From IMG/VR virus record IMGVR_UViG_3300030102_004626, positions 1-39,879 of that record: a DNA stretch of 39,879 nt; one strand, 5' to 3'. The DNA is from a virus. Below, piece after piece: positions 1 through 39,879 of the stretch. Position 1 is the first letter of the stretch, and the number at the start of each line of letters is the position of its first letter. The notes beneath the pieces were generated by a model, which had not been told where the DNA came from, did no database searches, and saw only the letters and a program-made list of their open reading frames with translations. The translations under genes were made by a program, and so were the position numbers.

Positions 1-226
1 GACTAATTGTAAAAGCTCCATCTGAACTATGATAATTAAAAAATCTATCTAAACTATAATTTACTGCTGCCCCAAAACCTGTAAATGAAGTCCCTCTCTG
101 AGCCACTTGCATCGCCCCATTAATAATCAAATTCCTATGACTCAGAGCTCCACCTGTAGTAGAGAATACTGGATCGTATGGTGATGTTGTTGATGATACT
201 TTGTCTACTCTTAATTCTGAAGGCAT
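1..226 (-). CDS. Tail fibre-like protein, C-terminus cut by window edge
   Basis: The reading frame starts with ATG at 226 and runs off the left edge, so only about the first 75 residues are present. They read MPSELRVDKV, then a Ser/Thr-rich linker, then a segment with RNLIINGAMQVAQRGTSF and a YSLDRFF motif. The INGAMxVAQRGTS...DRF pattern is common near the N-terminus of phage fibre and receptor-binding proteins. It is the most distal member visible of a run of short fibre-like genes on the same strand. The assignment rests on pattern recognition; the distal receptor-binding part is not in the window. Confidence 0.75.
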   Translation of the reverse strand, partial: MPSELRVDKVSSTTSPYDPVFSTTGGALSHRNLIINGAMQVAQRGTSFTGFGAAVNYSLDRFFNYHSSDGAFTIS

Positions 227-228
227 GA

Positions 229-492
229 TTATTCAGTTCCTTGAGATGATAAGAATGTTTGGTAATTATCTTTTACCTCTTGTGTCATAACCGCATTAAA
301 TTGGGCTAGGACTACTGGATCAGATATTGTGGAAACATCTGCATCTGGGTTAAGGACGTAACGATGAAAGTTTTGTGATAAAAAATTACCATCTTCAAGA
401 ACCTGAATTGCTTCACGAACCTGAAGAACATAATGATCTTGTACTCGTACAGACTCAATTTTGTCTGTTATTGTTTGTTTGGTTAATGCCAT
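229..492 (-). CDS. Small conserved phage protein of the fibre module
   Basis: An 87-residue soluble protein with no signal peptide or membrane segment. The central stretch (VREAIQVLEDG, then SQNFHRYVLNPDADVS) resembles small proteins often found beside tail-fibre genes in marine phages; the HRxVLNPDAD segment is the recognisable part. It lies between two fibre-like genes, two bases from the downstream start, so it is probably co-transcribed with them from the late promoter at 2577. The function is unknown. A structural or fibre-assembly role is inferred only from position. Confidence 0.7.
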   Translation of the reverse strand: MALTKQTITDKIESVRVQDHYVLQVREAIQVLEDGNFLSQNFHRYVLNPDADVSTISDPVVLAQFNAVMTQEVKDNYQTFLSSQGTE

Positions 493-500
493 GTTGTTTT

Positions 501-1079
501 TTATGCAGATGTGTAAGTCATTGAAAATTCTATAAATGCACTAGAACCATCTTGGTTATCATTCGCAGTCATAAATAAATAAGTGCCATCGTTTCTAAAA
601 GCTAGAACATTAGCATAAACAGTTCCTCCATTTAATCTAATACCCCATTGCCAACTATCAAAAGTACCATTAAAATTAAAATTATAGGCGGTCATTGATG
701 CGTAAGCATTGTCTGCTTGAGCCGTAAACGGAAAATCATGAATATATAGTTCACCGCTTGCACCTGACCAAGAAGCAGGTAATAAACCCTTTACATAAAC
801 TAGATTACCTATCTTTGTATATTTACCTCTAGCACCAGTGTTGTATGACAAATTTCCACCAGAGGATGTCCATCGTGGAGTCCAAGTGCCCTCTTCGTAG
901 TCATCGAGGGTGTTATGCGAACCAGTACCATCAGATTGTGCAGGAGTATTTGTAGTTGAAAAAGTAATCCCCTTTCCAGCTGCAGGAACTACATTTCCGT
1001 CTTTTAGTGAAAGACCATCAACAGTTACACCATTCGCAGACGTAACCTCGTTGATTGTGTTTACTTGTAGTACACTCAT
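501..1079 (-). CDS. Short tail fibre-like protein
   Basis: A longer frame is open to 1256, but its upstream part is low-complexity read-through of the neighbour. The ATG at 1079 (MSVLQVNTINEVTSANGVTV) overlaps the stop of the upstream gene in an ATGA arrangement, so I chose it, giving 192 residues. The N-terminal VxTINxxTxxxGVTVDG pattern and the DDYEEGTWTP motif followed by GKYTKIGNLVYV are typical of phage fibre or tip proteins. The C-terminal half is beta-rich with many Asn, Gly and aromatic residues, as in receptor-binding domains. The host receptor cannot be deduced. Confidence 0.75.
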   Translation of the reverse strand: MSVLQVNTINEVTSANGVTVDGLSLKDGNVVPAAGKGITFSTTNTPAQSDGTGSHNTLDDYEEGTWTPRWTSSGGNLSYNTGARGKYTKIGNLVYVKGLLPASWSGASGELYIHDFPFTAQADNAYASMTAYNFNFNGTFDSWQWGIRLNGGTVYANVLAFRNDGTYLFMTANDNQDGSSAFIEFSMTYTSA

Positions 1080-1453
1080 ATAATATGCAATCTCCCCCCT
1101 GCTCCTGAAGCAGATACAACTACTGTTCCGTTTGTAATTTCCATTGGGCCTGGAATGACTATTGCTTTTCCATCGCCAATTGTTTGTGTTCCACCATCGT
1201 CTACTTTCCAATCCCAGGCAACCCCTTGATAACCTGTGACTGTAACTGCTGACCATGTAAGACTTCCAGTAGAATTACTTGCAGCCAATACCTGAGCGGC
1301 AGCTGGTCTTGTATTCGGCATGGTATACGTTGTACTACCAGAATTGAATATAGTAGTTCCAGTAAGATTGAACGTATCAGAATTATTTAGTTTCTCGTCT
1401 GTTACTGAATTATCAGCAAGACCATTTGTGTGTATTTGAGTTACTACTGGCAT
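1076..1453 (-). CDS. Short tail fibre-like protein with conserved N-terminal repeat motif
   Basis: A 125-residue protein. The N-terminus (MPVVTQIHTNGLADNSVTDEKL) matches the xIxxxxIxDNAVTxxKL element that phage fibre proteins carry near their attachment end. A Gly/Ser/Thr-rich beta-type region with TMPNTRPAAAQVL follows. It lacks an obvious receptor-binding tip, so it may be an adaptor or a truncated fibre. The stop overlaps the start of the next gene by four bases, which suggests translational coupling. The exact role is unknown. Confidence 0.7.
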   Translation of the reverse strand: MPVVTQIHTNGLADNSVTDEKLNNSDTFNLTGTTIFNSGSTTYTMPNTRPAAAQVLAASNSTGSLTWSAVTVTGYQGVAWDWKVDDGGTQTIGDGKAIVIPGPMEITNGTVVVSASGAGGRLHII

Positions 1454-1456
1454 TGA

Positions 1457-1822
1457 TTATTCTGGTTTAGTGGGCCATTCAACCCCTGTTAAATTTCCGT
1501 CTTCATCTAGACTAGGTGATGCAGTAGAAGGTAAGTCTCGTAAGGATTGTCTATAGGTTTGCCATTCAGTTGACATGGTTGGTGAATCTGAGAAAGACAT
1601 CCAATCTGTTTCTGTTAGTTTCCTGTTTCTTTCTAATCGTAGTAACCGCATTGGTTCTGCGTTTTGAAGTTCTTTTATTTTTGCATCAATAGCACTTGTT
1701 TCTTCTTCAGTAGTTTCATGACCATCTTTCCACCTAACTTCTCCAAGCGCACTTACAAAGCTAGTCTTTTCAAGACCATATAATGATTGTACTGCGTTAA
1801 TAGCGGTTATTTTATTTCTCAT
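1457..1822 (-). CDS. Tail fibre assembly chaperone-like protein
   Basis: A 121-residue protein. The C-terminal half has LERNRKLTETDWMSF followed by W-x-x-YRQSLRDLP, the signature of small phage proteins classed as tail fibre assembly or tail assembly chaperones (the RNxxLxxTDW...W..YRQ.LRDLP pattern, Phage_tail_APC type). It sits in a run of fibre genes, where such chaperones or short collar proteins usually lie. The stop is immediately upstream of the next fibre gene and its start overlaps the stop of the gene above (TAATG). The motif is visible; the exact fibre partner is inferred. Confidence 0.75.
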   Translation of the reverse strand: MRNKITAINAVQSLYGLEKTSFVSALGEVRWKDGHETTEEETSAIDAKIKELQNAEPMRLLRLERNRKLTETDWMSFSDSPTMSTEWQTYRQSLRDLPSTASPSLDEDGNLTGVEWPTKPE

Positions 1823-2550
1823 TAATGACCTCCTATCCTTATAGCACCATACGATCCCATTGGGGCACTAGCTTCTCCAAAGAAATTACCAGAACCATAT
1901 ATTGTTAAAGCATCATCAGCATCTAAAGGAATTGTAAAAATATTTGCACCTTGAGTTAGATAAGCTGTTTCTCCCGCATTTGATGAATAGGTTCTTATTT
2001 TACCTCCTGCCCTATTGTTTGCAGTGATATTAGAGTTGTCTGGATAATGTCCATTAACTAATAAAAAAAGTTCACAGGTAGTGTCAATATATCCATTATT
2101 ATACAAACCAAACCATACTAAATATAGTCCAGCTTTTGCAACTTTAAACCTACCATATTGTGCCGTGCTTGAGACATGATAAGGATGTGTAATACCACTC
2201 CCTTTCCACAACTCAGTCCATATTGCGCTAGTGCTTACTAGACCACTATTAGTTATAGATGTGGCAGTAGTTAAAGCAAGTTGAATTGAATCTTCTATAC
2301 GAATATCTTTGTGAGCATCATTAAATGCCACGTTAGCACCTAAAGTTCCTGCACTTATTGTCCCAGCATTTGCAATACCACCTGAAGCAGTAAATGCTCC
2401 TGTAGCAGTTGTAGTTCCAGATACAGTTAAATTTCCTGCAATCGTTGGATTGTTTTCTATTAATGCTCCTGTAATTGCATCATCAGCAACTTTTGCTGTG
2501 GTAACTGCATCATCAGCAATAAGAGTAGTTGGGATTTGTTCTGTAGCCAT
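1822..2550 (-). CDS. Tail fibre-like protein with C1q-like C-terminal domain
   Basis: A 242-residue protein in two parts. Residues 1-60 hold the fibre-type element IPTTLIADDAVTTAKVADDA followed by NLTVSGTTTATGAF, a pattern seen in trimeric phage fibres. From about residue 95 a beta-rich C-terminal domain contains FKVAKAGLYLVWFGLY, which resembles the F.v...GlYlv core of C1q/TNF-like trimeric heads. This is the first gene after the late promoter at 2577-2584, whose predicted start point lies about 20 bases upstream of the ATG. The domain match is by eye only. Confidence 0.75.
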   Translation of the reverse strand: MATEQIPTTLIADDAVTTAKVADDAITGALIENNPTIAGNLTVSGTTTATGAFTASGGIANAGTISAGTLGANVAFNDAHKDIRIEDSIQLALTTATSITNSGLVSTSAIWTELWKGSGITHPYHVSSTAQYGRFKVAKAGLYLVWFGLYNNGYIDTTCELFLLVNGHYPDNSNITANNRAGGKIRTYSSNAGETAYLTQGANIFTIPLDADDALTIYGSGNFFGEASAPMGSYGAIRIGGH

Positions 2551-2576
2551 GTGATTCTGTTTTTAATCTCTAGATA

Positions 2577-2584
2577 TATTTATA
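2577..2584 (-). promoter_or_regulatory. T4-type late promoter for the fibre module
   Basis: The minus strand reads TATAAATA, identical to the T4 late promoter consensus. It lies 27 bases upstream of the fibre gene starting at 2550 and overlaps the stop codon of the gene above. In T4-like phages such sites are read by the host polymerase with gp55 and gp33; a gp33-like gene is present at 17095. Confidence 0.8.
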
Positions 2585-2786
2585 CAGAAAACCTATCGTA
2601 GTTTAGACCCAGAGAATACTGAGTGTATCCTGAAAATTTGTGTTTCATTTGACCATCATGATATATACAAACGTCTTTTCCTTTGAGTTGAAAATCCTCT
2701 GCGACACCGATAGCTTTACGTTGATTATCAAATACTTCTTTATCCTCGGCAGTTTCAACAATCCAAGGTACTTGTGAATTTGTCAT
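2580..2786 (-). CDS. Small protein of unknown function
   Basis: A frame is open from 2822, but the ATG at 2786 (MTNSQVPWIVETAEDKEVFD) has a GGAG ribosome-binding site about nine bases upstream and is preferred, giving 68 residues. It is soluble, with a repeated short pattern around KDVCIYHDGQMKHKFSG. I do not recognise the family. Its stop codon overlaps the late promoter of the fibre module, so it probably belongs to the transcription unit above. Confidence 0.6.
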   Translation of the reverse strand: MTNSQVPWIVETAEDKEVFDNQRKAIGVAEDFQLKGKDVCIYHDGQMKHKFSGYTQYSLGLNYDRFSV

Positions 2787-2839
2787 GTGGGAGACTCCAG
2801 TTAAGGTTATTAACAAAAACAATAAAACTATTTAGTCAA

Positions 2840-3445
2840 TTAGAAAGTCGCAGATTGAAGTTTATGTGGATCTCCTACCAATCCCCTCATCATGACATTC
2901 CAGGCTACAGAATGCCTTGGTTCTCCACTGGTTGAAGACTCAACATAATGCTGTAACCATGATGGAAAGATTATCATTTGATTTGTTTCAGAGGGATATT
3001 GTAGTAAATTAGAATTGTTGGTTGTATTATACTTTATCTTTGGAGTCAGAACTCCTGCTTGTGGTCTTGGGTCTAAAAAATGTATCTTTGCATTATTATC
3101 TGACTGAGGATAGTATACACCACTCAATATATTATTGGAATGAGTGTGTGGTGCATGGTATTGGCCTAGACCAATGATGTTGGACCACATATTAGTTATC
3201 TCTAACTTCTCATAAAGATAAGATGAATCAGTCATATATTTTTCACATAACTCGATTACCCTATCACAAAGAGAACCATATACTGGATTTTCGTGCTGTA
3301 GAGGATGACTTTGCGTTGGCCCGTTGATATTTTTTATTGATAGGTTCTTTATATCTTTGTTGATATTATCAATGTCTCTTTTAGATAGGACATCTCCTGC
3401 TGTCATTATGAGAGTAGGAAATATTTTGTCGTATTTTGTTTCCAT
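2840..3445 (-). CDS. Putative 2OG-Fe(II) oxygenase
   Basis: A 201-residue protein with the double-stranded beta-helix signature of the 2OG-Fe(II) oxygenase family common in marine T4-like phages. Residues 97-112 read HAPHTHSNNILSGVYY, supplying the proximal His ligands. A distal His follows in the FPSWLQHYVE segment, and an Arg in GEPRHSVAWN would bind the oxoglutarate carboxylate. The HxH arrangement replaces the usual HxD, as is common in this subgroup. The substrate is unknown; hydroxylation of a structural protein is one idea, given the neighbouring fibre genes. Confidence 0.8.
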   Translation of the reverse strand: METKYDKIFPTLIMTAGDVLSKRDIDNINKDIKNLSIKNINGPTQSHPLQHENPVYGSLCDRVIELCEKYMTDSSYLYEKLEITNMWSNIIGLGQYHAPHTHSNNILSGVYYPQSDNNAKIHFLDPRPQAGVLTPKIKYNTTNNSNLLQYPSETNQMIIFPSWLQHYVESSTSGEPRHSVAWNVMMRGLVGDPHKLQSATF

Positions 3446-3458
3446 GATATTTTAGAAT

Positions 3459-3542
3459 TGGTGGGGAGAGCTGGAGTCGAACCAGCACAGTGTTAAACGG
3501 CAGATTTACAGTCTGTTGAGCTCACCTATGCTCAGCCTCCCC
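3459..3542 (-). tRNA. tRNA-Tyr (GUA), class II, CCA encoded
   Basis: The minus strand folds as a complete class II tRNA. The acceptor pairs GGGGAGG with the complementary 3' strand, including one G-U. The D stem is GAGC/GCTC. The anticodon loop CTGTAAA gives GUA. There is a long variable arm of about 13 bases, a T stem GCTGG/CCAGC with loop TTCGACT, discriminator A, and an encoded CCA at 3459-3461. A long variable arm is expected for bacterial tRNA-Tyr. It probably supplements host decoding late in infection. Confidence 0.96.
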
Positions 3543-3551
3543 AAATACAAA

Positions 3552-3690
3552 AGAGATGCAAATCCAGCGCCGAGACAAACGCAATATAACGGAGTCTCTT
3601 CCTATGGCACCTTCAATAAGCTGGTGACGAATCCAGCCGTGGTAGGTATTATTCAGTAGTCATCTGAATGCACTACACAACAACATCTCT
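3552..3690 (-). ncRNA. Candidate structured RNA upstream of tRNA-Tyr
   Basis: No convincing gene lies between the tRNA and the protein starting at 3906. On the minus strand a 7-bp closing helix (AGAGATG with CATCTCT) spans the ends. Inside are three hairpins: ATTCAG/CTGAAT with a 7-base loop, GCTGG/CCAGC with an 8-base loop, and GAGAC/GTCTC. This multibranched layout suggests a stable RNA, possibly processed from the same transcript as tRNA-Tyr. It matches no family I recognise, and no covariance support was computed. Confidence 0.45.
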
Positions 3691-3696
3691 CTGTTC

Positions 3697-3906
3697 CTAC
3701 ATATCACACAATTGTATGATATCTCGTTTCTTGTCTTCACCATTAATGGTTTCCAAAAGTTCATAGAACTCTTCTCGCTTACCATTCAATGCGTATTTCT
3801 GTAGGGTCTGTAGGGTTTCATGCTCATTAACGTGCTGTTTTTCTACAGACGTTTTACCAGGCACGTACCAACTGTTACGCTCCTGCCTGCTCAAGTTTCT
3901 TGCCAT
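3697..3906 (-). CDS. Small protein of unknown function
   Basis: A 69-residue charged, mostly helical protein (MARNLSRQERNSWYVPGK...), starting at the ATG at 3906. A TTG one codon earlier is in frame but less likely. It overlaps the end of the upstream gene by 32 bases in another frame. The C-terminal half (KREEFYELLETINGEDKKRD) looks like a short helical hairpin. No family is recognised. Confidence 0.6.
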   Translation of the reverse strand: MARNLSRQERNSWYVPGKTSVEKQHVNEHETLQTLQKYALNGKREEFYELLETINGEDKKRDIIQLCDM

Positions 3907-4123
3907 CAATTGTTACATATTGTGAATCGGTTTCAATCCAGACTCTTGCACCACATGACAAAGGTTTATCTGGAGAGTATACAACCTTACTAGGGCCACT
4001 GATATCAACCTCATGACCATAGGTATTTGATTTATAAGTTTTACAAGTAATTACTGGATCACGCTTTCCATGCTTCTTATTTGCACGGATAGTATGCATA
4101 TTAATATGAATTTGTGCTTTCAT
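3875..4123 (-). CDS. Conserved small phage protein
   Basis: An 82-residue protein beginning MKAQIHINMHTIRANKK and containing KTYKSNTYGHEVDISGPSKV and VYSPDKPLSCGARVWIET. I recognise this as a small protein that recurs in T4-like marine phages, usually near structural or tRNA genes. It is compact and beta-rich with two cysteines that are not arranged as a zinc site. The function is unknown. A hairpin rich in G and C lies just upstream at about 4140-4160. Confidence 0.75.
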   Translation of the reverse strand: MKAQIHINMHTIRANKKHGKRDPVITCKTYKSNTYGHEVDISGPSKVVYSPDKPLSCGARVWIETDSQYVTIDGKKLEQAGA

Positions 4124-4166
4124 GATTCAGAAGGGGAGACTCCATCCCCCCTTTCACAAAAGAGGA

Positions 4167-4388
4167 TTATTTTTTACTATAGATTCCCCATAGAATCCAC
4201 AACGCGGCCAAACCAACTAGACCTTCAGATCCTAATTTAGATACCAGTGAGACAACTGAACCAACAACGTCCACTGGCATAAATGGAACAGCAGCTCCAA
4301 AGATTATTTGAAGAACTACACCTAATGCGATAAGTGCGATTCCTAACTCTGTTAGACCTCTGATCCAACTTAAGGCTTTATCTAACAT
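4167..4388 (-). CDS. Small membrane protein with two transmembrane segments
   Basis: A 73-residue protein with hydrophobic segments at about 13-36 (LGIALIALGVVLQIIFGAAV) and 53-70 (GLVGLAALWILWGIY), separated by a short polar loop, and a KK tail. A good GGAGG ribosome-binding site lies just before the ATG. It follows directly after the candidate structured RNA at 4430-4668, which could act as its leader. Size and topology would fit a holin or another membrane-active protein, but no family is recognised and the lysis genes lie elsewhere. Confidence 0.7.
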   Translation of the reverse strand: MLDKALSWIRGLTELGIALIALGVVLQIIFGAAVPFMPVDVVGSVVSLVSKLGSEGLVGLAALWILWGIYSKK

Positions 4389-4429
4389 ATTTTCCTCCGT
4401 TAAAGGGTTAATGGTTATATTTAGGAGAA

Positions 4430-4668
4430 GTGTTCGGGGGATGGTAGGACTCTGGATTACCTACAAGTTCGGGGTACTCACTCCAGCTTTGCTTTAGTGT
4501 CCCTCCCTGCCGTGTCCCACTCTGGATTGAGTGATGTGACTCCCTTACTGTTACCAGAAGGGTGGCCTCAGCTCCACCTGTGACACGCCGTTTTACATCA
4601 GTGGACGAAGATGTTATTCAACGCACATCCCTACAGTTAGGCCGTCACCTAACTGCATTTAAATTCTG
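4430..4668 (-). ncRNA. Candidate structured RNA with its own sigma70 promoter
   Basis: This 239-base stretch has no open frame of note but is dense in helices on the minus strand. They are CAGTTAGG/CCTAACTG (8 bp, 6-base loop), GATGT/ACATC, CCAC/GTGG, CCCTT-CTG closed by a GTAA tetraloop, ACTC/GAGT, and GTAGG/CCTAC. Its base composition is richer in G+C than the flanks. The predicted start point (about 4668) is set by the promoter at 4675-4703. It ends before the ribosome-binding site of the 73-residue membrane protein, so it is either a free RNA or a long structured leader. It does not resemble tmRNA, RNase P or 6S RNA by eye. Confidence 0.55.
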
Positions 4669-4674
4669 AAAAAT

Positions 4675-4703
4675 ACTATAACATACTAATTATATAAAGT
4701 CAA
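4675..4703 (-). promoter_or_regulatory. Sigma70-type promoter for the structured RNA
   Basis: The minus strand has TTGACT at 4698-4703, a 17-base spacer, and TATAGT at 4675-4680. The predicted start lies near 4668, just upstream of the first helix of the structured RNA. The box overlaps the end of the 72-residue upstream gene. Confidence 0.7.
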
Positions 4704-4904
4704 GTCTTTTTTCGGTATTTCTTTGAGTGTTTCTACTGCAAGATCATGGCCGTCTTTTTTCAACTCTTCATTCAGAAGATTGATCTGGTCTTGATCTAAT
4801 CTGAGTTTCAGTAGGGCATGCTTGATTCCCTTTTTGATACCTTTTCTATAGAATATGTTGGATACTGCTGTGATTGCAAGTAACCATCCAAGTATTTCAA
4901 TCAT
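4686..4904 (-). CDS. Small membrane-anchored protein, possibly leaderless
   Basis: A 72-residue protein with an N-terminal hydrophobic segment (ILGWLLAITAVSNIFY), then a basic patch (RKGIKKGIKHALLK) and a charged helical tail, suggesting an inner-membrane anchor with a cytoplasmic helix. The ATG lies only seven bases after the -10 box of the promoter at 4912-4940, so the transcript would start at or next to the A of the start codon, with no room for a ribosome-binding site. It is probably an early gene. The function is unknown. Confidence 0.7.
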   Translation of the reverse strand: MIEILGWLLAITAVSNIFYRKGIKKGIKHALLKLRLDQDQINLLNEELKKDGHDLAVETLKEIPKKDLTLYN

Positions 4905-4911
4905 GACAACT

Positions 4912-4940
4912 AGTATATAAGGTTAATTTGCAAAAGTCAA
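4912..4940 (-). promoter_or_regulatory. Sigma70-type early promoter
   Basis: TTGACT at 4935-4940 and TATACT at 4912-4917 on the minus strand, separated by 17 bases. The following ATG starts at 4904, consistent with a leaderless message. Confidence 0.75.
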
Positions 4941-4941
4941 G

Positions 4942-5700
4942 TTAAAAAATTGGATCTCCAATTGCATCTTGATTATAATTTTTATCAACATAACCACCAC
5001 CTCTATGCCTATCTTTTGCAAGATTTACATTTGGTTTTGCTTGCTTCTTTTTTAACTCATTTTCAATCCATGCTTTTGCGATTGGATTATTCACTGGTTT
5101 TCTCATTGCTCTCGATACAGTCTTTGCAACCATCTGCAATATATCTTTATCATCAGAAGAATCATTATTTGCAACCAACATTTTATTACCAAAGAACCTA
5201 TGAAATTTTTGAAAATTCTTTTGTACATCACTCCACCCTTGTTTTGCAATATTTGGTGGGACTGATCTTGCACGTTTTCTGTTTCTCTCTAGTGCAGTCT
5301 CTAATGTAGTATTAACAAAAACCATATAAGTCTCATATCCAAGTTCTTGTAATTTAGAAGCTTGAGAAGTTATTTTATCGTAGTCTTTACCTGTACCATC
5401 AATTACCATTCCTAATCGACCATCGATAGCATGGCCTTTTCTTGCACTCGTAACTCTCTTTGCTTTTTTACGTTCTACATCTCTTGGAATCTGCTCTTCA
5501 TCAGGCATTTTCAAAGACAAACCAGCCTTAGTGAGATATCTCTCAAAAGGTTCATCAGAGTTGATGACTTTAAGGCCCAGTCCTGCAAGAGTCTTTCCTA
5601 CTACAAAAGACTTACCAGAGCCTGGGCCTCCTGCTAAGAAGACTGCTTTAAAAATATTGGGATCGTAAATCCCCTCTAGGAGTTGCTGAAATGTCTTCAT
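4942..5700 (-). CDS. P-loop kinase with capsid-targeting-like N-terminus
   Basis: A 252-residue protein. After the leader MKTFQQLLEG it has a Walker A motif (LAGGPGSGKS, about 22-31), a strand ending VINSDEP, a central VIDGTGKDYDK segment, and RNRKRARS, which would serve as an arginine-rich lid. This is the layout of zeta-toxin/polynucleotide-kinase type small-molecule or nucleic-acid kinases. The leader resembles the T4 capsid-targeting sequence and offers an LxE|G prohead-protease site after residue 9. Several proteins at 30-39 kb share the leader, so this kinase may be a head-packaged protein. The substrate is not deducible. A late promoter lies at 5727-5734. Confidence 0.85.
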   Translation of the reverse strand: MKTFQQLLEGIYDPNIFKAVFLAGGPGSGKSFVVGKTLAGLGLKVINSDEPFERYLTKAGLSLKMPDEEQIPRDVERKKAKRVTSARKGHAIDGRLGMVIDGTGKDYDKITSQASKLQELGYETYMVFVNTTLETALERNRKRARSVPPNIAKQGWSDVQKNFQKFHRFFGNKMLVANNDSSDDKDILQMVAKTVSRAMRKPVNNPIAKAWIENELKKKQAKPNVNLAKDRHRGGGYVDKNYNQDAIGDPIF

Positions 5701-5827
5701 TGTTACTCATATAATTACTGTAATCATATTTATAAGTGTCATAATCTTCATTCTGTATGGTTTCGGGTGGGATCGCTGTACGTGATTGGTGCTGGAAAAC
5801 TCGTTTCTGTTTTCTTCTTGCTCGCAT
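5648..5827 (-). CDS. Small basic protein overlapping the kinase gene start
   Basis: A 59-residue frame starting MRARRKQKRVFQHQSRT, with an AGGAG ribosome-binding site seven bases before the ATG. It overlaps the start of the kinase gene by 53 bases in a different frame. The N-terminal third is strongly basic; the remainder is acidic and rich in Tyr, Asp and Asn. The strong binding site supports translation despite the overlap. No family is recognised. It is in the right place to be co-transcribed with the baseplate genes above. Confidence 0.55.
   Translation of the reverse strand: MRARRKQKRVFQHQSRTAIPPETIQNEDYDTYKYDYSNYMSNNEDISATPRGDLRSQYF
5727..5734 (-). promoter_or_regulatory. T4-type late promoter for the P-loop kinase
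   Basis: TATAAATA on the minus strand, 26 bases before the kinase start codon, inside the small basic gene. This suggests late expression of the kinase, which fits packaging into the head. Confidence 0.7.
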
Positions 5828-5871
5828 TGAGACTCCTAGTTGAAGGGTTAATAAAAGTCACCTATACCTCA

Positions 5872-7275
5872 TCATAAGCCTGGGAAGATCCTTGCAGATC
5901 TTTTCCGTAATTGTTTCTTCTTTTGAGATAAACCCATATCGTTTGGTGCAACTCTCTCTTGAGGATACTTAATATCTGTTTTTGTAGGAACAGCACTACT
6001 TACAGAATCCTTCATTGCTGTAAGGACCATCACGTGCTGTTGAGTTGGATGGTTTACTTGGTGAGCTAAACTTGTTATCAAATATCTACCTGACAAAATT
6101 GGATCTGGAAAAGTGTCAACATCACCCGATGACAATGATCTATTCATTGGTATGATAACTTCTATGATATCACCACACATAACATTAGTGTCACCAAAAA
6201 CTTTCATTTTGATTGTAAAAAATTCACTCTCTAATTCCCTAGAATGACTCTCTTGCAGCCATATCTCTGAAAAATTTGTGTCTTGCGTTCTAGGATGTAA
6301 AAATTGTCTACTATCAAAAAAGTCATTTAATCTTTTGTCTCCATCAACTGGAGTCTCAGAAATCATAGGACCAAACTTTTTACTCTCTTGATTGAGTGAG
6401 TTTCTTTTCATGAACATATTTTCAATATAATCGTATCCATATTTTTCTGCGTTCTTATTATAAATGTCATGGGTAGTTAATGTAGAAGCAAACATCCCAG
6501 CTCTACCATTAAAAAATGTATTAGAACTTTCTTCAATTTCATAACTTAAAATTGTTGTCATGGATTCGTCTATGTTTGAACTATCGTCTGATGGTTGGTA
6601 CTTGTATGAACGAACATGAGGCATTGATAATTCTCCACCCTGACCAATCAAACTATCCATCGATCTAAAATGAATACCTCTAGGATTTTCAAAAAATAAA
6701 AAGTGAGGTTGATTTTCAGGAGTAACTGCATGCTTGGCCATAGTGTTAATTACTTGATACGGCCTTATATTAGGAGCCACATAATTTTTTATGTGGATTG
6801 AGTTGTCGATATGAAGTGCTTTCTTACAACCAAGATACCTAGAATCTGCAAGTAATTCCTCTGCAATCTGACTAGGTGTAGCTTGAAATGATTTTGAAAC
6901 TTTTGTTCTAGTATTCCTATAATTTTCTAAAGTAGTGAAACTAAGAAGGAGAGTTTGACCTCGATTTGTTCCTTGAAATCTTTTATCAACATTGTAGATG
7001 ACCGCATTATAAGTGTCAAAATCTATCGCAAAAGTTCCTGGCGTTCTGAGCGAGAATAAAAGTCTCTCTTGGCCTAATATCGGTATGATTGAAGCTGCAC
7101 CCACAGCATCATTTATCATGATACTCCCATACATGAATGGAGAGTCTATAGCCTGAAAAATATTCAGTTCTTGGACTTGTTCTGTGATATTTACGACATC
7201 ACCAGAAGATCCTAAGATTGCAACTTCACCAAGATCATAATCTCCTGCTGTTTGTATAGTTTCTCTTGTGGGCAT
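5872..7275 (-). CDS. Baseplate hub subunit, gp27-like
   Basis: A 467-residue protein. The N-terminal part has NIFQAIDSPFMYGSIMINDAVG and a GQERLLFSLRTPG segment, the pattern of hub proteins of the gp27/gpD/VgrG N-terminal fold, which form the trimeric ring at the end of the tail tube. The middle (QVINTMAKHAV and FLFFENPRGIHFRSMDSL) also matches this fold. T4 gp27 has 391 residues; this protein has a longer, basic C-terminal tail (SQKKKQLRKRSARIFPGL). Its start overlaps the gp53 stop (TAATG), and gp48 lies next, so it belongs to a baseplate operon read from 9008. Confidence 0.8.
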   Translation of the reverse strand: MPTRETIQTAGDYDLGEVAILGSSGDVVNITEQVQELNIFQAIDSPFMYGSIMINDAVGAASIIPILGQERLLFSLRTPGTFAIDFDTYNAVIYNVDKRFQGTNRGQTLLLSFTTLENYRNTRTKVSKSFQATPSQIAEELLADSRYLGCKKALHIDNSIHIKNYVAPNIRPYQVINTMAKHAVTPENQPHFLFFENPRGIHFRSMDSLIGQGGELSMPHVRSYKYQPSDDSSNIDESMTTILSYEIEESSNTFFNGRAGMFASTLTTHDIYNKNAEKYGYDYIENMFMKRNSLNQESKKFGPMISETPVDGDKRLNDFFDSRQFLHPRTQDTNFSEIWLQESHSRELESEFFTIKMKVFGDTNVMCGDIIEVIIPMNRSLSSGDVDTFPDPILSGRYLITSLAHQVNHPTQQHVMVLTAMKDSVSSAVPTKTDIKYPQERVAPNDMGLSQKKKQLRKRSARIFPGL

Positions 7276-7784
7276 TATAATAGATTTTTAAATTCTTCAA
7301 TGAAAGCACCAAGATAATCATTTCTTAATAAATTTATTGATCTTTTTTGTTCGTTCAGATCAATCTCATAATCATAGTTAGTGACTGTTGTTGCGCCAGG
7401 TTGAGTGGAGTTACATTCAATTGTTTTAGTAGTATCACCAGATGTTTGTGGTATGGTATAGTGATGAGCATCATAAAGTGTAGATCCATACTTGTCTTCC
7501 ATATACAACTGCATTTGTCTAGTGGACTTTGGCCAATCATGGTTGACATCAGACAAACCATTCGTCATCATAACAACCCAATGATAAAATGGACTACCAT
7601 GATGTTTATCTGCAACAATCTCAGGACTCTCCCCTTCTTTGACATCATAAGGATCTAGCATTACTACTTCTTTTTTCACAGCTGATCGAAGGCGAACTCT
7701 GGAAAAAATATCAGTAACTAATTTAGGATTATTGTTTCCTATGGGATCATAAAGGAGAACAGGAAAGTGAGTAAAATATGACAT
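7275..7784 (-). CDS. gp53: Baseplate wedge subunit gp53
   Basis: A 169-residue protein beginning MSYFTHFPVLLYDPIGNN, with PYDVKEGESPEIVADKHHGSPFYHWVV motifs cut across residues 45-75, typical of T4 gp53. In T4 this protein joins the wedges to the central hub; the DVKEGE...ADKxYG segment corresponds to its LysM-like part. The start overlaps the gp48 stop and the stop overlaps the hub gene start, giving tight coupling of three baseplate genes. Confidence 0.88.
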   Translation of the reverse strand: MSYFTHFPVLLYDPIGNNNPKLVTDIFSRVRLRSAVKKEVVMLDPYDVKEGESPEIVADKHHGSPFYHWVVMMTNGLSDVNHDWPKSTRQMQLYMEDKYGSTLYDAHHYTIPQTSGDTTKTIECNSTQPGATTVTNYDYEIDLNEQKRSINLLRNDYLGAFIEEFKNLL

Positions 7785-8986
7785 TAGAATCCGTCCAGAA
7801 CATCTTCTTTGGTGATAAGTTTAGTTTCCATGAAATCTAGTTTGAAATCAATTTCGGTAGGTGGAGCTCCGTTCCTACCCTCATGTGGTCTAAATGTTTG
7901 ATAACCATTCGGAGCATAGTTTACGTCTGCATTAACAAGCACACACGTTGATATCTTATTGAACCATGTATTCTCTTCACCTCTGAACATATAAAAAATA
8001 TCAAACTCAGAAGGAAGAACATAGTATCTACCAAGAGTTCCTTTCTTTTTCTCTGGTAGCATGTGAAATCGAAATGTTCTAATAATTTTATCAATCTCAT
8101 CTGATTCTTGTGGAGTCTTTGGTGAGAACTTCCAAGTGTAGGAAAACTTACGAAACCCTACTCCACCAAACATGACTTCCATAAAATTATTAGATGCTAA
8201 ATTTTGCATCTTTTGTTGAGCTCCAATGACATCATTTCCAGATTGTGCAAATGCATCTTTCGCAAGTTTCTTTGCTTGTTCTGCACCAATCTTCATTACG
8301 TCTTTGAATCCTTGTATTCCTGCCGCAGCAGCTCCACCCTGTAATTGAGCTGATCGATTAGTTTCAACTGCTTCTAGTCCCATACCTAGTGAAGTTCCTA
8401 ACTCTGATTCTTTATATGTTGCCATAGTGTTCATGACTATTTGTGGTGGCATATAAAGAACTATTGCATCATTAGTTCTTCTGAGTCTATTTGTTTGACC
8501 GAATAATTTAGAAGCAGTTCCTTGATGAGTTGGTCTTGCAATAACTTTATCAGTTTCGCCTGGTTTCCATGATCTACCTTGTTCATTGTAACCACCATCT
8601 CCACTATCTTTTGAAGCAGAAGTTCTATTTTCCAGTGCTTGTTGTAGTGGATCTCTTGCTCGAAGGGAAAACCCAGAAGCACTCGTTTGACCTCCTATAT
8701 TTTTTGTTCCTACACCATAAGTTTTACTGCCTGATGCTTGATTGTCATACTTTGTCTCAGAGGGAACATTGATATAGAACATCATGTAATGTCCTAAGTC
8801 AGATCTAGACTGTATGTCAAGTGGATATTGTAAAGTTGAATAACTCCATCTACCATCGATCTCCATGTGAGCAAGTGGTGCATTTCCTACTTTACTTTCT
8901 CTTGCTGGGGATTGAGTTCGTACAGCCTCTTTATTCTTTGGTGCAAGGCCGAACCTTCTCATTTGTTGTGCTACAAAGTTTTGCAT
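7784..8986 (-). CDS. gp48: Baseplate tail-tube cap gp48
   Basis: A 400-residue protein. The C-terminal third has FSPKTPQESDEIDKIIRTFRFHMLPE, then YVLPSEFDIFYMFRGEE and NADVNYAPNGYQTF, the conserved core of T4 gp48, which caps the hub and starts tube growth with gp54. T4 gp48 is about 364 residues, so the length fits. The middle carries an Ala/Gly-rich insertion around residues 205-260. It is the first gene after the late promoter at 9008-9015 and is followed by gp53 and the hub gene with overlapping starts and stops. Confidence 0.88.
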   Translation of the reverse strand: MQNFVAQQMRRFGLAPKNKEAVRTQSPARESKVGNAPLAHMEIDGRWSYSTLQYPLDIQSRSDLGHYMMFYINVPSETKYDNQASGSKTYGVGTKNIGGQTSASGFSLRARDPLQQALENRTSASKDSGDGGYNEQGRSWKPGETDKVIARPTHQGTASKLFGQTNRLRRTNDAIVLYMPPQIVMNTMATYKESELGTSLGMGLEAVETNRSAQLQGGAAAAGIQGFKDVMKIGAEQAKKLAKDAFAQSGNDVIGAQQKMQNLASNNFMEVMFGGVGFRKFSYTWKFSPKTPQESDEIDKIIRTFRFHMLPEKKKGTLGRYYVLPSEFDIFYMFRGEENTWFNKISTCVLVNADVNYAPNGYQTFRPHEGRNGAPPTEIDFKLDFMETKLITKEDVLDGF

Positions 8987-9007
8987 AAGTATTCCTATAG
9001 ATAGAAG

Positions 9008-9015
9008 TATTTATG
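9008..9015 (-). promoter_or_regulatory. T4-type late promoter for gp48-gp53-hub
   Basis: The minus strand reads CATAAATA, a NATAAATA late site, 22 bases upstream of the gp48 ATG, with an AGGA binding site between. It overlaps the start codon of the divergent gp4 gene. Confidence 0.75.
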
Positions 9016-9459
9016 TCATATAAAGGAAAGTATCGACCCACGAATCGTAAGAAATATCGGGGTGATGTAAACAACATAATTTATCGTTCTCTCTGGGAGA
9101 GAACCTTCATGAAGTATTGTGACGATAATCCTGACATCATAGAATGGGGATCTGAAGAAATTATCATCCCTTACGTAAGTCCGATAGATGGAAGGAGACA
9201 TCGTTACTTTCCCGATTTCTTTGTCAAGACATCAAAGGGAGATAAGTTTCTGATTGAGGTCAAACCTAAAAGTCAAACCAAGCCCCCCAAAGTTCCCAGA
9301 AGAAAAACAAAGAGATTCATATATGAAACCCATGAGTGGGGAAAGAATCAAGCAAAATGGGAAGCTGCAAATGCAGTGTGTCAACGTAATGGATGGAAGT
9401 TTATAATATTAACCGAAGACCACCTAAAGACACCTAAATATTTAAACTATGGCAGATGA
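9013..9459 (+). CDS. gp4: Head completion protein gp4
   Basis: A 148-residue protein with KYRGDVNNIIYRSLWERTF, WGSEEIIIPYVSPIDGRRHRY and PDFFVKTSKGDKFLIEVKPK. This is the conserved T4 gp4 (gp50) head-completion family, and its PDF...LIEVKPK segment is a PD-(D/E)xK nuclease-like core (Asp, Glu, Lys). T4 gp4 acts after DNA packaging, before tail joining. It opens the plus-strand island and overlaps the next gene by 11 bases. Start at the first ATG, with AGAAG upstream. Confidence 0.93.
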   Translation: MSYKGKYRPTNRKKYRGDVNNIIYRSLWERTFMKYCDDNPDIIEWGSEEIIIPYVSPIDGRRHRYFPDFFVKTSKGDKFLIEVKPKSQTKPPKVPRRKTKRFIYETHEWGKNQAKWEAANAVCQRNGWKFIILTEDHLKTPKYLNYGR

Positions 9460-10033
9460 AGTAGCAAACAGTTTCCTTTCGTCCATGAAGGCAAAGGGTA
9501 GAAAGGCAATGGATTGGTTCAAGAGCATTGCAAGAAAAGCACAGAGAGCTGCAGTGCCTGGACGAACAGGTAGAAGAGAAATCATGGATGATAGAAATAC
9601 TGGAATAACCAGTTCTATCAGTATTGGTAAAATGTACCTGTTTCAATATGATGCAAAATGGGCAGAGAAACTTCCCTATTGGGATATGTTTCCTCTAATA
9701 CTTCCTTTTGATCTTGCAAAAGGTGGATTCTTTGGAGTCAATCTACATTATTTACCACCAAATGCTCGTGCAGATTTATTGATAAGATTGATAAAAGCAC
9801 AAGGTAGGGGAAAAATAGATTCACGTTTTACTTTGAAACTGTCATATAACATAATAACAAATTTTAGGCCTGCAATACCATGTATCAAAAGATACCTCTA
9901 CACTCAAGTTAGGGGAAGAGGATTCTATGGTATAACAGGAGAAGATTGGAGTTACGCAGCTGCACTTCCATTACAAAGTTTTCAGAAGGCATCTACAAGA
10001 ACAGTCTGGCGTGACAGTAAACGAATGTACTAA
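9449..10033 (+). CDS. Conserved virion-type protein downstream of gp4
   Basis: A 194-residue protein. The central part (MYLFQYDAKWAEKLPYWDMFPL, then GGFFGVNLHYLPPNARADLL) is strongly conserved in T4-like phages of marine bacteria, where it is annotated variously as a structural protein or DNA end protector gp2-like. The N-terminus is basic (SMKAKGRKAMDWFKSIARKAQR), which would suit DNA contact. The position between gp4 and gp54 fits a head-completion or neck role. The family is recognised with fair confidence; the function is not settled. Confidence 0.75.
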   Translation: MADEVANSFLSSMKAKGRKAMDWFKSIARKAQRAAVPGRTGRREIMDDRNTGITSSISIGKMYLFQYDAKWAEKLPYWDMFPLILPFDLAKGGFFGVNLHYLPPNARADLLIRLIKAQGRGKIDSRFTLKLSYNIITNFRPAIPCIKRYLYTQVRGRGFYGITGEDWSYAAALPLQSFQKASTRTVWRDSKRMY

Positions 10034-10041
10034 GGGTAAAA

Positions 10042-11214
10042 ATGGCAATATTTAGAGATGGAGTAAAAGTAGGGAAGTTTGATGTTCGTACTGGTCTATC
10101 CAAAGGAAGGGCTCAAGGAATACTAAGAGAACTTGGAGTCCTTGAGAAAAAAGACACAGCAGTAAAAAGTTCTGGTGGTGAGATAGACACAATACGAACA
10201 GTCGTTGGTAGGTCAGAGGGATTTTTAAGACCAGCTAACTTTAAAGTTAGATTTAACTGTCCTTTAGGGATTCGCCAGGCTGGATTAAGGAGAGCCCAAA
10301 GTAAAGTTGCTAAAAATAGTTTAGATTTCAAAACTCACATTATGAATAGATCTGATAGTACAGGGATATTTGAAATGTTTCAAGAAGCAAGATCTACCGC
10401 TCAAAGTGTGTATAGACCTTTTGGGGTGGAAGCTGGGGAAAGATCAGAATCCAAATTAGATTTATTCTGTAGTAAAGTTGTGATACCAGAAAAACAAATT
10501 ACAACAAATCTATATAAACACGCATCATCTCCTAACTTTCCTTTTCCAACTGGAGTACAGTATGGAACAATAACTACTACATTTTACTGTGATGCAACTA
10601 TGCAGATAAAGAGATTCTTTGATGCATGGCAAAAAATGATATACAATGATATCACTGGTAATATGAATTACTATAATGAATATACATCAGAGTTTGACGT
10701 ATTCACAAGAGCTACTATTGCAGCAACAAGTGGAAAATTGGCTCCATCCAAAATAGGTGGAGAACCACTGAGTACAGCTGATAAAATAAGTAATACGATC
10801 AAAGGAGCAACTAAAAAATTTGATGAGTTGACAGGGATGGAAACTAGAGATTCATCACTTCAAGCAAAACATGATATACCTAGAACAAGATTTGTAGAAA
10901 CTTATGGAGTAAAAGTATTTGAGTGTTTTCCACAAATAGTAGGGCAGATTGATTTATCGCATGATGCAGTTGATCAGATTGCAACATTCGATGTAACGTG
11001 GTCTTATATGAAATGGAACGCATTTAAATTAGGAAATCTTGGTATCAAAGACAGAGGAGCTGTCAACCTCGCAATTGGGGAATTTAGGAATGAAAAGGAT
11101 GGGTTTCCTTTCATTGAAGATTTACCACCAGAACTATCGGGACCATTATCTGGTGCGTTGAATCAAGGCTTTAATACAAGTGCCGCATCCAACTTCAGCA
11201 ATTTAGTAGGATGA
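10042..11214 (+). CDS. gp54: Tail-tube initiator gp54-like baseplate protein
   Basis: A 390-residue protein. The segment around 60-80 (RPANFKVRFNCPLG) and the C-terminal RTRFVETYGVKVFECFPQIVGQI...FDVTWSYMKW are typical of the tail-tube fold shared by T4 gp19 and gp54. The GTITTTFYCDATMQIKRFFDAWQ segment in the middle is also tube-like. At 390 residues it is longer than T4 gp54 (about 320) and far longer than gp19 (163), so initiator rather than tube subunit is preferred. It lies upstream of gp26 and the tape measure, consistent with tail assembly. Confidence 0.75.
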   Translation: MAIFRDGVKVGKFDVRTGLSKGRAQGILRELGVLEKKDTAVKSSGGEIDTIRTVVGRSEGFLRPANFKVRFNCPLGIRQAGLRRAQSKVAKNSLDFKTHIMNRSDSTGIFEMFQEARSTAQSVYRPFGVEAGERSESKLDLFCSKVVIPEKQITTNLYKHASSPNFPFPTGVQYGTITTTFYCDATMQIKRFFDAWQKMIYNDITGNMNYYNEYTSEFDVFTRATIAATSGKLAPSKIGGEPLSTADKISNTIKGATKKFDELTGMETRDSSLQAKHDIPRTRFVETYGVKVFECFPQIVGQIDLSHDAVDQIATFDVTWSYMKWNAFKLGNLGIKDRGAVNLAIGEFRNEKDGFPFIEDLPPELSGPLSGALNQGFNTSAASNFSNLVG

Positions 11215-11239
11215 TTAACATTATAACAGTGAGAATATT

Positions 11240-11956
11240 ATGGGTTTACCAAAGGTTAATACACCTGAATATAGATTAACTATACCTTCAACTGACAAGG
11301 AGATAAGATTTAGACCCTTCTTAGTACAAGAAGAAAAACTTTTACTAATTGCACAACAAACTGGCACTGAGAATGCCATGATGGATGCAATCAAACAACT
11401 CATTGAGAATTGTTGTTTCGGTGAGTTGGACTTAGACAAGATGCCGATGTTTGATATGGAGTACATCTTTCTACAGATTCGAGCAAAGTCTGTAGGTGAA
11501 GTAGTCAAGTTGAAAGTAACTTGTCCAGATGATAAGAAAACTCAAGTTGAGATTGAAGTTGATTTATCAACAATACAAGTCCAAATGTCAGAGGATCATG
11601 ATGCTCGAATTCAATTGACTGATGACATTGGATTATTGATGGCTTATCCTAGCATGGGAACCATGATAGGAATGCAAGGAAAAGATATAAGTGGTAAAGA
11701 GGGAGTTGATGCTCTCTTTGATATGATTTGCAATTGTATGTATCAAATATGGCAAGGTGAGGAAGTTCATGATTGTATGGACTATACAACTCAAGAAAAA
11801 ATGGATTTTATCAGTAGTCTGAATCACGATCAGTTTGAAAAAATCCAGACGTTTTTTGATACTATGCCAACTGTAAAACATGAGGTAGAAGTACACAACC
11901 CTAAAACAAAGAAAAAATCTAATTTAGTTTTACAGGGTATGAACTCTTTTTTCTAA
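11240..11956 (+). CDS. gp26: Baseplate hub/tail assembly chaperone gp26-like
   Basis: A 238-residue protein starting MGLPKVNTPEYRLTIPSTDK, with IRFRPFLVQEEKLLLIAQ near residues 22-40 and a CxxD-type strand (VTCPDDKKTQVEIEVDL). It matches the T4 gp26 baseplate-hub family. Its position just before the tape measure is where tail assembly chaperones lie in other phages. The zero-frame product ends NSFF at a slippery T TTT TTC directly before TAA. A -1 shift would add 64 residues (see the slip-site entry). A binding site GTGAGAA precedes the start. Confidence 0.88.
   Translation: MGLPKVNTPEYRLTIPSTDKEIRFRPFLVQEEKLLLIAQQTGTENAMMDAIKQLIENCCFGELDLDKMPMFDMEYIFLQIRAKSVGEVVKLKVTCPDDKKTQVEIEVDLSTIQVQMSEDHDARIQLTDDIGLLMAYPSMGTMIGMQGKDISGKEGVDALFDMICNCMYQIWQGEEVHDCMDYTTQEKMDFISSLNHDQFEKIQTFFDTMPTVKHEVEVHNPKTKKKSNLVLQGMNSFF
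11947..11953 (+). promoter_or_regulatory. Programmed -1 ribosomal frameshift site in gp26
   Basis: The heptamer T TTT TTC is a canonical X XXY YYZ slippery sequence in the gp26 frame and is followed immediately by the gp26 stop TAA. The -1 frame is open from there to 12147 without a stop. A weak hairpin (TAATCA-TTT-TGATTA) lies at 11982-11996. Tail chaperone genes just before a tape measure commonly use this device. Confidence 0.75.
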
Positions 11957-12006
11957 TAGCCCTCTCACACATAAGTCTCAGTAATCATTTTGATTATTGT
12001 TTTTCC

Positions 12007-12147
12007 ATGATCCACCAGCATAAGTGGAGTTTGACTGAAATAGAAAATATGATTCCGTGGGAGAGGGATATTTACCTCATGAAGATGCAAGAATGGATAA
12101 AAGAAGAAAACGAAAAAACCAGAGAACATAACAGGAAATATGGCTGA
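12007..12147 (+). CDS. Tail assembly chaperone C-terminal part (gp51-like), likely made by -1 frameshift
   Basis: The frame from the first internal ATG gives 46 residues (MIHQHKWSLTEIENMIPWER...), but it is open back to the slip site at 11947, so a fusion of gp26 plus 64 residues (about 302 in total) is predicted. The W-S-L-x-E-I-E-x-M-I-P-W-E-R-D-I-Y pattern is the one found in frameshifted tail chaperone extensions and in small gp51-like proteins of T4-like phages. No good ribosome-binding site precedes the ATG, which favours the fusion. The stop overlaps the tape-measure start by eight bases. Confidence 0.75.
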   Translation: MIHQHKWSLTEIENMIPWERDIYLMKMQEWIKEENEKTREHNRKYG

Positions 12148-14557
12148 CACCAATCCAGCACTAGAGACAACTCAAAGAGAAACAATACCTCTCTTAACAA
12201 GAATCAGAGATGAACTGATGATTGCTAATGGGAAGGGAGATCTTGTTCAAGAAATGAGAGAAATTCAAGAAGTCAATGCTCAAATTGCAGCAAATAATGA
12301 AAAGTATGATGCAATGAGGCGACAAGCTGAAGCTGAACTACAAGAAGAAATAGAAGCAGGAAATCTGAAAGCAGTAGAAAGTGACAGCACTCTTGGTAAA
12401 ATGTTGAATTTTCTAAAATTGGGATATCAAGATGATATTACTGGAAATAAAATTGTAACGCAAAGTAACACTCTTCTTGGTAAATTAGTTGGAATAGCTG
12501 AGTGGGGTAAACAAAATACAGAGAGAATGCAGAAGGCAATGAAATCTTTGCAAGATGGTGGAAATAAAATGATGAATGATCTTGCATCTAAAACTGGAAA
12601 GTTTGCAACTGACATTCTCAAACTTCTTCTCACTGGTGGAATACTATTTGGATTATACAAACTCCTTGAGTGGTTGTCAGAACAAGACCCAATGAAACTG
12701 TATAATATGGCTGTTAAAGCTTTTGACAATTTCAATAAGGAGTATGGTGGATTTATTGAGGGTATCAGTCGTTTAGCAGCTTCAGTTGCTGTATGGAGAA
12801 CTGCTAAATTTCTAGGTGGGGTTGGTAAAGGTTCATTGTGGTTGTTATGGAATTCTATAAAAATAATATTTGGTGCAGGAGGTAAATTTGCAACTCTTGC
12901 AGCTGCTGCGGTTGGATGGGCAGGAAGTACATTATTTGGAGAGGAAGGTGCATTACGTAAGACATGGAGAGCAGTCAAAAAGATATTCGGTGCAGCTGGA
13001 TTGTTTTTTGACCTTCTTCAAATAGTTGGAAAGTGGTCAACAAGTGTCATATTTGATCTTGCAAAAGCACCAATTGTTCTGGTGTGGAACGGAATCAAAG
13101 CAGTTTTTGGTATCAACGGAACGATAGGACAACTACTCACACAAGTTGTTGATAAATTTAAAGACTTCACTGGTTTCGGTCCCGATGGTGCATTCAGGAA
13201 AATGTGGAAGGGGATCACAACATTCTTTGGGGCAGAAGGAAAAGTAGCAAAAGTCGTTACTGATGTTGTCGATAAATTCAAAGACTTTACTGGATTTGGA
13301 CCAGATGGTTCTTTTCAAAAGATGTGGAAAGGTATTACTGGATTCTTTGGTATGGGTGGTAAGATCGCAACATCGCCTGGGTTTTTACTAACTGCTGAAG
13401 AGATGGTAGATCTGAAAAAGATAGGTCTTGATGAAGCAGGTCCATTCAAAACTCTATTCAAAAACATAAAGGCATTCTTTGGTCCAGAAGGTAAGATAGC
13501 AAAAGGTTTTGCTTTGATAGCAGATGCAGAAGACTTTGTGGGAGATCAAAGTGATGTTGCCAAGTTGTTCAAGTTTATGAAGAATATTTTTGGAGCTGAG
13601 GGTAAGATTGGAGTTGGATTCAATAAAATTAAAGACCTCATTCCAGACTTCACTGGTGAAAAAGGTATAGTAACTAAGGTATTCAATTTCATAGATGGTA
13701 TCTTTGGAGAGTCCAGTAAATTTAGTACTCTCTCTACAGCACTAAGTGGATGGTTTGAAAAATTTAAGACATTCTTTAATTTTAGTGATGATGCAGCAAA
13801 GGGTGGAGCTATCAGTAAACTTTTTGGATTTATCGGTGGAATCGCAGATACAATTGGTGGAACTGTAAAAGCAATTGCAGACAGTGCTGTATTCAAAGGT
13901 ATCAAAAAAGTATTTGGAGTAGCTGTAAATGTAGCATCAAAAGCCGCAGTTTGGATTGGTAAGATATTTGCACCTATCGGTTGGATTATGGGATTCGTTG
14001 AAGCTGTTACTGGATTCTGGAGTGGATTTAAACAAAAAGGAGAGGGTGATAGTAGATCTCTAGGTGATAAGTTGATGGATGGACTTGCAGGAGCAATTGA
14101 CGGATTAGTTCAGTTTCTCTTTATAGATACCTTAGTATTGTTTCAAGACATACTAAATTTTGCAGTAAGGAAACTTAATGATCTACTCAGTCCAAAGCCG
14201 GGATCATTATTGGCGAAAGCATTTGATTTTCTTGGTTTGAATTTTACACCAATTGAAGAATTTACTTTTGGAGATGATGCTTCAAATGCAACAAAATCTT
14301 TTATAAATCGAACTATAGGTTCTGGTAAACTAGATGATGAAGGAAATTTAAAAGAAGAGTTTAGATTAACACCAGAACAAATAAAGAAATTAGAAGATAA
14401 AGGATTTGACGAACTTGAGGAAAGAACTCCTGCAACTGGTCAAAACCAACCTACTGTCAATGTTGCTCAAGAAAATGTTAGGTCTGAGACTAACCAAAGA
14501 AACTTTCTAAATGATCAGTCTCAGGGTAAACTTGCGAAAGAAGCAAACGACAAATAA
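12140..14557 (+). CDS. Tail tape measure protein with 40-residue repeats
   Basis: An 805-residue protein. Residues 1-150 are polar and helical; 155-180 are hydrophobic (ILKLLLTGGILFGLYKLLEW). Residues 230-600 contain about ten copies of a motif (W/F)xxIKxxFGxxGK, with aromatic positions at 237, 276, 316, 356, 396, 440, 477 and 515, so the period is close to 40. Two adjacent copies are nearly identical (VVDKFKDFTGFGPDG). Residues 600-700 are hydrophobic again, and the tail is acidic and Gln/Asn-rich. Size, helix content, periodic aromatics and position after the chaperone support a tape measure (the T4 gp29 role), although T4 gp29 is only 590 residues. Confidence 0.75.
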   Translation: MADTNPALETTQRETIPLLTRIRDELMIANGKGDLVQEMREIQEVNAQIAANNEKYDAMRRQAEAELQEEIEAGNLKAVESDSTLGKMLNFLKLGYQDDITGNKIVTQSNTLLGKLVGIAEWGKQNTERMQKAMKSLQDGGNKMMNDLASKTGKFATDILKLLLTGGILFGLYKLLEWLSEQDPMKLYNMAVKAFDNFNKEYGGFIEGISRLAASVAVWRTAKFLGGVGKGSLWLLWNSIKIIFGAGGKFATLAAAAVGWAGSTLFGEEGALRKTWRAVKKIFGAAGLFFDLLQIVGKWSTSVIFDLAKAPIVLVWNGIKAVFGINGTIGQLLTQVVDKFKDFTGFGPDGAFRKMWKGITTFFGAEGKVAKVVTDVVDKFKDFTGFGPDGSFQKMWKGITGFFGMGGKIATSPGFLLTAEEMVDLKKIGLDEAGPFKTLFKNIKAFFGPEGKIAKGFALIADAEDFVGDQSDVAKLFKFMKNIFGAEGKIGVGFNKIKDLIPDFTGEKGIVTKVFNFIDGIFGESSKFSTLSTALSGWFEKFKTFFNFSDDAAKGGAISKLFGFIGGIADTIGGTVKAIADSAVFKGIKKVFGVAVNVASKAAVWIGKIFAPIGWIMGFVEAVTGFWSGFKQKGEGDSRSLGDKLMDGLAGAIDGLVQFLFIDTLVLFQDILNFAVRKLNDLLSPKPGSLLAKAFDFLGLNFTPIEEFTFGDDASNATKSFINRTIGSGKLDDEGNLKEEFRLTPEQIKKLEDKGFDELEERTPATGQNQPTVNVAQENVRSETNQRNFLNDQSQGKLAKEANDK

Positions 14558-14561
14558 TAAT

Positions 14562-15452
14562 TTATGAAGTAGCTAACTTCTCAAAGTACGCCATTGTATC
14601 AGACGTATTTTCTTTTTCAGGTTTACTACTCATCTCTTCATCTTTGAACTGTTTAATGGAGTCGTAACTGAATGAATCCTCAACGTCCTGAGAGATTTGT
14701 TCAGCAGTCCTATTATCACTAGAACCTCTGAGTACACGTTCCATCTTCTCCTTCAACTCATCATAAGTCTTGAAGTTAGACGGATCATGAAATGGTTTCA
14801 ACTTATGAGTTGAATTATAAACCTTTTCACGTTCCTCATCAGAGTCAAGTAATTCAACAGGATCAGCGAACTCTGACTTATCATAGTTCCAGTACCCATC
14901 GACCTTACGGATCTTCAGTTTGAAGTGAGCCCCCTTCCACATATCAAATGGATTGATGGGAACTTCATCACTGAATTCAGGTTTCATGGCTTCCATGATC
15001 TTATCAAAGATCTTCTTACCAAACTTATACAGGAAGACCCTTCCCTCGTTCTCTGGTCTTTTCGGATCTGACACCACATAGATGTTGGTGTAGTATGACA
15101 GTTTCCTTTTCTGTCTACGGGCAGTCTCTTTGTCTGCTTCTGATCCACTATTCCACAAGACACGATTTGCCTCAGAGACAGGATCGTTCTTGTTGATTGT
15201 GGTCAGTGAGTTTTCAATGAACCAACCGCCTGGTCCTTGAAATGAATGAGAGAACATCCTAACCCAAGGAATCTCTTCTCCTTCAGGAGCCGGAAGAAAT
15301 CGAATGACAGCAAACCCATTGCCGGATTTATCCATCTCTGGTTTCCAGAATCGGTCATCGTCAAATGATTTGGTTTCGGGTGAACTCTGTTTGTTATACT
15401 CATCTAACAGAGTGTTTAGGTTGGATTGATTTTTGAGTGCAGCAAACGACAT
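14562..15452 (-). CDS. gp32: Single-stranded DNA-binding protein gp32
   Basis: A 296-residue protein aligned by eye with T4 gp32. It has FWKPEMDKSGNGFAVIRFLP, HSFQGPGGWFIEN, RKLSYYTNIYVVSDP, and KRPENEGRVFLYKFGKKIFDKI; the last two are the conserved OB-fold core. Residue 1-20 form the cooperativity arm and the C-terminal 40 residues are acidic and Ser-rich. The T4 zinc ligands are not conserved: the His in HSF remains, but no Cys is present where T4 has C77, C87 and C90. It converges on the tape measure with four bases between them. A structured leader suggests autogenous control. Confidence 0.93.
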   Translation of the reverse strand: MSFAALKNQSNLNTLLDEYNKQSSPETKSFDDDRFWKPEMDKSGNGFAVIRFLPAPEGEEIPWVRMFSHSFQGPGGWFIENSLTTINKNDPVSEANRVLWNSGSEADKETARRQKRKLSYYTNIYVVSDPKRPENEGRVFLYKFGKKIFDKIMEAMKPEFSDEVPINPFDMWKGAHFKLKIRKVDGYWNYDKSEFADPVELLDSDEEREKVYNSTHKLKPFHDPSNFKTYDELKEKMERVLRGSSDNRTAEQISQDVEDSFSYDSIKQFKDEEMSSKPEKENTSDTMAYFEKLATS

Positions 15453-15580
15453 ATTTTCCTTTCGTATTATCGTATTATTAGTATTAATGTATGAGTGAGA
15501 AGGGACCAGCTGGTGATTCCCCCGAGCCCAGGTTCCTCACCTAGTATATGGCTCTTCTGGTTACTCCCTTGACTCACTCA
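15450..15580 (-). promoter_or_regulatory. gp32 mRNA leader with possible pseudoknot and AU-rich operator
   Basis: On the minus strand, TGAGTGAG pairs with CTCACTCA and AAGGGA with TCCCTT, closing a domain, and ACCAG pairs with CTGGT inside it. Within, GAGCC (15550-15554) can pair with GGCTC (15524-15528) and GGTGA (15537-15541) with TCACC (15512-15516). These pairs interleave, as in a pseudoknot. Downstream is an AU-rich stretch with three AATAC repeats, then the AGGA site and the ATG. T4 gp32 represses its own translation through a pseudoknot and an AU-rich operator. Confidence 0.6.
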
Positions 15581-15588
15581 TATTTATT
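15581..15588 (-). promoter_or_regulatory. NATAAATA late-type promoter upstream of gp32
   Basis: The minus strand reads AATAAATA. The predicted start lies near 15575, so the transcript would begin within the first helix of the gp32 leader. A small hairpin (ATCCAC/GTGGAT) is at 15642-15658 between this site and thyX, without a T-run. Confidence 0.6.
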
Positions 15589-15693
15589 AGTCACGAAAAC
15601 CTTCACCTTTTAAAAAGTGATGTAATCTATGACTAAGAACTATCCACAACAAGTGGATTAATGAATTTGATGCGTATGAGCCTGCATCAACCT

Positions 15694-16353
15694 TCAATGT
15701 GTACTTGGGTTCCATAATGATCTCCAACTACAGGGAAATAAAGTTTCACAATGTAATGCAATCTTATCTGCGACTTCCTTAGATTCTTTTTGAGCATCTT
15801 CAGTGCATCTAAGATTACATACCCTTGCAAATGCATAAAGTGTACCAGACCAATACCACTCAGTCATCATACTTTGAGGAAGTATCATACGTGCTTGTTC
15901 TGGAGCAACTCCAGCCTCAATCATCGTATTGTAGTTCTTTAGTGCAATGTTCTCTACCTCAGATTTAAGAGTGTCAGTTCTTCTATCACGATTTACCCAT
16001 TCTACAGTATTATCGCTGGAACCTTGTTTCTTATCAACTGGGCGACCTCTCCAAACATCCACATCGTAGAACTCTGGTGGAAAGTCTACATACCTTCTGC
16101 TGATTTCATTCCAAGTCAAACCAATCTGATGCTTGACTAACTGTCTTGCAACAAATACTGGAGCCTTGATATGAAACTGTACTGAACAGTGTCCAAATGG
16201 CGACCAGTGATTATGGTCTGCAAGAAACTTAATCAGTTTTGCATCACCATCTGTAAACTCTTTTTTCTTTTTACCAAAAGACACACGGGCAGCGTTCACT
16301 ACTGTGAGATCGGTGCCCATGTGATCAATCAGAGAAACCTCTGATAACGACAT
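15694..16353 (-). CDS. thyX: FAD-dependent thymidylate synthase ThyX
   Basis: A 219-residue protein making dTMP from dUMP with FAD and methylene-tetrahydrofolate. Visible signatures are VNAARVSFGK near residue 19, HWSPFGHCSVQF, and the ThyX region RQLVKHQIGLTWNEISRRYVDF cut across residues 70-91. The classical RHRxxSxNExSxRY motif here reads KHQIGLTWNEISRRY, so the first and third Arg are Lys and Gln and the Ser is Thr. A further LPQSMMTEWYWSG segment supports the family. The start overlaps the stop of the coiled-coil gene (TAATG). Confidence 0.93.
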   Translation of the reverse strand: MSLSEVSLIDHMGTDLTVVNAARVSFGKKKKEFTDGDAKLIKFLADHNHWSPFGHCSVQFHIKAPVFVARQLVKHQIGLTWNEISRRYVDFPPEFYDVDVWRGRPVDKKQGSSDNTVEWVNRDRRTDTLKSEVENIALKNYNTMIEAGVAPEQARMILPQSMMTEWYWSGTLYAFARVCNLRCTEDAQKESKEVADKIALHCETLFPCSWRSLWNPSTH

Positions 16354-16532
16354 TATCTACCTTTTTTGATAGAAGTTAAGGTCTGCAACTTACGTTGCAA
16401 CAGAGCGTTGTCATACTCCAGACGCCTTATGTCCTTCTGAAGATTACCCATCCTACTCTTGAGATGGGCAACCTGACGAACTAAGTCTTCTGGATCACGC
16501 TTTCGACTCTGTTTCTTAGAATCTCCTTGCAT
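16353..16532 (-). CDS. Small coiled-coil protein between gp59 and thyX
   Basis: A 59-residue frame beginning MQGDSKKQSRKRDPEDLVRQ that overlaps the end of gp59 by 52 bases and joins thyX by a TAATG overlap. The middle (VAHLKSRMGNLQKDIRRLEY) has heptad spacing of Leu and Ile expected for a coiled coil; the N-terminus is basic. An internal ATG near residue 28, preceded by AGAGTAGG, is an alternative start. The coupling to thyX supports expression. No function is known. Confidence 0.6.
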   Translation of the reverse strand: MQGDSKKQSRKRDPEDLVRQVAHLKSRMGNLQKDIRRLEYDNALLQRKLQTLTSIKKGR

Positions 16533-17098
16533 TTTGTTTCATCAAACTTAATGAAGGGTTGACATTTGCGAAGTCTCCTACTAATCCTCGGCCATACCCA
16601 AGAATCGTACAACTCTACTTCACGATTTACATAATCTATCCAATTGAGATAGTGGTCTAATATAACCGCTGACTCAATACTCAATTTACCTTGCTGTATC
16701 AGAGTAACAATCGGAGGATGTTTACTCTCTGATTCTTTTAAAAACATTATACCAAAAGAATCGAAAATGTCAAGACATTTCTTTAGCTCTTGGTCAAATA
16801 ATCTTGATATTGATTGATTCTTCTTTTTCCACTCTGTATAGTTTTCCTCAGCTTGATTACTCAATAATCCTTTTGGGTTTACACTATCCTCTTTGGAAAA
16901 GTTAGATACAAGGAACTCACGTAGTTCTTTGTCGTATCTCTTTCCAAGTTTGTGGAAGAAGTACCGATCATTCCTATGCATGAATGAATCTTTAGAAGCA
17001 TTGACTGCACCATTGTATCGAAAGAAATCATAAGATTCCTGTCCGAAATGCAGTTTGATTCCTAGATACATTTTATATGCATCATAGGCTTCCATCAT
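16481..17098 (-). CDS. gp59: Replicative helicase loader gp59
   Basis: A 205-residue protein. AYDAYKMYLGIKLHFGQESYDFFRYN at the N-terminus, HRNDRYFFHKLGKRYDK, and the C-terminal ILDHYLNWIDYVNREV align by eye with T4 gp59 (217 residues), which loads gp41 helicase on forked DNA coated by gp32. It is helical and basic at the end (RRLRKCQPFIKFDETKCKEILRNR). The gene order gp33-gp59-(thyX)-gp32 follows T4. The start overlaps the gp33 stop. A consensus promoter lies inside at 16746-16773. Confidence 0.9.
   Translation of the reverse strand: MMEAYDAYKMYLGIKLHFGQESYDFFRYNGAVNASKDSFMHRNDRYFFHKLGKRYDKELREFLVSNFSKEDSVNPKGLLSNQAEENYTEWKKKNQSISRLFDQELKKCLDIFDSFGIMFLKESESKHPPIVTLIQQGKLSIESAVILDHYLNWIDYVNREVELYDSWVWPRISRRLRKCQPFIKFDETKCKEILRNRVESVIQKT
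16746..16773 (-). promoter_or_regulatory. Internal sigma70 promoter in gp59 for the thyX genes
   Basis: TTGACA at 16768-16773 and TATAAT at 16746-16751 on the minus strand, both perfect consensus, with a 16-base spacer. It would drive the coiled-coil protein and thyX independently of gp33 and gp59. Confidence 0.6.
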
Positions 17099-17319
17099 AG
17101 TGGTAATGTACTAGATTTTTGTAGGAAATGAAGATTCTCTGCCTCGACTTGAATCTTCTGTTTGAGTGATTTATTTACAAGTCTACCAAGAGACTCAGGT
17201 TCAATATTGTTATCTTTGCAGTATTCTAGACAAGCATCCATATACGTTAGATGCTTCTCTGCAACCATCTCTTCTATCATTGTAGAAAATTTGGTTGGTG
17301 TCAAAAAACTCAATTCCAT
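17095..17319 (-). CDS. gp33: Late transcription coactivator gp33
   Basis: A 74-residue protein (MELSFLTPTKFSTMIEEMVA) with LTYMDACLEYCKDNNIEPES and a C-terminal ENLHFLQKSSTLPL. It matches the gp33 proteins of marine T4-like phages, which bridge the sliding clamp, RNA polymerase and the gp55 late sigma factor. T4 gp33 is about 112 residues, so this is a short form. Position directly before gp59 is as in T4. No Shine-Dalgarno site is evident before the ATG; the region upstream is a row of hairpins. Confidence 0.85.
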   Translation of the reverse strand: MELSFLTPTKFSTMIEEMVAEKHLTYMDACLEYCKDNNIEPESLGRLVNKSLKQKIQVEAENLHFLQKSSTLPL

Positions 17320-17343
17320 AATGTTTGGGGATAAGAGGTTAGC

Positions 17344-17485
17344 CGTCCGATTCTGTTTCCACGCTCGGACGAAGCGCAGTTCAATTACGCCGCCATGGCG
17401 TATTGAGCAGATGTATAATCAGCGTTGTTTGCGATTATGGTTTGTGAATCTCCACAGCTCCTTCACTTCCAATCGAACTCTATTG
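17344..17485 (-). ncRNA. Row of hairpins upstream of gp33
   Basis: Four hairpins follow each other: CGTCCGA/TCGGACG (17344-17371), a 10-bp stem with one bulge around GCCAT (17381-17406), ATAATC-GC with a 7-base loop (17415-17438), and GTGAA/TTCAC (17444-17466). A short CAAT/ATTG pair at 17470-17485 is weaker. No good frame covers them. They lie in the transcript that starts near 17660 and leads to gp33. They could form a stable RNA, an attenuator, or a processing signal. Confidence 0.5.
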
Positions 17486-17493
17486 CGGCCCCA

Positions 17494-17580
17494 TCACAAA
17501 AGCACAGCTTCCATAATCCAGATAAAAATAGCAGCACTACCAAAAATAACGAAAGTCAGAAAGATGTGATGTCCATCCAT
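17494..17580 (-). CDS. 28-residue membrane microprotein
   Basis: The frame reads MDGHHIFLTFVIFGSAAIFI followed by WIMEAVLL, with AGGAGAG six bases before the ATG. Residues 6-27 form one hydrophobic helix. It lies between the tRNA-like element and the row of hairpins, on the transcript from 17660. Many phage early genes encode single-pass microproteins. Its small size makes the call uncertain, but the binding site is strong. Confidence 0.55.
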   Translation of the reverse strand: MDGHHIFLTFVIFGSAAIFIWIMEAVLL

Positions 17581-17600
17581 AATGCTCTCCTATGCGTTTA

Positions 17601-17628
17601 TGGTGGAGCCGATCGGAATTGCACCGAT
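17601..17628 (-). other. tRNA-like 3' end without a matching 5' half
   Basis: The minus strand reads a perfect 5-bp T stem (ATCGG/CCGAT) with a 7-base loop TGCAATT, a 7-base segment CGGCTCC, A and CCA, exactly as in the 3' end of a tRNA. The partner acceptor strand GGAGCCG and a D arm are not present upstream. It may be a tRNA remnant, a processing element, or a tRNA mimic in the leader of the 28-residue microprotein. Confidence 0.45.
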
Positions 17629-17667
17629 GTCTTAAAAGTTATATAAACTGTATCATTGACTCGTTAA

Positions 17668-17701
17668 TATTTATTATATAATAGTGTTTTACAAATGTCA
17701 A
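17668..17701 (-). promoter_or_regulatory. Overlapping early and late promoter
   Basis: TTGACA (17696-17701), 17 bases, TATAAT (17673-17678): a perfect sigma70 promoter on the minus strand. The sequence AATAAATA (17668-17675) overlaps the -10 box and fits the late NATAAATA consensus. The transcript carries the tRNA-like element, the microprotein, the hairpins and gp33. Confidence 0.75.
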
Positions 17702-17702
17702 G

Positions 17703-18059
17703 TTATTTCTCACCATTTCTCATAATAATACCAGCTTCTACTTCCATAATACATTGGGGTAAAACACCAGCTGAAATCTCATCAAACTTTTTAACAGTCT
17801 CAGGGGAACCATTCTCGGCTTCATGAAACGGCATAGAATGTCGTATTGCATCTACTACACAACCACATACTGCACGTATGTCATCAGGCCACATTCCCTC
17901 TGCAAGAGATTGATTCTGTTCTACAGTTTCCCAACAACCCTGAACAAAACCATAAAGGTACGTTGTTGGATACCAATATGGAGTAGCTCCGTCTGGATGA
18001 GCATTTAAACTCGTTGCAAACAATAAAGCTACTCCTGTCAATAGTATTTTAAATTGCAT
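17703..18059 (-). CDS. Exported cysteine protein, paralogue of the lipoprotein above
   Basis: A 118-residue protein with a signal peptide (MQFKILLTGVALLFATSLNA, predicted cleavage after Ala20). The mature part has four Cys; residues 58-71 read PDDIRAVCGCVVDAI, a pattern shared with the lipoprotein at 18049 (PENLYNICKCIVDVL). It probably works in the periplasm, with disulfides. The gene overlaps the lipoprotein by 11 bases and lies beside the M15 peptidase, suggesting a lysis or envelope role such as a spanin partner or superinfection factor. The family itself is not recognised. Confidence 0.75.
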   Translation of the reverse strand: MQFKILLTGVALLFATSLNAHPDGATPYWYPTTYLYGFVQGCWETVEQNQSLAEGMWPDDIRAVCGCVVDAIRHSMPFHEAENGSPETVKKFDEISAGVLPQCIMEVEAGIIMRNGEK

Positions 18060-18474
18060 CTTTTGGATCTGGTTCTGGTTGATTCATTCGTTCTCGCATT
18101 TGCATTTGCATCAATTGTGTTTCTTCTACTGAACACTTGAATGAAATGTCATATATAATTCGAGCATTCATGGGATGAACAGGATTTTTATTAAAATCCT
18201 TCATGAATGTATCATAGTCATAATCTGTAGATAGTACATCTACAATACACTTACAAATATTGTACAAATTTTCGGGCTGATATCTTAAACGAACATTGGG
18301 ATCATGAGACATTCTTGTAAAGAATATCGTTACCCAATAATAATATTGGTCAGAAGTCCAAGTTTTTTCTTCTACTGTCACGTTGTCCGTGACAACAACT
18401 GGTGTTTGTTTAGTTACACATCCTATCATTATAAAGCAAACACAAATAACAAAAAGTTTGCTTATGGTTTTCAT
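18049..18474 (-). CDS. Phage-encoded lipoprotein
   Basis: A 141-residue protein with a type II signal peptide: basic start, hydrophobic core, and a lipobox ending MIGC with Cys19 as the predicted lipidated residue. The mature part contains the CxC motif ICKCIVDVL (Cys74, Cys76) that pairs it with the exported protein downstream, plus a later Cys. It lies three bases after the M15 endopeptidase gene and overlaps the next gene, so the three form a unit. An outer-membrane spanin-like or exclusion role is inferred from context only. Confidence 0.75.
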   Translation of the reverse strand: MKTISKLFVICVCFIMIGCVTKQTPVVVTDNVTVEEKTWTSDQYYYWVTIFFTRMSHDPNVRLRYQPENLYNICKCIVDVLSTDYDYDTFMKDFNKNPVHPMNARIIYDISFKCSVEETQLMQMQMRERMNQPEPDPKDAI

Positions 18475-18477
18475 TTA

Positions 18478-18948
18478 CTACCTTATTATACCTTCCTTAT
18501 ATTCGACCTTACCAGCCACTTTCATTGCGGTCATACACTTCTTACGATTCTCCATAAGATTATAACTACAATGTACCCAGCCACTGTTCGGGTCTTTTCC
18601 ATTATAAAACTCCAGAATGAGCTGATCAAATTCAAGATTATCCCGAATCCATTCTGCAAGATCTGGATTAGACACACTGTAACTTTCAAAGTCAGCGGCC
18701 TGTCCATGACAATGCTGACTCCTATCGGAACCACCCACTGCCTTATTCAAATCTGGACTACGATAGCCCGAGTTTACTGTAATAACTCCAAATTCATCCC
18801 TGACAGGTTGAAGCACATGAATCGCAAGATGAGTCATGTTCACCAAATGTTCAAGATCCTTTGGAGTATTATCTATACCAGACCTTTCTGCCGTTGCAGA
18901 TTTTGTTAATTCTCTTAGACTGAAATTCTTAGATAATCTAATCTGCAT
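18478..18948 (-). CDS. M15-family peptidase, probable endolysin
   Basis: The frame is open to 19020, but ATG at 18948 (MQIRLSKNFSLRELTKSATA) is the natural start, giving 156 residues. The zinc site of the M15 D-Ala-D-Ala peptidase fold is visible: HCHGQAADF (His and Asp ligands) and a late GWVHCSY (third His). TVNSGYRSPDLNKAVGG is the conserved substrate-binding segment. M15 enzymes cleave peptidoglycan cross-links. No signal peptide is present, so a holin would have to release it. The start overlaps the Lys/Pro-rich gene by 11 bases. Confidence 0.88.
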   Translation of the reverse strand: MQIRLSKNFSLRELTKSATAERSGIDNTPKDLEHLVNMTHLAIHVLQPVRDEFGVITVNSGYRSPDLNKAVGGSDRSQHCHGQAADFESYSVSNPDLAEWIRDNLEFDQLILEFYNGKDPNSGWVHCSYNLMENRKKCMTAMKVAGKVEYKEGIIR

Positions 18949-19207
18949 TTGACTCCTTTTTCTTTCTGGGTTTTCTGGGTTTCTTTGCAGGAGCTTTCTT
19001 TGCAGGCTCCTTTTTCTCAACTGGTTTCTTTCTAGGTTTTCTTTTTTTAACCTCTGGTTCCTTTTCCAGAGTTTTCTTTACAGCTTCTTCCAAAACTTCA
19101 TCCGTTGTGGTAATCTCTTTTGGCTGAGCCTTCTCAATTGGTTCTTCTTGCAACTCAGGTTTTAAGTCACCCCAGAACCATTTTTTTAAATTATCAAACC
19201 AACTCAT
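18938..19207 (-). CDS. Lys/Pro-rich protein with amphipathic N-terminus
   Basis: An 89-residue protein. Residues 1-13 (MSWFDNLKKWFWG) form an aromatic, amphipathic helix likely to bind membrane. An acidic linker (about 16-60) follows, and then a strongly basic Lys/Pro/Ala repeat tail (EKKEPAKKAPAKKPRKPRKK) resembling histone H1 tails. The combination suggests a membrane-tethered protein with a nucleic-acid or cell-wall binding tail. The gene lies between the M15 peptidase and glutaredoxin. No family is recognised. Confidence 0.65.
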   Translation of the reverse strand: MSWFDNLKKWFWGDLKPELQEEPIEKAQPKEITTTDEVLEEAVKKTLEKEPEVKKRKPRKKPVEKKEPAKKAPAKKPRKPRKKKESNAD

Positions 19208-19215
19208 AGTCTCCT

Positions 19216-19455
19216 TTATTTAAAATGATTTTGCAAATCAATATAGTCTCCAACAAACTCACCATCAATCACAATTTGTGGAACTTGTGTCGATTTAGTT
19301 TGCTTCATCAAGTTACCAAAGAATCTTTTATCTGCATTTATCACAGTATACTTCAATCCCTTTTCATCTAGTAACTTTTTGGCATTCTCACATTTCTCAC
19401 AATCTGGAATTGCTTGGTGCCTAATAATCACATTACCACTTAATTCAACATTCAT
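19216..19455 (-). CDS. Glutaredoxin
   Basis: A 79-residue protein with the thioredoxin fold. The active site is CEKC at residues 19-22, preceded by the strand NVIIRHQAIPD, and the cis-Pro region is TQVPQIVIDGEFVGDY. It is the size of a short glutaredoxin. In phages these usually reduce ribonucleotide reductase, and an RNR is encoded at 25862. The dithiol motif (E and K between the cysteines) differs from the common CPYC. The gene is just downstream of phoH. Confidence 0.85.
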   Translation of the reverse strand: MNVELSGNVIIRHQAIPDCEKCENAKKLLDEKGLKYTVINADKRFFGNLMKQTKSTQVPQIVIDGEFVGDYIDLQNHFK

Positions 19456-19456
19456 C

Positions 19457-20164
19457 TCAGTCTGAATCTCCTAAATGAGTATTGTACTTTTGAACGATAT
19501 ATGACCTGACAAGTCCACTACGAACAATATCACCTATATCAAATTCACACGAATGGAACTCTTTCATTTGATCAATTATTTTCATGAAGTTACCAAGTCC
19601 TGAGCGTTCTTTCTCTTTTGTCAGATCTGATTGATCAAAGTCACCACAAAACATAATCTTGGAGTCTTGGCCAACTCTTGTCATGATGGTATCAAGTTCA
19701 TGAAAGTTAAGATTTTGACATTCATCAACAATGATGATTGCATTATCCAAAGTAATTCCTCTCAGAAACGATGTAGATAAAAACATCATAGAACCTTGTT
19801 GTCTCAACCGATCATACAGAAAGTCAAACTGATCCTCTGTAGGCATCTTAAACATAAACCTCACCATGTTATCGTAGGGAACTTGATACAGTGCAGATTT
19901 ATCTTCTTCATCACCAGGCAAAAATCCAATCTCTCTTGTTGAGATCAAAGACCTAACAACATATACACACTGGTACTTCGACTTAGGATCTAATACTTCT
20001 TTCAGAGCATGATATAAGGTGACAAAAGTTTTACCTGTTCCGGCTGATCCATACAAGAACAGACACTTACCTTTCTTGTATTCTTTTATTACCTCTGTCT
20101 GGTTTTTGGTGATACCTTTCACCTCAACCATATCTTCAAGTTTTATTGTGTGTTTTTTACTCAT
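19457..20164 (-). CDS. phoH: PhoH-like ATPase
   Basis: A 235-residue P-loop protein. Walker A is LYGSAGTGKTF (about 37-47), Walker B IIIVDECQN, and the sensor region MFCGDFDQSD. It also has TREIGFLPGDEEDK, diagnostic of PhoH. PhoH is widespread in marine phages; its function is unsettled, with RNA helicase/nuclease-type roles suggested for host homologues. The start overlaps the FmdB-like gene by four bases, and glutaredoxin follows directly. Confidence 0.92.
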   Translation of the reverse strand: MSKKHTIKLEDMVEVKGITKNQTEVIKEYKKGKCLFLYGSAGTGKTFVTLYHALKEVLDPKSKYQCVYVVRSLISTREIGFLPGDEEDKSALYQVPYDNMVRFMFKMPTEDQFDFLYDRLRQQGSMMFLSTSFLRGITLDNAIIIVDECQNLNFHELDTIMTRVGQDSKIMFCGDFDQSDLTKEKERSGLGNFMKIIDQMKEFHSCEFDIGDIVRSGLVRSYIVQKYNTHLGDSD

Positions 20165-20409
20165 ACATCTAAACTATGGCCTGGGTTATTTCGTGCAATC
20201 TCTTTCATACGATCTTTCCACCCATCGCTGGTATGTTGCCTCCAAGAACCTCTCATGGAAATAGTGGTGAGAAGTTGTGGAACAAGTTCAATGTTTCCTT
20301 GACCACAAATCTCACACAATGTATCTACAGGGATATTTCTATCGGCTATACGATGAACTTCCTCAAAAGTATTATCACACTCGTTACATTTATATTGGTA
20401 TGTTGGCAT
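20161..20409 (-). CDS. FmdB-like zinc-ribbon protein
   Basis: An 82-residue protein with the N-terminal zinc ribbon MPTYQYKCNECDNTFEEVH and a second CEICG pair at residues 34-37, which is the FmdB-family arrangement. The remainder is helical and basic (MRGSWRQHTSDGWKDRMKEIARN). Such proteins occur in bacteria as putative regulators; in phages their job is unknown. The start at MPTYQYKC is typical of the family. Confidence 0.8.
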   Translation of the reverse strand: MPTYQYKCNECDNTFEEVHRIADRNIPVDTLCEICGQGNIELVPQLLTTISMRGSWRQHTSDGWKDRMKEIARNNPGHSLDV

Positions 20410-20439
20410 AATTTCTCACTTGCACATATAATATATAGG

Positions 20440-20988
20440 TTATCTATAGAAAATATGATCTCCTATTCTTCCAACTTTTGGAAAAGTCTTGGACCATTTT
20501 GGACTTACTGCATAGGTATGATAATACCTTGCACCTTCCGTTATATCTAACCCTTTGGTTTTGATAGCACTATAGGATTCGATTGCCAGAAATGCAATCT
20601 TATCTGATTCCTTATAAGCTCTTTTATTTGCTACATTATCTACTTTACCATCACAGTACCAACTGAATTGGCATCTGTCACGTTTAGGATGACCACTTGG
20701 CCAATGTAGACCTTGATAGACAACCTCACAAATTGAATTTGGAAATTGTTTATCATGTACTCTATTCAAAGTTACCATTGCAACAGCAAACTGTCCTGCA
20801 AATGGTTCGTTTCTTGCTTCGAAATATATGTTTCTTGCAAGACACTCTCTTTGTTTTGTTGCTTCCATAGCAATAGTTTTGTAACTCCATTTTGGAACTA
20901 CATCATGATTGACACTTGCATCTGCGACTGGCTCTGCAAATATAGTCAAAGAAAATAACAAAACAATGCTTATGAAAATATTTTTCAT
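20440..20988 (-). CDS. SleB-type cell wall hydrolase with signal peptide
   Basis: The frame is open to 21051, but the ATG at 20988 (MKNIFISIVLLFSLTIFAEP) gives a good signal peptide, preceded by an AAGG site, so 182 residues are preferred. The mature domain has ECLARNIYFEARNEPFAGQFAVA, the SleB/CwlJ (Hydrolase_2) core with its catalytic Glu, and GARYYHTYAVSPKWSKTFPK near the end. It should cleave peptidoglycan in the periplasm, as an exported lysin independent of a holin. A structured leader and a late promoter precede it. Confidence 0.87.
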   Translation of the reverse strand: MKNIFISIVLLFSLTIFAEPVADASVNHDVVPKWSYKTIAMEATKQRECLARNIYFEARNEPFAGQFAVAMVTLNRVHDKQFPNSICEVVYQGLHWPSGHPKRDRCQFSWYCDGKVDNVANKRAYKESDKIAFLAIESYSAIKTKGLDITEGARYYHTYAVSPKWSKTFPKVGRIGDHIFYR

Positions 20989-21051
20989 ATAACCTTGTTC
21001 TTCGTGATCCTCAATCTCTATAATAAGAATAGGGAACATATTATAATTCAC

Positions 21052-21182
21052 TTCGGCGGATCGTTTAACCGAAATACATTGCTAAATTGTGAGGGGGGAT
21101 TGTTACAATGAGGCTAGGTTGCCGTCCTCACATCCCCGACCTTGGATTTGCATTTTTGACTCCCTAAAAAAAGACTGTACTA
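21052..21182 (-). promoter_or_regulatory. Structured leader of the SleB-type hydrolase gene
   Basis: Between the promoter at 21183 and the gene, the minus strand can form TGTGAGG/CCTCACA, an inner ATTG/CAAT hairpin, and TTCGG/CCGAA close to the gene. It also encodes a 16-residue frame (entry at 21103). Alternative pairings (GGGGA with TCCCC) compete. This may be a translation-controlled attenuator or simply a stable leader. Confidence 0.45.
21103..21153 (-). CDS. Possible 16-residue leader peptide
   Basis: The frame MQIQGRGCEDGNLASL starts at 21153 and is preceded by AGGGAG seven bases upstream. It lies in the structured leader of the SleB-type hydrolase gene, and its stop falls in the ATTG/CAAT hairpin. 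Its translation could influence folding of the leader. The evidence is only the binding site and position. Confidence 0.35.
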   Translation of the reverse strand: MQIQGRGCEDGNLASL

Positions 21183-21190
21183 TATTTATA
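21183..21190 (-). promoter_or_regulatory. T4-type late promoter for the SleB-type hydrolase
   Basis: TATAAATA on the minus strand, overlapping the stop codon of the DUF6433-like gene. Late expression suits a lysis enzyme. Confidence 0.75.
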
Positions 21191-21713
21191 CATCCTGTCT
21201 TTGGTAATCATCATTCCAACCAAAAGCTTCTTTAACCACTGCATCAGAGAGTCCTTTGTAGGTTCTATGAAGGATTTTGTCCTTTGCTTCGATGACTACT
21301 TTTGCTTCGTCTTTATGAAGACCTTCTAACATCTGAACAAATAGTTGCTCTCTTCTCATGGATTGTAAGCTAGGATCTCCACCTTTACAGAACCTATAAA
21401 GTTTCTTATATTCAGTGGAAAGTTTTGTATGTTCAGTTCCTTCTGGAGCTTCATTCTCAATGAAAGGTGGTGGGCCCTCTGGAAGTTCTGATGTTATCTT
21501 TGGATCGAAAGACATCTTACAAACAGATCTAAGTGCATCCGAATCGTTGGTTTTTAGTATCTTAATTTTTTCAGGTTTGGTCTTTGCATTGTTGACCTTC
21601 TGAAAGATTTCACTAATCAATAATGTTTTCACTTTTATTGATGGATCTTTCTTTGGTTTTTCCCAAGCCTCCTGCCCAGAAGGTTGTTGTCTTGTATCCA
21701 TTACTACTGTCAT
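21186..21713 (-). CDS. Conserved T4-like phage protein, DUF6433-like
   Basis: A 175-residue soluble protein. LLISEIFQKVNNAKTKPEKIKIL, then DSDALRSVCKMSFDPKI, LPEGPPPFIENEAPEGTEHTKLS and RREQLFVQMLEGLHKDEA are the segments I recognise from the DUF6433 family of T4-like phages. It commonly lies beside the RNase H gene, as here (one base apart), so a role in replication or recombination is inferred. No catalytic motif is seen. Confidence 0.8.
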   Translation of the reverse strand: MTVVMDTRQQPSGQEAWEKPKKDPSIKVKTLLISEIFQKVNNAKTKPEKIKILKTNDSDALRSVCKMSFDPKITSELPEGPPPFIENEAPEGTEHTKLSTEYKKLYRFCKGGDPSLQSMRREQLFVQMLEGLHKDEAKVVIEAKDKILHRTYKGLSDAVVKEAFGWNDDYQRQDV

Positions 21714-21714
21714 A

Positions 21715-22563
21715 TTAAAAATCTCCTATGGTTTCAATTAGGTTATTAAGTCTCTTTTCCACAAAGAAGTTTAGAAGATCTCTTCTCTTCCCTTGTGGCT
21801 CTTTCTGATACTCTTCCCAAATCTTTTCACATAGACTTGGTGGAGTTTCATTCAGATCTATAAGTTTTTGGTTTCGATGAAAGTTTCTAATTTCCGTTTC
21901 AGACCTACCACTTATCTCTGCATTATGTAGTACAAAATTTTCAACATACTTTTTAGTGATAGGCTTCTGACGAACACCATCTACTATAGAGTTGTCAGCA
22001 GATAGAACATTCGGTATTCCATCACTCTTATCACCTCTCAGAATATGCTCAAACAAATATCCATGAGGTTCAATCCCATTGACTAGTTTCTTAGTAACAG
22101 GACTCCATTGATATACATTATCATACTGATGTAACTGAATGAAGTCTTTATCACTAGAAATGATCATGACCTTTTCATTTCTAGATTCAGTTCTAGAAAG
22201 AAGACCAATGATATCATCAGCCTCTGCACCATCTACCTGTACAAATTTATATGGAAATACAGTCTTCAGTTCTTCTTTGATTGTTTCAAAGCAACCAAAG
22301 ATCTGAGTCCAGTTCAGTGGTGATTCTTCTCGACCTGTCTTTCGACCAGCCTTATATTGTGGAAAGTGTTCTCTTCTCCATGAGTGAGGGGAGTCACAAC
22401 AAATTACTAACTCTCCGTATTTTTCATTGTACTCTGTACGATACATACGAAGACTATTCAGAACCATGTGTCGAATAAAATCAACATCTGCTTCTGTCTG
22501 TCCCTTCTCCATTGACATCATAGTAGATGCCATCATTATCTGAGATAAATCAACTAATATCAT
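21715..22563 (-). CDS. rnh: RNase H / 5'-3' exonuclease (FEN-1 family)
   Basis: A 282-residue protein similar to T4 RNase H, which removes RNA primers from lagging strands together with gp32. Acidic metal-binding residues are visible in MILVDLSQ, VICCDSPHSWRRE, VDGAEADDIIGLL and ISSDKDFIQLH, and the GDKSDGIPNVL segment is the helix-hairpin-helix-like part. The FPQYKAGRK motif is the arch region of FEN nucleases. It lies beside the DUF6433-like gene and two membrane microproteins. Confidence 0.93.
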   Translation of the reverse strand: MILVDLSQIMMASTMMSMEKGQTEADVDFIRHMVLNSLRMYRTEYNEKYGELVICCDSPHSWRREHFPQYKAGRKTGREESPLNWTQIFGCFETIKEELKTVFPYKFVQVDGAEADDIIGLLSRTESRNEKVMIISSDKDFIQLHQYDNVYQWSPVTKKLVNGIEPHGYLFEHILRGDKSDGIPNVLSADNSIVDGVRQKPITKKYVENFVLHNAEISGRSETEIRNFHRNQKLIDLNETPPSLCEKIWEEYQKEPQGKRRDLLNFFVEKRLNNLIETIGDF

Positions 22564-22565
22564 AA

Positions 22566-22733
22566 TTATACATGAGGTTCAGTGTGGCCGTGAGACTGTT
22601 CAGGTTTCACGTTGTCAGTATGACATTTGTTATGTTGAATATTTTTCTTGGGCCATATTGCAACATAAGCCATTGAGGTAAAACAGATCACCGCCACGAT
22701 GACCATGGCGATGAACATCATCATAAAGATCAT
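22566..22733 (-). CDS. Membrane microprotein with His-rich tail
   Basis: A 55-residue protein too short to be called easily. Residues 1-27 are a hydrophobic, Met-rich helix (MIFMMMFIAMVIVAVICFTS), followed by WPKKN and a polar tail with SHGHTEPH. The start overlaps the stop of the microprotein above (ATGA), and the end is three bases from the RNase H start. One transmembrane helix with a possible metal-binding His cluster is visible. The function is unknown. Confidence 0.6.
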   Translation of the reverse strand: MIFMMMFIAMVIVAVICFTSMAYVAIWPKKNIQHNKCHTDNVKPEQSHGHTEPHV

Positions 22734-22849
22734 TTCTTAGGTCCGTATAAAGATTTAGTTACACCGATTAAGAAAATTGCAGAAACCCCAATACCACAAC
22801 CAAATATAATTGCACTATTGGGGTCATTGAAGAAGTCAATCAGTAACAT
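22730..22849 (-). CDS. 39-residue membrane microprotein
   Basis: The frame reads MLLIDFFNDPNSAIIFGCGI, then GVSAIFLIGVTKSLYGPKK: one transmembrane helix and a basic tail. It overlaps the gene above by 14 bases and the one below by ATGA. The coupled arrangement of three membrane microproteins (22566-23021) supports it. Confidence 0.55.
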   Translation of the reverse strand: MLLIDFFNDPNSAIIFGCGIGVSAIFLIGVTKSLYGPKK

Positions 22850-23021
22850 CTTCTCTACCTGTTTCTATCACTCTAAAGGCTCCAAGAATGGAAGGAACCC
22901 AAAGACCGACATAGATTCCATAGAGTTTTGCATCTGGACTGTCCATAAAGAAGAACAGATAGATGGATAGTGCCAAAGATAATACAGTGGCAATAAGTAC
23001 ATACTTATGAGATTGTTTCAT
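22836..23021 (-). CDS. Small protein with two transmembrane segments
   Basis: A 61-residue protein with hydrophobic stretches at about 7-26 (YVLIATVLSLALSIYLFFFM) and 34-50 (YGIYVGLWVPSILGAF), and a charged C-terminus. It is the first of three coupled membrane microprotein genes, 20 bases below tRNA-Thr. Two helices with a short loop could suit a holin or an exclusion protein, but no family is recognised. Confidence 0.65.
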   Translation of the reverse strand: MKQSHKYVLIATVLSLALSIYLFFFMDSPDAKLYGIYVGLWVPSILGAFRVIETGREDVTD

Positions 23022-23041
23022 AATAATTTATTATTAAAAGT

Positions 23042-23117
23042 TGGAGCTGATGATAGGAATCGAACCTACGACCTGAAGTTTACAAAACTCCTGCTCTACC
23101 AACTGAGCTACATCAGC
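23042..23117 (-). tRNA. tRNA-Thr (UGU), CCA encoded
   Basis: A complete 76-base cloverleaf on the minus strand. The acceptor is GCTGATG/CATCAGC, the D arm GCTCAGTTGGTAGAGC, the anticodon arm GGAGT with loop TTTGTAA (UGU), and the T arm GTAGG/CCTAT with loop TTCGATT, followed by T and CCA. The first bases of the tRNA include the stop codon of the gene above. Confidence 0.97.
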
Positions 23118-23535
23118 CTGCGATTGGATCGGGTGGATCGAAATCATCCAAGTCATCTAACTCATCATTTCGTTCCATCCATTCACTGAATCCCACAACG
23201 TCAAAATCACCCTTGATGGCTGGTTTACCATCAAGAGTCTTTGAAGTTTGTAGGGATACAAAACGATCTGCAAAATCCTGTAGAGGATGACTAATATCTC
23301 TCTCATACTGGATTACTGATCGTAATACTTCACCTAGAAACGACAACTGAGCAACTGTACCCTCATCTACAATGTTTACACCATTCTGCTGTAAATTCTT
23401 GAGACAAGAATACATGATCCCCTCTGCAAGTTGTTCACACCATGCAAAGTTTTCTCTAGTCTCTGCGGCTTCTATATCAACTTGTGGGGGATTCTCAGGT
23501 TTGTAGTTACTAGGAAATTGTAGGACTTTTCCCAT
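23113..23535 (-). CDS. Conserved hypothetical protein overlapping tRNA-Thr
   Basis: The preferred start is ATG at 23535 (MGKVLQFPSNYKPENPPQVD), preceded by AGGAG; a longer frame begins at 23562. The 140-residue protein is acidic, with ENFAWCEQLAEGIMYSCLKNL and FLGEVLRSVIQYERDISHPL helices and an Asp/Pro-rich tail (DDLDDFDPPDPIAG). Its TGA stop lies in the acceptor stem of tRNA-Thr, so tRNA processing would cut this message. It resembles small proteins of other marine T4-like phages; the function is unknown. Confidence 0.7.
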   Translation of the reverse strand: MGKVLQFPSNYKPENPPQVDIEAAETRENFAWCEQLAEGIMYSCLKNLQQNGVNIVDEGTVAQLSFLGEVLRSVIQYERDISHPLQDFADRFVSLQTSKTLDGKPAIKGDFDVVGFSEWMERNDELDDLDDFDPPDPIAG

Positions 23536-23998
23536 CTTCCATCTCCTTTGTCCATACGGCAAGGAGATCTGGATAAAAAACTCCTACAGTACGTTTGGGT
23601 GTACCATCTGGATTATATGCCATGGCGACACACTTAGGAACCACTGTATGCTCCTCATTTGGTCCAGATAAAGGACTGATCCAATCACCTGTCTTGAGGT
23701 AATGTTCACAGTACCTTATATACGCTTTCTTACTGTCTGCAAGATTGGATGCCTTTTGTTTGTCTTGTGGAGTACTTCTGAAACTCCTGGCAGTCTTGTT
23801 GAACGCAGCTACCTGTTCTTTGGACTCCTTGATCCAACCCTTCACAGTCTTGAAGGAATAGTTATGATCCTCTGGAAGTGCAAGTACAGAAGAATGAATA
23901 TTCTTGTACTCAGCAGGTTTACGTTTTGCTCGTGCCCTCTCTAACTGGTCACGAAGTTGTTGTTTACGTTCTTCACTGATCTTGCGCTTAATAGCCAT
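23510..23998 (-). CDS. Conserved phage protein of unknown function
   Basis: The natural start is ATG at 23998 (MAIKRKISEERKQQLRDQLE), giving 162 residues. The N-terminus is a basic helix; EYKNIHSSVLALPEDHNYSF and KTVKGWIKESKEQ follow, and the C-terminus has CVAMAYNPDGTPKRTVGVFYPDL. I recognise this layout from T4-like marine phages, where it is an uncharacterised protein. It overlaps both neighbours, so it is part of the early small-gene block. Confidence 0.7.
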   Translation of the reverse strand: MAIKRKISEERKQQLRDQLERARAKRKPAEYKNIHSSVLALPEDHNYSFKTVKGWIKESKEQVAAFNKTARSFRSTPQDKQKASNLADSKKAYIRYCEHYLKTGDWISPLSGPNEEHTVVPKCVAMAYNPDGTPKRTVGVFYPDLLAVWTKEMEDGKSPTIS

Positions 23999-24170
23999 CA
24001 CAATCCTCAATTACAGGTTTTACCCATTCGATCAAATCATCACCATCCCAATGATAGTAGTAATATCCCTTGGAATAAATTGGAACATTACACTCCAACT
24101 CATTTGCAACTTTTTGAGCTTCTAATCTCGCAAGAGAAATATTACTGAATCTTTGACCACTCATCATCAT
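23988..24170 (-). CDS. Small early protein, possibly leaderless
   Basis: The frame opens further upstream, but the promoter at 24176-24204 places transcription start near 24169. Three consecutive ATG codons (24170, 24167, 24164) lie just there, so a start at the message end is likely; 60 residues from 24170. The sequence MMMSGQRFSNISLARLEAQK is followed by a Tyr-rich segment (SKGYYYYHWDGDDLIEWV). The product is acidic and soluble. No family is recognised. Confidence 0.6.
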   Translation of the reverse strand: MMMSGQRFSNISLARLEAQKVANELECNVPIYSKGYYYYHWDGDDLIEWVKPVIEDCDGY

Positions 24171-24175
24171 AGCAT

Positions 24176-24204
24176 AGTATATAATAGGAATATCCAAATG
24201 TCAA
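24176..24204 (-). promoter_or_regulatory. Consensus sigma70 early promoter
   Basis: TTGACA (24199-24204), 17-base spacer, TATACT (24176-24181) on the minus strand. The -35 region continues as TTTG, as at 17696 and 24653. It drives the small early genes below 24170. Confidence 0.8.
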
Positions 24205-24211
24205 GTCTTTT

Positions 24212-24427
24212 TTACAAATCGTGTTCACCTGGCAGGGGAATATAGGGAAGATCTCCAGCTCTCTCTGCTTTACGAACTGCCCATTGTTGTTGAGATATGT
24301 GTCTGTCTTCTTTCATCGTGCGAACCATCGCCCGAAGACGTTTCAATTCTGCAACCAAATGTGTGATCACCTTTTCAGTGTCACCTTCTTTTATAAGTCT
24401 CTTTAGGTACTCGTCTTGTTTATTCAT
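24212..24427 (-). CDS. Small helical protein
   Basis: A 71-residue charged, helical protein (MNKQDEYLKRLIKEGDTEKV, then LVAELKRLRAMVRTMKED) that could form a coiled coil, ending with LPYIPLPGEHDL. The start overlaps the gene above by eight bases. It lies in the early small-gene block between two sigma70 promoters. No family is recognised. Confidence 0.6.
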   Translation of the reverse strand: MNKQDEYLKRLIKEGDTEKVITHLVAELKRLRAMVRTMKEDRHISQQQWAVRKAERAGDLPYIPLPGEHDL

Positions 24428-24611
24428 CGTAGCTCCAGTAGGTTAAGTCAAACATATCACCAGTTTCTAGAATCTGATCACAGATGTGAATCGGACTCCT
24501 ACCAGTATATATAAACCATGTTTCAAATTCAAAACCGCCCGTATAGACCTTCTGGATTTCTCCGAGGCCAAGTTCTACAAGTTCTTCAGTTATCTCTAAA
24601 GGAGATTTCAC
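24420..24611 (-). CDS. Small acidic protein
   Basis: A 63-residue protein with a GTG start at 24611 (preceded by TAGGG). The sequence MKSPLEITEELVELGLGEIQ is followed by FEFETWFIYTGRSPIHICD and ends in aromatic residues. It is the first gene of the unit from the promoter at 24630. It is acidic, like many phage inhibitors of host enzymes, but nothing specific is seen. Confidence 0.6.
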   Translation of the reverse strand: MKSPLEITEELVELGLGEIQKVYTGGFEFETWFIYTGRSPIHICDQILETGDMFDLTYWSYDE

Positions 24612-24629
24612 ATCAACCCTAACATAGTT

Positions 24630-24658
24630 AGATTACAACAAAATATTACAAATGTCAA
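24630..24658 (-). promoter_or_regulatory. Sigma70-like promoter
   Basis: TTGACA (24653-24658), 17 bases, TAATCT (24630-24635) on the minus strand. The -35 box is perfect and the -10 box weak. It lies directly after the terminator at 24665-24689, marking a transcription-unit boundary. Confidence 0.6.
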
Positions 24659-24664
24659 GACGAA

Positions 24665-24689
24665 AAAGAGGGGAGTTGTTCCCCTCTTT
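24665..24689 (-). terminator. Rho-independent terminator after the Na/Pi cotransporter gene
   Basis: A perfect 10-bp stem (AAAGAGGGGA/TCCCCTCTTT) with a 5-base loop, followed on the minus strand by a run of T. It ends the transcript of the gene stopping at 24701 and insulates the promoter at 24630. Confidence 0.9.
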
Positions 24690-24700
24690 ATTATATAGGA

Positions 24701-25183
24701 CTAGAATCTAGATACGAGTCTTGCAATATTGTGAGCAAACGGAAGTAATACAACGGACATCAAGAGATTCACTCCTGTATGAACCATTGCAATATGTTTA
24801 GTGATCCCTGTAGGCATTCCATCTGATACAAGAAGTCCTGCAAGCCAGATAGTTCCTGTAGTACCGATGTTAGCACCAAGAACTGCACCTATCGCAGCTG
24901 GAAGAGGTAATGCACCACCAGCAACTAGACCAATGATTGCAGTTGTTGATAGTGATGAAGATTGCCAAAGAAGAGTCATAATAATACCACCAAAAAACAT
25001 ATAGATAGGATTACCAAGAAACCACTGTAGGTGATCTATGTTCCCCATAGCTTTCATTCCACCAGAGAACATTTTAAGACCAATATAGAACACAACTAGA
25101 CCAATTAACGTCTGGATGATAGGATTATTCAATTCCATTTTTTGGACCCTTTTTATGAGTTTTGCTTTCTTTGATACTTTCAT
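24701..25183 (-). CDS. Half-size Na+/phosphate cotransporter-like membrane protein
   Basis: A 160-residue protein with about four transmembrane segments and the signature of the Na/Pi cotransporter family: WQSSSLSTTAIIGLVAGG (the QSSS motif) and AAIGAVLGANIGTTGTIW (the GANIGTT motif). Full-length NptA/NptIIb proteins have two inverted copies of this unit; here only one is present, so it may work as a dimer. The basic N-terminus (MKVSKKAKLIKRVQK) may be optional: ATG at 25138, with AAGGG upstream, is an alternative start. It could raise phosphate uptake in infected cells. A terminator follows. Confidence 0.85.
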   Translation of the reverse strand: MKVSKKAKLIKRVQKMELNNPIIQTLIGLVVFYIGLKMFSGGMKAMGNIDHLQWFLGNPIYMFFGGIIMTLLWQSSSLSTTAIIGLVAGGALPLPAAIGAVLGANIGTTGTIWLAGLLVSDGMPTGITKHIAMVHTGVNLLMSVVLLPFAHNIARLVSRF

Positions 25184-25198
25184 GCAAGTATATAGTAA

Positions 25199-25735
25199 TC
25201 AATTGTTAGGTTTATGATAAGTATGTATGAGAAATGCATCAACCACATCCGATAGAGGATTGGACTCAGGCTCACACTCAAGAATGTCTTTGAGTTCCAT
25301 ACCTGTCTGATCAACAAATGCATTGTACATATCTGTCTTGGATGCATTTCCTTTACCAGTAGCCCACTTCTTGATTTCAGTAGGAGTTACTACTTTTGGA
25401 TAGAGATTGTTTTTGTAGAGTTTGTGTTTGAGTAGACCAGTGTTTTCACCAATGTTAAACACTTGTCCCTTGGCTGCAAATGCATATCCTTCTAGGATAA
25501 TATCTGCATGGACAGGAACTTGACCAATTATCCAGTTTGATATGTAATCATACCGAAACTCTTCAGAAGGCCAAGTCCCAAAGTGAGATCCCTTGATTTT
25601 ACCATCAAGGTAGGATTTTGCAAATTTTTTGGTTGGAGTTAAGAATTGTATCCTGCAACTTGTGAAGGTTCCCTCACCCACACAAATTGCAGGGGATGTC
25701 ATGCTATAGTCAATCCCAACTTTCGTCTTCATCAT
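25199..25735 (-). CDS. RuvC-like Holliday junction resolvase
   Basis: The frame is open to 25765, but MMKTKVGIDYSMTSPAICVG starting at 25735 (or MKTK at 25732) is the natural start; about 179 residues. The RNase H-fold acidic residues are in KVGIDYS (Asp), DIILEGYAF (Glu) and PLSDVVDAFLIH (Asp). KNNLYPKVVTPTEIKKWATGKGNASK is the RuvC-like basic region. It should cut four-way junctions and branched phage DNA before packaging. It overlaps the zinc-ribbon gene by 26 bases. Confidence 0.88.
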   Translation of the reverse strand: MMKTKVGIDYSMTSPAICVGEGTFTSCRIQFLTPTKKFAKSYLDGKIKGSHFGTWPSEEFRYDYISNWIIGQVPVHADIILEGYAFAAKGQVFNIGENTGLLKHKLYKNNLYPKVVTPTEIKKWATGKGNASKTDMYNAFVDQTGMELKDILECEPESNPLSDVVDAFLIHTYHKPNN

Positions 25736-25865
25736 AATCTTCCATATCAATATCTTCTCCACCACAAAATGGACAGCAGAGAATTGTGTATCTGGAAGTA
25801 TTTAGATCGAACTTTAATTGGTATGTTGCATTACATTCTTGACATGCTATATCAATTTCGGTCAT
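25710..25865 (-). CDS. Small zinc-ribbon protein
   Basis: A 51-residue protein: MTEIDIACQECNATYQLKF, then LCCPFCGGEDI and an acidic tail (DMEDYDEDESWD). The two Cys pairs (CQEC and CPFC) form a classic zinc ribbon. The start overlaps the RNR stop (ATGA) and the end overlaps the resolvase start, so it is coupled to both. Such phage ribbons often bind transcription proteins, but the partner is unknown. Confidence 0.75.
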   Translation of the reverse strand: MTEIDIACQECNATYQLKFDLNTSRYTILCCPFCGGEDIDMEDYDEDESWD

Positions 25866-27817
25866 GTGGCCGGGAGATCTACCACCTCACAAACTCCTGC
25901 TGAACAAGCAAGTTCTTGTGACGCTACTGTGAAATCCTTTTGTTCATACTCCGAAAGTTTTGACCAATCTACATTCTTTGGCATTTTTCCCATCATTTCT
26001 GTATACTCTTGTTCAGTACAATCTTGATATGGAGCCTGTTTGTAAGTATGGTCACTAAATGGTAGAAACGAGATTCCACTGATCTCATCAAAGTTTTCAT
26101 ATACCCAAGCTGCGGTATCAACCCACTCATCTTCTTTGACAGAAATTGTCACTGAAGGTTTGTGTTCACACCAGTTCTGAGCATACACTTTCCATAGTTC
26201 TAGTTGCTCCAATGCAGTCATGTCTTTTCTACACACAGCATTTTCTGGACTTGCCATTGGAAAAGAAAACACTGTAGTATGATTTGGTTTAGTCACATCT
26301 GGTTCACTAGGAAACCCTTGTGCTTTCATGAACTTAGTAATGGGATCTTTATTATCTCCCCTTACTGTTCTTATATAGTAGGGATTGTGCCTTGCATGGA
26401 TACCAGAAGCTGAATCAACCAACTGACTGACAGTACCACTAGGCTTAACACAAGTAATCGCAGCAGAATTTGGGATTCCGAGTTTTTCAGACCACTCTTG
26501 ATTTGTCTTAACAGTTTCATCTCTTAGATCTCTCAATCGTTTATCAAGTCCTCCAGATCCTCCATTAGTGATTCCATTGTCCATGATTCCTGTAAGGGAT
26601 ACTCCAAGTAGTCGCTCTTCATCACAATTTCTTTTCCATTCCCCTGTGAGATATTTGAAATTTGTGAGAGTTGACTGCCAGGTTCCAAGGATAGTTGCAA
26701 GTCTAACTTTCTTTTTGAGAGATTGAAGAGTGTCCCTTCCTCTGATAACGCATTCTGTAAGGTTGCAGAATTCTCTACTGCGTAGAATGATTTCAGAGCA
26801 AGGATTTGTGCCGAAATCTTCCCTGGCATGACGCCGAATAATGTTGTTGCCATCTTTGTCCTTTTCTTGGTTTAGTTTTTCCGTTGTTCGCTTGGCAGAC
26901 ATACTATTGTAAATACCTCGTTCACCCGATTTGGAATCATAGAGGGAAAGCCACTCTCGCATGAAAGTTCCAACGTCTGGTTTTTCTTTATAATTGACGG
27001 AGTTGTTTGCGAGTGCCCTTTGCACGTTTGTTTCCCACCAGTTGCCAGACTTGGCGTAGCGCATTTCTCTATCCCCCAGATTACTAAGACTGATAAGAGC
27101 AGAACGCCTAACGCCACCGACCACGACAATCTCTGCGATTTTGCATACAAGATCATGCGCTTCAACTGATTTGAGTTTTCTTCCTTTTGCATTTTGAAAA
27201 ATACTGATTGAGAATTTGAATAAATCTTCTAGTGGCTCTGGTCCAGATGCCCGACCGCCGAAAGTTTTGAGGGGAGTTCCTGCTGGTCTAACTTTGGAGA
27301 GATCCCATGTTGGAATCTGACCCATCCACAGCATACCATAGAGTTCTTTGAGTGCCTTTGCCCATCCTAGTTTGGAATCTCTAACTACGATAACACTCTC
27401 TGTTTCATAAAACTCTTCTGCAACAGCTGGTAACTTATTTACATACTCTTCTTCTACCGAAAATCCTACTCCTGTTCCATTCATTAATATGTATAGTATC
27501 TCATCGAATGATCTGGGTGAGTCTACCTTTACATAAGAGCAGTTGTACCCTGCAACATTTTCTCTCTTGAGAGCTTCTCCAGCAGTCATCAAACACCTCA
27601 TACTAGGCATGATGTCCAAGTTGACCACTGCTTTTCGCAATTGTTTCAGGTCTTCTTCTTGTACTTCATAATTACAGGTTTCTTTCAAATGATCTTTGAA
27701 AAAATTAAAATATCGGTCTACAGTTTCTTCCCATGTTTCTCTTCGGGTTTTATCATAATCCCATCTAGCATATCTGGACAGGTGAATGAATGATTGGTAT
27801 TCGGTAGGTAGTTTCAT
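25862..27817 (-). CDS. nrdJ: Class II (B12-dependent) ribonucleoside-triphosphate reductase
   Basis: About 651 residues from ATG at 27817, which overlaps the primase stop (ATGA); a start at 27829 is possible. It resembles the monomeric RTPR of Lactobacillus: NVAGYNCSYV (first redox Cys), FGTNPCSEIILRSREFCNLTE (Asn, catalytic Cys and Glu, then the second redox Cys), KPSGTVSQLVDSASG, and a C-terminal CSAGVCEV pair for re-reduction. FLPFSDHTYKQAPYQDC is also RTPR-like. It converts NTPs to dNTPs with adenosylcobalamin and needs no small subunit or oxygen. Glutaredoxin at 19216 may be its reductant. Confidence 0.93.
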   Translation of the reverse strand: MKLPTEYQSFIHLSRYARWDYDKTRRETWEETVDRYFNFFKDHLKETCNYEVQEEDLKQLRKAVVNLDIMPSMRCLMTAGEALKRENVAGYNCSYVKVDSPRSFDEILYILMNGTGVGFSVEEEYVNKLPAVAEEFYETESVIVVRDSKLGWAKALKELYGMLWMGQIPTWDLSKVRPAGTPLKTFGGRASGPEPLEDLFKFSISIFQNAKGRKLKSVEAHDLVCKIAEIVVVGGVRRSALISLSNLGDREMRYAKSGNWWETNVQRALANNSVNYKEKPDVGTFMREWLSLYDSKSGERGIYNSMSAKRTTEKLNQEKDKDGNNIIRRHAREDFGTNPCSEIILRSREFCNLTECVIRGRDTLQSLKKKVRLATILGTWQSTLTNFKYLTGEWKRNCDEERLLGVSLTGIMDNGITNGGSGGLDKRLRDLRDETVKTNQEWSEKLGIPNSAAITCVKPSGTVSQLVDSASGIHARHNPYYIRTVRGDNKDPITKFMKAQGFPSEPDVTKPNHTTVFSFPMASPENAVCRKDMTALEQLELWKVYAQNWCEHKPSVTISVKEDEWVDTAAWVYENFDEISGISFLPFSDHTYKQAPYQDCTEQEYTEMMGKMPKNVDWSKLSEYEQKDFTVASQELACSAGVCEVVDLPAT

Positions 27818-28824
27818 ATCTTCTTCCATTTGTTGATTTCTAAATACGCTTGCAAACCTCTGAAGGTTCTGGTTTTTATGAATCCCATAATATCATGGTA
27901 TCCTGCAAGCACCATATCGTTGATGTCTTTCTGTTTCAAATCATCGGGCCATACAACAACATTATAATTTCGATCTGCTGATTTGTACATCCTCTCTACT
28001 GTATGCTTATTTCTTGGTTCGTTATCATAGATAACAGTTGTAGTAGTTGGTTCCAGTTTGAGTAGATTCAAATCTGCACCAGCAACTGCCAAACAGTTGT
28101 CCAAGAAAAGTGAATCTAGTGGACCCTCAACGACATAGACATGATCTTCGTAGTTGATTCGGTCAAGTCCATAGATCTTCTCTTTATCCTCAGCAAGTTT
28201 TAAAGTGATGTACCTAGGCGTTTCCTTACCGAAAGCTCGTCCTTGGTAAGCAAACATTTTTCCAGACTTGTCAAAGAAGGGTATGACGAGCCGTGGATAG
28301 TCTATATTTATACTTTGAAATTTCTCAGGAAACATTGACCTAGACCACTTGTAGAAGTTCTCTGCAAGATAAAGTTTATCCAAATGTTTCTCTGGAATTT
28401 TCCTGTGTTCTATATATGCGAAAGCAGGATGGTCTTTTAGATCACTGAACTTTTGTAGTTCAGTCAACTCTTTGTTCTTTGGAGTATTGAACTTTGGGGC
28501 TTCAAACTCAAAAGGAACTTTGTCTGGAATCGGTGTATTTCCTCCTGTTTGATTGTTCTTAAACTTCTCCATCGTATACTCCTTATGAAGCATACCATCT
28601 ATTGTCTTGAGGAAGTTATTGAAGGTGTGTCCTGCGCCACAATTATGGCACTTGAAAAAGTAAGAGGCTTTCTTTTTGTAGATGTATCCTCTCGTTTTGT
28701 CTTTTCGTTTATGGGAATCGCCACAAATGGGACAACGAAAGTTCCAAAGATCGTTTCTTACTTTCTTAAATCTTTCAAGCCTAGATATACATAGATTTAT
28801 GTACTTCTGATCAATATAACTCAT
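27814..28824 (-). CDS. gp61: DNA primase gp61
   Basis: A 336-residue DnaG-type primase. The N-terminal zinc finger is FRCPICGDSHKRKDKTRGYI with CHNCGAGHTF as its second pair; the Toprim core is YEDHVYVVEGPLDSLF and VAGADLN, with a late DDLKQKDIND acidic site. It makes primers for lagging-strand synthesis with the gp41 helicase, encoded at the right edge. T4 gp61 is 342 residues. The stop overlaps the RNR start. An internal sigma70-like promoter lies in the gene above. Confidence 0.92.
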   Translation of the reverse strand: MSYIDQKYINLCISRLERFKKVRNDLWNFRCPICGDSHKRKDKTRGYIYKKKASYFFKCHNCGAGHTFNNFLKTIDGMLHKEYTMEKFKNNQTGGNTPIPDKVPFEFEAPKFNTPKNKELTELQKFSDLKDHPAFAYIEHRKIPEKHLDKLYLAENFYKWSRSMFPEKFQSINIDYPRLVIPFFDKSGKMFAYQGRAFGKETPRYITLKLAEDKEKIYGLDRINYEDHVYVVEGPLDSLFLDNCLAVAGADLNLLKLEPTTTTVIYDNEPRNKHTVERMYKSADRNYNVVVWPDDLKQKDINDMVLAGYHDIMGFIKTRTFRGLQAYLEINKWKKI

Positions 28825-28839
28825 TATGTAAAGGGAGTG

Positions 28840-29139
28840 TTACTGGAGCGCTCCAAATGTTTGTAACGCTGTCATTGCAAAAGTTAATGCGAGAAGGACT
28901 CCACCCAAAGTGTATTTCCACTTCTCAAGTCCGCCGATATCCTTCTCATTTTCATCTATCTTATCACAAAGTTTTTCAAATGTCAAGTTTATTTCGTCAG
29001 AGATTTCTCTTTTCATGGTACTCATACGAGAATGTACCTCCTTAAAATCTTCTCTATTTTGATTAACGTGCCCTTCAAAAGATTCTGACATTTGTTTGAT
29101 CTGTTCTTTGAGCACTGCAATTTCTGCTTCTACGTTCAT
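28840..29139 (-). CDS. Coiled-coil protein with C-terminal membrane anchor
   Basis: A 99-residue protein. Residues 1-70 are a charged coiled coil (EIAVLKEQIKQMSESFEGHV, MKREISDEINLTFEKLCDKI) and 74-97 a hydrophobic segment (WKYTLGGVLLALTFAMTALQ). The layout resembles XhlA-type proteins associated with phage holins, though the match is only topological. It overlaps the next gene by four bases (ATGA). A sigma70-like promoter lies inside. Confidence 0.7.
   Translation of the reverse strand: MNVEAEIAVLKEQIKQMSESFEGHVNQNREDFKEVHSRMSTMKREISDEINLTFEKLCDKIDENEKDIGGLEKWKYTLGGVLLALTFAMTALQTFGALQ
28958..28986 (-). promoter_or_regulatory. Internal sigma70-like promoter before the primase gene
   Basis: TTGACA (28981-28986), 17 bases, TAAGAT (28958-28963) on the minus strand, within the coiled-coil gene. 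The -35 box is followed by TTTG, as in the other early promoters. It could give separate expression of primase and RNR. Confidence 0.45.
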
Positions 29140-29750
29140 CTAATGGATTTCATAGCAAAGGATTGCATGGCCATGAAACCCTTTGAGTTTTTATTGATCA
29201 TTTCTTTAAACTTAGACTGATTGTCTTTGTTCAAAGCATCATAAACTTTAACCATGGCACTTGCAGTAAACATATCTACAGATGCTGTCTTTTTGTCTTT
29301 AAACTTCACTTTTTGCATCTGTTTATTCTTTACGATATTTCTGAGAACATCCAAAACATCCTCATTGATAGTAATCATATCTTGAGTTTGTTGAAGAACT
29401 TGCTCTTTTATACGAGACAATTTTCCCCACTGTCCACCACCATTTCTGTTGAAACGAATACCCCGAACAGCACCAGTTGTTGCATTTTGAAGAACGATCA
29501 CCCCTTGATGATTTCTTTTAGCCCAATCATAAATTTTCTTTTGATGAGTATCGGCCAGATCTAGATACTTAGACCATCTCTCAAACTTTGTTTTTCCATT
29601 TCTGAATTTGTGAAATACCTCATCAGAGACTTTGAAAGTTTCATACTTTCTTTTTTTCTTACTAGCAGGTATTCCCATATTTGGTGCAAAATCTACACCA
29701 CCGCCTGCAGCAGTCATTTCTTTCATATCTTCTACGATTATCTCAATCAT
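29136..29750 (-). CDS. Conserved phage protein, possibly virion-associated
   Basis: A 204-residue basic protein. It begins MIEIIVEDMKEMTAAGGGVD, with an IVE|D sequence that would fit a prohead-protease site, and continues with GIPASKKKRKYETFKVSDEV and a helical C-terminus (MFTASAMVKVYDALNKDNQS). The family is unknown to me beyond occurrence in related phages. Overlaps with both neighbours put it in a translationally coupled block. The packaged-protein idea is weaker here than for the MKxF proteins. Confidence 0.65.
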   Translation of the reverse strand: MIEIIVEDMKEMTAAGGGVDFAPNMGIPASKKKRKYETFKVSDEVFHKFRNGKTKFERWSKYLDLADTHQKKIYDWAKRNHQGVIVLQNATTGAVRGIRFNRNGGGQWGKLSRIKEQVLQQTQDMITINEDVLDVLRNIVKNKQMQKVKFKDKKTASVDMFTASAMVKVYDALNKDNQSKFKEMINKNSKGFMAMQSFAMKSIR

Positions 29751-30330
29751 TTATATCCTCCAATGAAACGTATATTTTTTTGTTACTTTTTTGATGAATT
29801 ACAGGAAAGATATCTACACCTAAAACTCTGTCAGATGGTGGAGTATCTTCGATTGCTGTTACCTTGTCACCTTTCTTTGCATCTATTTCATCATCATCAG
29901 CTGTAACCATGTCTTTGAGTGTATACTCTCCAGCAGGTAACATATTTCCAAATCCAACCACCTCTTCAGAAATCGAATCTTGGTAGTTAATCATATTGTT
30001 CTCCATCAGATGTTTGGTTATCTGAGGCTCATCCAATCGAATACCATAGTGTTCCCTTAGCAGAAACAGAGCTGTCGCATAAGTTCCTATCTGAGTTCTG
30101 ACTAGAGGAATTTTACTGAGTATCCTTTTGAAGTTGAATACTAGACGATGTAATAGAGTAAATGCACTCTTCTCATCAGATGACTCTACTTTCTTATTAG
30201 TCCTTTTTCCATTCTTATCGATTATTCCTAATTTGTAGGCTTCTTGTTTATCCCAAGGAGTCACTAGTAACTTGAGAAACCTATAAGTTACGAACAAATC
30301 AACTGCACGATTTTCATGTAAAGGAGTCAT
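29743..30330 (-). CDS. Conserved T4-like phage protein of unknown function
   Basis: A 195-residue protein containing FLKLLVTPWDKQEAYKLGII and FTLLHRLVFNFKRILSKIPL, a pattern that recurs in marine T4-like phages next to the gene below 30689. The middle is helical and basic and the C-terminus acidic, with DDDEIDAKKGDKV. It has no catalytic motif. The start overlaps the upstream stop (ATGA), as for most genes of this block. Confidence 0.7.
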   Translation of the reverse strand: MTPLHENRAVDLFVTYRFLKLLVTPWDKQEAYKLGIIDKNGKRTNKKVESSDEKSAFTLLHRLVFNFKRILSKIPLVRTQIGTYATALFLLREHYGIRLDEPQITKHLMENNMINYQDSISEEVVGFGNMLPAGEYTLKDMVTADDDEIDAKKGDKVTAIEDTPPSDRVLGVDIFPVIHQKSNKKIYVSLEDIND

Positions 30331-30689
30331 AACTCTAATAATTTTTGTGTTACCAGTTCATCACTCTTTACATGAGCAAGATCATTCTCTGGCATTATGT
30401 TTAAAAATTCCATAAAACTTTTTAGTGCAGGCCAATGGTCCATCTCAATCTTGAAGAACAGGAGAGTAGATGTGGCTTCTGCACCAAATAAGTTATTCAG
30501 GATTATAATATGATTCAAGAGAAGTCGCTCTTTAAGTACACCAGAGTCTTTATATTTACGAAAAAGTCTCTTGATGTACTTAAATCGCTTCATATCATCG
30601 TAAAATTCATTGATACCTTCACAAGACGGATTGTGATAATGCTTGATCGCATACAACACAATGTTGTCTTTGGTCAAATTGTCGAACAT
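30327..30689 (-). CDS. Conserved T4-like phage protein, DUF7207-like
   Basis: A 120-residue helical protein: YAIKHYHNPSCEGINEFYDD, KRFKYIKRLFRKYKDSGVLK and RLLLNHIIILNNLFGAEATS. These match a widespread small protein of T4-like phages (DUF7207-like). It always seems to accompany structural or prohead genes, but its function is unknown. It is coupled to the gene below by an overlap. Confidence 0.75.
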   Translation of the reverse strand: MFDNLTKDNIVLYAIKHYHNPSCEGINEFYDDMKRFKYIKRLFRKYKDSGVLKERLLLNHIIILNNLFGAEATSTLLFFKIEMDHWPALKSFMEFLNIMPENDLAHVKSDELVTQKLLEL

Positions 30690-30694
30690 GGAAG

Positions 30695-31147
30695 TTAGAT
30701 GTCTTCCTCGTCCATTGTATCTGAATTTCTTACGATCTCTGCTTCGACCATTGATTTTCCATTACCACTTGGAGTGCAAGTCACCATAAGTGAAATACCA
30801 CCTTCAATGTGTCTCGAAATCCCATCATCTTCTTGAAATTCACCATACGGATTATTATCACGATTTACTCCAAAAGCTCCAGCATTATGTCTCATTGCAA
30901 ACATAGTGGTTCCAGACTTATCTAAATCCATCATTTCAAAGTAGTAACCGATCTTACTCAAGTTGGTTTGTAGTCTTTTGACCGCAAGAGTTGGATTCAG
31001 TACTTCCTGTTCTCCAATGGACCCAACATAAGCATTCAAGGCTTCCATTGCTGTCTCAGCATTTGGAAGCATCTCATAATCATCGTATTGTACTTGAGCA
31101 GGAGTAAACTTAGTCGCCTCTTCAAGATGTTGTTTGAATGTCTTCAT
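30695..31147 (-). CDS. Protein with capsid-targeting-like N-terminus
   Basis: A 150-residue protein beginning MKTFKQHLEEATKFTPAQVQ. The MKTFxxxLE start resembles the T4 internal-protein capsid-targeting sequence and offers a protease site after LE or LEE. The rest is a compact mixed domain (YVGSIGEQEVLNPTLAVKRL, IGYYFEMMDLDKSGTTMFAM) with no recognised fold. It may be a head-internal protein. It overlaps the coiled-coil gene above by 26 bases. Confidence 0.7.
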   Translation of the reverse strand: MKTFKQHLEEATKFTPAQVQYDDYEMLPNAETAMEALNAYVGSIGEQEVLNPTLAVKRLQTNLSKIGYYFEMMDLDKSGTTMFAMRHNAGAFGVNRDNNPYGEFQEDDGISRHIEGGISLMVTCTPSGNGKSMVEAEIVRNSDTMDEEDI

Positions 31148-31328
31148 TTCCTTCCTCTATGAGAGAGATGAAGTGGTCACACTGCTGTTCTGCACCCGAA
31201 AGTGCATTCAGATTGTTGACCAACTCCTGTCTCTTAGTATCTAACTGAGTGATTGTCTCTCTCAGTTTGTTTATGTCCTCCTGTATGGCGGACTTTCTTG
31301 TTTGTATCGCTTCAAGCGAAAGTTCCAT
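31122..31328 (-). CDS. Small coiled-coil protein
   Basis: A 68-residue helical protein. EAIQTRKSAIQEDINKLRET and LDTKRQELVNNLNALSGAEQ show the heptad pattern of a coiled coil. It is acidic at the end. The overlap with the following gene and the position between virion-type genes suggest a small assembly or scaffold factor, but nothing more can be said. Confidence 0.6.
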   Translation of the reverse strand: MELSLEAIQTRKSAIQEDINKLRETITQLDTKRQELVNNLNALSGAEQQCDHFISLIEEGNEDIQTTS

Positions 31329-31355
31329 AATGTCTCCATTATATAAGGTTAATTA

Positions 31356-32243
31356 TTAACTAGCGTCTACACCCTTACCATATCCAATGGCATTCCAACG
31401 GCCGTTTGTAAATAGTAAAGTTACAGATTCACCATCTGCATTGAAAACAATTGTAGTATCCGCTGCTGCTCCATAATTTGCAGGAGTGACAGTTGCTGCT
31501 TGACTAGATGATATAGCTTTTGCAACTAGAATCTTTATTTGACCCTGAGTACCATCTGCAAGACTAAAATGACCAGCACTAGTAGTGTTTGTAGCAGTCA
31601 AATGAGCAATCGGAGTAGTTACAGGAATTACAGTTTTAGAACCAGTTGCTCCACCTGTCAGATCGTCAGGGGTTGATGTAAAACCTAACCATCCTGCAAG
31701 ACCAGCAGATGCTCCAGTTGTACCATCAGCCGCAACATCTAGCATATAACTTGCACTTGGATCATTTTTTCCAATACCTACTGAGTGATTTGGGGCATCT
31801 GTATGGACCAAAATTCCTGTATCACTATAGACCTGAAAATCAACCGCGGCCGAGTCTCCGTTGATCTTGACATAGTTCACGTTTCCGTTTCCTGAGTCAT
31901 CTGAAGAATCAACAAAGATTGCTTGTGCAGAATTATTTGACTCTACACGAAAGTCTATGAACTCATTTCCACTTTCATTGACTACAACTGTTGATTCAGC
32001 ACCTCCAGCTGGAGTTGCATTTGGAATGTCTACCTTGAATGCCGAGATTGAAGTTGTAGGTCCAAATTCAAAATTAGATGTACCTACACTGGATACTGGT
32101 GTATCTATTCGAGCAAACAAGTTTGCAAGTGTGATTTTCTTGTTTACTGGTGATGAGCTGAAATCTATAATATGTAACAAGTCTGCAGCTGCTTTACCAG
32201 TACTTGTTAATTCGGTTAAAGCTGTTATCTTTTTATCAGCCAT
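31356..32243 (-). CDS. Virion structural or fibre-like protein
   Basis: A 295-residue beta-rich protein. The N-terminus MADKKITALTELTSTGKAAA is followed by DLLHIIDFSSSPVNKKITLA, a pattern of phage structural and fibre proteins that attach to the particle. The C-terminal domain (AKAISSSQAATVTPANYGAA, VTLLFTNGRWNAIGYGKG) resembles small domains found at the ends of such proteins. Few charged residues, many Ala, Gly, Ser and Thr. A GC hairpin separates it from the gene above. Confidence 0.75.
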   Translation of the reverse strand: MADKKITALTELTSTGKAAADLLHIIDFSSSPVNKKITLANLFARIDTPVSSVGTSNFEFGPTTSISAFKVDIPNATPAGGAESTVVVNESGNEFIDFRVESNNSAQAIFVDSSDDSGNGNVNYVKINGDSAAVDFQVYSDTGILVHTDAPNHSVGIGKNDPSASYMLDVAADGTTGASAGLAGWLGFTSTPDDLTGGATGSKTVIPVTTPIAHLTATNTTSAGHFSLADGTQGQIKILVAKAISSSQAATVTPANYGAAADTTIVFNADGESVTLLFTNGRWNAIGYGKGVDAS

Positions 32244-32268
32244 AATTCTCCTTTAAAATTAATATGAA

Positions 32269-32288
32269 CCCCCCATGTTTCAGGGGGG
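32269..32288 (-). terminator. GC hairpin between two virion genes, possible terminator
   Basis: Six G-C pairs (CCCCCC/GGGGGG) with an 8-base loop, followed on the minus strand only by TT. The lack of a T-run makes it a weak terminator. It may instead regulate the relative levels of the two virion proteins or act as an mRNA stabiliser. Confidence 0.5.
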
Positions 32289-32315
32289 AATTGTACTCTA
32301 GGGACTCTAGATCAA

Positions 32316-32954
32316 TTATGATGAAACTGTAATTGCAACTGCTGATAATCCCGACAATACGAGTGAAGCGGCGACTGTGTTCCCAGCAGCTGCGGCTTCA
32401 GTATCAACTATTGTTCCACTGTTGAGAACAATATTTGATCCACCCAATGTCAGAACATCAGTATTACCTAAACCAGCACTTGTCTTCTCAAACCTCAATT
32501 GGTTTTTTGTCGAACCAGTTGCTGTGTAGGAAAGACGATGTGTACCATATCCTCCACCAGAGGCATTATTGTTGGCAATGTCAACGTAAGGTACACCACC
32601 TGAAGTATCTACTGTTACTTCTTCATCGTATGTGATTTCCACAAGTATTCTTTGTGTTCCATCACCAGCAGTCATATCTGTAGTTGCAGTATTACCTACA
32701 ACAAATCTCATTTTAGTAACTGTAGGAGCTCTTAACCCTGTAGTTGAAGATGTTCCTGCAAGTCCTCTAATTGCAATCAAGATTTCTGGATCTGCATTTG
32801 CATTTCCATTTCCTGAAGCAGGCGTTCCGGCTTTCATAACCCAACCATCATTAGTTGCGTATGAATCACCTCTATTATAATCGGAATTTTCATCCGTTGG
32901 CAGATACTTCGGTTTATTAGTTGCTGAAGCATGTGCTTTTCCCCATAGTGCCAT
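32316..32954 (-). CDS. Virion structural protein with Ig-like segment
   Basis: A 212-residue protein that begins MALWGKAHASATNKPKYLPT, as several small virion proteins of marine T4-like phages do. The middle (QRILVEITYDEEVTVDTSGG, PYVDIANNNASGGGYGTHRL) resembles a bacterial Ig-like or SwmB-type repeat, and the C-terminus is Ala/Gly/Ser-rich. It is the first gene after the late promoter at 32982, consistent with abundant late expression. It may be a decoration or neck protein; the exact role is not resolved. Confidence 0.75.
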   Translation of the reverse strand: MALWGKAHASATNKPKYLPTDENSDYNRGDSYATNDGWVMKAGTPASGNGNANADPEILIAIRGLAGTSSTTGLRAPTVTKMRFVVGNTATTDMTAGDGTQRILVEITYDEEVTVDTSGGVPYVDIANNNASGGGYGTHRLSYTATGSTKNQLRFEKTSAGLGNTDVLTLGGSNIVLNSGTIVDTEAAAAGNTVAASLVLSGLSAVAITVSS

Positions 32955-32981
32955 GGCGATCTCCTTGTAATTTGTTGTTAA

Positions 32982-32989
32982 TATTTATG
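32982..32989 (-). promoter_or_regulatory. T4-type late promoter for virion genes
   Basis: CATAAATA on the minus strand, 28 bases before the ATG at 32954, with an AAGGAG site between. It overlaps the end of the HAD phosphatase gene. Confidence 0.75.
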
Positions 32990-33515
32990 CAAAACCTAAA
33001 TTCTTGAGTCTTGCAATTGTTCTATTTACACTGGTATGGTGGATGCCAATCCCACCCTTCGCTTCCCATTCTCTAATATTCTTCGGGTGGTCATCCACCA
33101 GAATGTTTGGGGCTTGTGTCCGTCCATCCCTTGCAAATTTCTGTTTCTCTGATCTCATGACCAGATTGATTCTACCTCTTGGTAGTGGTTCTACATTTTT
33201 TTTCAACCATTCCTCTTTCCCTTTTGCAGAATTAGGCTCGGTTCTAGCGTATGCAGACATAATGCTAGGTTCATAGGGTTTCAAAAAGTTCCAGAGTTTC
33301 TTAGATCCAGGCATCCACTCCAGATCTCTCCAGAAGTTTTCAGTCTGACTAATCTTGTTCCATCTCTCAGGCTTTGGAACATCACCCAAAGGTTTCCCAT
33401 GTACTTTCATGGCACCCTTCTCAAGATTGACAAGAACACCATCCATGTCTAGATAAACATGAGGTAACTCAGATTTGAGTTCATACTCGACTAGGAAATT
33501 TGAGAGTTGTTTCAT
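32985..33515 (-). CDS. HAD-family phosphatase with capsid-targeting-like N-terminus
   Basis: A 176-residue protein. After MKQLSNFLVEYELKSELPHV it has the HAD nucleophile motif YLDMDGVLVNLE (Asp nucleophile and Asp acid two residues later), then the basic KGKEEWLKKN segment, and motif IV ILVDDHPKNIREWEAKGGIG. This is the layout of 5'-nucleotidases and the phosphatase half of polynucleotide kinase-phosphatase. The leader ends LVE, which fits a prohead-protease site. It is coupled to the gene above (ATGA). Substrate unknown. Confidence 0.85.
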   Translation of the reverse strand: MKQLSNFLVEYELKSELPHVYLDMDGVLVNLEKGAMKVHGKPLGDVPKPERWNKISQTENFWRDLEWMPGSKKLWNFLKPYEPSIMSAYARTEPNSAKGKEEWLKKNVEPLPRGRINLVMRSEKQKFARDGRTQAPNILVDDHPKNIREWEAKGGIGIHHTSVNRTIARLKNLGFA

Positions 33516-33781
33516 CTTCTAGCTTTCATTCCACCAGATTTAACTTTAGTTACAGTAGTTTTGGATCTCTTAGTTGCTCTTGCGATCTCTTCTGGAGATC
33601 TTGCAACTTTCTTTCCTCCTACTATTTTTTGTCTAGCAATACCCTGAGCATTTCTCTGTATACTTTGTTTCTTCACAGCCAACTTTTTTCTCTTCATTTT
33701 TTGGTCAGTTGTCATGTGCTTTCTGATTGGTCCACGTACCACTTTTGTAAGTTCTGCAACCAATTCTGTAAATGTTTTCAT
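33512..33781 (-). CDS. Small basic protein with capsid-targeting-like N-terminus
   Basis: An 89-residue protein with ATG at 33781: MKTFTELVAELTKVVRGPIR. The leader offers LVAE and then the protein becomes strongly basic (KMKRKKLAVKKQSIQRNAQG, TKRSKTTVTKVKSGGMKARR), as expected for a DNA-binding internal head protein. Start and stop overlap both neighbours. Resemblance to T4 internal proteins is in size, charge and leader, not in sequence. Confidence 0.7.
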   Translation of the reverse strand: MKTFTELVAELTKVVRGPIRKHMTTDQKMKRKKLAVKKQSIQRNAQGIARQKIVGGKKVARSPEEIARATKRSKTTVTKVKSGGMKARR

Positions 33782-33969
33782 CAACTCTCTTCTGGATTGA
33801 TAACCACTTTATCTTGTGGTTTCTTAGTAAATGTCTTTTTTCCTGAAACCGGCTCTGGATCTTCACCCTGCTTTGCTTCAGTCCAAAGATTCACTGAACG
33901 ATCTCTTGAGAGAGTATTCATATATGCATTCATCTGTAAGGCTAAATCGTGATCTTGTTCTTTACTCAT
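33781..33969 (-). CDS. Small protein within the head-cargo block
   Basis: The preferred start is ATG at 33969 (MSKEQDHDLALQMNAYMNTL), overlapping the nucleotidyltransferase stop (ATGA); 62 residues. It is polar and has no capsid-targeting-like leader. The C-terminus reads PVSGKKTFTKKPQDKVVINP. The function is unknown, but tight coupling shows it is expressed with the cargo proteins. Confidence 0.6.
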   Translation of the reverse strand: MSKEQDHDLALQMNAYMNTLSRDRSVNLWTEAKQGEDPEPVSGKKTFTKKPQDKVVINPEES

Positions 33970-35207
33970 TGCTTCTTCTCCTTGTTGTATTGAGCCCATG
34001 CGATTGCGTAAGGTGCAGATGGGTCATCGAATTTTTTCTTTAACGCTTTTACTACTTTCTCCTTCCCCGGCGGAGCAACCTCAGGCATCTTCTGATCCAT
34101 GAGGTTTATATATGTTGATAACATAGATGCATAACTCTGTATTTTTAATGGATTCAAACCAGCATCCATCATCTTCTTGTATATCGCAGAAGCGACATTC
34201 ATTGGTAACTTAAACTTTTGTGCCAGTTTAGATACCGATTCTTTAGTCATCTTGACTTTCTCACCAGGCGTAATCTTCTTTGTATGTCTTAGATACTCAG
34301 GAGTGCCTGCTTCATAAGCCTCTCTCCTATACTTTTCCCAAAGGTTCCTATTCTTGAGAAAATGAATAGCATCTGGGAGTTTATTACTCTGACTTTCAAT
34401 CTGCCGAGCATCCTCCAACCAAACCTTGTGTAGAGAAAAATCTTCCTGAACTATGGTAACATAGTTTGTTCCACGTTTAACAACTTCTCCCTTATAACCA
34501 TTCTTCACATCTTCAACCCATTCTCCGATAGTGAATAATAGGTTCTGAAAATATTGCTCTCGTACAAACTCTATATCGTTCATCTCTGATACAGGCTTGA
34601 AGGGTTTGATCTCCCTCGAAATACCCATACCTCTACGAACATCGTTGAACAGTTGAGTACCATCATATCCTTTTGGTAATCCCAACTTGAACGAATCATA
34701 ATCCCCGCTACCAGCCGCAGCTCTCATCTTCGATGCAGACATTCCTGTAACACCCTCTGCATCTGGATCTCGCTCTCCAGCACTAACTACTTTAATCTCT
34801 GAATAACTGTAGTATCCATGCCGTCCATTGACTCCATTATATTTGTCTAAAAGGTTCTGGAAATCATTGACACGATCACTACCTACAACCATGACTAATC
34901 GATCATGATCATTTAAATGTACTGCAACGTCAATTGCAGTTCTCAATGCAGATATAGAATCTTGCCCTCTCATTTCTTTTGGAAACATCTTGGACAAATA
35001 GTGCATCTTCTGAGTATGGGTCAGAGGATTCTTCTTTTTATCCTGTGAGTGACTACCAAAGATATGTGCTTTACCACCCTCTTTTCTTGCAACTCTTGTA
35101 GTTGCTTGTAGTAACTTTTGATGTCCAATCGTAGGTGGATTGAACCTACCGAAAGTAAAGACAGCAGTTTTACCTACTGCCTCTACAAATTGAGAAAACT
35201 TCTTCAT
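33966..35207 (-). CDS. Nucleotidylyltransferase (NMNAT/NadR-like) with capsid-targeting-like N-terminus
   Basis: A 413-residue protein. MKKFSQFVEAVGK is followed by TAVFTFGRFNPPTIGHQKLL, the HxGH-type motif of adenylyl/cytidylyltransferases (TIGH here), then VVGSDRVNDF and GMSASKMRAAA, equivalent to the ISSTxxR motif. So residues 10-190 form a Rossmann nucleotidylyltransferase as in NadR or NadM. Residues 200-413 are a separate helical region ending with PSAPYAIAWAQYNKE. The FVE|A site lies in the leader. The natural substrate could be NMN, but a nucleic-acid or cofactor substrate is also possible. Confidence 0.85.
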   Translation of the reverse strand: MKKFSQFVEAVGKTAVFTFGRFNPPTIGHQKLLQATTRVARKEGGKAHIFGSHSQDKKKNPLTHTQKMHYLSKMFPKEMRGQDSISALRTAIDVAVHLNDHDRLVMVVGSDRVNDFQNLLDKYNGVNGRHGYYSYSEIKVVSAGERDPDAEGVTGMSASKMRAAAGSGDYDSFKLGLPKGYDGTQLFNDVRRGMGISREIKPFKPVSEMNDIEFVREQYFQNLLFTIGEWVEDVKNGYKGEVVKRGTNYVTIVQEDFSLHKVWLEDARQIESQSNKLPDAIHFLKNRNLWEKYRREAYEAGTPEYLRHTKKITPGEKVKMTKESVSKLAQKFKLPMNVASAIYKKMMDAGLNPLKIQSYASMLSTYINLMDQKMPEVAPPGKEKVVKALKKKFDDPSAPYAIAWAQYNKEKKQ

Positions 35208-35611
35208 GTAACTTCTGCGTTTTTCTTTGCTTTCAATTCTGCAGCTCTCTGCGTATGTGCTTTCTTAATGACCTTTGCAAATTTCTTTGCAAGTGCCTTA
35301 TACTTACCACCCATTTTCTTTGCTGCTTGATCTGCTCTTTTTTCAAGTTTTTCTTTCTGGGATACAGAAAGATCTGCAAGATCCTTACCTTTCCCAGCTA
35401 ATTTTTGCATTACAAATTGTCTTGCTCTCTTCATCCCTTTCTTCAAGGCAGCATCTTGAGATAAAGCTTTGAGTTTGTTTTTTTCTTTTCTGAATTTAGT
35501 AGACGCTTTCTTTCCAATGATCTTGAGTCTTCTTGCCATGGCTTTTCTTGTCCCAAGATCAATTTCAGATATTTGATCTACTTCATCTCTAAACTCTTCA
35601 AAAGATTTCAT
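35204..35611 (-). CDS. Basic protein with capsid-targeting-like N-terminus
   Basis: A 135-residue protein: MKSFEEFRDEVDQISEIDLG, then a highly basic helical remainder (RKAMARRLKIIGKKASTKFR, KKMGGKYKALAKKFAKVIKK). The acidic leader followed by a strongly basic body mimics the T4 internal proteins, whose leader is removed by gp21. The body could bind and condense DNA. It is coupled to both neighbours by overlaps. Confidence 0.75.
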   Translation of the reverse strand: MKSFEEFRDEVDQISEIDLGTRKAMARRLKIIGKKASTKFRKEKNKLKALSQDAALKKGMKRARQFVMQKLAGKGKDLADLSVSQKEKLEKRADQAAKKMGGKYKALAKKFAKVIKKAHTQRAAELKAKKNAEVT

Positions 35612-37227
35612 TTGTTCCTCAACAATTTCTTGACTTGTGCATAAAGAGGGGAATCGGTTTCCTCATATTTTGCCATAAGTTTCTTATCCTTTGAAGGCCC
35701 TTTACCCTTCACTGTATCTTGTGCAGGAGTGTGATCTTCTTTTTTCGTATCTTCTTTCTCAATAGCTTTAGAGATTGCTTTTCTCCTTTTGTGAAGATAC
35801 TTATCCGTAGAATCCGTATCACCATCATTGTCAATGTCTTTATCTTTACGATCCTTGAACTTCTTCTTGACAGCTTTTGGATCTACCTTATCCATTCCAT
35901 CTCCATCATCAGACTTATCATTGGATGCATCTTCTTTTTTAGTTCTACCTTCAACGACTTGTTTAATGGTTTCTTCGATATTCATATTTTCCTTTTCTGT
36001 TTCCTCAATGTACATATTGAGTTCAAATCTTTTGTTGTCTAAATTGGCAACCTGAACATGAAGTTTTTGTTTCTTGTTGGTTCCCAAGATATATTTGTTT
36101 GTCTTTCCAGACGATGGTTTCTTTGGTCCAGTTGCGACCTTATTATCGATCTCATCTGGATCTACTATAAATCCTCTCTTCTTTGCATGGGCGTATGCGT
36201 GTTGCATTGCAGCTGAGAATGTCTTGTGATAGAGTTCGTAGTCAGCCTCATTGATGGTTTCCTCTTTCATAGGTTTCATTCCAAGTTTCTCACGATAAAC
36301 ATTCACTTGTTTGATTAACTCTTTCTGTTTTGGTGAATTTGGCATGGCTTTCATCGCCTTGGTTGTGAGTTTCATCATCATTGCTTTATCACTTTCTTCA
36401 ACATGATCAACTGCACCACATTCACCACAATGCTCGTTCATCATCTCTTCACCCATCATTTTCTCAAGTTCTTCTTTGTCCTTTGCATCTAACTCAGCTT
36501 CTTTCTTTTTCATCACACCATACTTTTTCAAAAAACCCTTCGTAACTTTATCAATCTTTTTCTGATCGGGTTTGTCACCTTTTTGGATCTTACCACCCTT
36601 TGCTAAGAATGCTTTGATTTCTTTTTCATAGTCAGATTTCTTTTCGTCAATCTCAACTTCTTCACCCATCGCTTTCATAAGGTAATCTCTTGGATCTGTG
36701 TCCAAAGTTTTGATGAATTTCATTGCACCTGCTTTATCACCTTTCTTCAGCATTGCAGCCGCTTTCATCATATCTTTTTTGTCAATGCCTCCATGTTTTT
36801 TTGCATAGGTTTCGATGTCATCTGCAGCCATCTTCATCTGTAGTGCCATGCTTTCTTTCATCGACTTCTCTAAGTCATCAGCTTGTCCTGCATGAGCTTG
36901 ACTTGCTTTCTTCAGCATCTTGACTACTTTTTTGACCACTGGTTTGTCTTCGTCATCCAAAGCTTCTTTGACAGGTTTTCCACCCTTGGAAATAATTCCA
37001 TTCATTCCTTCTTTCTTGACTTGTGCAAGAAACTTCTTGGCATCTTCCAAAGACATAAACTTACTGACCTTAATTGGGCCCTTCTTTGAAGAAGCATACT
37101 TGACCTCAAACTCAGGTTTTGCTTCCTGAAGGTCTGGTGTGATTCCGTCAACAAAATCGACTTTACGAACACCGACTTGTTCTCTAACTTCTTGGACTGC
37201 TTCTGTCCAACTTTTTGAATATCTCAT
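35608..37227 (-). CDS. Prohead core-like polyprotein, Lys/Glu-rich
   Basis: A 539-residue protein with few hydrophobic cores and long Lys/Glu/Ala/Met stretches. Sequences that fit the T4 gp21 protease rule (L/I/V-x-E before A or G) occur at LQE|A (35), VKE|A (88), INE|A (327) and VVE|G (426), suggesting cleavage into several pieces. Residues 462-475 read DKDIDNDGDTDSTD, an EF-hand or dockerin-like calcium site. A GNC-like HCGEC pair lies at 266-270. Scaffold or core identity is inferred from composition, sites and context. Confidence 0.65.
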   Translation of the reverse strand: MRYSKSWTEAVQEVREQVGVRKVDFVDGITPDLQEAKPEFEVKYASSKKGPIKVSKFMSLEDAKKFLAQVKKEGMNGIISKGGKPVKEALDDEDKPVVKKVVKMLKKASQAHAGQADDLEKSMKESMALQMKMAADDIETYAKKHGGIDKKDMMKAAAMLKKGDKAGAMKFIKTLDTDPRDYLMKAMGEEVEIDEKKSDYEKEIKAFLAKGGKIQKGDKPDQKKIDKVTKGFLKKYGVMKKKEAELDAKDKEELEKMMGEEMMNEHCGECGAVDHVEESDKAMMMKLTTKAMKAMPNSPKQKELIKQVNVYREKLGMKPMKEETINEADYELYHKTFSAAMQHAYAHAKKRGFIVDPDEIDNKVATGPKKPSSGKTNKYILGTNKKQKLHVQVANLDNKRFELNMYIEETEKENMNIEETIKQVVEGRTKKEDASNDKSDDGDGMDKVDPKAVKKKFKDRKDKDIDNDGDTDSTDKYLHKRRKAISKAIEKEDTKKEDHTPAQDTVKGKGPSKDKKLMAKYEETDSPLYAQVKKLLRNK

Positions 37228-37234
37228 GTGACTC

Positions 37235-38452
37235 CTATTTGTCCCAATTCTTTATGGCTGTAAAATTATTAAATGAAAATTCTAGTCTATCAACTAGTTT
37301 GACAGCCCTCTGGGAACTGTCTGCGACAACATACCCTTCGGGCGATGTAACTTTAAATCCGTCTTTAGTTTTGATGAATGTACTCATTCCTAACTGTTTT
37401 ATACTATTTAACTTTTTCACGATTTTCATCTTTGCATCAACAATATGCATCATAAAAGTCGAAACTGCAACCATGTTTGAAGTATGTTTTCGCAGTTCCT
37501 TGAAGAAGGCTTCTTTTCTTTGATTCCACTGTTTCTGTGATTTCTCAGTCTTCTTCGTGGCTGTAATCTTTACAAATGCATCATGCACAAATTTAAAGTA
37601 TTCTGCAATATGCATTCTAGGGTTTGTAACTGTCTTACCCTGTCTTATCAAAGAATTATCGTAGGTCTTCCATTGTGCAGAAGCAGGTAAAGTCTCCTGC
37701 AAAGTTGCAAAATCTCTGATCTTCTTTGAATTAATCTGTCTAAACACTTTTCCTGCTTCAGACAGATGTTTCGTCACAGCAGCTGTCTCTGCACCTGTGA
37801 ACTTTACTGTACCTGACAAATCCTTGTATTGAGCATTCGTATGCCACACTGAAGGAACTTGTTTAAGTGGTTGATCCATTCCAAATGAGGCCGTCATACC
37901 CTCCAGTGTTTCACCCTTATATGTTGTGTGCCATACGATACCGACCTTGGACTTCGAGATTTTACGACCTATCTCCGAATCCTTAGGCACTGCATACATT
38001 ATAGTATTGGGCTGGAAAGTAATGTGATCATCTATCTCCGAACCCAATGTGGATTTTAAATATAAAAGATCTCCTTGAATAACATTCTTGATACCTAACT
38101 TAGAAAACTCTGTAAGTGCGACCTTGAACATATCTCCAAGATATCCCCCAAGGTCAATGTCAGATGCTTTCTTGTAAAGAATCGGATTCTTGTTGAATAC
38201 TGATTTCTTCGCAACAAAGAACTGATTATCTGAAGGATCTATTCCTGCAAATATCGCAGGAGCTCCATCCCACTTGACACTCATGTTTACTGATGATTTT
38301 GACTCACCAGCAAGCATATCTCGTAGAGACTGAATGAAATTGATTGCGGCTCTTCCACCCTCTACACCATTATTTAGGATCTCATCTTCAATATGTTCAA
38401 GATGTAGGTTCTTGCCTGGTGCCTCTACAAGATAATCTCTAAAATTTAACAT
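37235..38452 (-). CDS. ATP-dependent ligase-like nucleotidyltransferase with capsid-targeting-like N-terminus
   Basis: The preferred start is ATG at 38452 (MLNFRDYLVEAPGKNLHLEH); a GTG four codons earlier is in frame. Of 405 residues, 57-70 read SVKWDGAPAIFAG, matching ligase motif I (KxDG, Lys60 as nucleotide acceptor), and 124-131 VIQGDLLY resembles motif III/IV. FFVAKKSVFNKNP and VGIVWHTTYKGET fit further strands of the fold. The family is known in T4-like phages only as uncharacterised (DUF6267-like). The LVE|A site in the leader points to packaging. It may be an RNA or DNA end-joining enzyme. Confidence 0.75.
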   Translation of the reverse strand: MLNFRDYLVEAPGKNLHLEHIEDEILNNGVEGGRAAINFIQSLRDMLAGESKSSVNMSVKWDGAPAIFAGIDPSDNQFFVAKKSVFNKNPILYKKASDIDLGGYLGDMFKVALTEFSKLGIKNVIQGDLLYLKSTLGSEIDDHITFQPNTIMYAVPKDSEIGRKISKSKVGIVWHTTYKGETLEGMTASFGMDQPLKQVPSVWHTNAQYKDLSGTVKFTGAETAAVTKHLSEAGKVFRQINSKKIRDFATLQETLPASAQWKTYDNSLIRQGKTVTNPRMHIAEYFKFVHDAFVKITATKKTEKSQKQWNQRKEAFFKELRKHTSNMVAVSTFMMHIVDAKMKIVKKLNSIKQLGMSTFIKTKDGFKVTSPEGYVVADSSQRAVKLVDRLEFSFNNFTAIKNWDK

Positions 38453-39470
38453 TGGTATTGACACTCATCTCAGGTTCAAATTCCAAAAATTCTATAAGAT
38501 TTCTATATGATTTTTTTACAAACCTTTTTATCTTCAGAAAAAGTTTTTTGACAAAAGATACTAAACCTCGTATCATTCCTTTTACTTTATCCAAAATTCC
38601 CTCAGTCAAAACTTGACCTTCGTATGGGGCAAATCCCTCATCAAGCTTATTCACAATCAAACCTACTACAGACCAATATCTGTATTCACCAGTTTTTACT
38701 CCACGTTTTTTTACTGATGTGGTTTTGAATCTTACAGAGGGATTCATTTTTCTAGCAACATGAGACACATAGTCTTTATCACTTGTGGGAACAAAATTTA
38801 CTTTATTTCCATCCCAAGATGTTGTCAAAAACCAATCTGCCGTTCCTTCGTTACCACCAAATTTTACCTCTCCTGACATTGCTTCGTATGCAAATGCATC
38901 TGCAAAATCTGGATTGGTATTAAAATATGATTGCAAATCTGTTTTGAAAAGTTTATGAGCTGCATTTGCAGTCATCACTGCTTTGTCTTTTGCATCTTTA
39001 ATTGCTTGATCTAAATTTGATGCAGCCACGCTGGATGGTGCTAAGTTATTCACCATATCCTCAAGAGGTTTAACGAACTTATCTTCTACCACTCCAACCT
39101 TATCTACTGCTGTGTAAAATGTAGCTCTTGATTCATTTCTCCCCCCACTCATCAGTTGAGCAGATGGTCCAGATTTCAATGAAATTTTATACCTACCTAT
39201 TTTTATATCTGTTTTGGGAGTTTTAGTTGCTGCTGGGACTTTATCTGGTTTCCAATATTCAGACCACTTAGATGAGACTTGAAGTTGAGATGCACCTAAC
39301 ACCTCTGCTTTACCAGTTACACCTTTCATTTTGAGAAATTCAACTACCTTTTCTGCACCCTGTCTCATGTATTCAGTATCGTAAGTGCCATTCCAAACAC
39401 CAACGATAGCTTCTTCCATATCCTCACCAGTGCTTCTGCCCTCTGAGATATATTGTTTGAATGTTTGCAT
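38439..39470 (-). CDS. Possible PD-(D/E)xK nuclease with capsid-targeting-like N-terminus and cationic tail
   Basis: A 343-residue protein beginning MQTFKQYISEGRSTGED, with an ISE|G site at residue 10. Residues 86-110 hold TDIKIGRYKISLKSGPSAQL, where Asp88 and Ser97-x-Lys99 fit a PD-(D/E)xK nuclease core followed by QLMSGG, seen in some restriction-like enzymes. A second fitting site LTE|G at 290 precedes a strongly basic amphipathic segment (291-329, about eleven Lys/Arg against two acidic). The nuclease call is tentative. It is the first gene after the late promoter at 39551. Confidence 0.7.
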   Translation of the reverse strand: MQTFKQYISEGRSTGEDMEEAIVGVWNGTYDTEYMRQGAEKVVEFLKMKGVTGKAEVLGASQLQVSSKWSEYWKPDKVPAATKTPKTDIKIGRYKISLKSGPSAQLMSGGRNESRATFYTAVDKVGVVEDKFVKPLEDMVNNLAPSSVAASNLDQAIKDAKDKAVMTANAAHKLFKTDLQSYFNTNPDFADAFAYEAMSGEVKFGGNEGTADWFLTTSWDGNKVNFVPTSDKDYVSHVARKMNPSVRFKTTSVKKRGVKTGEYRYWSVVGLIVNKLDEGFAPYEGQVLTEGILDKVKGMIRGLVSFVKKLFLKIKRFVKKSYRNLIEFLEFEPEMSVNTNVKF

Positions 39471-39550
39471 TTTGTTTTAGAAAAAAGGGAACCAGAGACA
39501 GTAAAGGCAAGTTGTATCAAGTTCCCATGTGAATATAATATACTGTTAAG

Positions 39551-39558
39551 TATTTATA
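39551..39558 (-). promoter_or_regulatory. T4-type late promoter for the head-cargo block
   Basis: TATAAATA on the minus strand, directly after the helicase gene. The leader of about 70 bases contains a GGGAAC/GTTCCC helix (39488-39525). The promoter should drive the genes from 39470 down, as far as coupling extends. Confidence 0.75.
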
Positions 39559-39879
39559 TTAATTGAACTTCCAATCGGTGGTATCTAAGGCTTTATCGAA
39601 GGCAGGAGTATCATCTTGACCAGAATCTAGAATGTCTTCTTGTGCAGACTGTTCACAATCATACAACTTCATTCTCGCTCTATCGATTCCGACAACGAAC
39701 TTTTTGTTCTTCGTTGGGTCATTGTACCGATTTTTGAGTTGCTTAACGAGAATCTGATTAAGTTGTTCCAACTCTTCAGTCTGGATGAGAGCGAACATGA
39801 AGTCCGCTGTAGCAGGAAGACCAAAGCTCTCACTGGTATCCTCCAATCCGATATCAGAATTTTGATATCCCGAGCGAGT
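39559..39879 (-). CDS. gp41: Replicative DNA helicase gp41, C-terminal part
   Basis: The frame enters from the right edge. It reads TRSGYQNSDIGLEDTSESFG, LPATADFMFALIQTEELEQL and NQILVKQLKNRYNDPTKNKK, then FVVGIDRARMKLYDCEQSAQ. This is the C-terminal RecA-like part of the T4 gp41/DnaB-type helicase: arginine finger region, sensor strand and the conserved QLKNRYNDP. About 106 residues are present and the N-terminal two thirds lie outside the window. The acidic tail (ILDSGQDDTPAFDKA) is typical. Confidence 0.87.
   Translation of the reverse strand, partial: TRSGYQNSDIGLEDTSESFGLPATADFMFALIQTEELEQLNQILVKQLKNRYNDPTKNKKFVVGIDRARMKLYDCEQSAQEDILDSGQDDTPAFDKALDTTDWKFN

Follow-up and report, generated by a model that had tools for sequence, protein, structure and literature searches.

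Bacteriophage T4 packages three internal proteins, IPI, IPII and IPIII, in its head, and their propeptides are cleaved by the protease gp21, whose published cleavage rule is L/I-x-E. The first 10 residues of IPIII suffice as signal, with targeting assigned to positions 4 and 7 and processing to positions 8 and 10 (PMC9026906). Once ejected, the internal proteins and Alt are active in the host cell; the GmrSD restriction enzymes are inhibited by IPI-III (PMC12373910).

T4-like phages abound in the sea. Odd enzymes (NMNAT, SAM hydrolase, kinase and Cas9) are reported to recur in their virions and have remained unexplained. The cyanophage papers report NMNAT in virions and name no targeting signal in the sections bearing on it, and our literature search found no paper describing a capsid-targeting signal for cyanophages.

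Here we analysed a stretch of viral DNA of 39,879 nt (the window), which constitutes the whole of its source record (IMGVR_UViG_3300030102_004626) and is thus only a 39.9-kb fragment. A nucleotide search of phage records with the window gave no match. Methylophilales phage Melnitz and Pelagibacter phage HTVC008M carry orthologues of nearly all genes of the main block in similar order, with ~40-60% identity and the kinase gene placed elsewhere in each.

A shared N-terminal leader

A reading of the window from sequence alone had claimed that eight of its proteins share an N-terminal leader. This claim held: all eight were present at the coordinates and with the N-termini given there, all on the minus strand (Table 1), and the statistics below support it. 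One correction concerns the interval 30695-39470, presented as a set of such enzymes, since the 539-aa protein encoded within it carries no canonical leader and none of its relatives (0/21) had a leader score. The leader of the DUF6267 protein begins at the fifth codon of a GTG-started ORF.

Table 1. Leader proteins, their leaders and neighbouring features in the window (scores in bits of the leader matrix)
Feature	Position	Strand	Sequence	Score	Remark
Kinase protein	4942..5700	-	MKTFQQLLEG start		outside main block
Kinase leader, 9 codons	5674..5700	-	ends L-L-E, then G	20.4	
Late-promoter-like motif	5727..5734	-	TATAAATA		~26 nt upstream of kinase gene
Protein of unknown body function	30695..31147	-	MKTFKQHLEEA		orthologues in Melnitz and HTVC008M
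Its leader	31118..31147	-	ends L-E-E, then A	24.2	
HAD-type 5'-nucleotidase protein	32985..33515	-	MKQLSNFLVE		
Its leader	33486..33515	-	ends L-V-E	16.8	
Small K/R-rich protein	33512..33781	-	MKTFTELVAE		read from second Met
Its leader	33752..33781	-	ends V-A-E		
NMNAT/cytidylyltransferase-like nucleotidyltransferase	33966..35207	-	MKKFSQFVEA start		
Its leader, 9 codons	35181..35207	-	ends F-V-E, then A	21.4	
Small K/R-rich protein	35204..35611	-	MKSFEEFRDE		homologues in Melnitz and HTVC008M
Its leader	35582..35611	-	ends R-D-E	16.5	
Charged 539-aa protein	35608..37227	-	MRYSKSWTEAVQEV		no canonical leader; orthologues in Melnitz and HTVC008M
DUF6267 protein, ligase-like nucleotidyltransferase	37235..38464	-	MLNFRDYLVEA		
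Its leader, 10 codons	38423..38452	-	ends L-V-E, then A		
Candidate PD-(D/E)XK nuclease protein	38439..39470	-	MQTFKQYISEG		body TPKTDIKIG..ISLKSG
Its leader, 10 codons	39441..39470	-	ends I-S-E, then G	23.7	
Late-promoter-like motif	39551..39558	-	TATAAATA		heads cargo operon; ~80 nt upstream of 38439-39470 gene

We derived a score matrix from 14 training sequences, which were window and Melnitz leaders only and included no T4 or cyanophage data. Scores for the window and Melnitz are not independent evidence, as their own leaders are among the training sequences. Blocks of 40 codons inside genes served as internal control. Across six complete genomes (T4, Melnitz, HTVC008M and three cyanophages), none of ~3,600 internal blocks reached 8 bits, compared with 1.0-3.0% of gene starts. 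The motif search in relatives that had been suggested along with the original reading covered 160 related IMG/VR loci and placed the leader at 246 of 1903 gene starts (12.9%) but at only 14 of 5733 internal blocks (0.24%), an approximately 50-fold enrichment spread over 38 clusters of bodies. Because of these internal controls, we conclude that the shared leader is real and not due to chance. The Melnitz leaders are as strong as those of the window, whereas those of HTVC008M are degenerate (two genes ≥8 bits).

Conservation was assessed in orthologues picked by their body and not by their leader. Among kinase relatives, a MKx[F/Y/L]..L..EG-type leader stood immediately ahead of YDPxIFK in 72 of 79, and DUF6267 relatives with a readable N-terminus carried [F/L]xx[hydrophobic/H/T][L/I/V]xE or a near variant immediately ahead of the conserved KNxH body. 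In the IMG/VR loci the leader was found in 78/129 members of the DUF6267 cluster, 40/87 of the cluster of the nuclease-like protein (38439), 34/51 of that of the K/R-rich protein at 35204 and 8/9 relatives of the 30695 protein; it was rare in relatives of the HAD protein (2/27). The 33512 protein has a single relative (locus L199), 85% identical and also leader-bearing, which makes a genuine gene of narrow distribution probable. In profile alignments with the 38439 family, most of the unrelated leader proteins tested aligned over approximately residues 1-30 only.

Likeness to the T4 signal and the gp21 rule

Applied to T4, the matrix scored only 3 of 258 genes at 8 bits or more, and these were exactly ipI, ipII and ipIII, which supports the claim that the leader resembles the T4 capsid-targeting sequence (CTS). 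The next T4 match (6.1 bits) mapped where scaffold gene 22 lies, and its product starts MLKEQLIAEA. The positions conserved in the window leader are those used in IPIII for targeting (4 and 7) and processing (8 and 10). It is very likely that the leader is a T4-type CTS.

The accompanying claim, that L/V/I-x-E ends fit the gp21 rule, held in part. Five of the eight leaders meet the published rule (LLE, LEE, LVE, LVE and ISE), and those of 33512 (VAE), 33966 (FVE) and 35204 (RDE) do not. No gp21 gene (Peptidase_S77) was found in the 39.9-kb window. Lack of a prohead protease had been named as a possible refutation; that condition cannot be used on a record that is a fragment, and the missing gene counts as a gap in the case for a CTS. 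The gene is present in T4 and in all five complete relatives (Melnitz, HTVC008M, S-CREM2, S-SZBM1 and S-SCSM1), whose candidate gp23 cut sites (AFLSE/A, GLLTE/A, SFLAE/A, GILTE/A and AFLGE/I; SFLTE/A in T4; the slash marks the cut) resemble the leader ends.

Leader proteins in cyanophage virions

The virion proteomes available to us were the published mass spectrometry (MS) data of S-CREM2 (PMC10665884, Table 3), S-SZBM1 and S-SCSM1 only. A loose regular expression for the leader gave 10 matches in S-CREM2, five of which were detected by MS (gp6, gp13, gp14, gp136 and gp154); it was insufficiently specific and was superseded by the matrix. Five of six S-CREM2 matrix matches of at least 6 bits were detected (gp6, gp14, gp15, gp136 and gp154, but not gp16; p=0.0032), and with the 24 named structural proteins left out the association strengthened (p=2.4e-4). 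Pooled over the three phages, 7 of 11 leader-scored proteins were detected, against 2.2 expected (p=0.0015).

Homologues of the nucleotidyltransferase (33966) had the leader and were detected in all three phages, whereas the DUF6267 relatives lacked it and were undetected in all three. Three leader proteins (S-SZBM1 191 and 192 and S-SCSM1 30) were not detected by MS in virions; all three are small, and with 30 proteins the S-SZBM1 proteome has little depth. Purified virions may also carry contaminants. These data show an excess of leader proteins among the published virion proteins of cyanophages; they concern relatives, and no virion data exist for the window phage.

Late-promoter-like motifs

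The late-promoter motif TATAAATA lies upstream of both leader-bearing units of the window. In Melnitz, the orthologous first gene of the cargo unit has it at -47, and gp18, gp22, gp23 and gp48 have it between -39 and -63. In S-CREM2, which has only 12 such sites genome-wide, it stands ahead of three leader units. The promoter argument is not universal, because the HTVC008M cargo operon has no TATAAATA within 150 nt.

The enzyme bodies

The functions that the sequence-only reading had assigned to the bodies held, on evidence of unequal weight. Pfam supports the kinase (PF06414, E=2.3e-11; P-loop, Zeta-toxin/AAA_33 type) and the HAD phosphatase (PF06941 NT5C, E=6e-9; phrog_2643, E=9.5e-26). A PDB sequence search with the kinase gave only weak adenylate-kinase/Zeta matches; in HTVC008M its gene adjoins the DUF6267 and NMNAT genes. 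The nucleotidyltransferase, supported by Pfam (PF01467, 22 bits against a cut-off of 21) and PHROGs (phrog_3041/395), keeps a GRFNPPxxGH-type motif in six sequences and is a member of the NMNAT/cytidylyltransferase family whose substrate is unknown.

The body of the 37235 protein matches DUF6267 (PF19782, E=1.5e-96). KWDG, QGDL, PEGYV and AVKLVDR follow the ligase motif order, as assigned by eye, and K64, D66, G67, Q130, G131, D132, E376, G377 and K389 are invariant in 33 sequences. A fold search returned a list full of DNA/RNA ligases, none with E<0.2. On these motifs and weak fold matches we regard the protein as ligase-like and putatively of the covalent nucleotidyltransferase superfamily; its activity is inferred.

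The nuclease assignment of 38439 rests on a single fold match. The best PDB match of its AF2 model (pLDDT 73, pTM 0.68) was the restriction endonuclease HinP1I (E=3.5e-4, prob 0.99), with a TM of only 0.29-0.36. D88, S97 and K99 are invariant in 30 relatives, and the usual acidic residue before K is absent. A PD-(D/E)XK-like nuclease is thus possible, with activity again inferred. DUF6267, 38439 and the nucleotidyltransferase had no match in PDB sequence searches, and neither PADLOC nor NCBIfam yielded a firm functional assignment. The idea that several leader proteins are homologous nucleases (SLKxG-like motifs) was dropped; profile alignment partly supports it for one protein only (L021_941).

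Discussion

We propose that tagged enzymes would be made late in infection from TATAAATA promoters. By analogy with IPIII, leader residues 4 and 7 would dock them in the prohead core, and gp21 would cut after glutamate 9 or 10, releasing the body intact within the head. The DNA would then be packaged around the freed enzymes; when the next cell is infected, they would exit together with it and work on nucleic acids or nucleotides ahead of phage gene expression. We consider this explanation as a whole likely, with cleavage, head location, injection and the job of the cargo all inferred. The claim of a head-packaged, injected enzyme kit is supported by the virion proteomes of relatives, by their gp21 and by the late-promoter motifs. 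Injection of ready-made enzymes alongside the DNA of a marine T4-like phage is probable because the tag is shared with T4 and tagged proteins occur in virion proteomes of relatives; for the window phage there are no virion, N-terminal or injection data.

Alternatively, the leader could dock proteins as assembly factors or passive filler of the prohead core, which would place them in the head without delivering active enzymes. The match at the gene 22 position suggests that a leader-like N-terminus may occur on a core protein too, and IPIII affects T4 head assembly (PMC9026906). Against this, the bodies retain enzyme motifs (KWDG, GGPGSGKS and GRFNPPxxGH) that filler would not need, and the T4 internal proteins and Alt do act in the cell after ejection; we consider this reading unlikely. 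Still less credible is that these are ordinary late cytosolic enzymes, their N-terminus reflecting another role or common ancestry and their detection contamination. MS of CsCl-purified virions may include contaminants, the S-SCSM1 list includes a translational repressor, and some leader proteins went undetected. However, the leader predicts detection, leaderless DUF6267 relatives are undetected, and the same matrix finds ipI-III; common ancestry of whole genes is opposed by different bodies sharing their first residues only.

Chance likeness of low-complexity MKxFxxFLxE starts in AT-rich genomes is all but excluded. The motif is short, and N-terminal shuffles yield ~0.25-0.8 matches per cyanophage genome at ≥6 bits, but chance would not account for the enrichment at gene starts, the conservation in body-selected orthologues or the T4 result.

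A bolder version of the packaging-and-injection reading, which we judge less likely than not, is that a coordinated set of CTS-tagged enzymes is loaded in advance into the heads of Kyanoviridae and their relatives and works as a kit. If so, kinase, phosphatase and ligase-like enzyme might heal and seal RNA or DNA ends cut by the host, or a NadR-like kinase and NMNAT might restore NAD+ drained by host defence. Tagged bodies in other members would include an ATP-grasp/protease protein, a SAM hydrolase, a protein kinase and probably Cas9.

An N-terminal tag of this kind would explain the odd virion enzymes, make packaged proteins predictable from their sequence and mark many genes now called hypothetical as candidates for injected effectors. 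It would also make it possible to test which functions a phage requires in the host before transcription of its own genes begins, and it points to further leaders with which proteins could be loaded into phage heads.

CTS packaging is known; what would be new is its use for a set of enzymes in Kyanoviridae. The virion-associated NMNAT/cytidylyltransferases of cyanophages (S-SM1 T4-GC190, S-CBWM1, S-SZBM1, S-SCSM1 and S-CREM2) are homologous to the 33966 protein, and the three such sequences that we compared with it carry the leader. The T4 IPs share with the window set an N-terminal leader of approximately 10 residues, hydrophobic at 4, 7 and 8 with E at 9 or 10, on unrelated bodies, and are retrieved by the same matrix. 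They are small, whereas the window set, from Kyanoviridae, has mostly enzyme bodies and is encoded in one late operon cluster plus one distant gene. T4 Alt, an ADP-ribosyltransferase, is an enzyme packaged in the head, processed by gp21 and injected into the host, as is proposed for the window set, although Alt is absent from the T4 matrix matches and the likeness is not based on sequence relation.

Specificity and conservation of the leader

The sequence-only reading had proposed a common N-terminal leader on eight proteins (named here by lower coordinate) and had given a pattern for their N-termini. This claim held, with all eight beginning as given. We trained a position-specific matrix on 14 leaders, all from the window or Melnitz; cyanophages and T4 were excluded. 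Only three of the 258 T4 genes scored ≥8 bits, namely ipIII, ipII and ipI, which encode the three internal virion proteins of T4. No internal 40-codon block reached 8 bits in T4, Melnitz, HTVC008M or the three cyanophages with published virion proteomes (S-CREM2, S-SZBM1 and S-SCSM1). In 160 IMG/VR loci, retrieved with the DUF6267 protein (37235) and the 38439 protein as queries, this score was obtained by 246/1903 gene starts versus 14/5733 internal blocks. The gene count is inflated by orthologues; the leader was borne by 38 body clusters.

The fourth-best match in T4 (6.1 bits, MLKEQLIAEA) was a gene directly upstream of gp23 (NC_000866 104117-104926; locus L193), the position of scaffold gene 22.

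Among DUF6267 relatives with readable N-termini, the leader had F or L at position 4, L, I or V at 8 and E at approximately 10, and position 7 was for the most part aromatic or hydrophobic; the remainder was free to vary. It lies immediately N-terminal to KNxH, the start of the DUF6267 body. In kinase relatives, YDPxIFK is immediately preceded by MKTFDELQEGV, MKSFHELQEGV, MKQFKQIIQEGV or similar.

Genomic context

The record is a viral fragment of 39,879 bases that encodes a T4-like tail and baseplate along with further core genes. Its closest isolates by protein similarity are Methylophilales phage Melnitz, Pelagibacter phage HTVC008M and T4-like cyanophages, all under Kyanoviridae; the DUF6267 proteins of the window and Melnitz are 58% identical. 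No prohead protease was found in the 39,879-base fragment; T4 and each of the five complete relatives carry Peptidase_S77. Orthologues of additional block genes (29136, 29743, 30327, 31356 and 32316; window 29136-32954) occur in Melnitz and HTVC008M. The helicase reading in the table is no more than possible, being inferred from position.

Additional features of the window
Feature	Coordinates	Reading	Basis
Gene upstream of block	39559-39879	putative replicative helicase	position beside DnaB-like helicase in Melnitz
tRNA-Tyr(gta)	3459-3542		
tRNA-Thr(tgt)	23042-23117		

The virion-detected protein S-SCSM1_95 has an N-terminus like that of 32316 (MALWG); a profile search gave no link between them. 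A second N-terminal pattern, RYxKxMxEAxxEV-like, is conserved on the large charged protein of the block (window 35608-37227; relatives' loci L001 17131-18519 and L014 9429-10547) and might be another targeting signal.

Leader proteins in cyanophage virions

The published S-CREM2 virion proteome covers 52/219 genes (PMC10665884) and includes the leader proteins gp6 (SAM hydrolase), gp13, gp14 (APH-like kinase), gp136 and gp154 (cytidylyltransferase). Five of the six matrix matches ≥6 bits were detected (gp6, gp14, gp15, gp136 and gp154; p=0.0032; p=2.4e-4 with the 24 named structural proteins left out). One of three matches was detected in S-SZBM1 (30 virion proteins; PMC9146016) and one of two in S-SCSM1 (48 virion proteins by GenBank annotation, 45 according to the paper). 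Pooled, 7/11 leader matches were detected versus 2.2 expected (p=0.0015). The 6-bit cut-off is one of four thresholds computed; at 10 bits the pooled result was 4/7 (p=0.02).

The nucleotidyltransferase homologous to 33966 carried the leader and was virion-detected in all three cyanophages, and it has also been reported from S-SM1 and S-CBWM1 virions. The DUF6267 homologues of the three are leaderless, starting at or near the body, and none (0/3) was detected in virions. In S-SCSM1, nearly the whole block that surrounds the NMNAT gene (89-93, 95, 97) carries the virion-protein flag.

S-CREM2 gp12, a Cas9, was virion-detected and contains, at residue 17, the leader-like sequence LRFASFMAEA; it is possibly a packaged Cas9. 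A late-promoter operon, gp15-gp14-gp13-gp12 (OR473000 7704-13331; locus L004), ends in this Cas9-like nuclease, and all four products were virion-detected. Another leader protein, small and conserved (MK[ST]FK[SQ]F[LM]SESVNISGDFNGNLY), is encoded near the terminase large subunit gene (S-SZBM1 191, locus L010; S-SCSM1 30, locus L016) and was detected in neither virion proteome. L072_1455, from relative L072, carries MEKFKSFITEA on a RimK-like ATP-grasp and Zn_protease-like protein (Pfam); RimK-like genes also occur in Melnitz.

Candidate processing site and late-promoter-like motif

T4 gp23 is cleaved after residue 65 (SFLTE|A). Candidate gp23 sites aligned to it are AFLSE|A (Melnitz), GLLTE|A (S-CREM2) and SFLAE|A (S-SCSM1), and leader ends, for example FLSE|A, FLTE|A and YLVE|A, are similar to each relative's candidate site. 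Five of the eight window leaders fit L/I-x-E strictly.

The late-promoter-like motif TATAAATA lies upstream of both leader-bearing units, at ~80 nt for the cargo operon and ~26 nt for the distant kinase gene. Its count in the window (5 versus 2.4 expected) is, alone, not rarer than chance. The evidence gains weight because the motif also precedes the cargo operon, gp18, gp22, gp23 and gp48 in Melnitz, and because three of the 12 S-CREM2 sites head leader units. The HTVC008M cargo operon is without it.

Enzyme bodies and proposed mechanism

The 4942 protein is a P-loop kinase (Zeta_toxin/AAA_33 above cut-off; PHROGs polynucleotide kinase, E=1e-6), 32985 has a HAD 5'-nucleotidase body and 33966 an NMNAT/cytidylyltransferase-like body. 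In 37235, KWDG, QGDL, PEGYV and AVKLVDR occur in the same order as covalent nucleotidyltransferase motifs; structural matches to its AF2 model (pLDDT 78) were rich in DNA and RNA ligases, none with E below 0.1. The 38439 model (pLDDT 73) best matched the HinP1I restriction endonuclease in the PDB (E=3.5e-4). The leader forms a tail of low confidence in each of the two models (pLDDT about 30-34). A three-member cluster (including locus L099) combines kinase and nucleotidyltransferase bodies in a single protein, and phrog_455 joins DUF6267 with the nucleotidyltransferase; functional linkage of the three parts is therefore probable.

We propose that the tagged enzymes would be made late in infection, docked in the prohead core by the leader acting as a capsid-targeting sequence (CTS), trimmed of it by gp21 and ejected together with the DNA. 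Packaging is backed by data from relatives, with none for the window phage; cleavage is inferred from the site sequence only, and the case for injection is an analogy to the T4 IPs and to Alt. Kinase, phosphatase and ligase together recall end healing and sealing; the pairing of a kinase with NMNAT is reminiscent of NadR and of NAD+ recovery. Either could be the kit's job, and the evidence favours neither.

Comparison with known systems

It was already known that T4 packages proteins by means of a CTS, that the ip genes of T-even phages can be recognized from the leader, and that cyanophage virions contain NMNAT. In the literature searched, which included few subscription papers, no paper tied CTS packaging to the cyanophage virion NMNAT or described a CTS in Kyanoviridae. 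Amber suppression mapping of T4 IPIII assigned targeting mainly to residues 4 and 7 and processing to 8 and 10 (PMC9026906), and these are the leader positions conserved in relatives of the window proteins.
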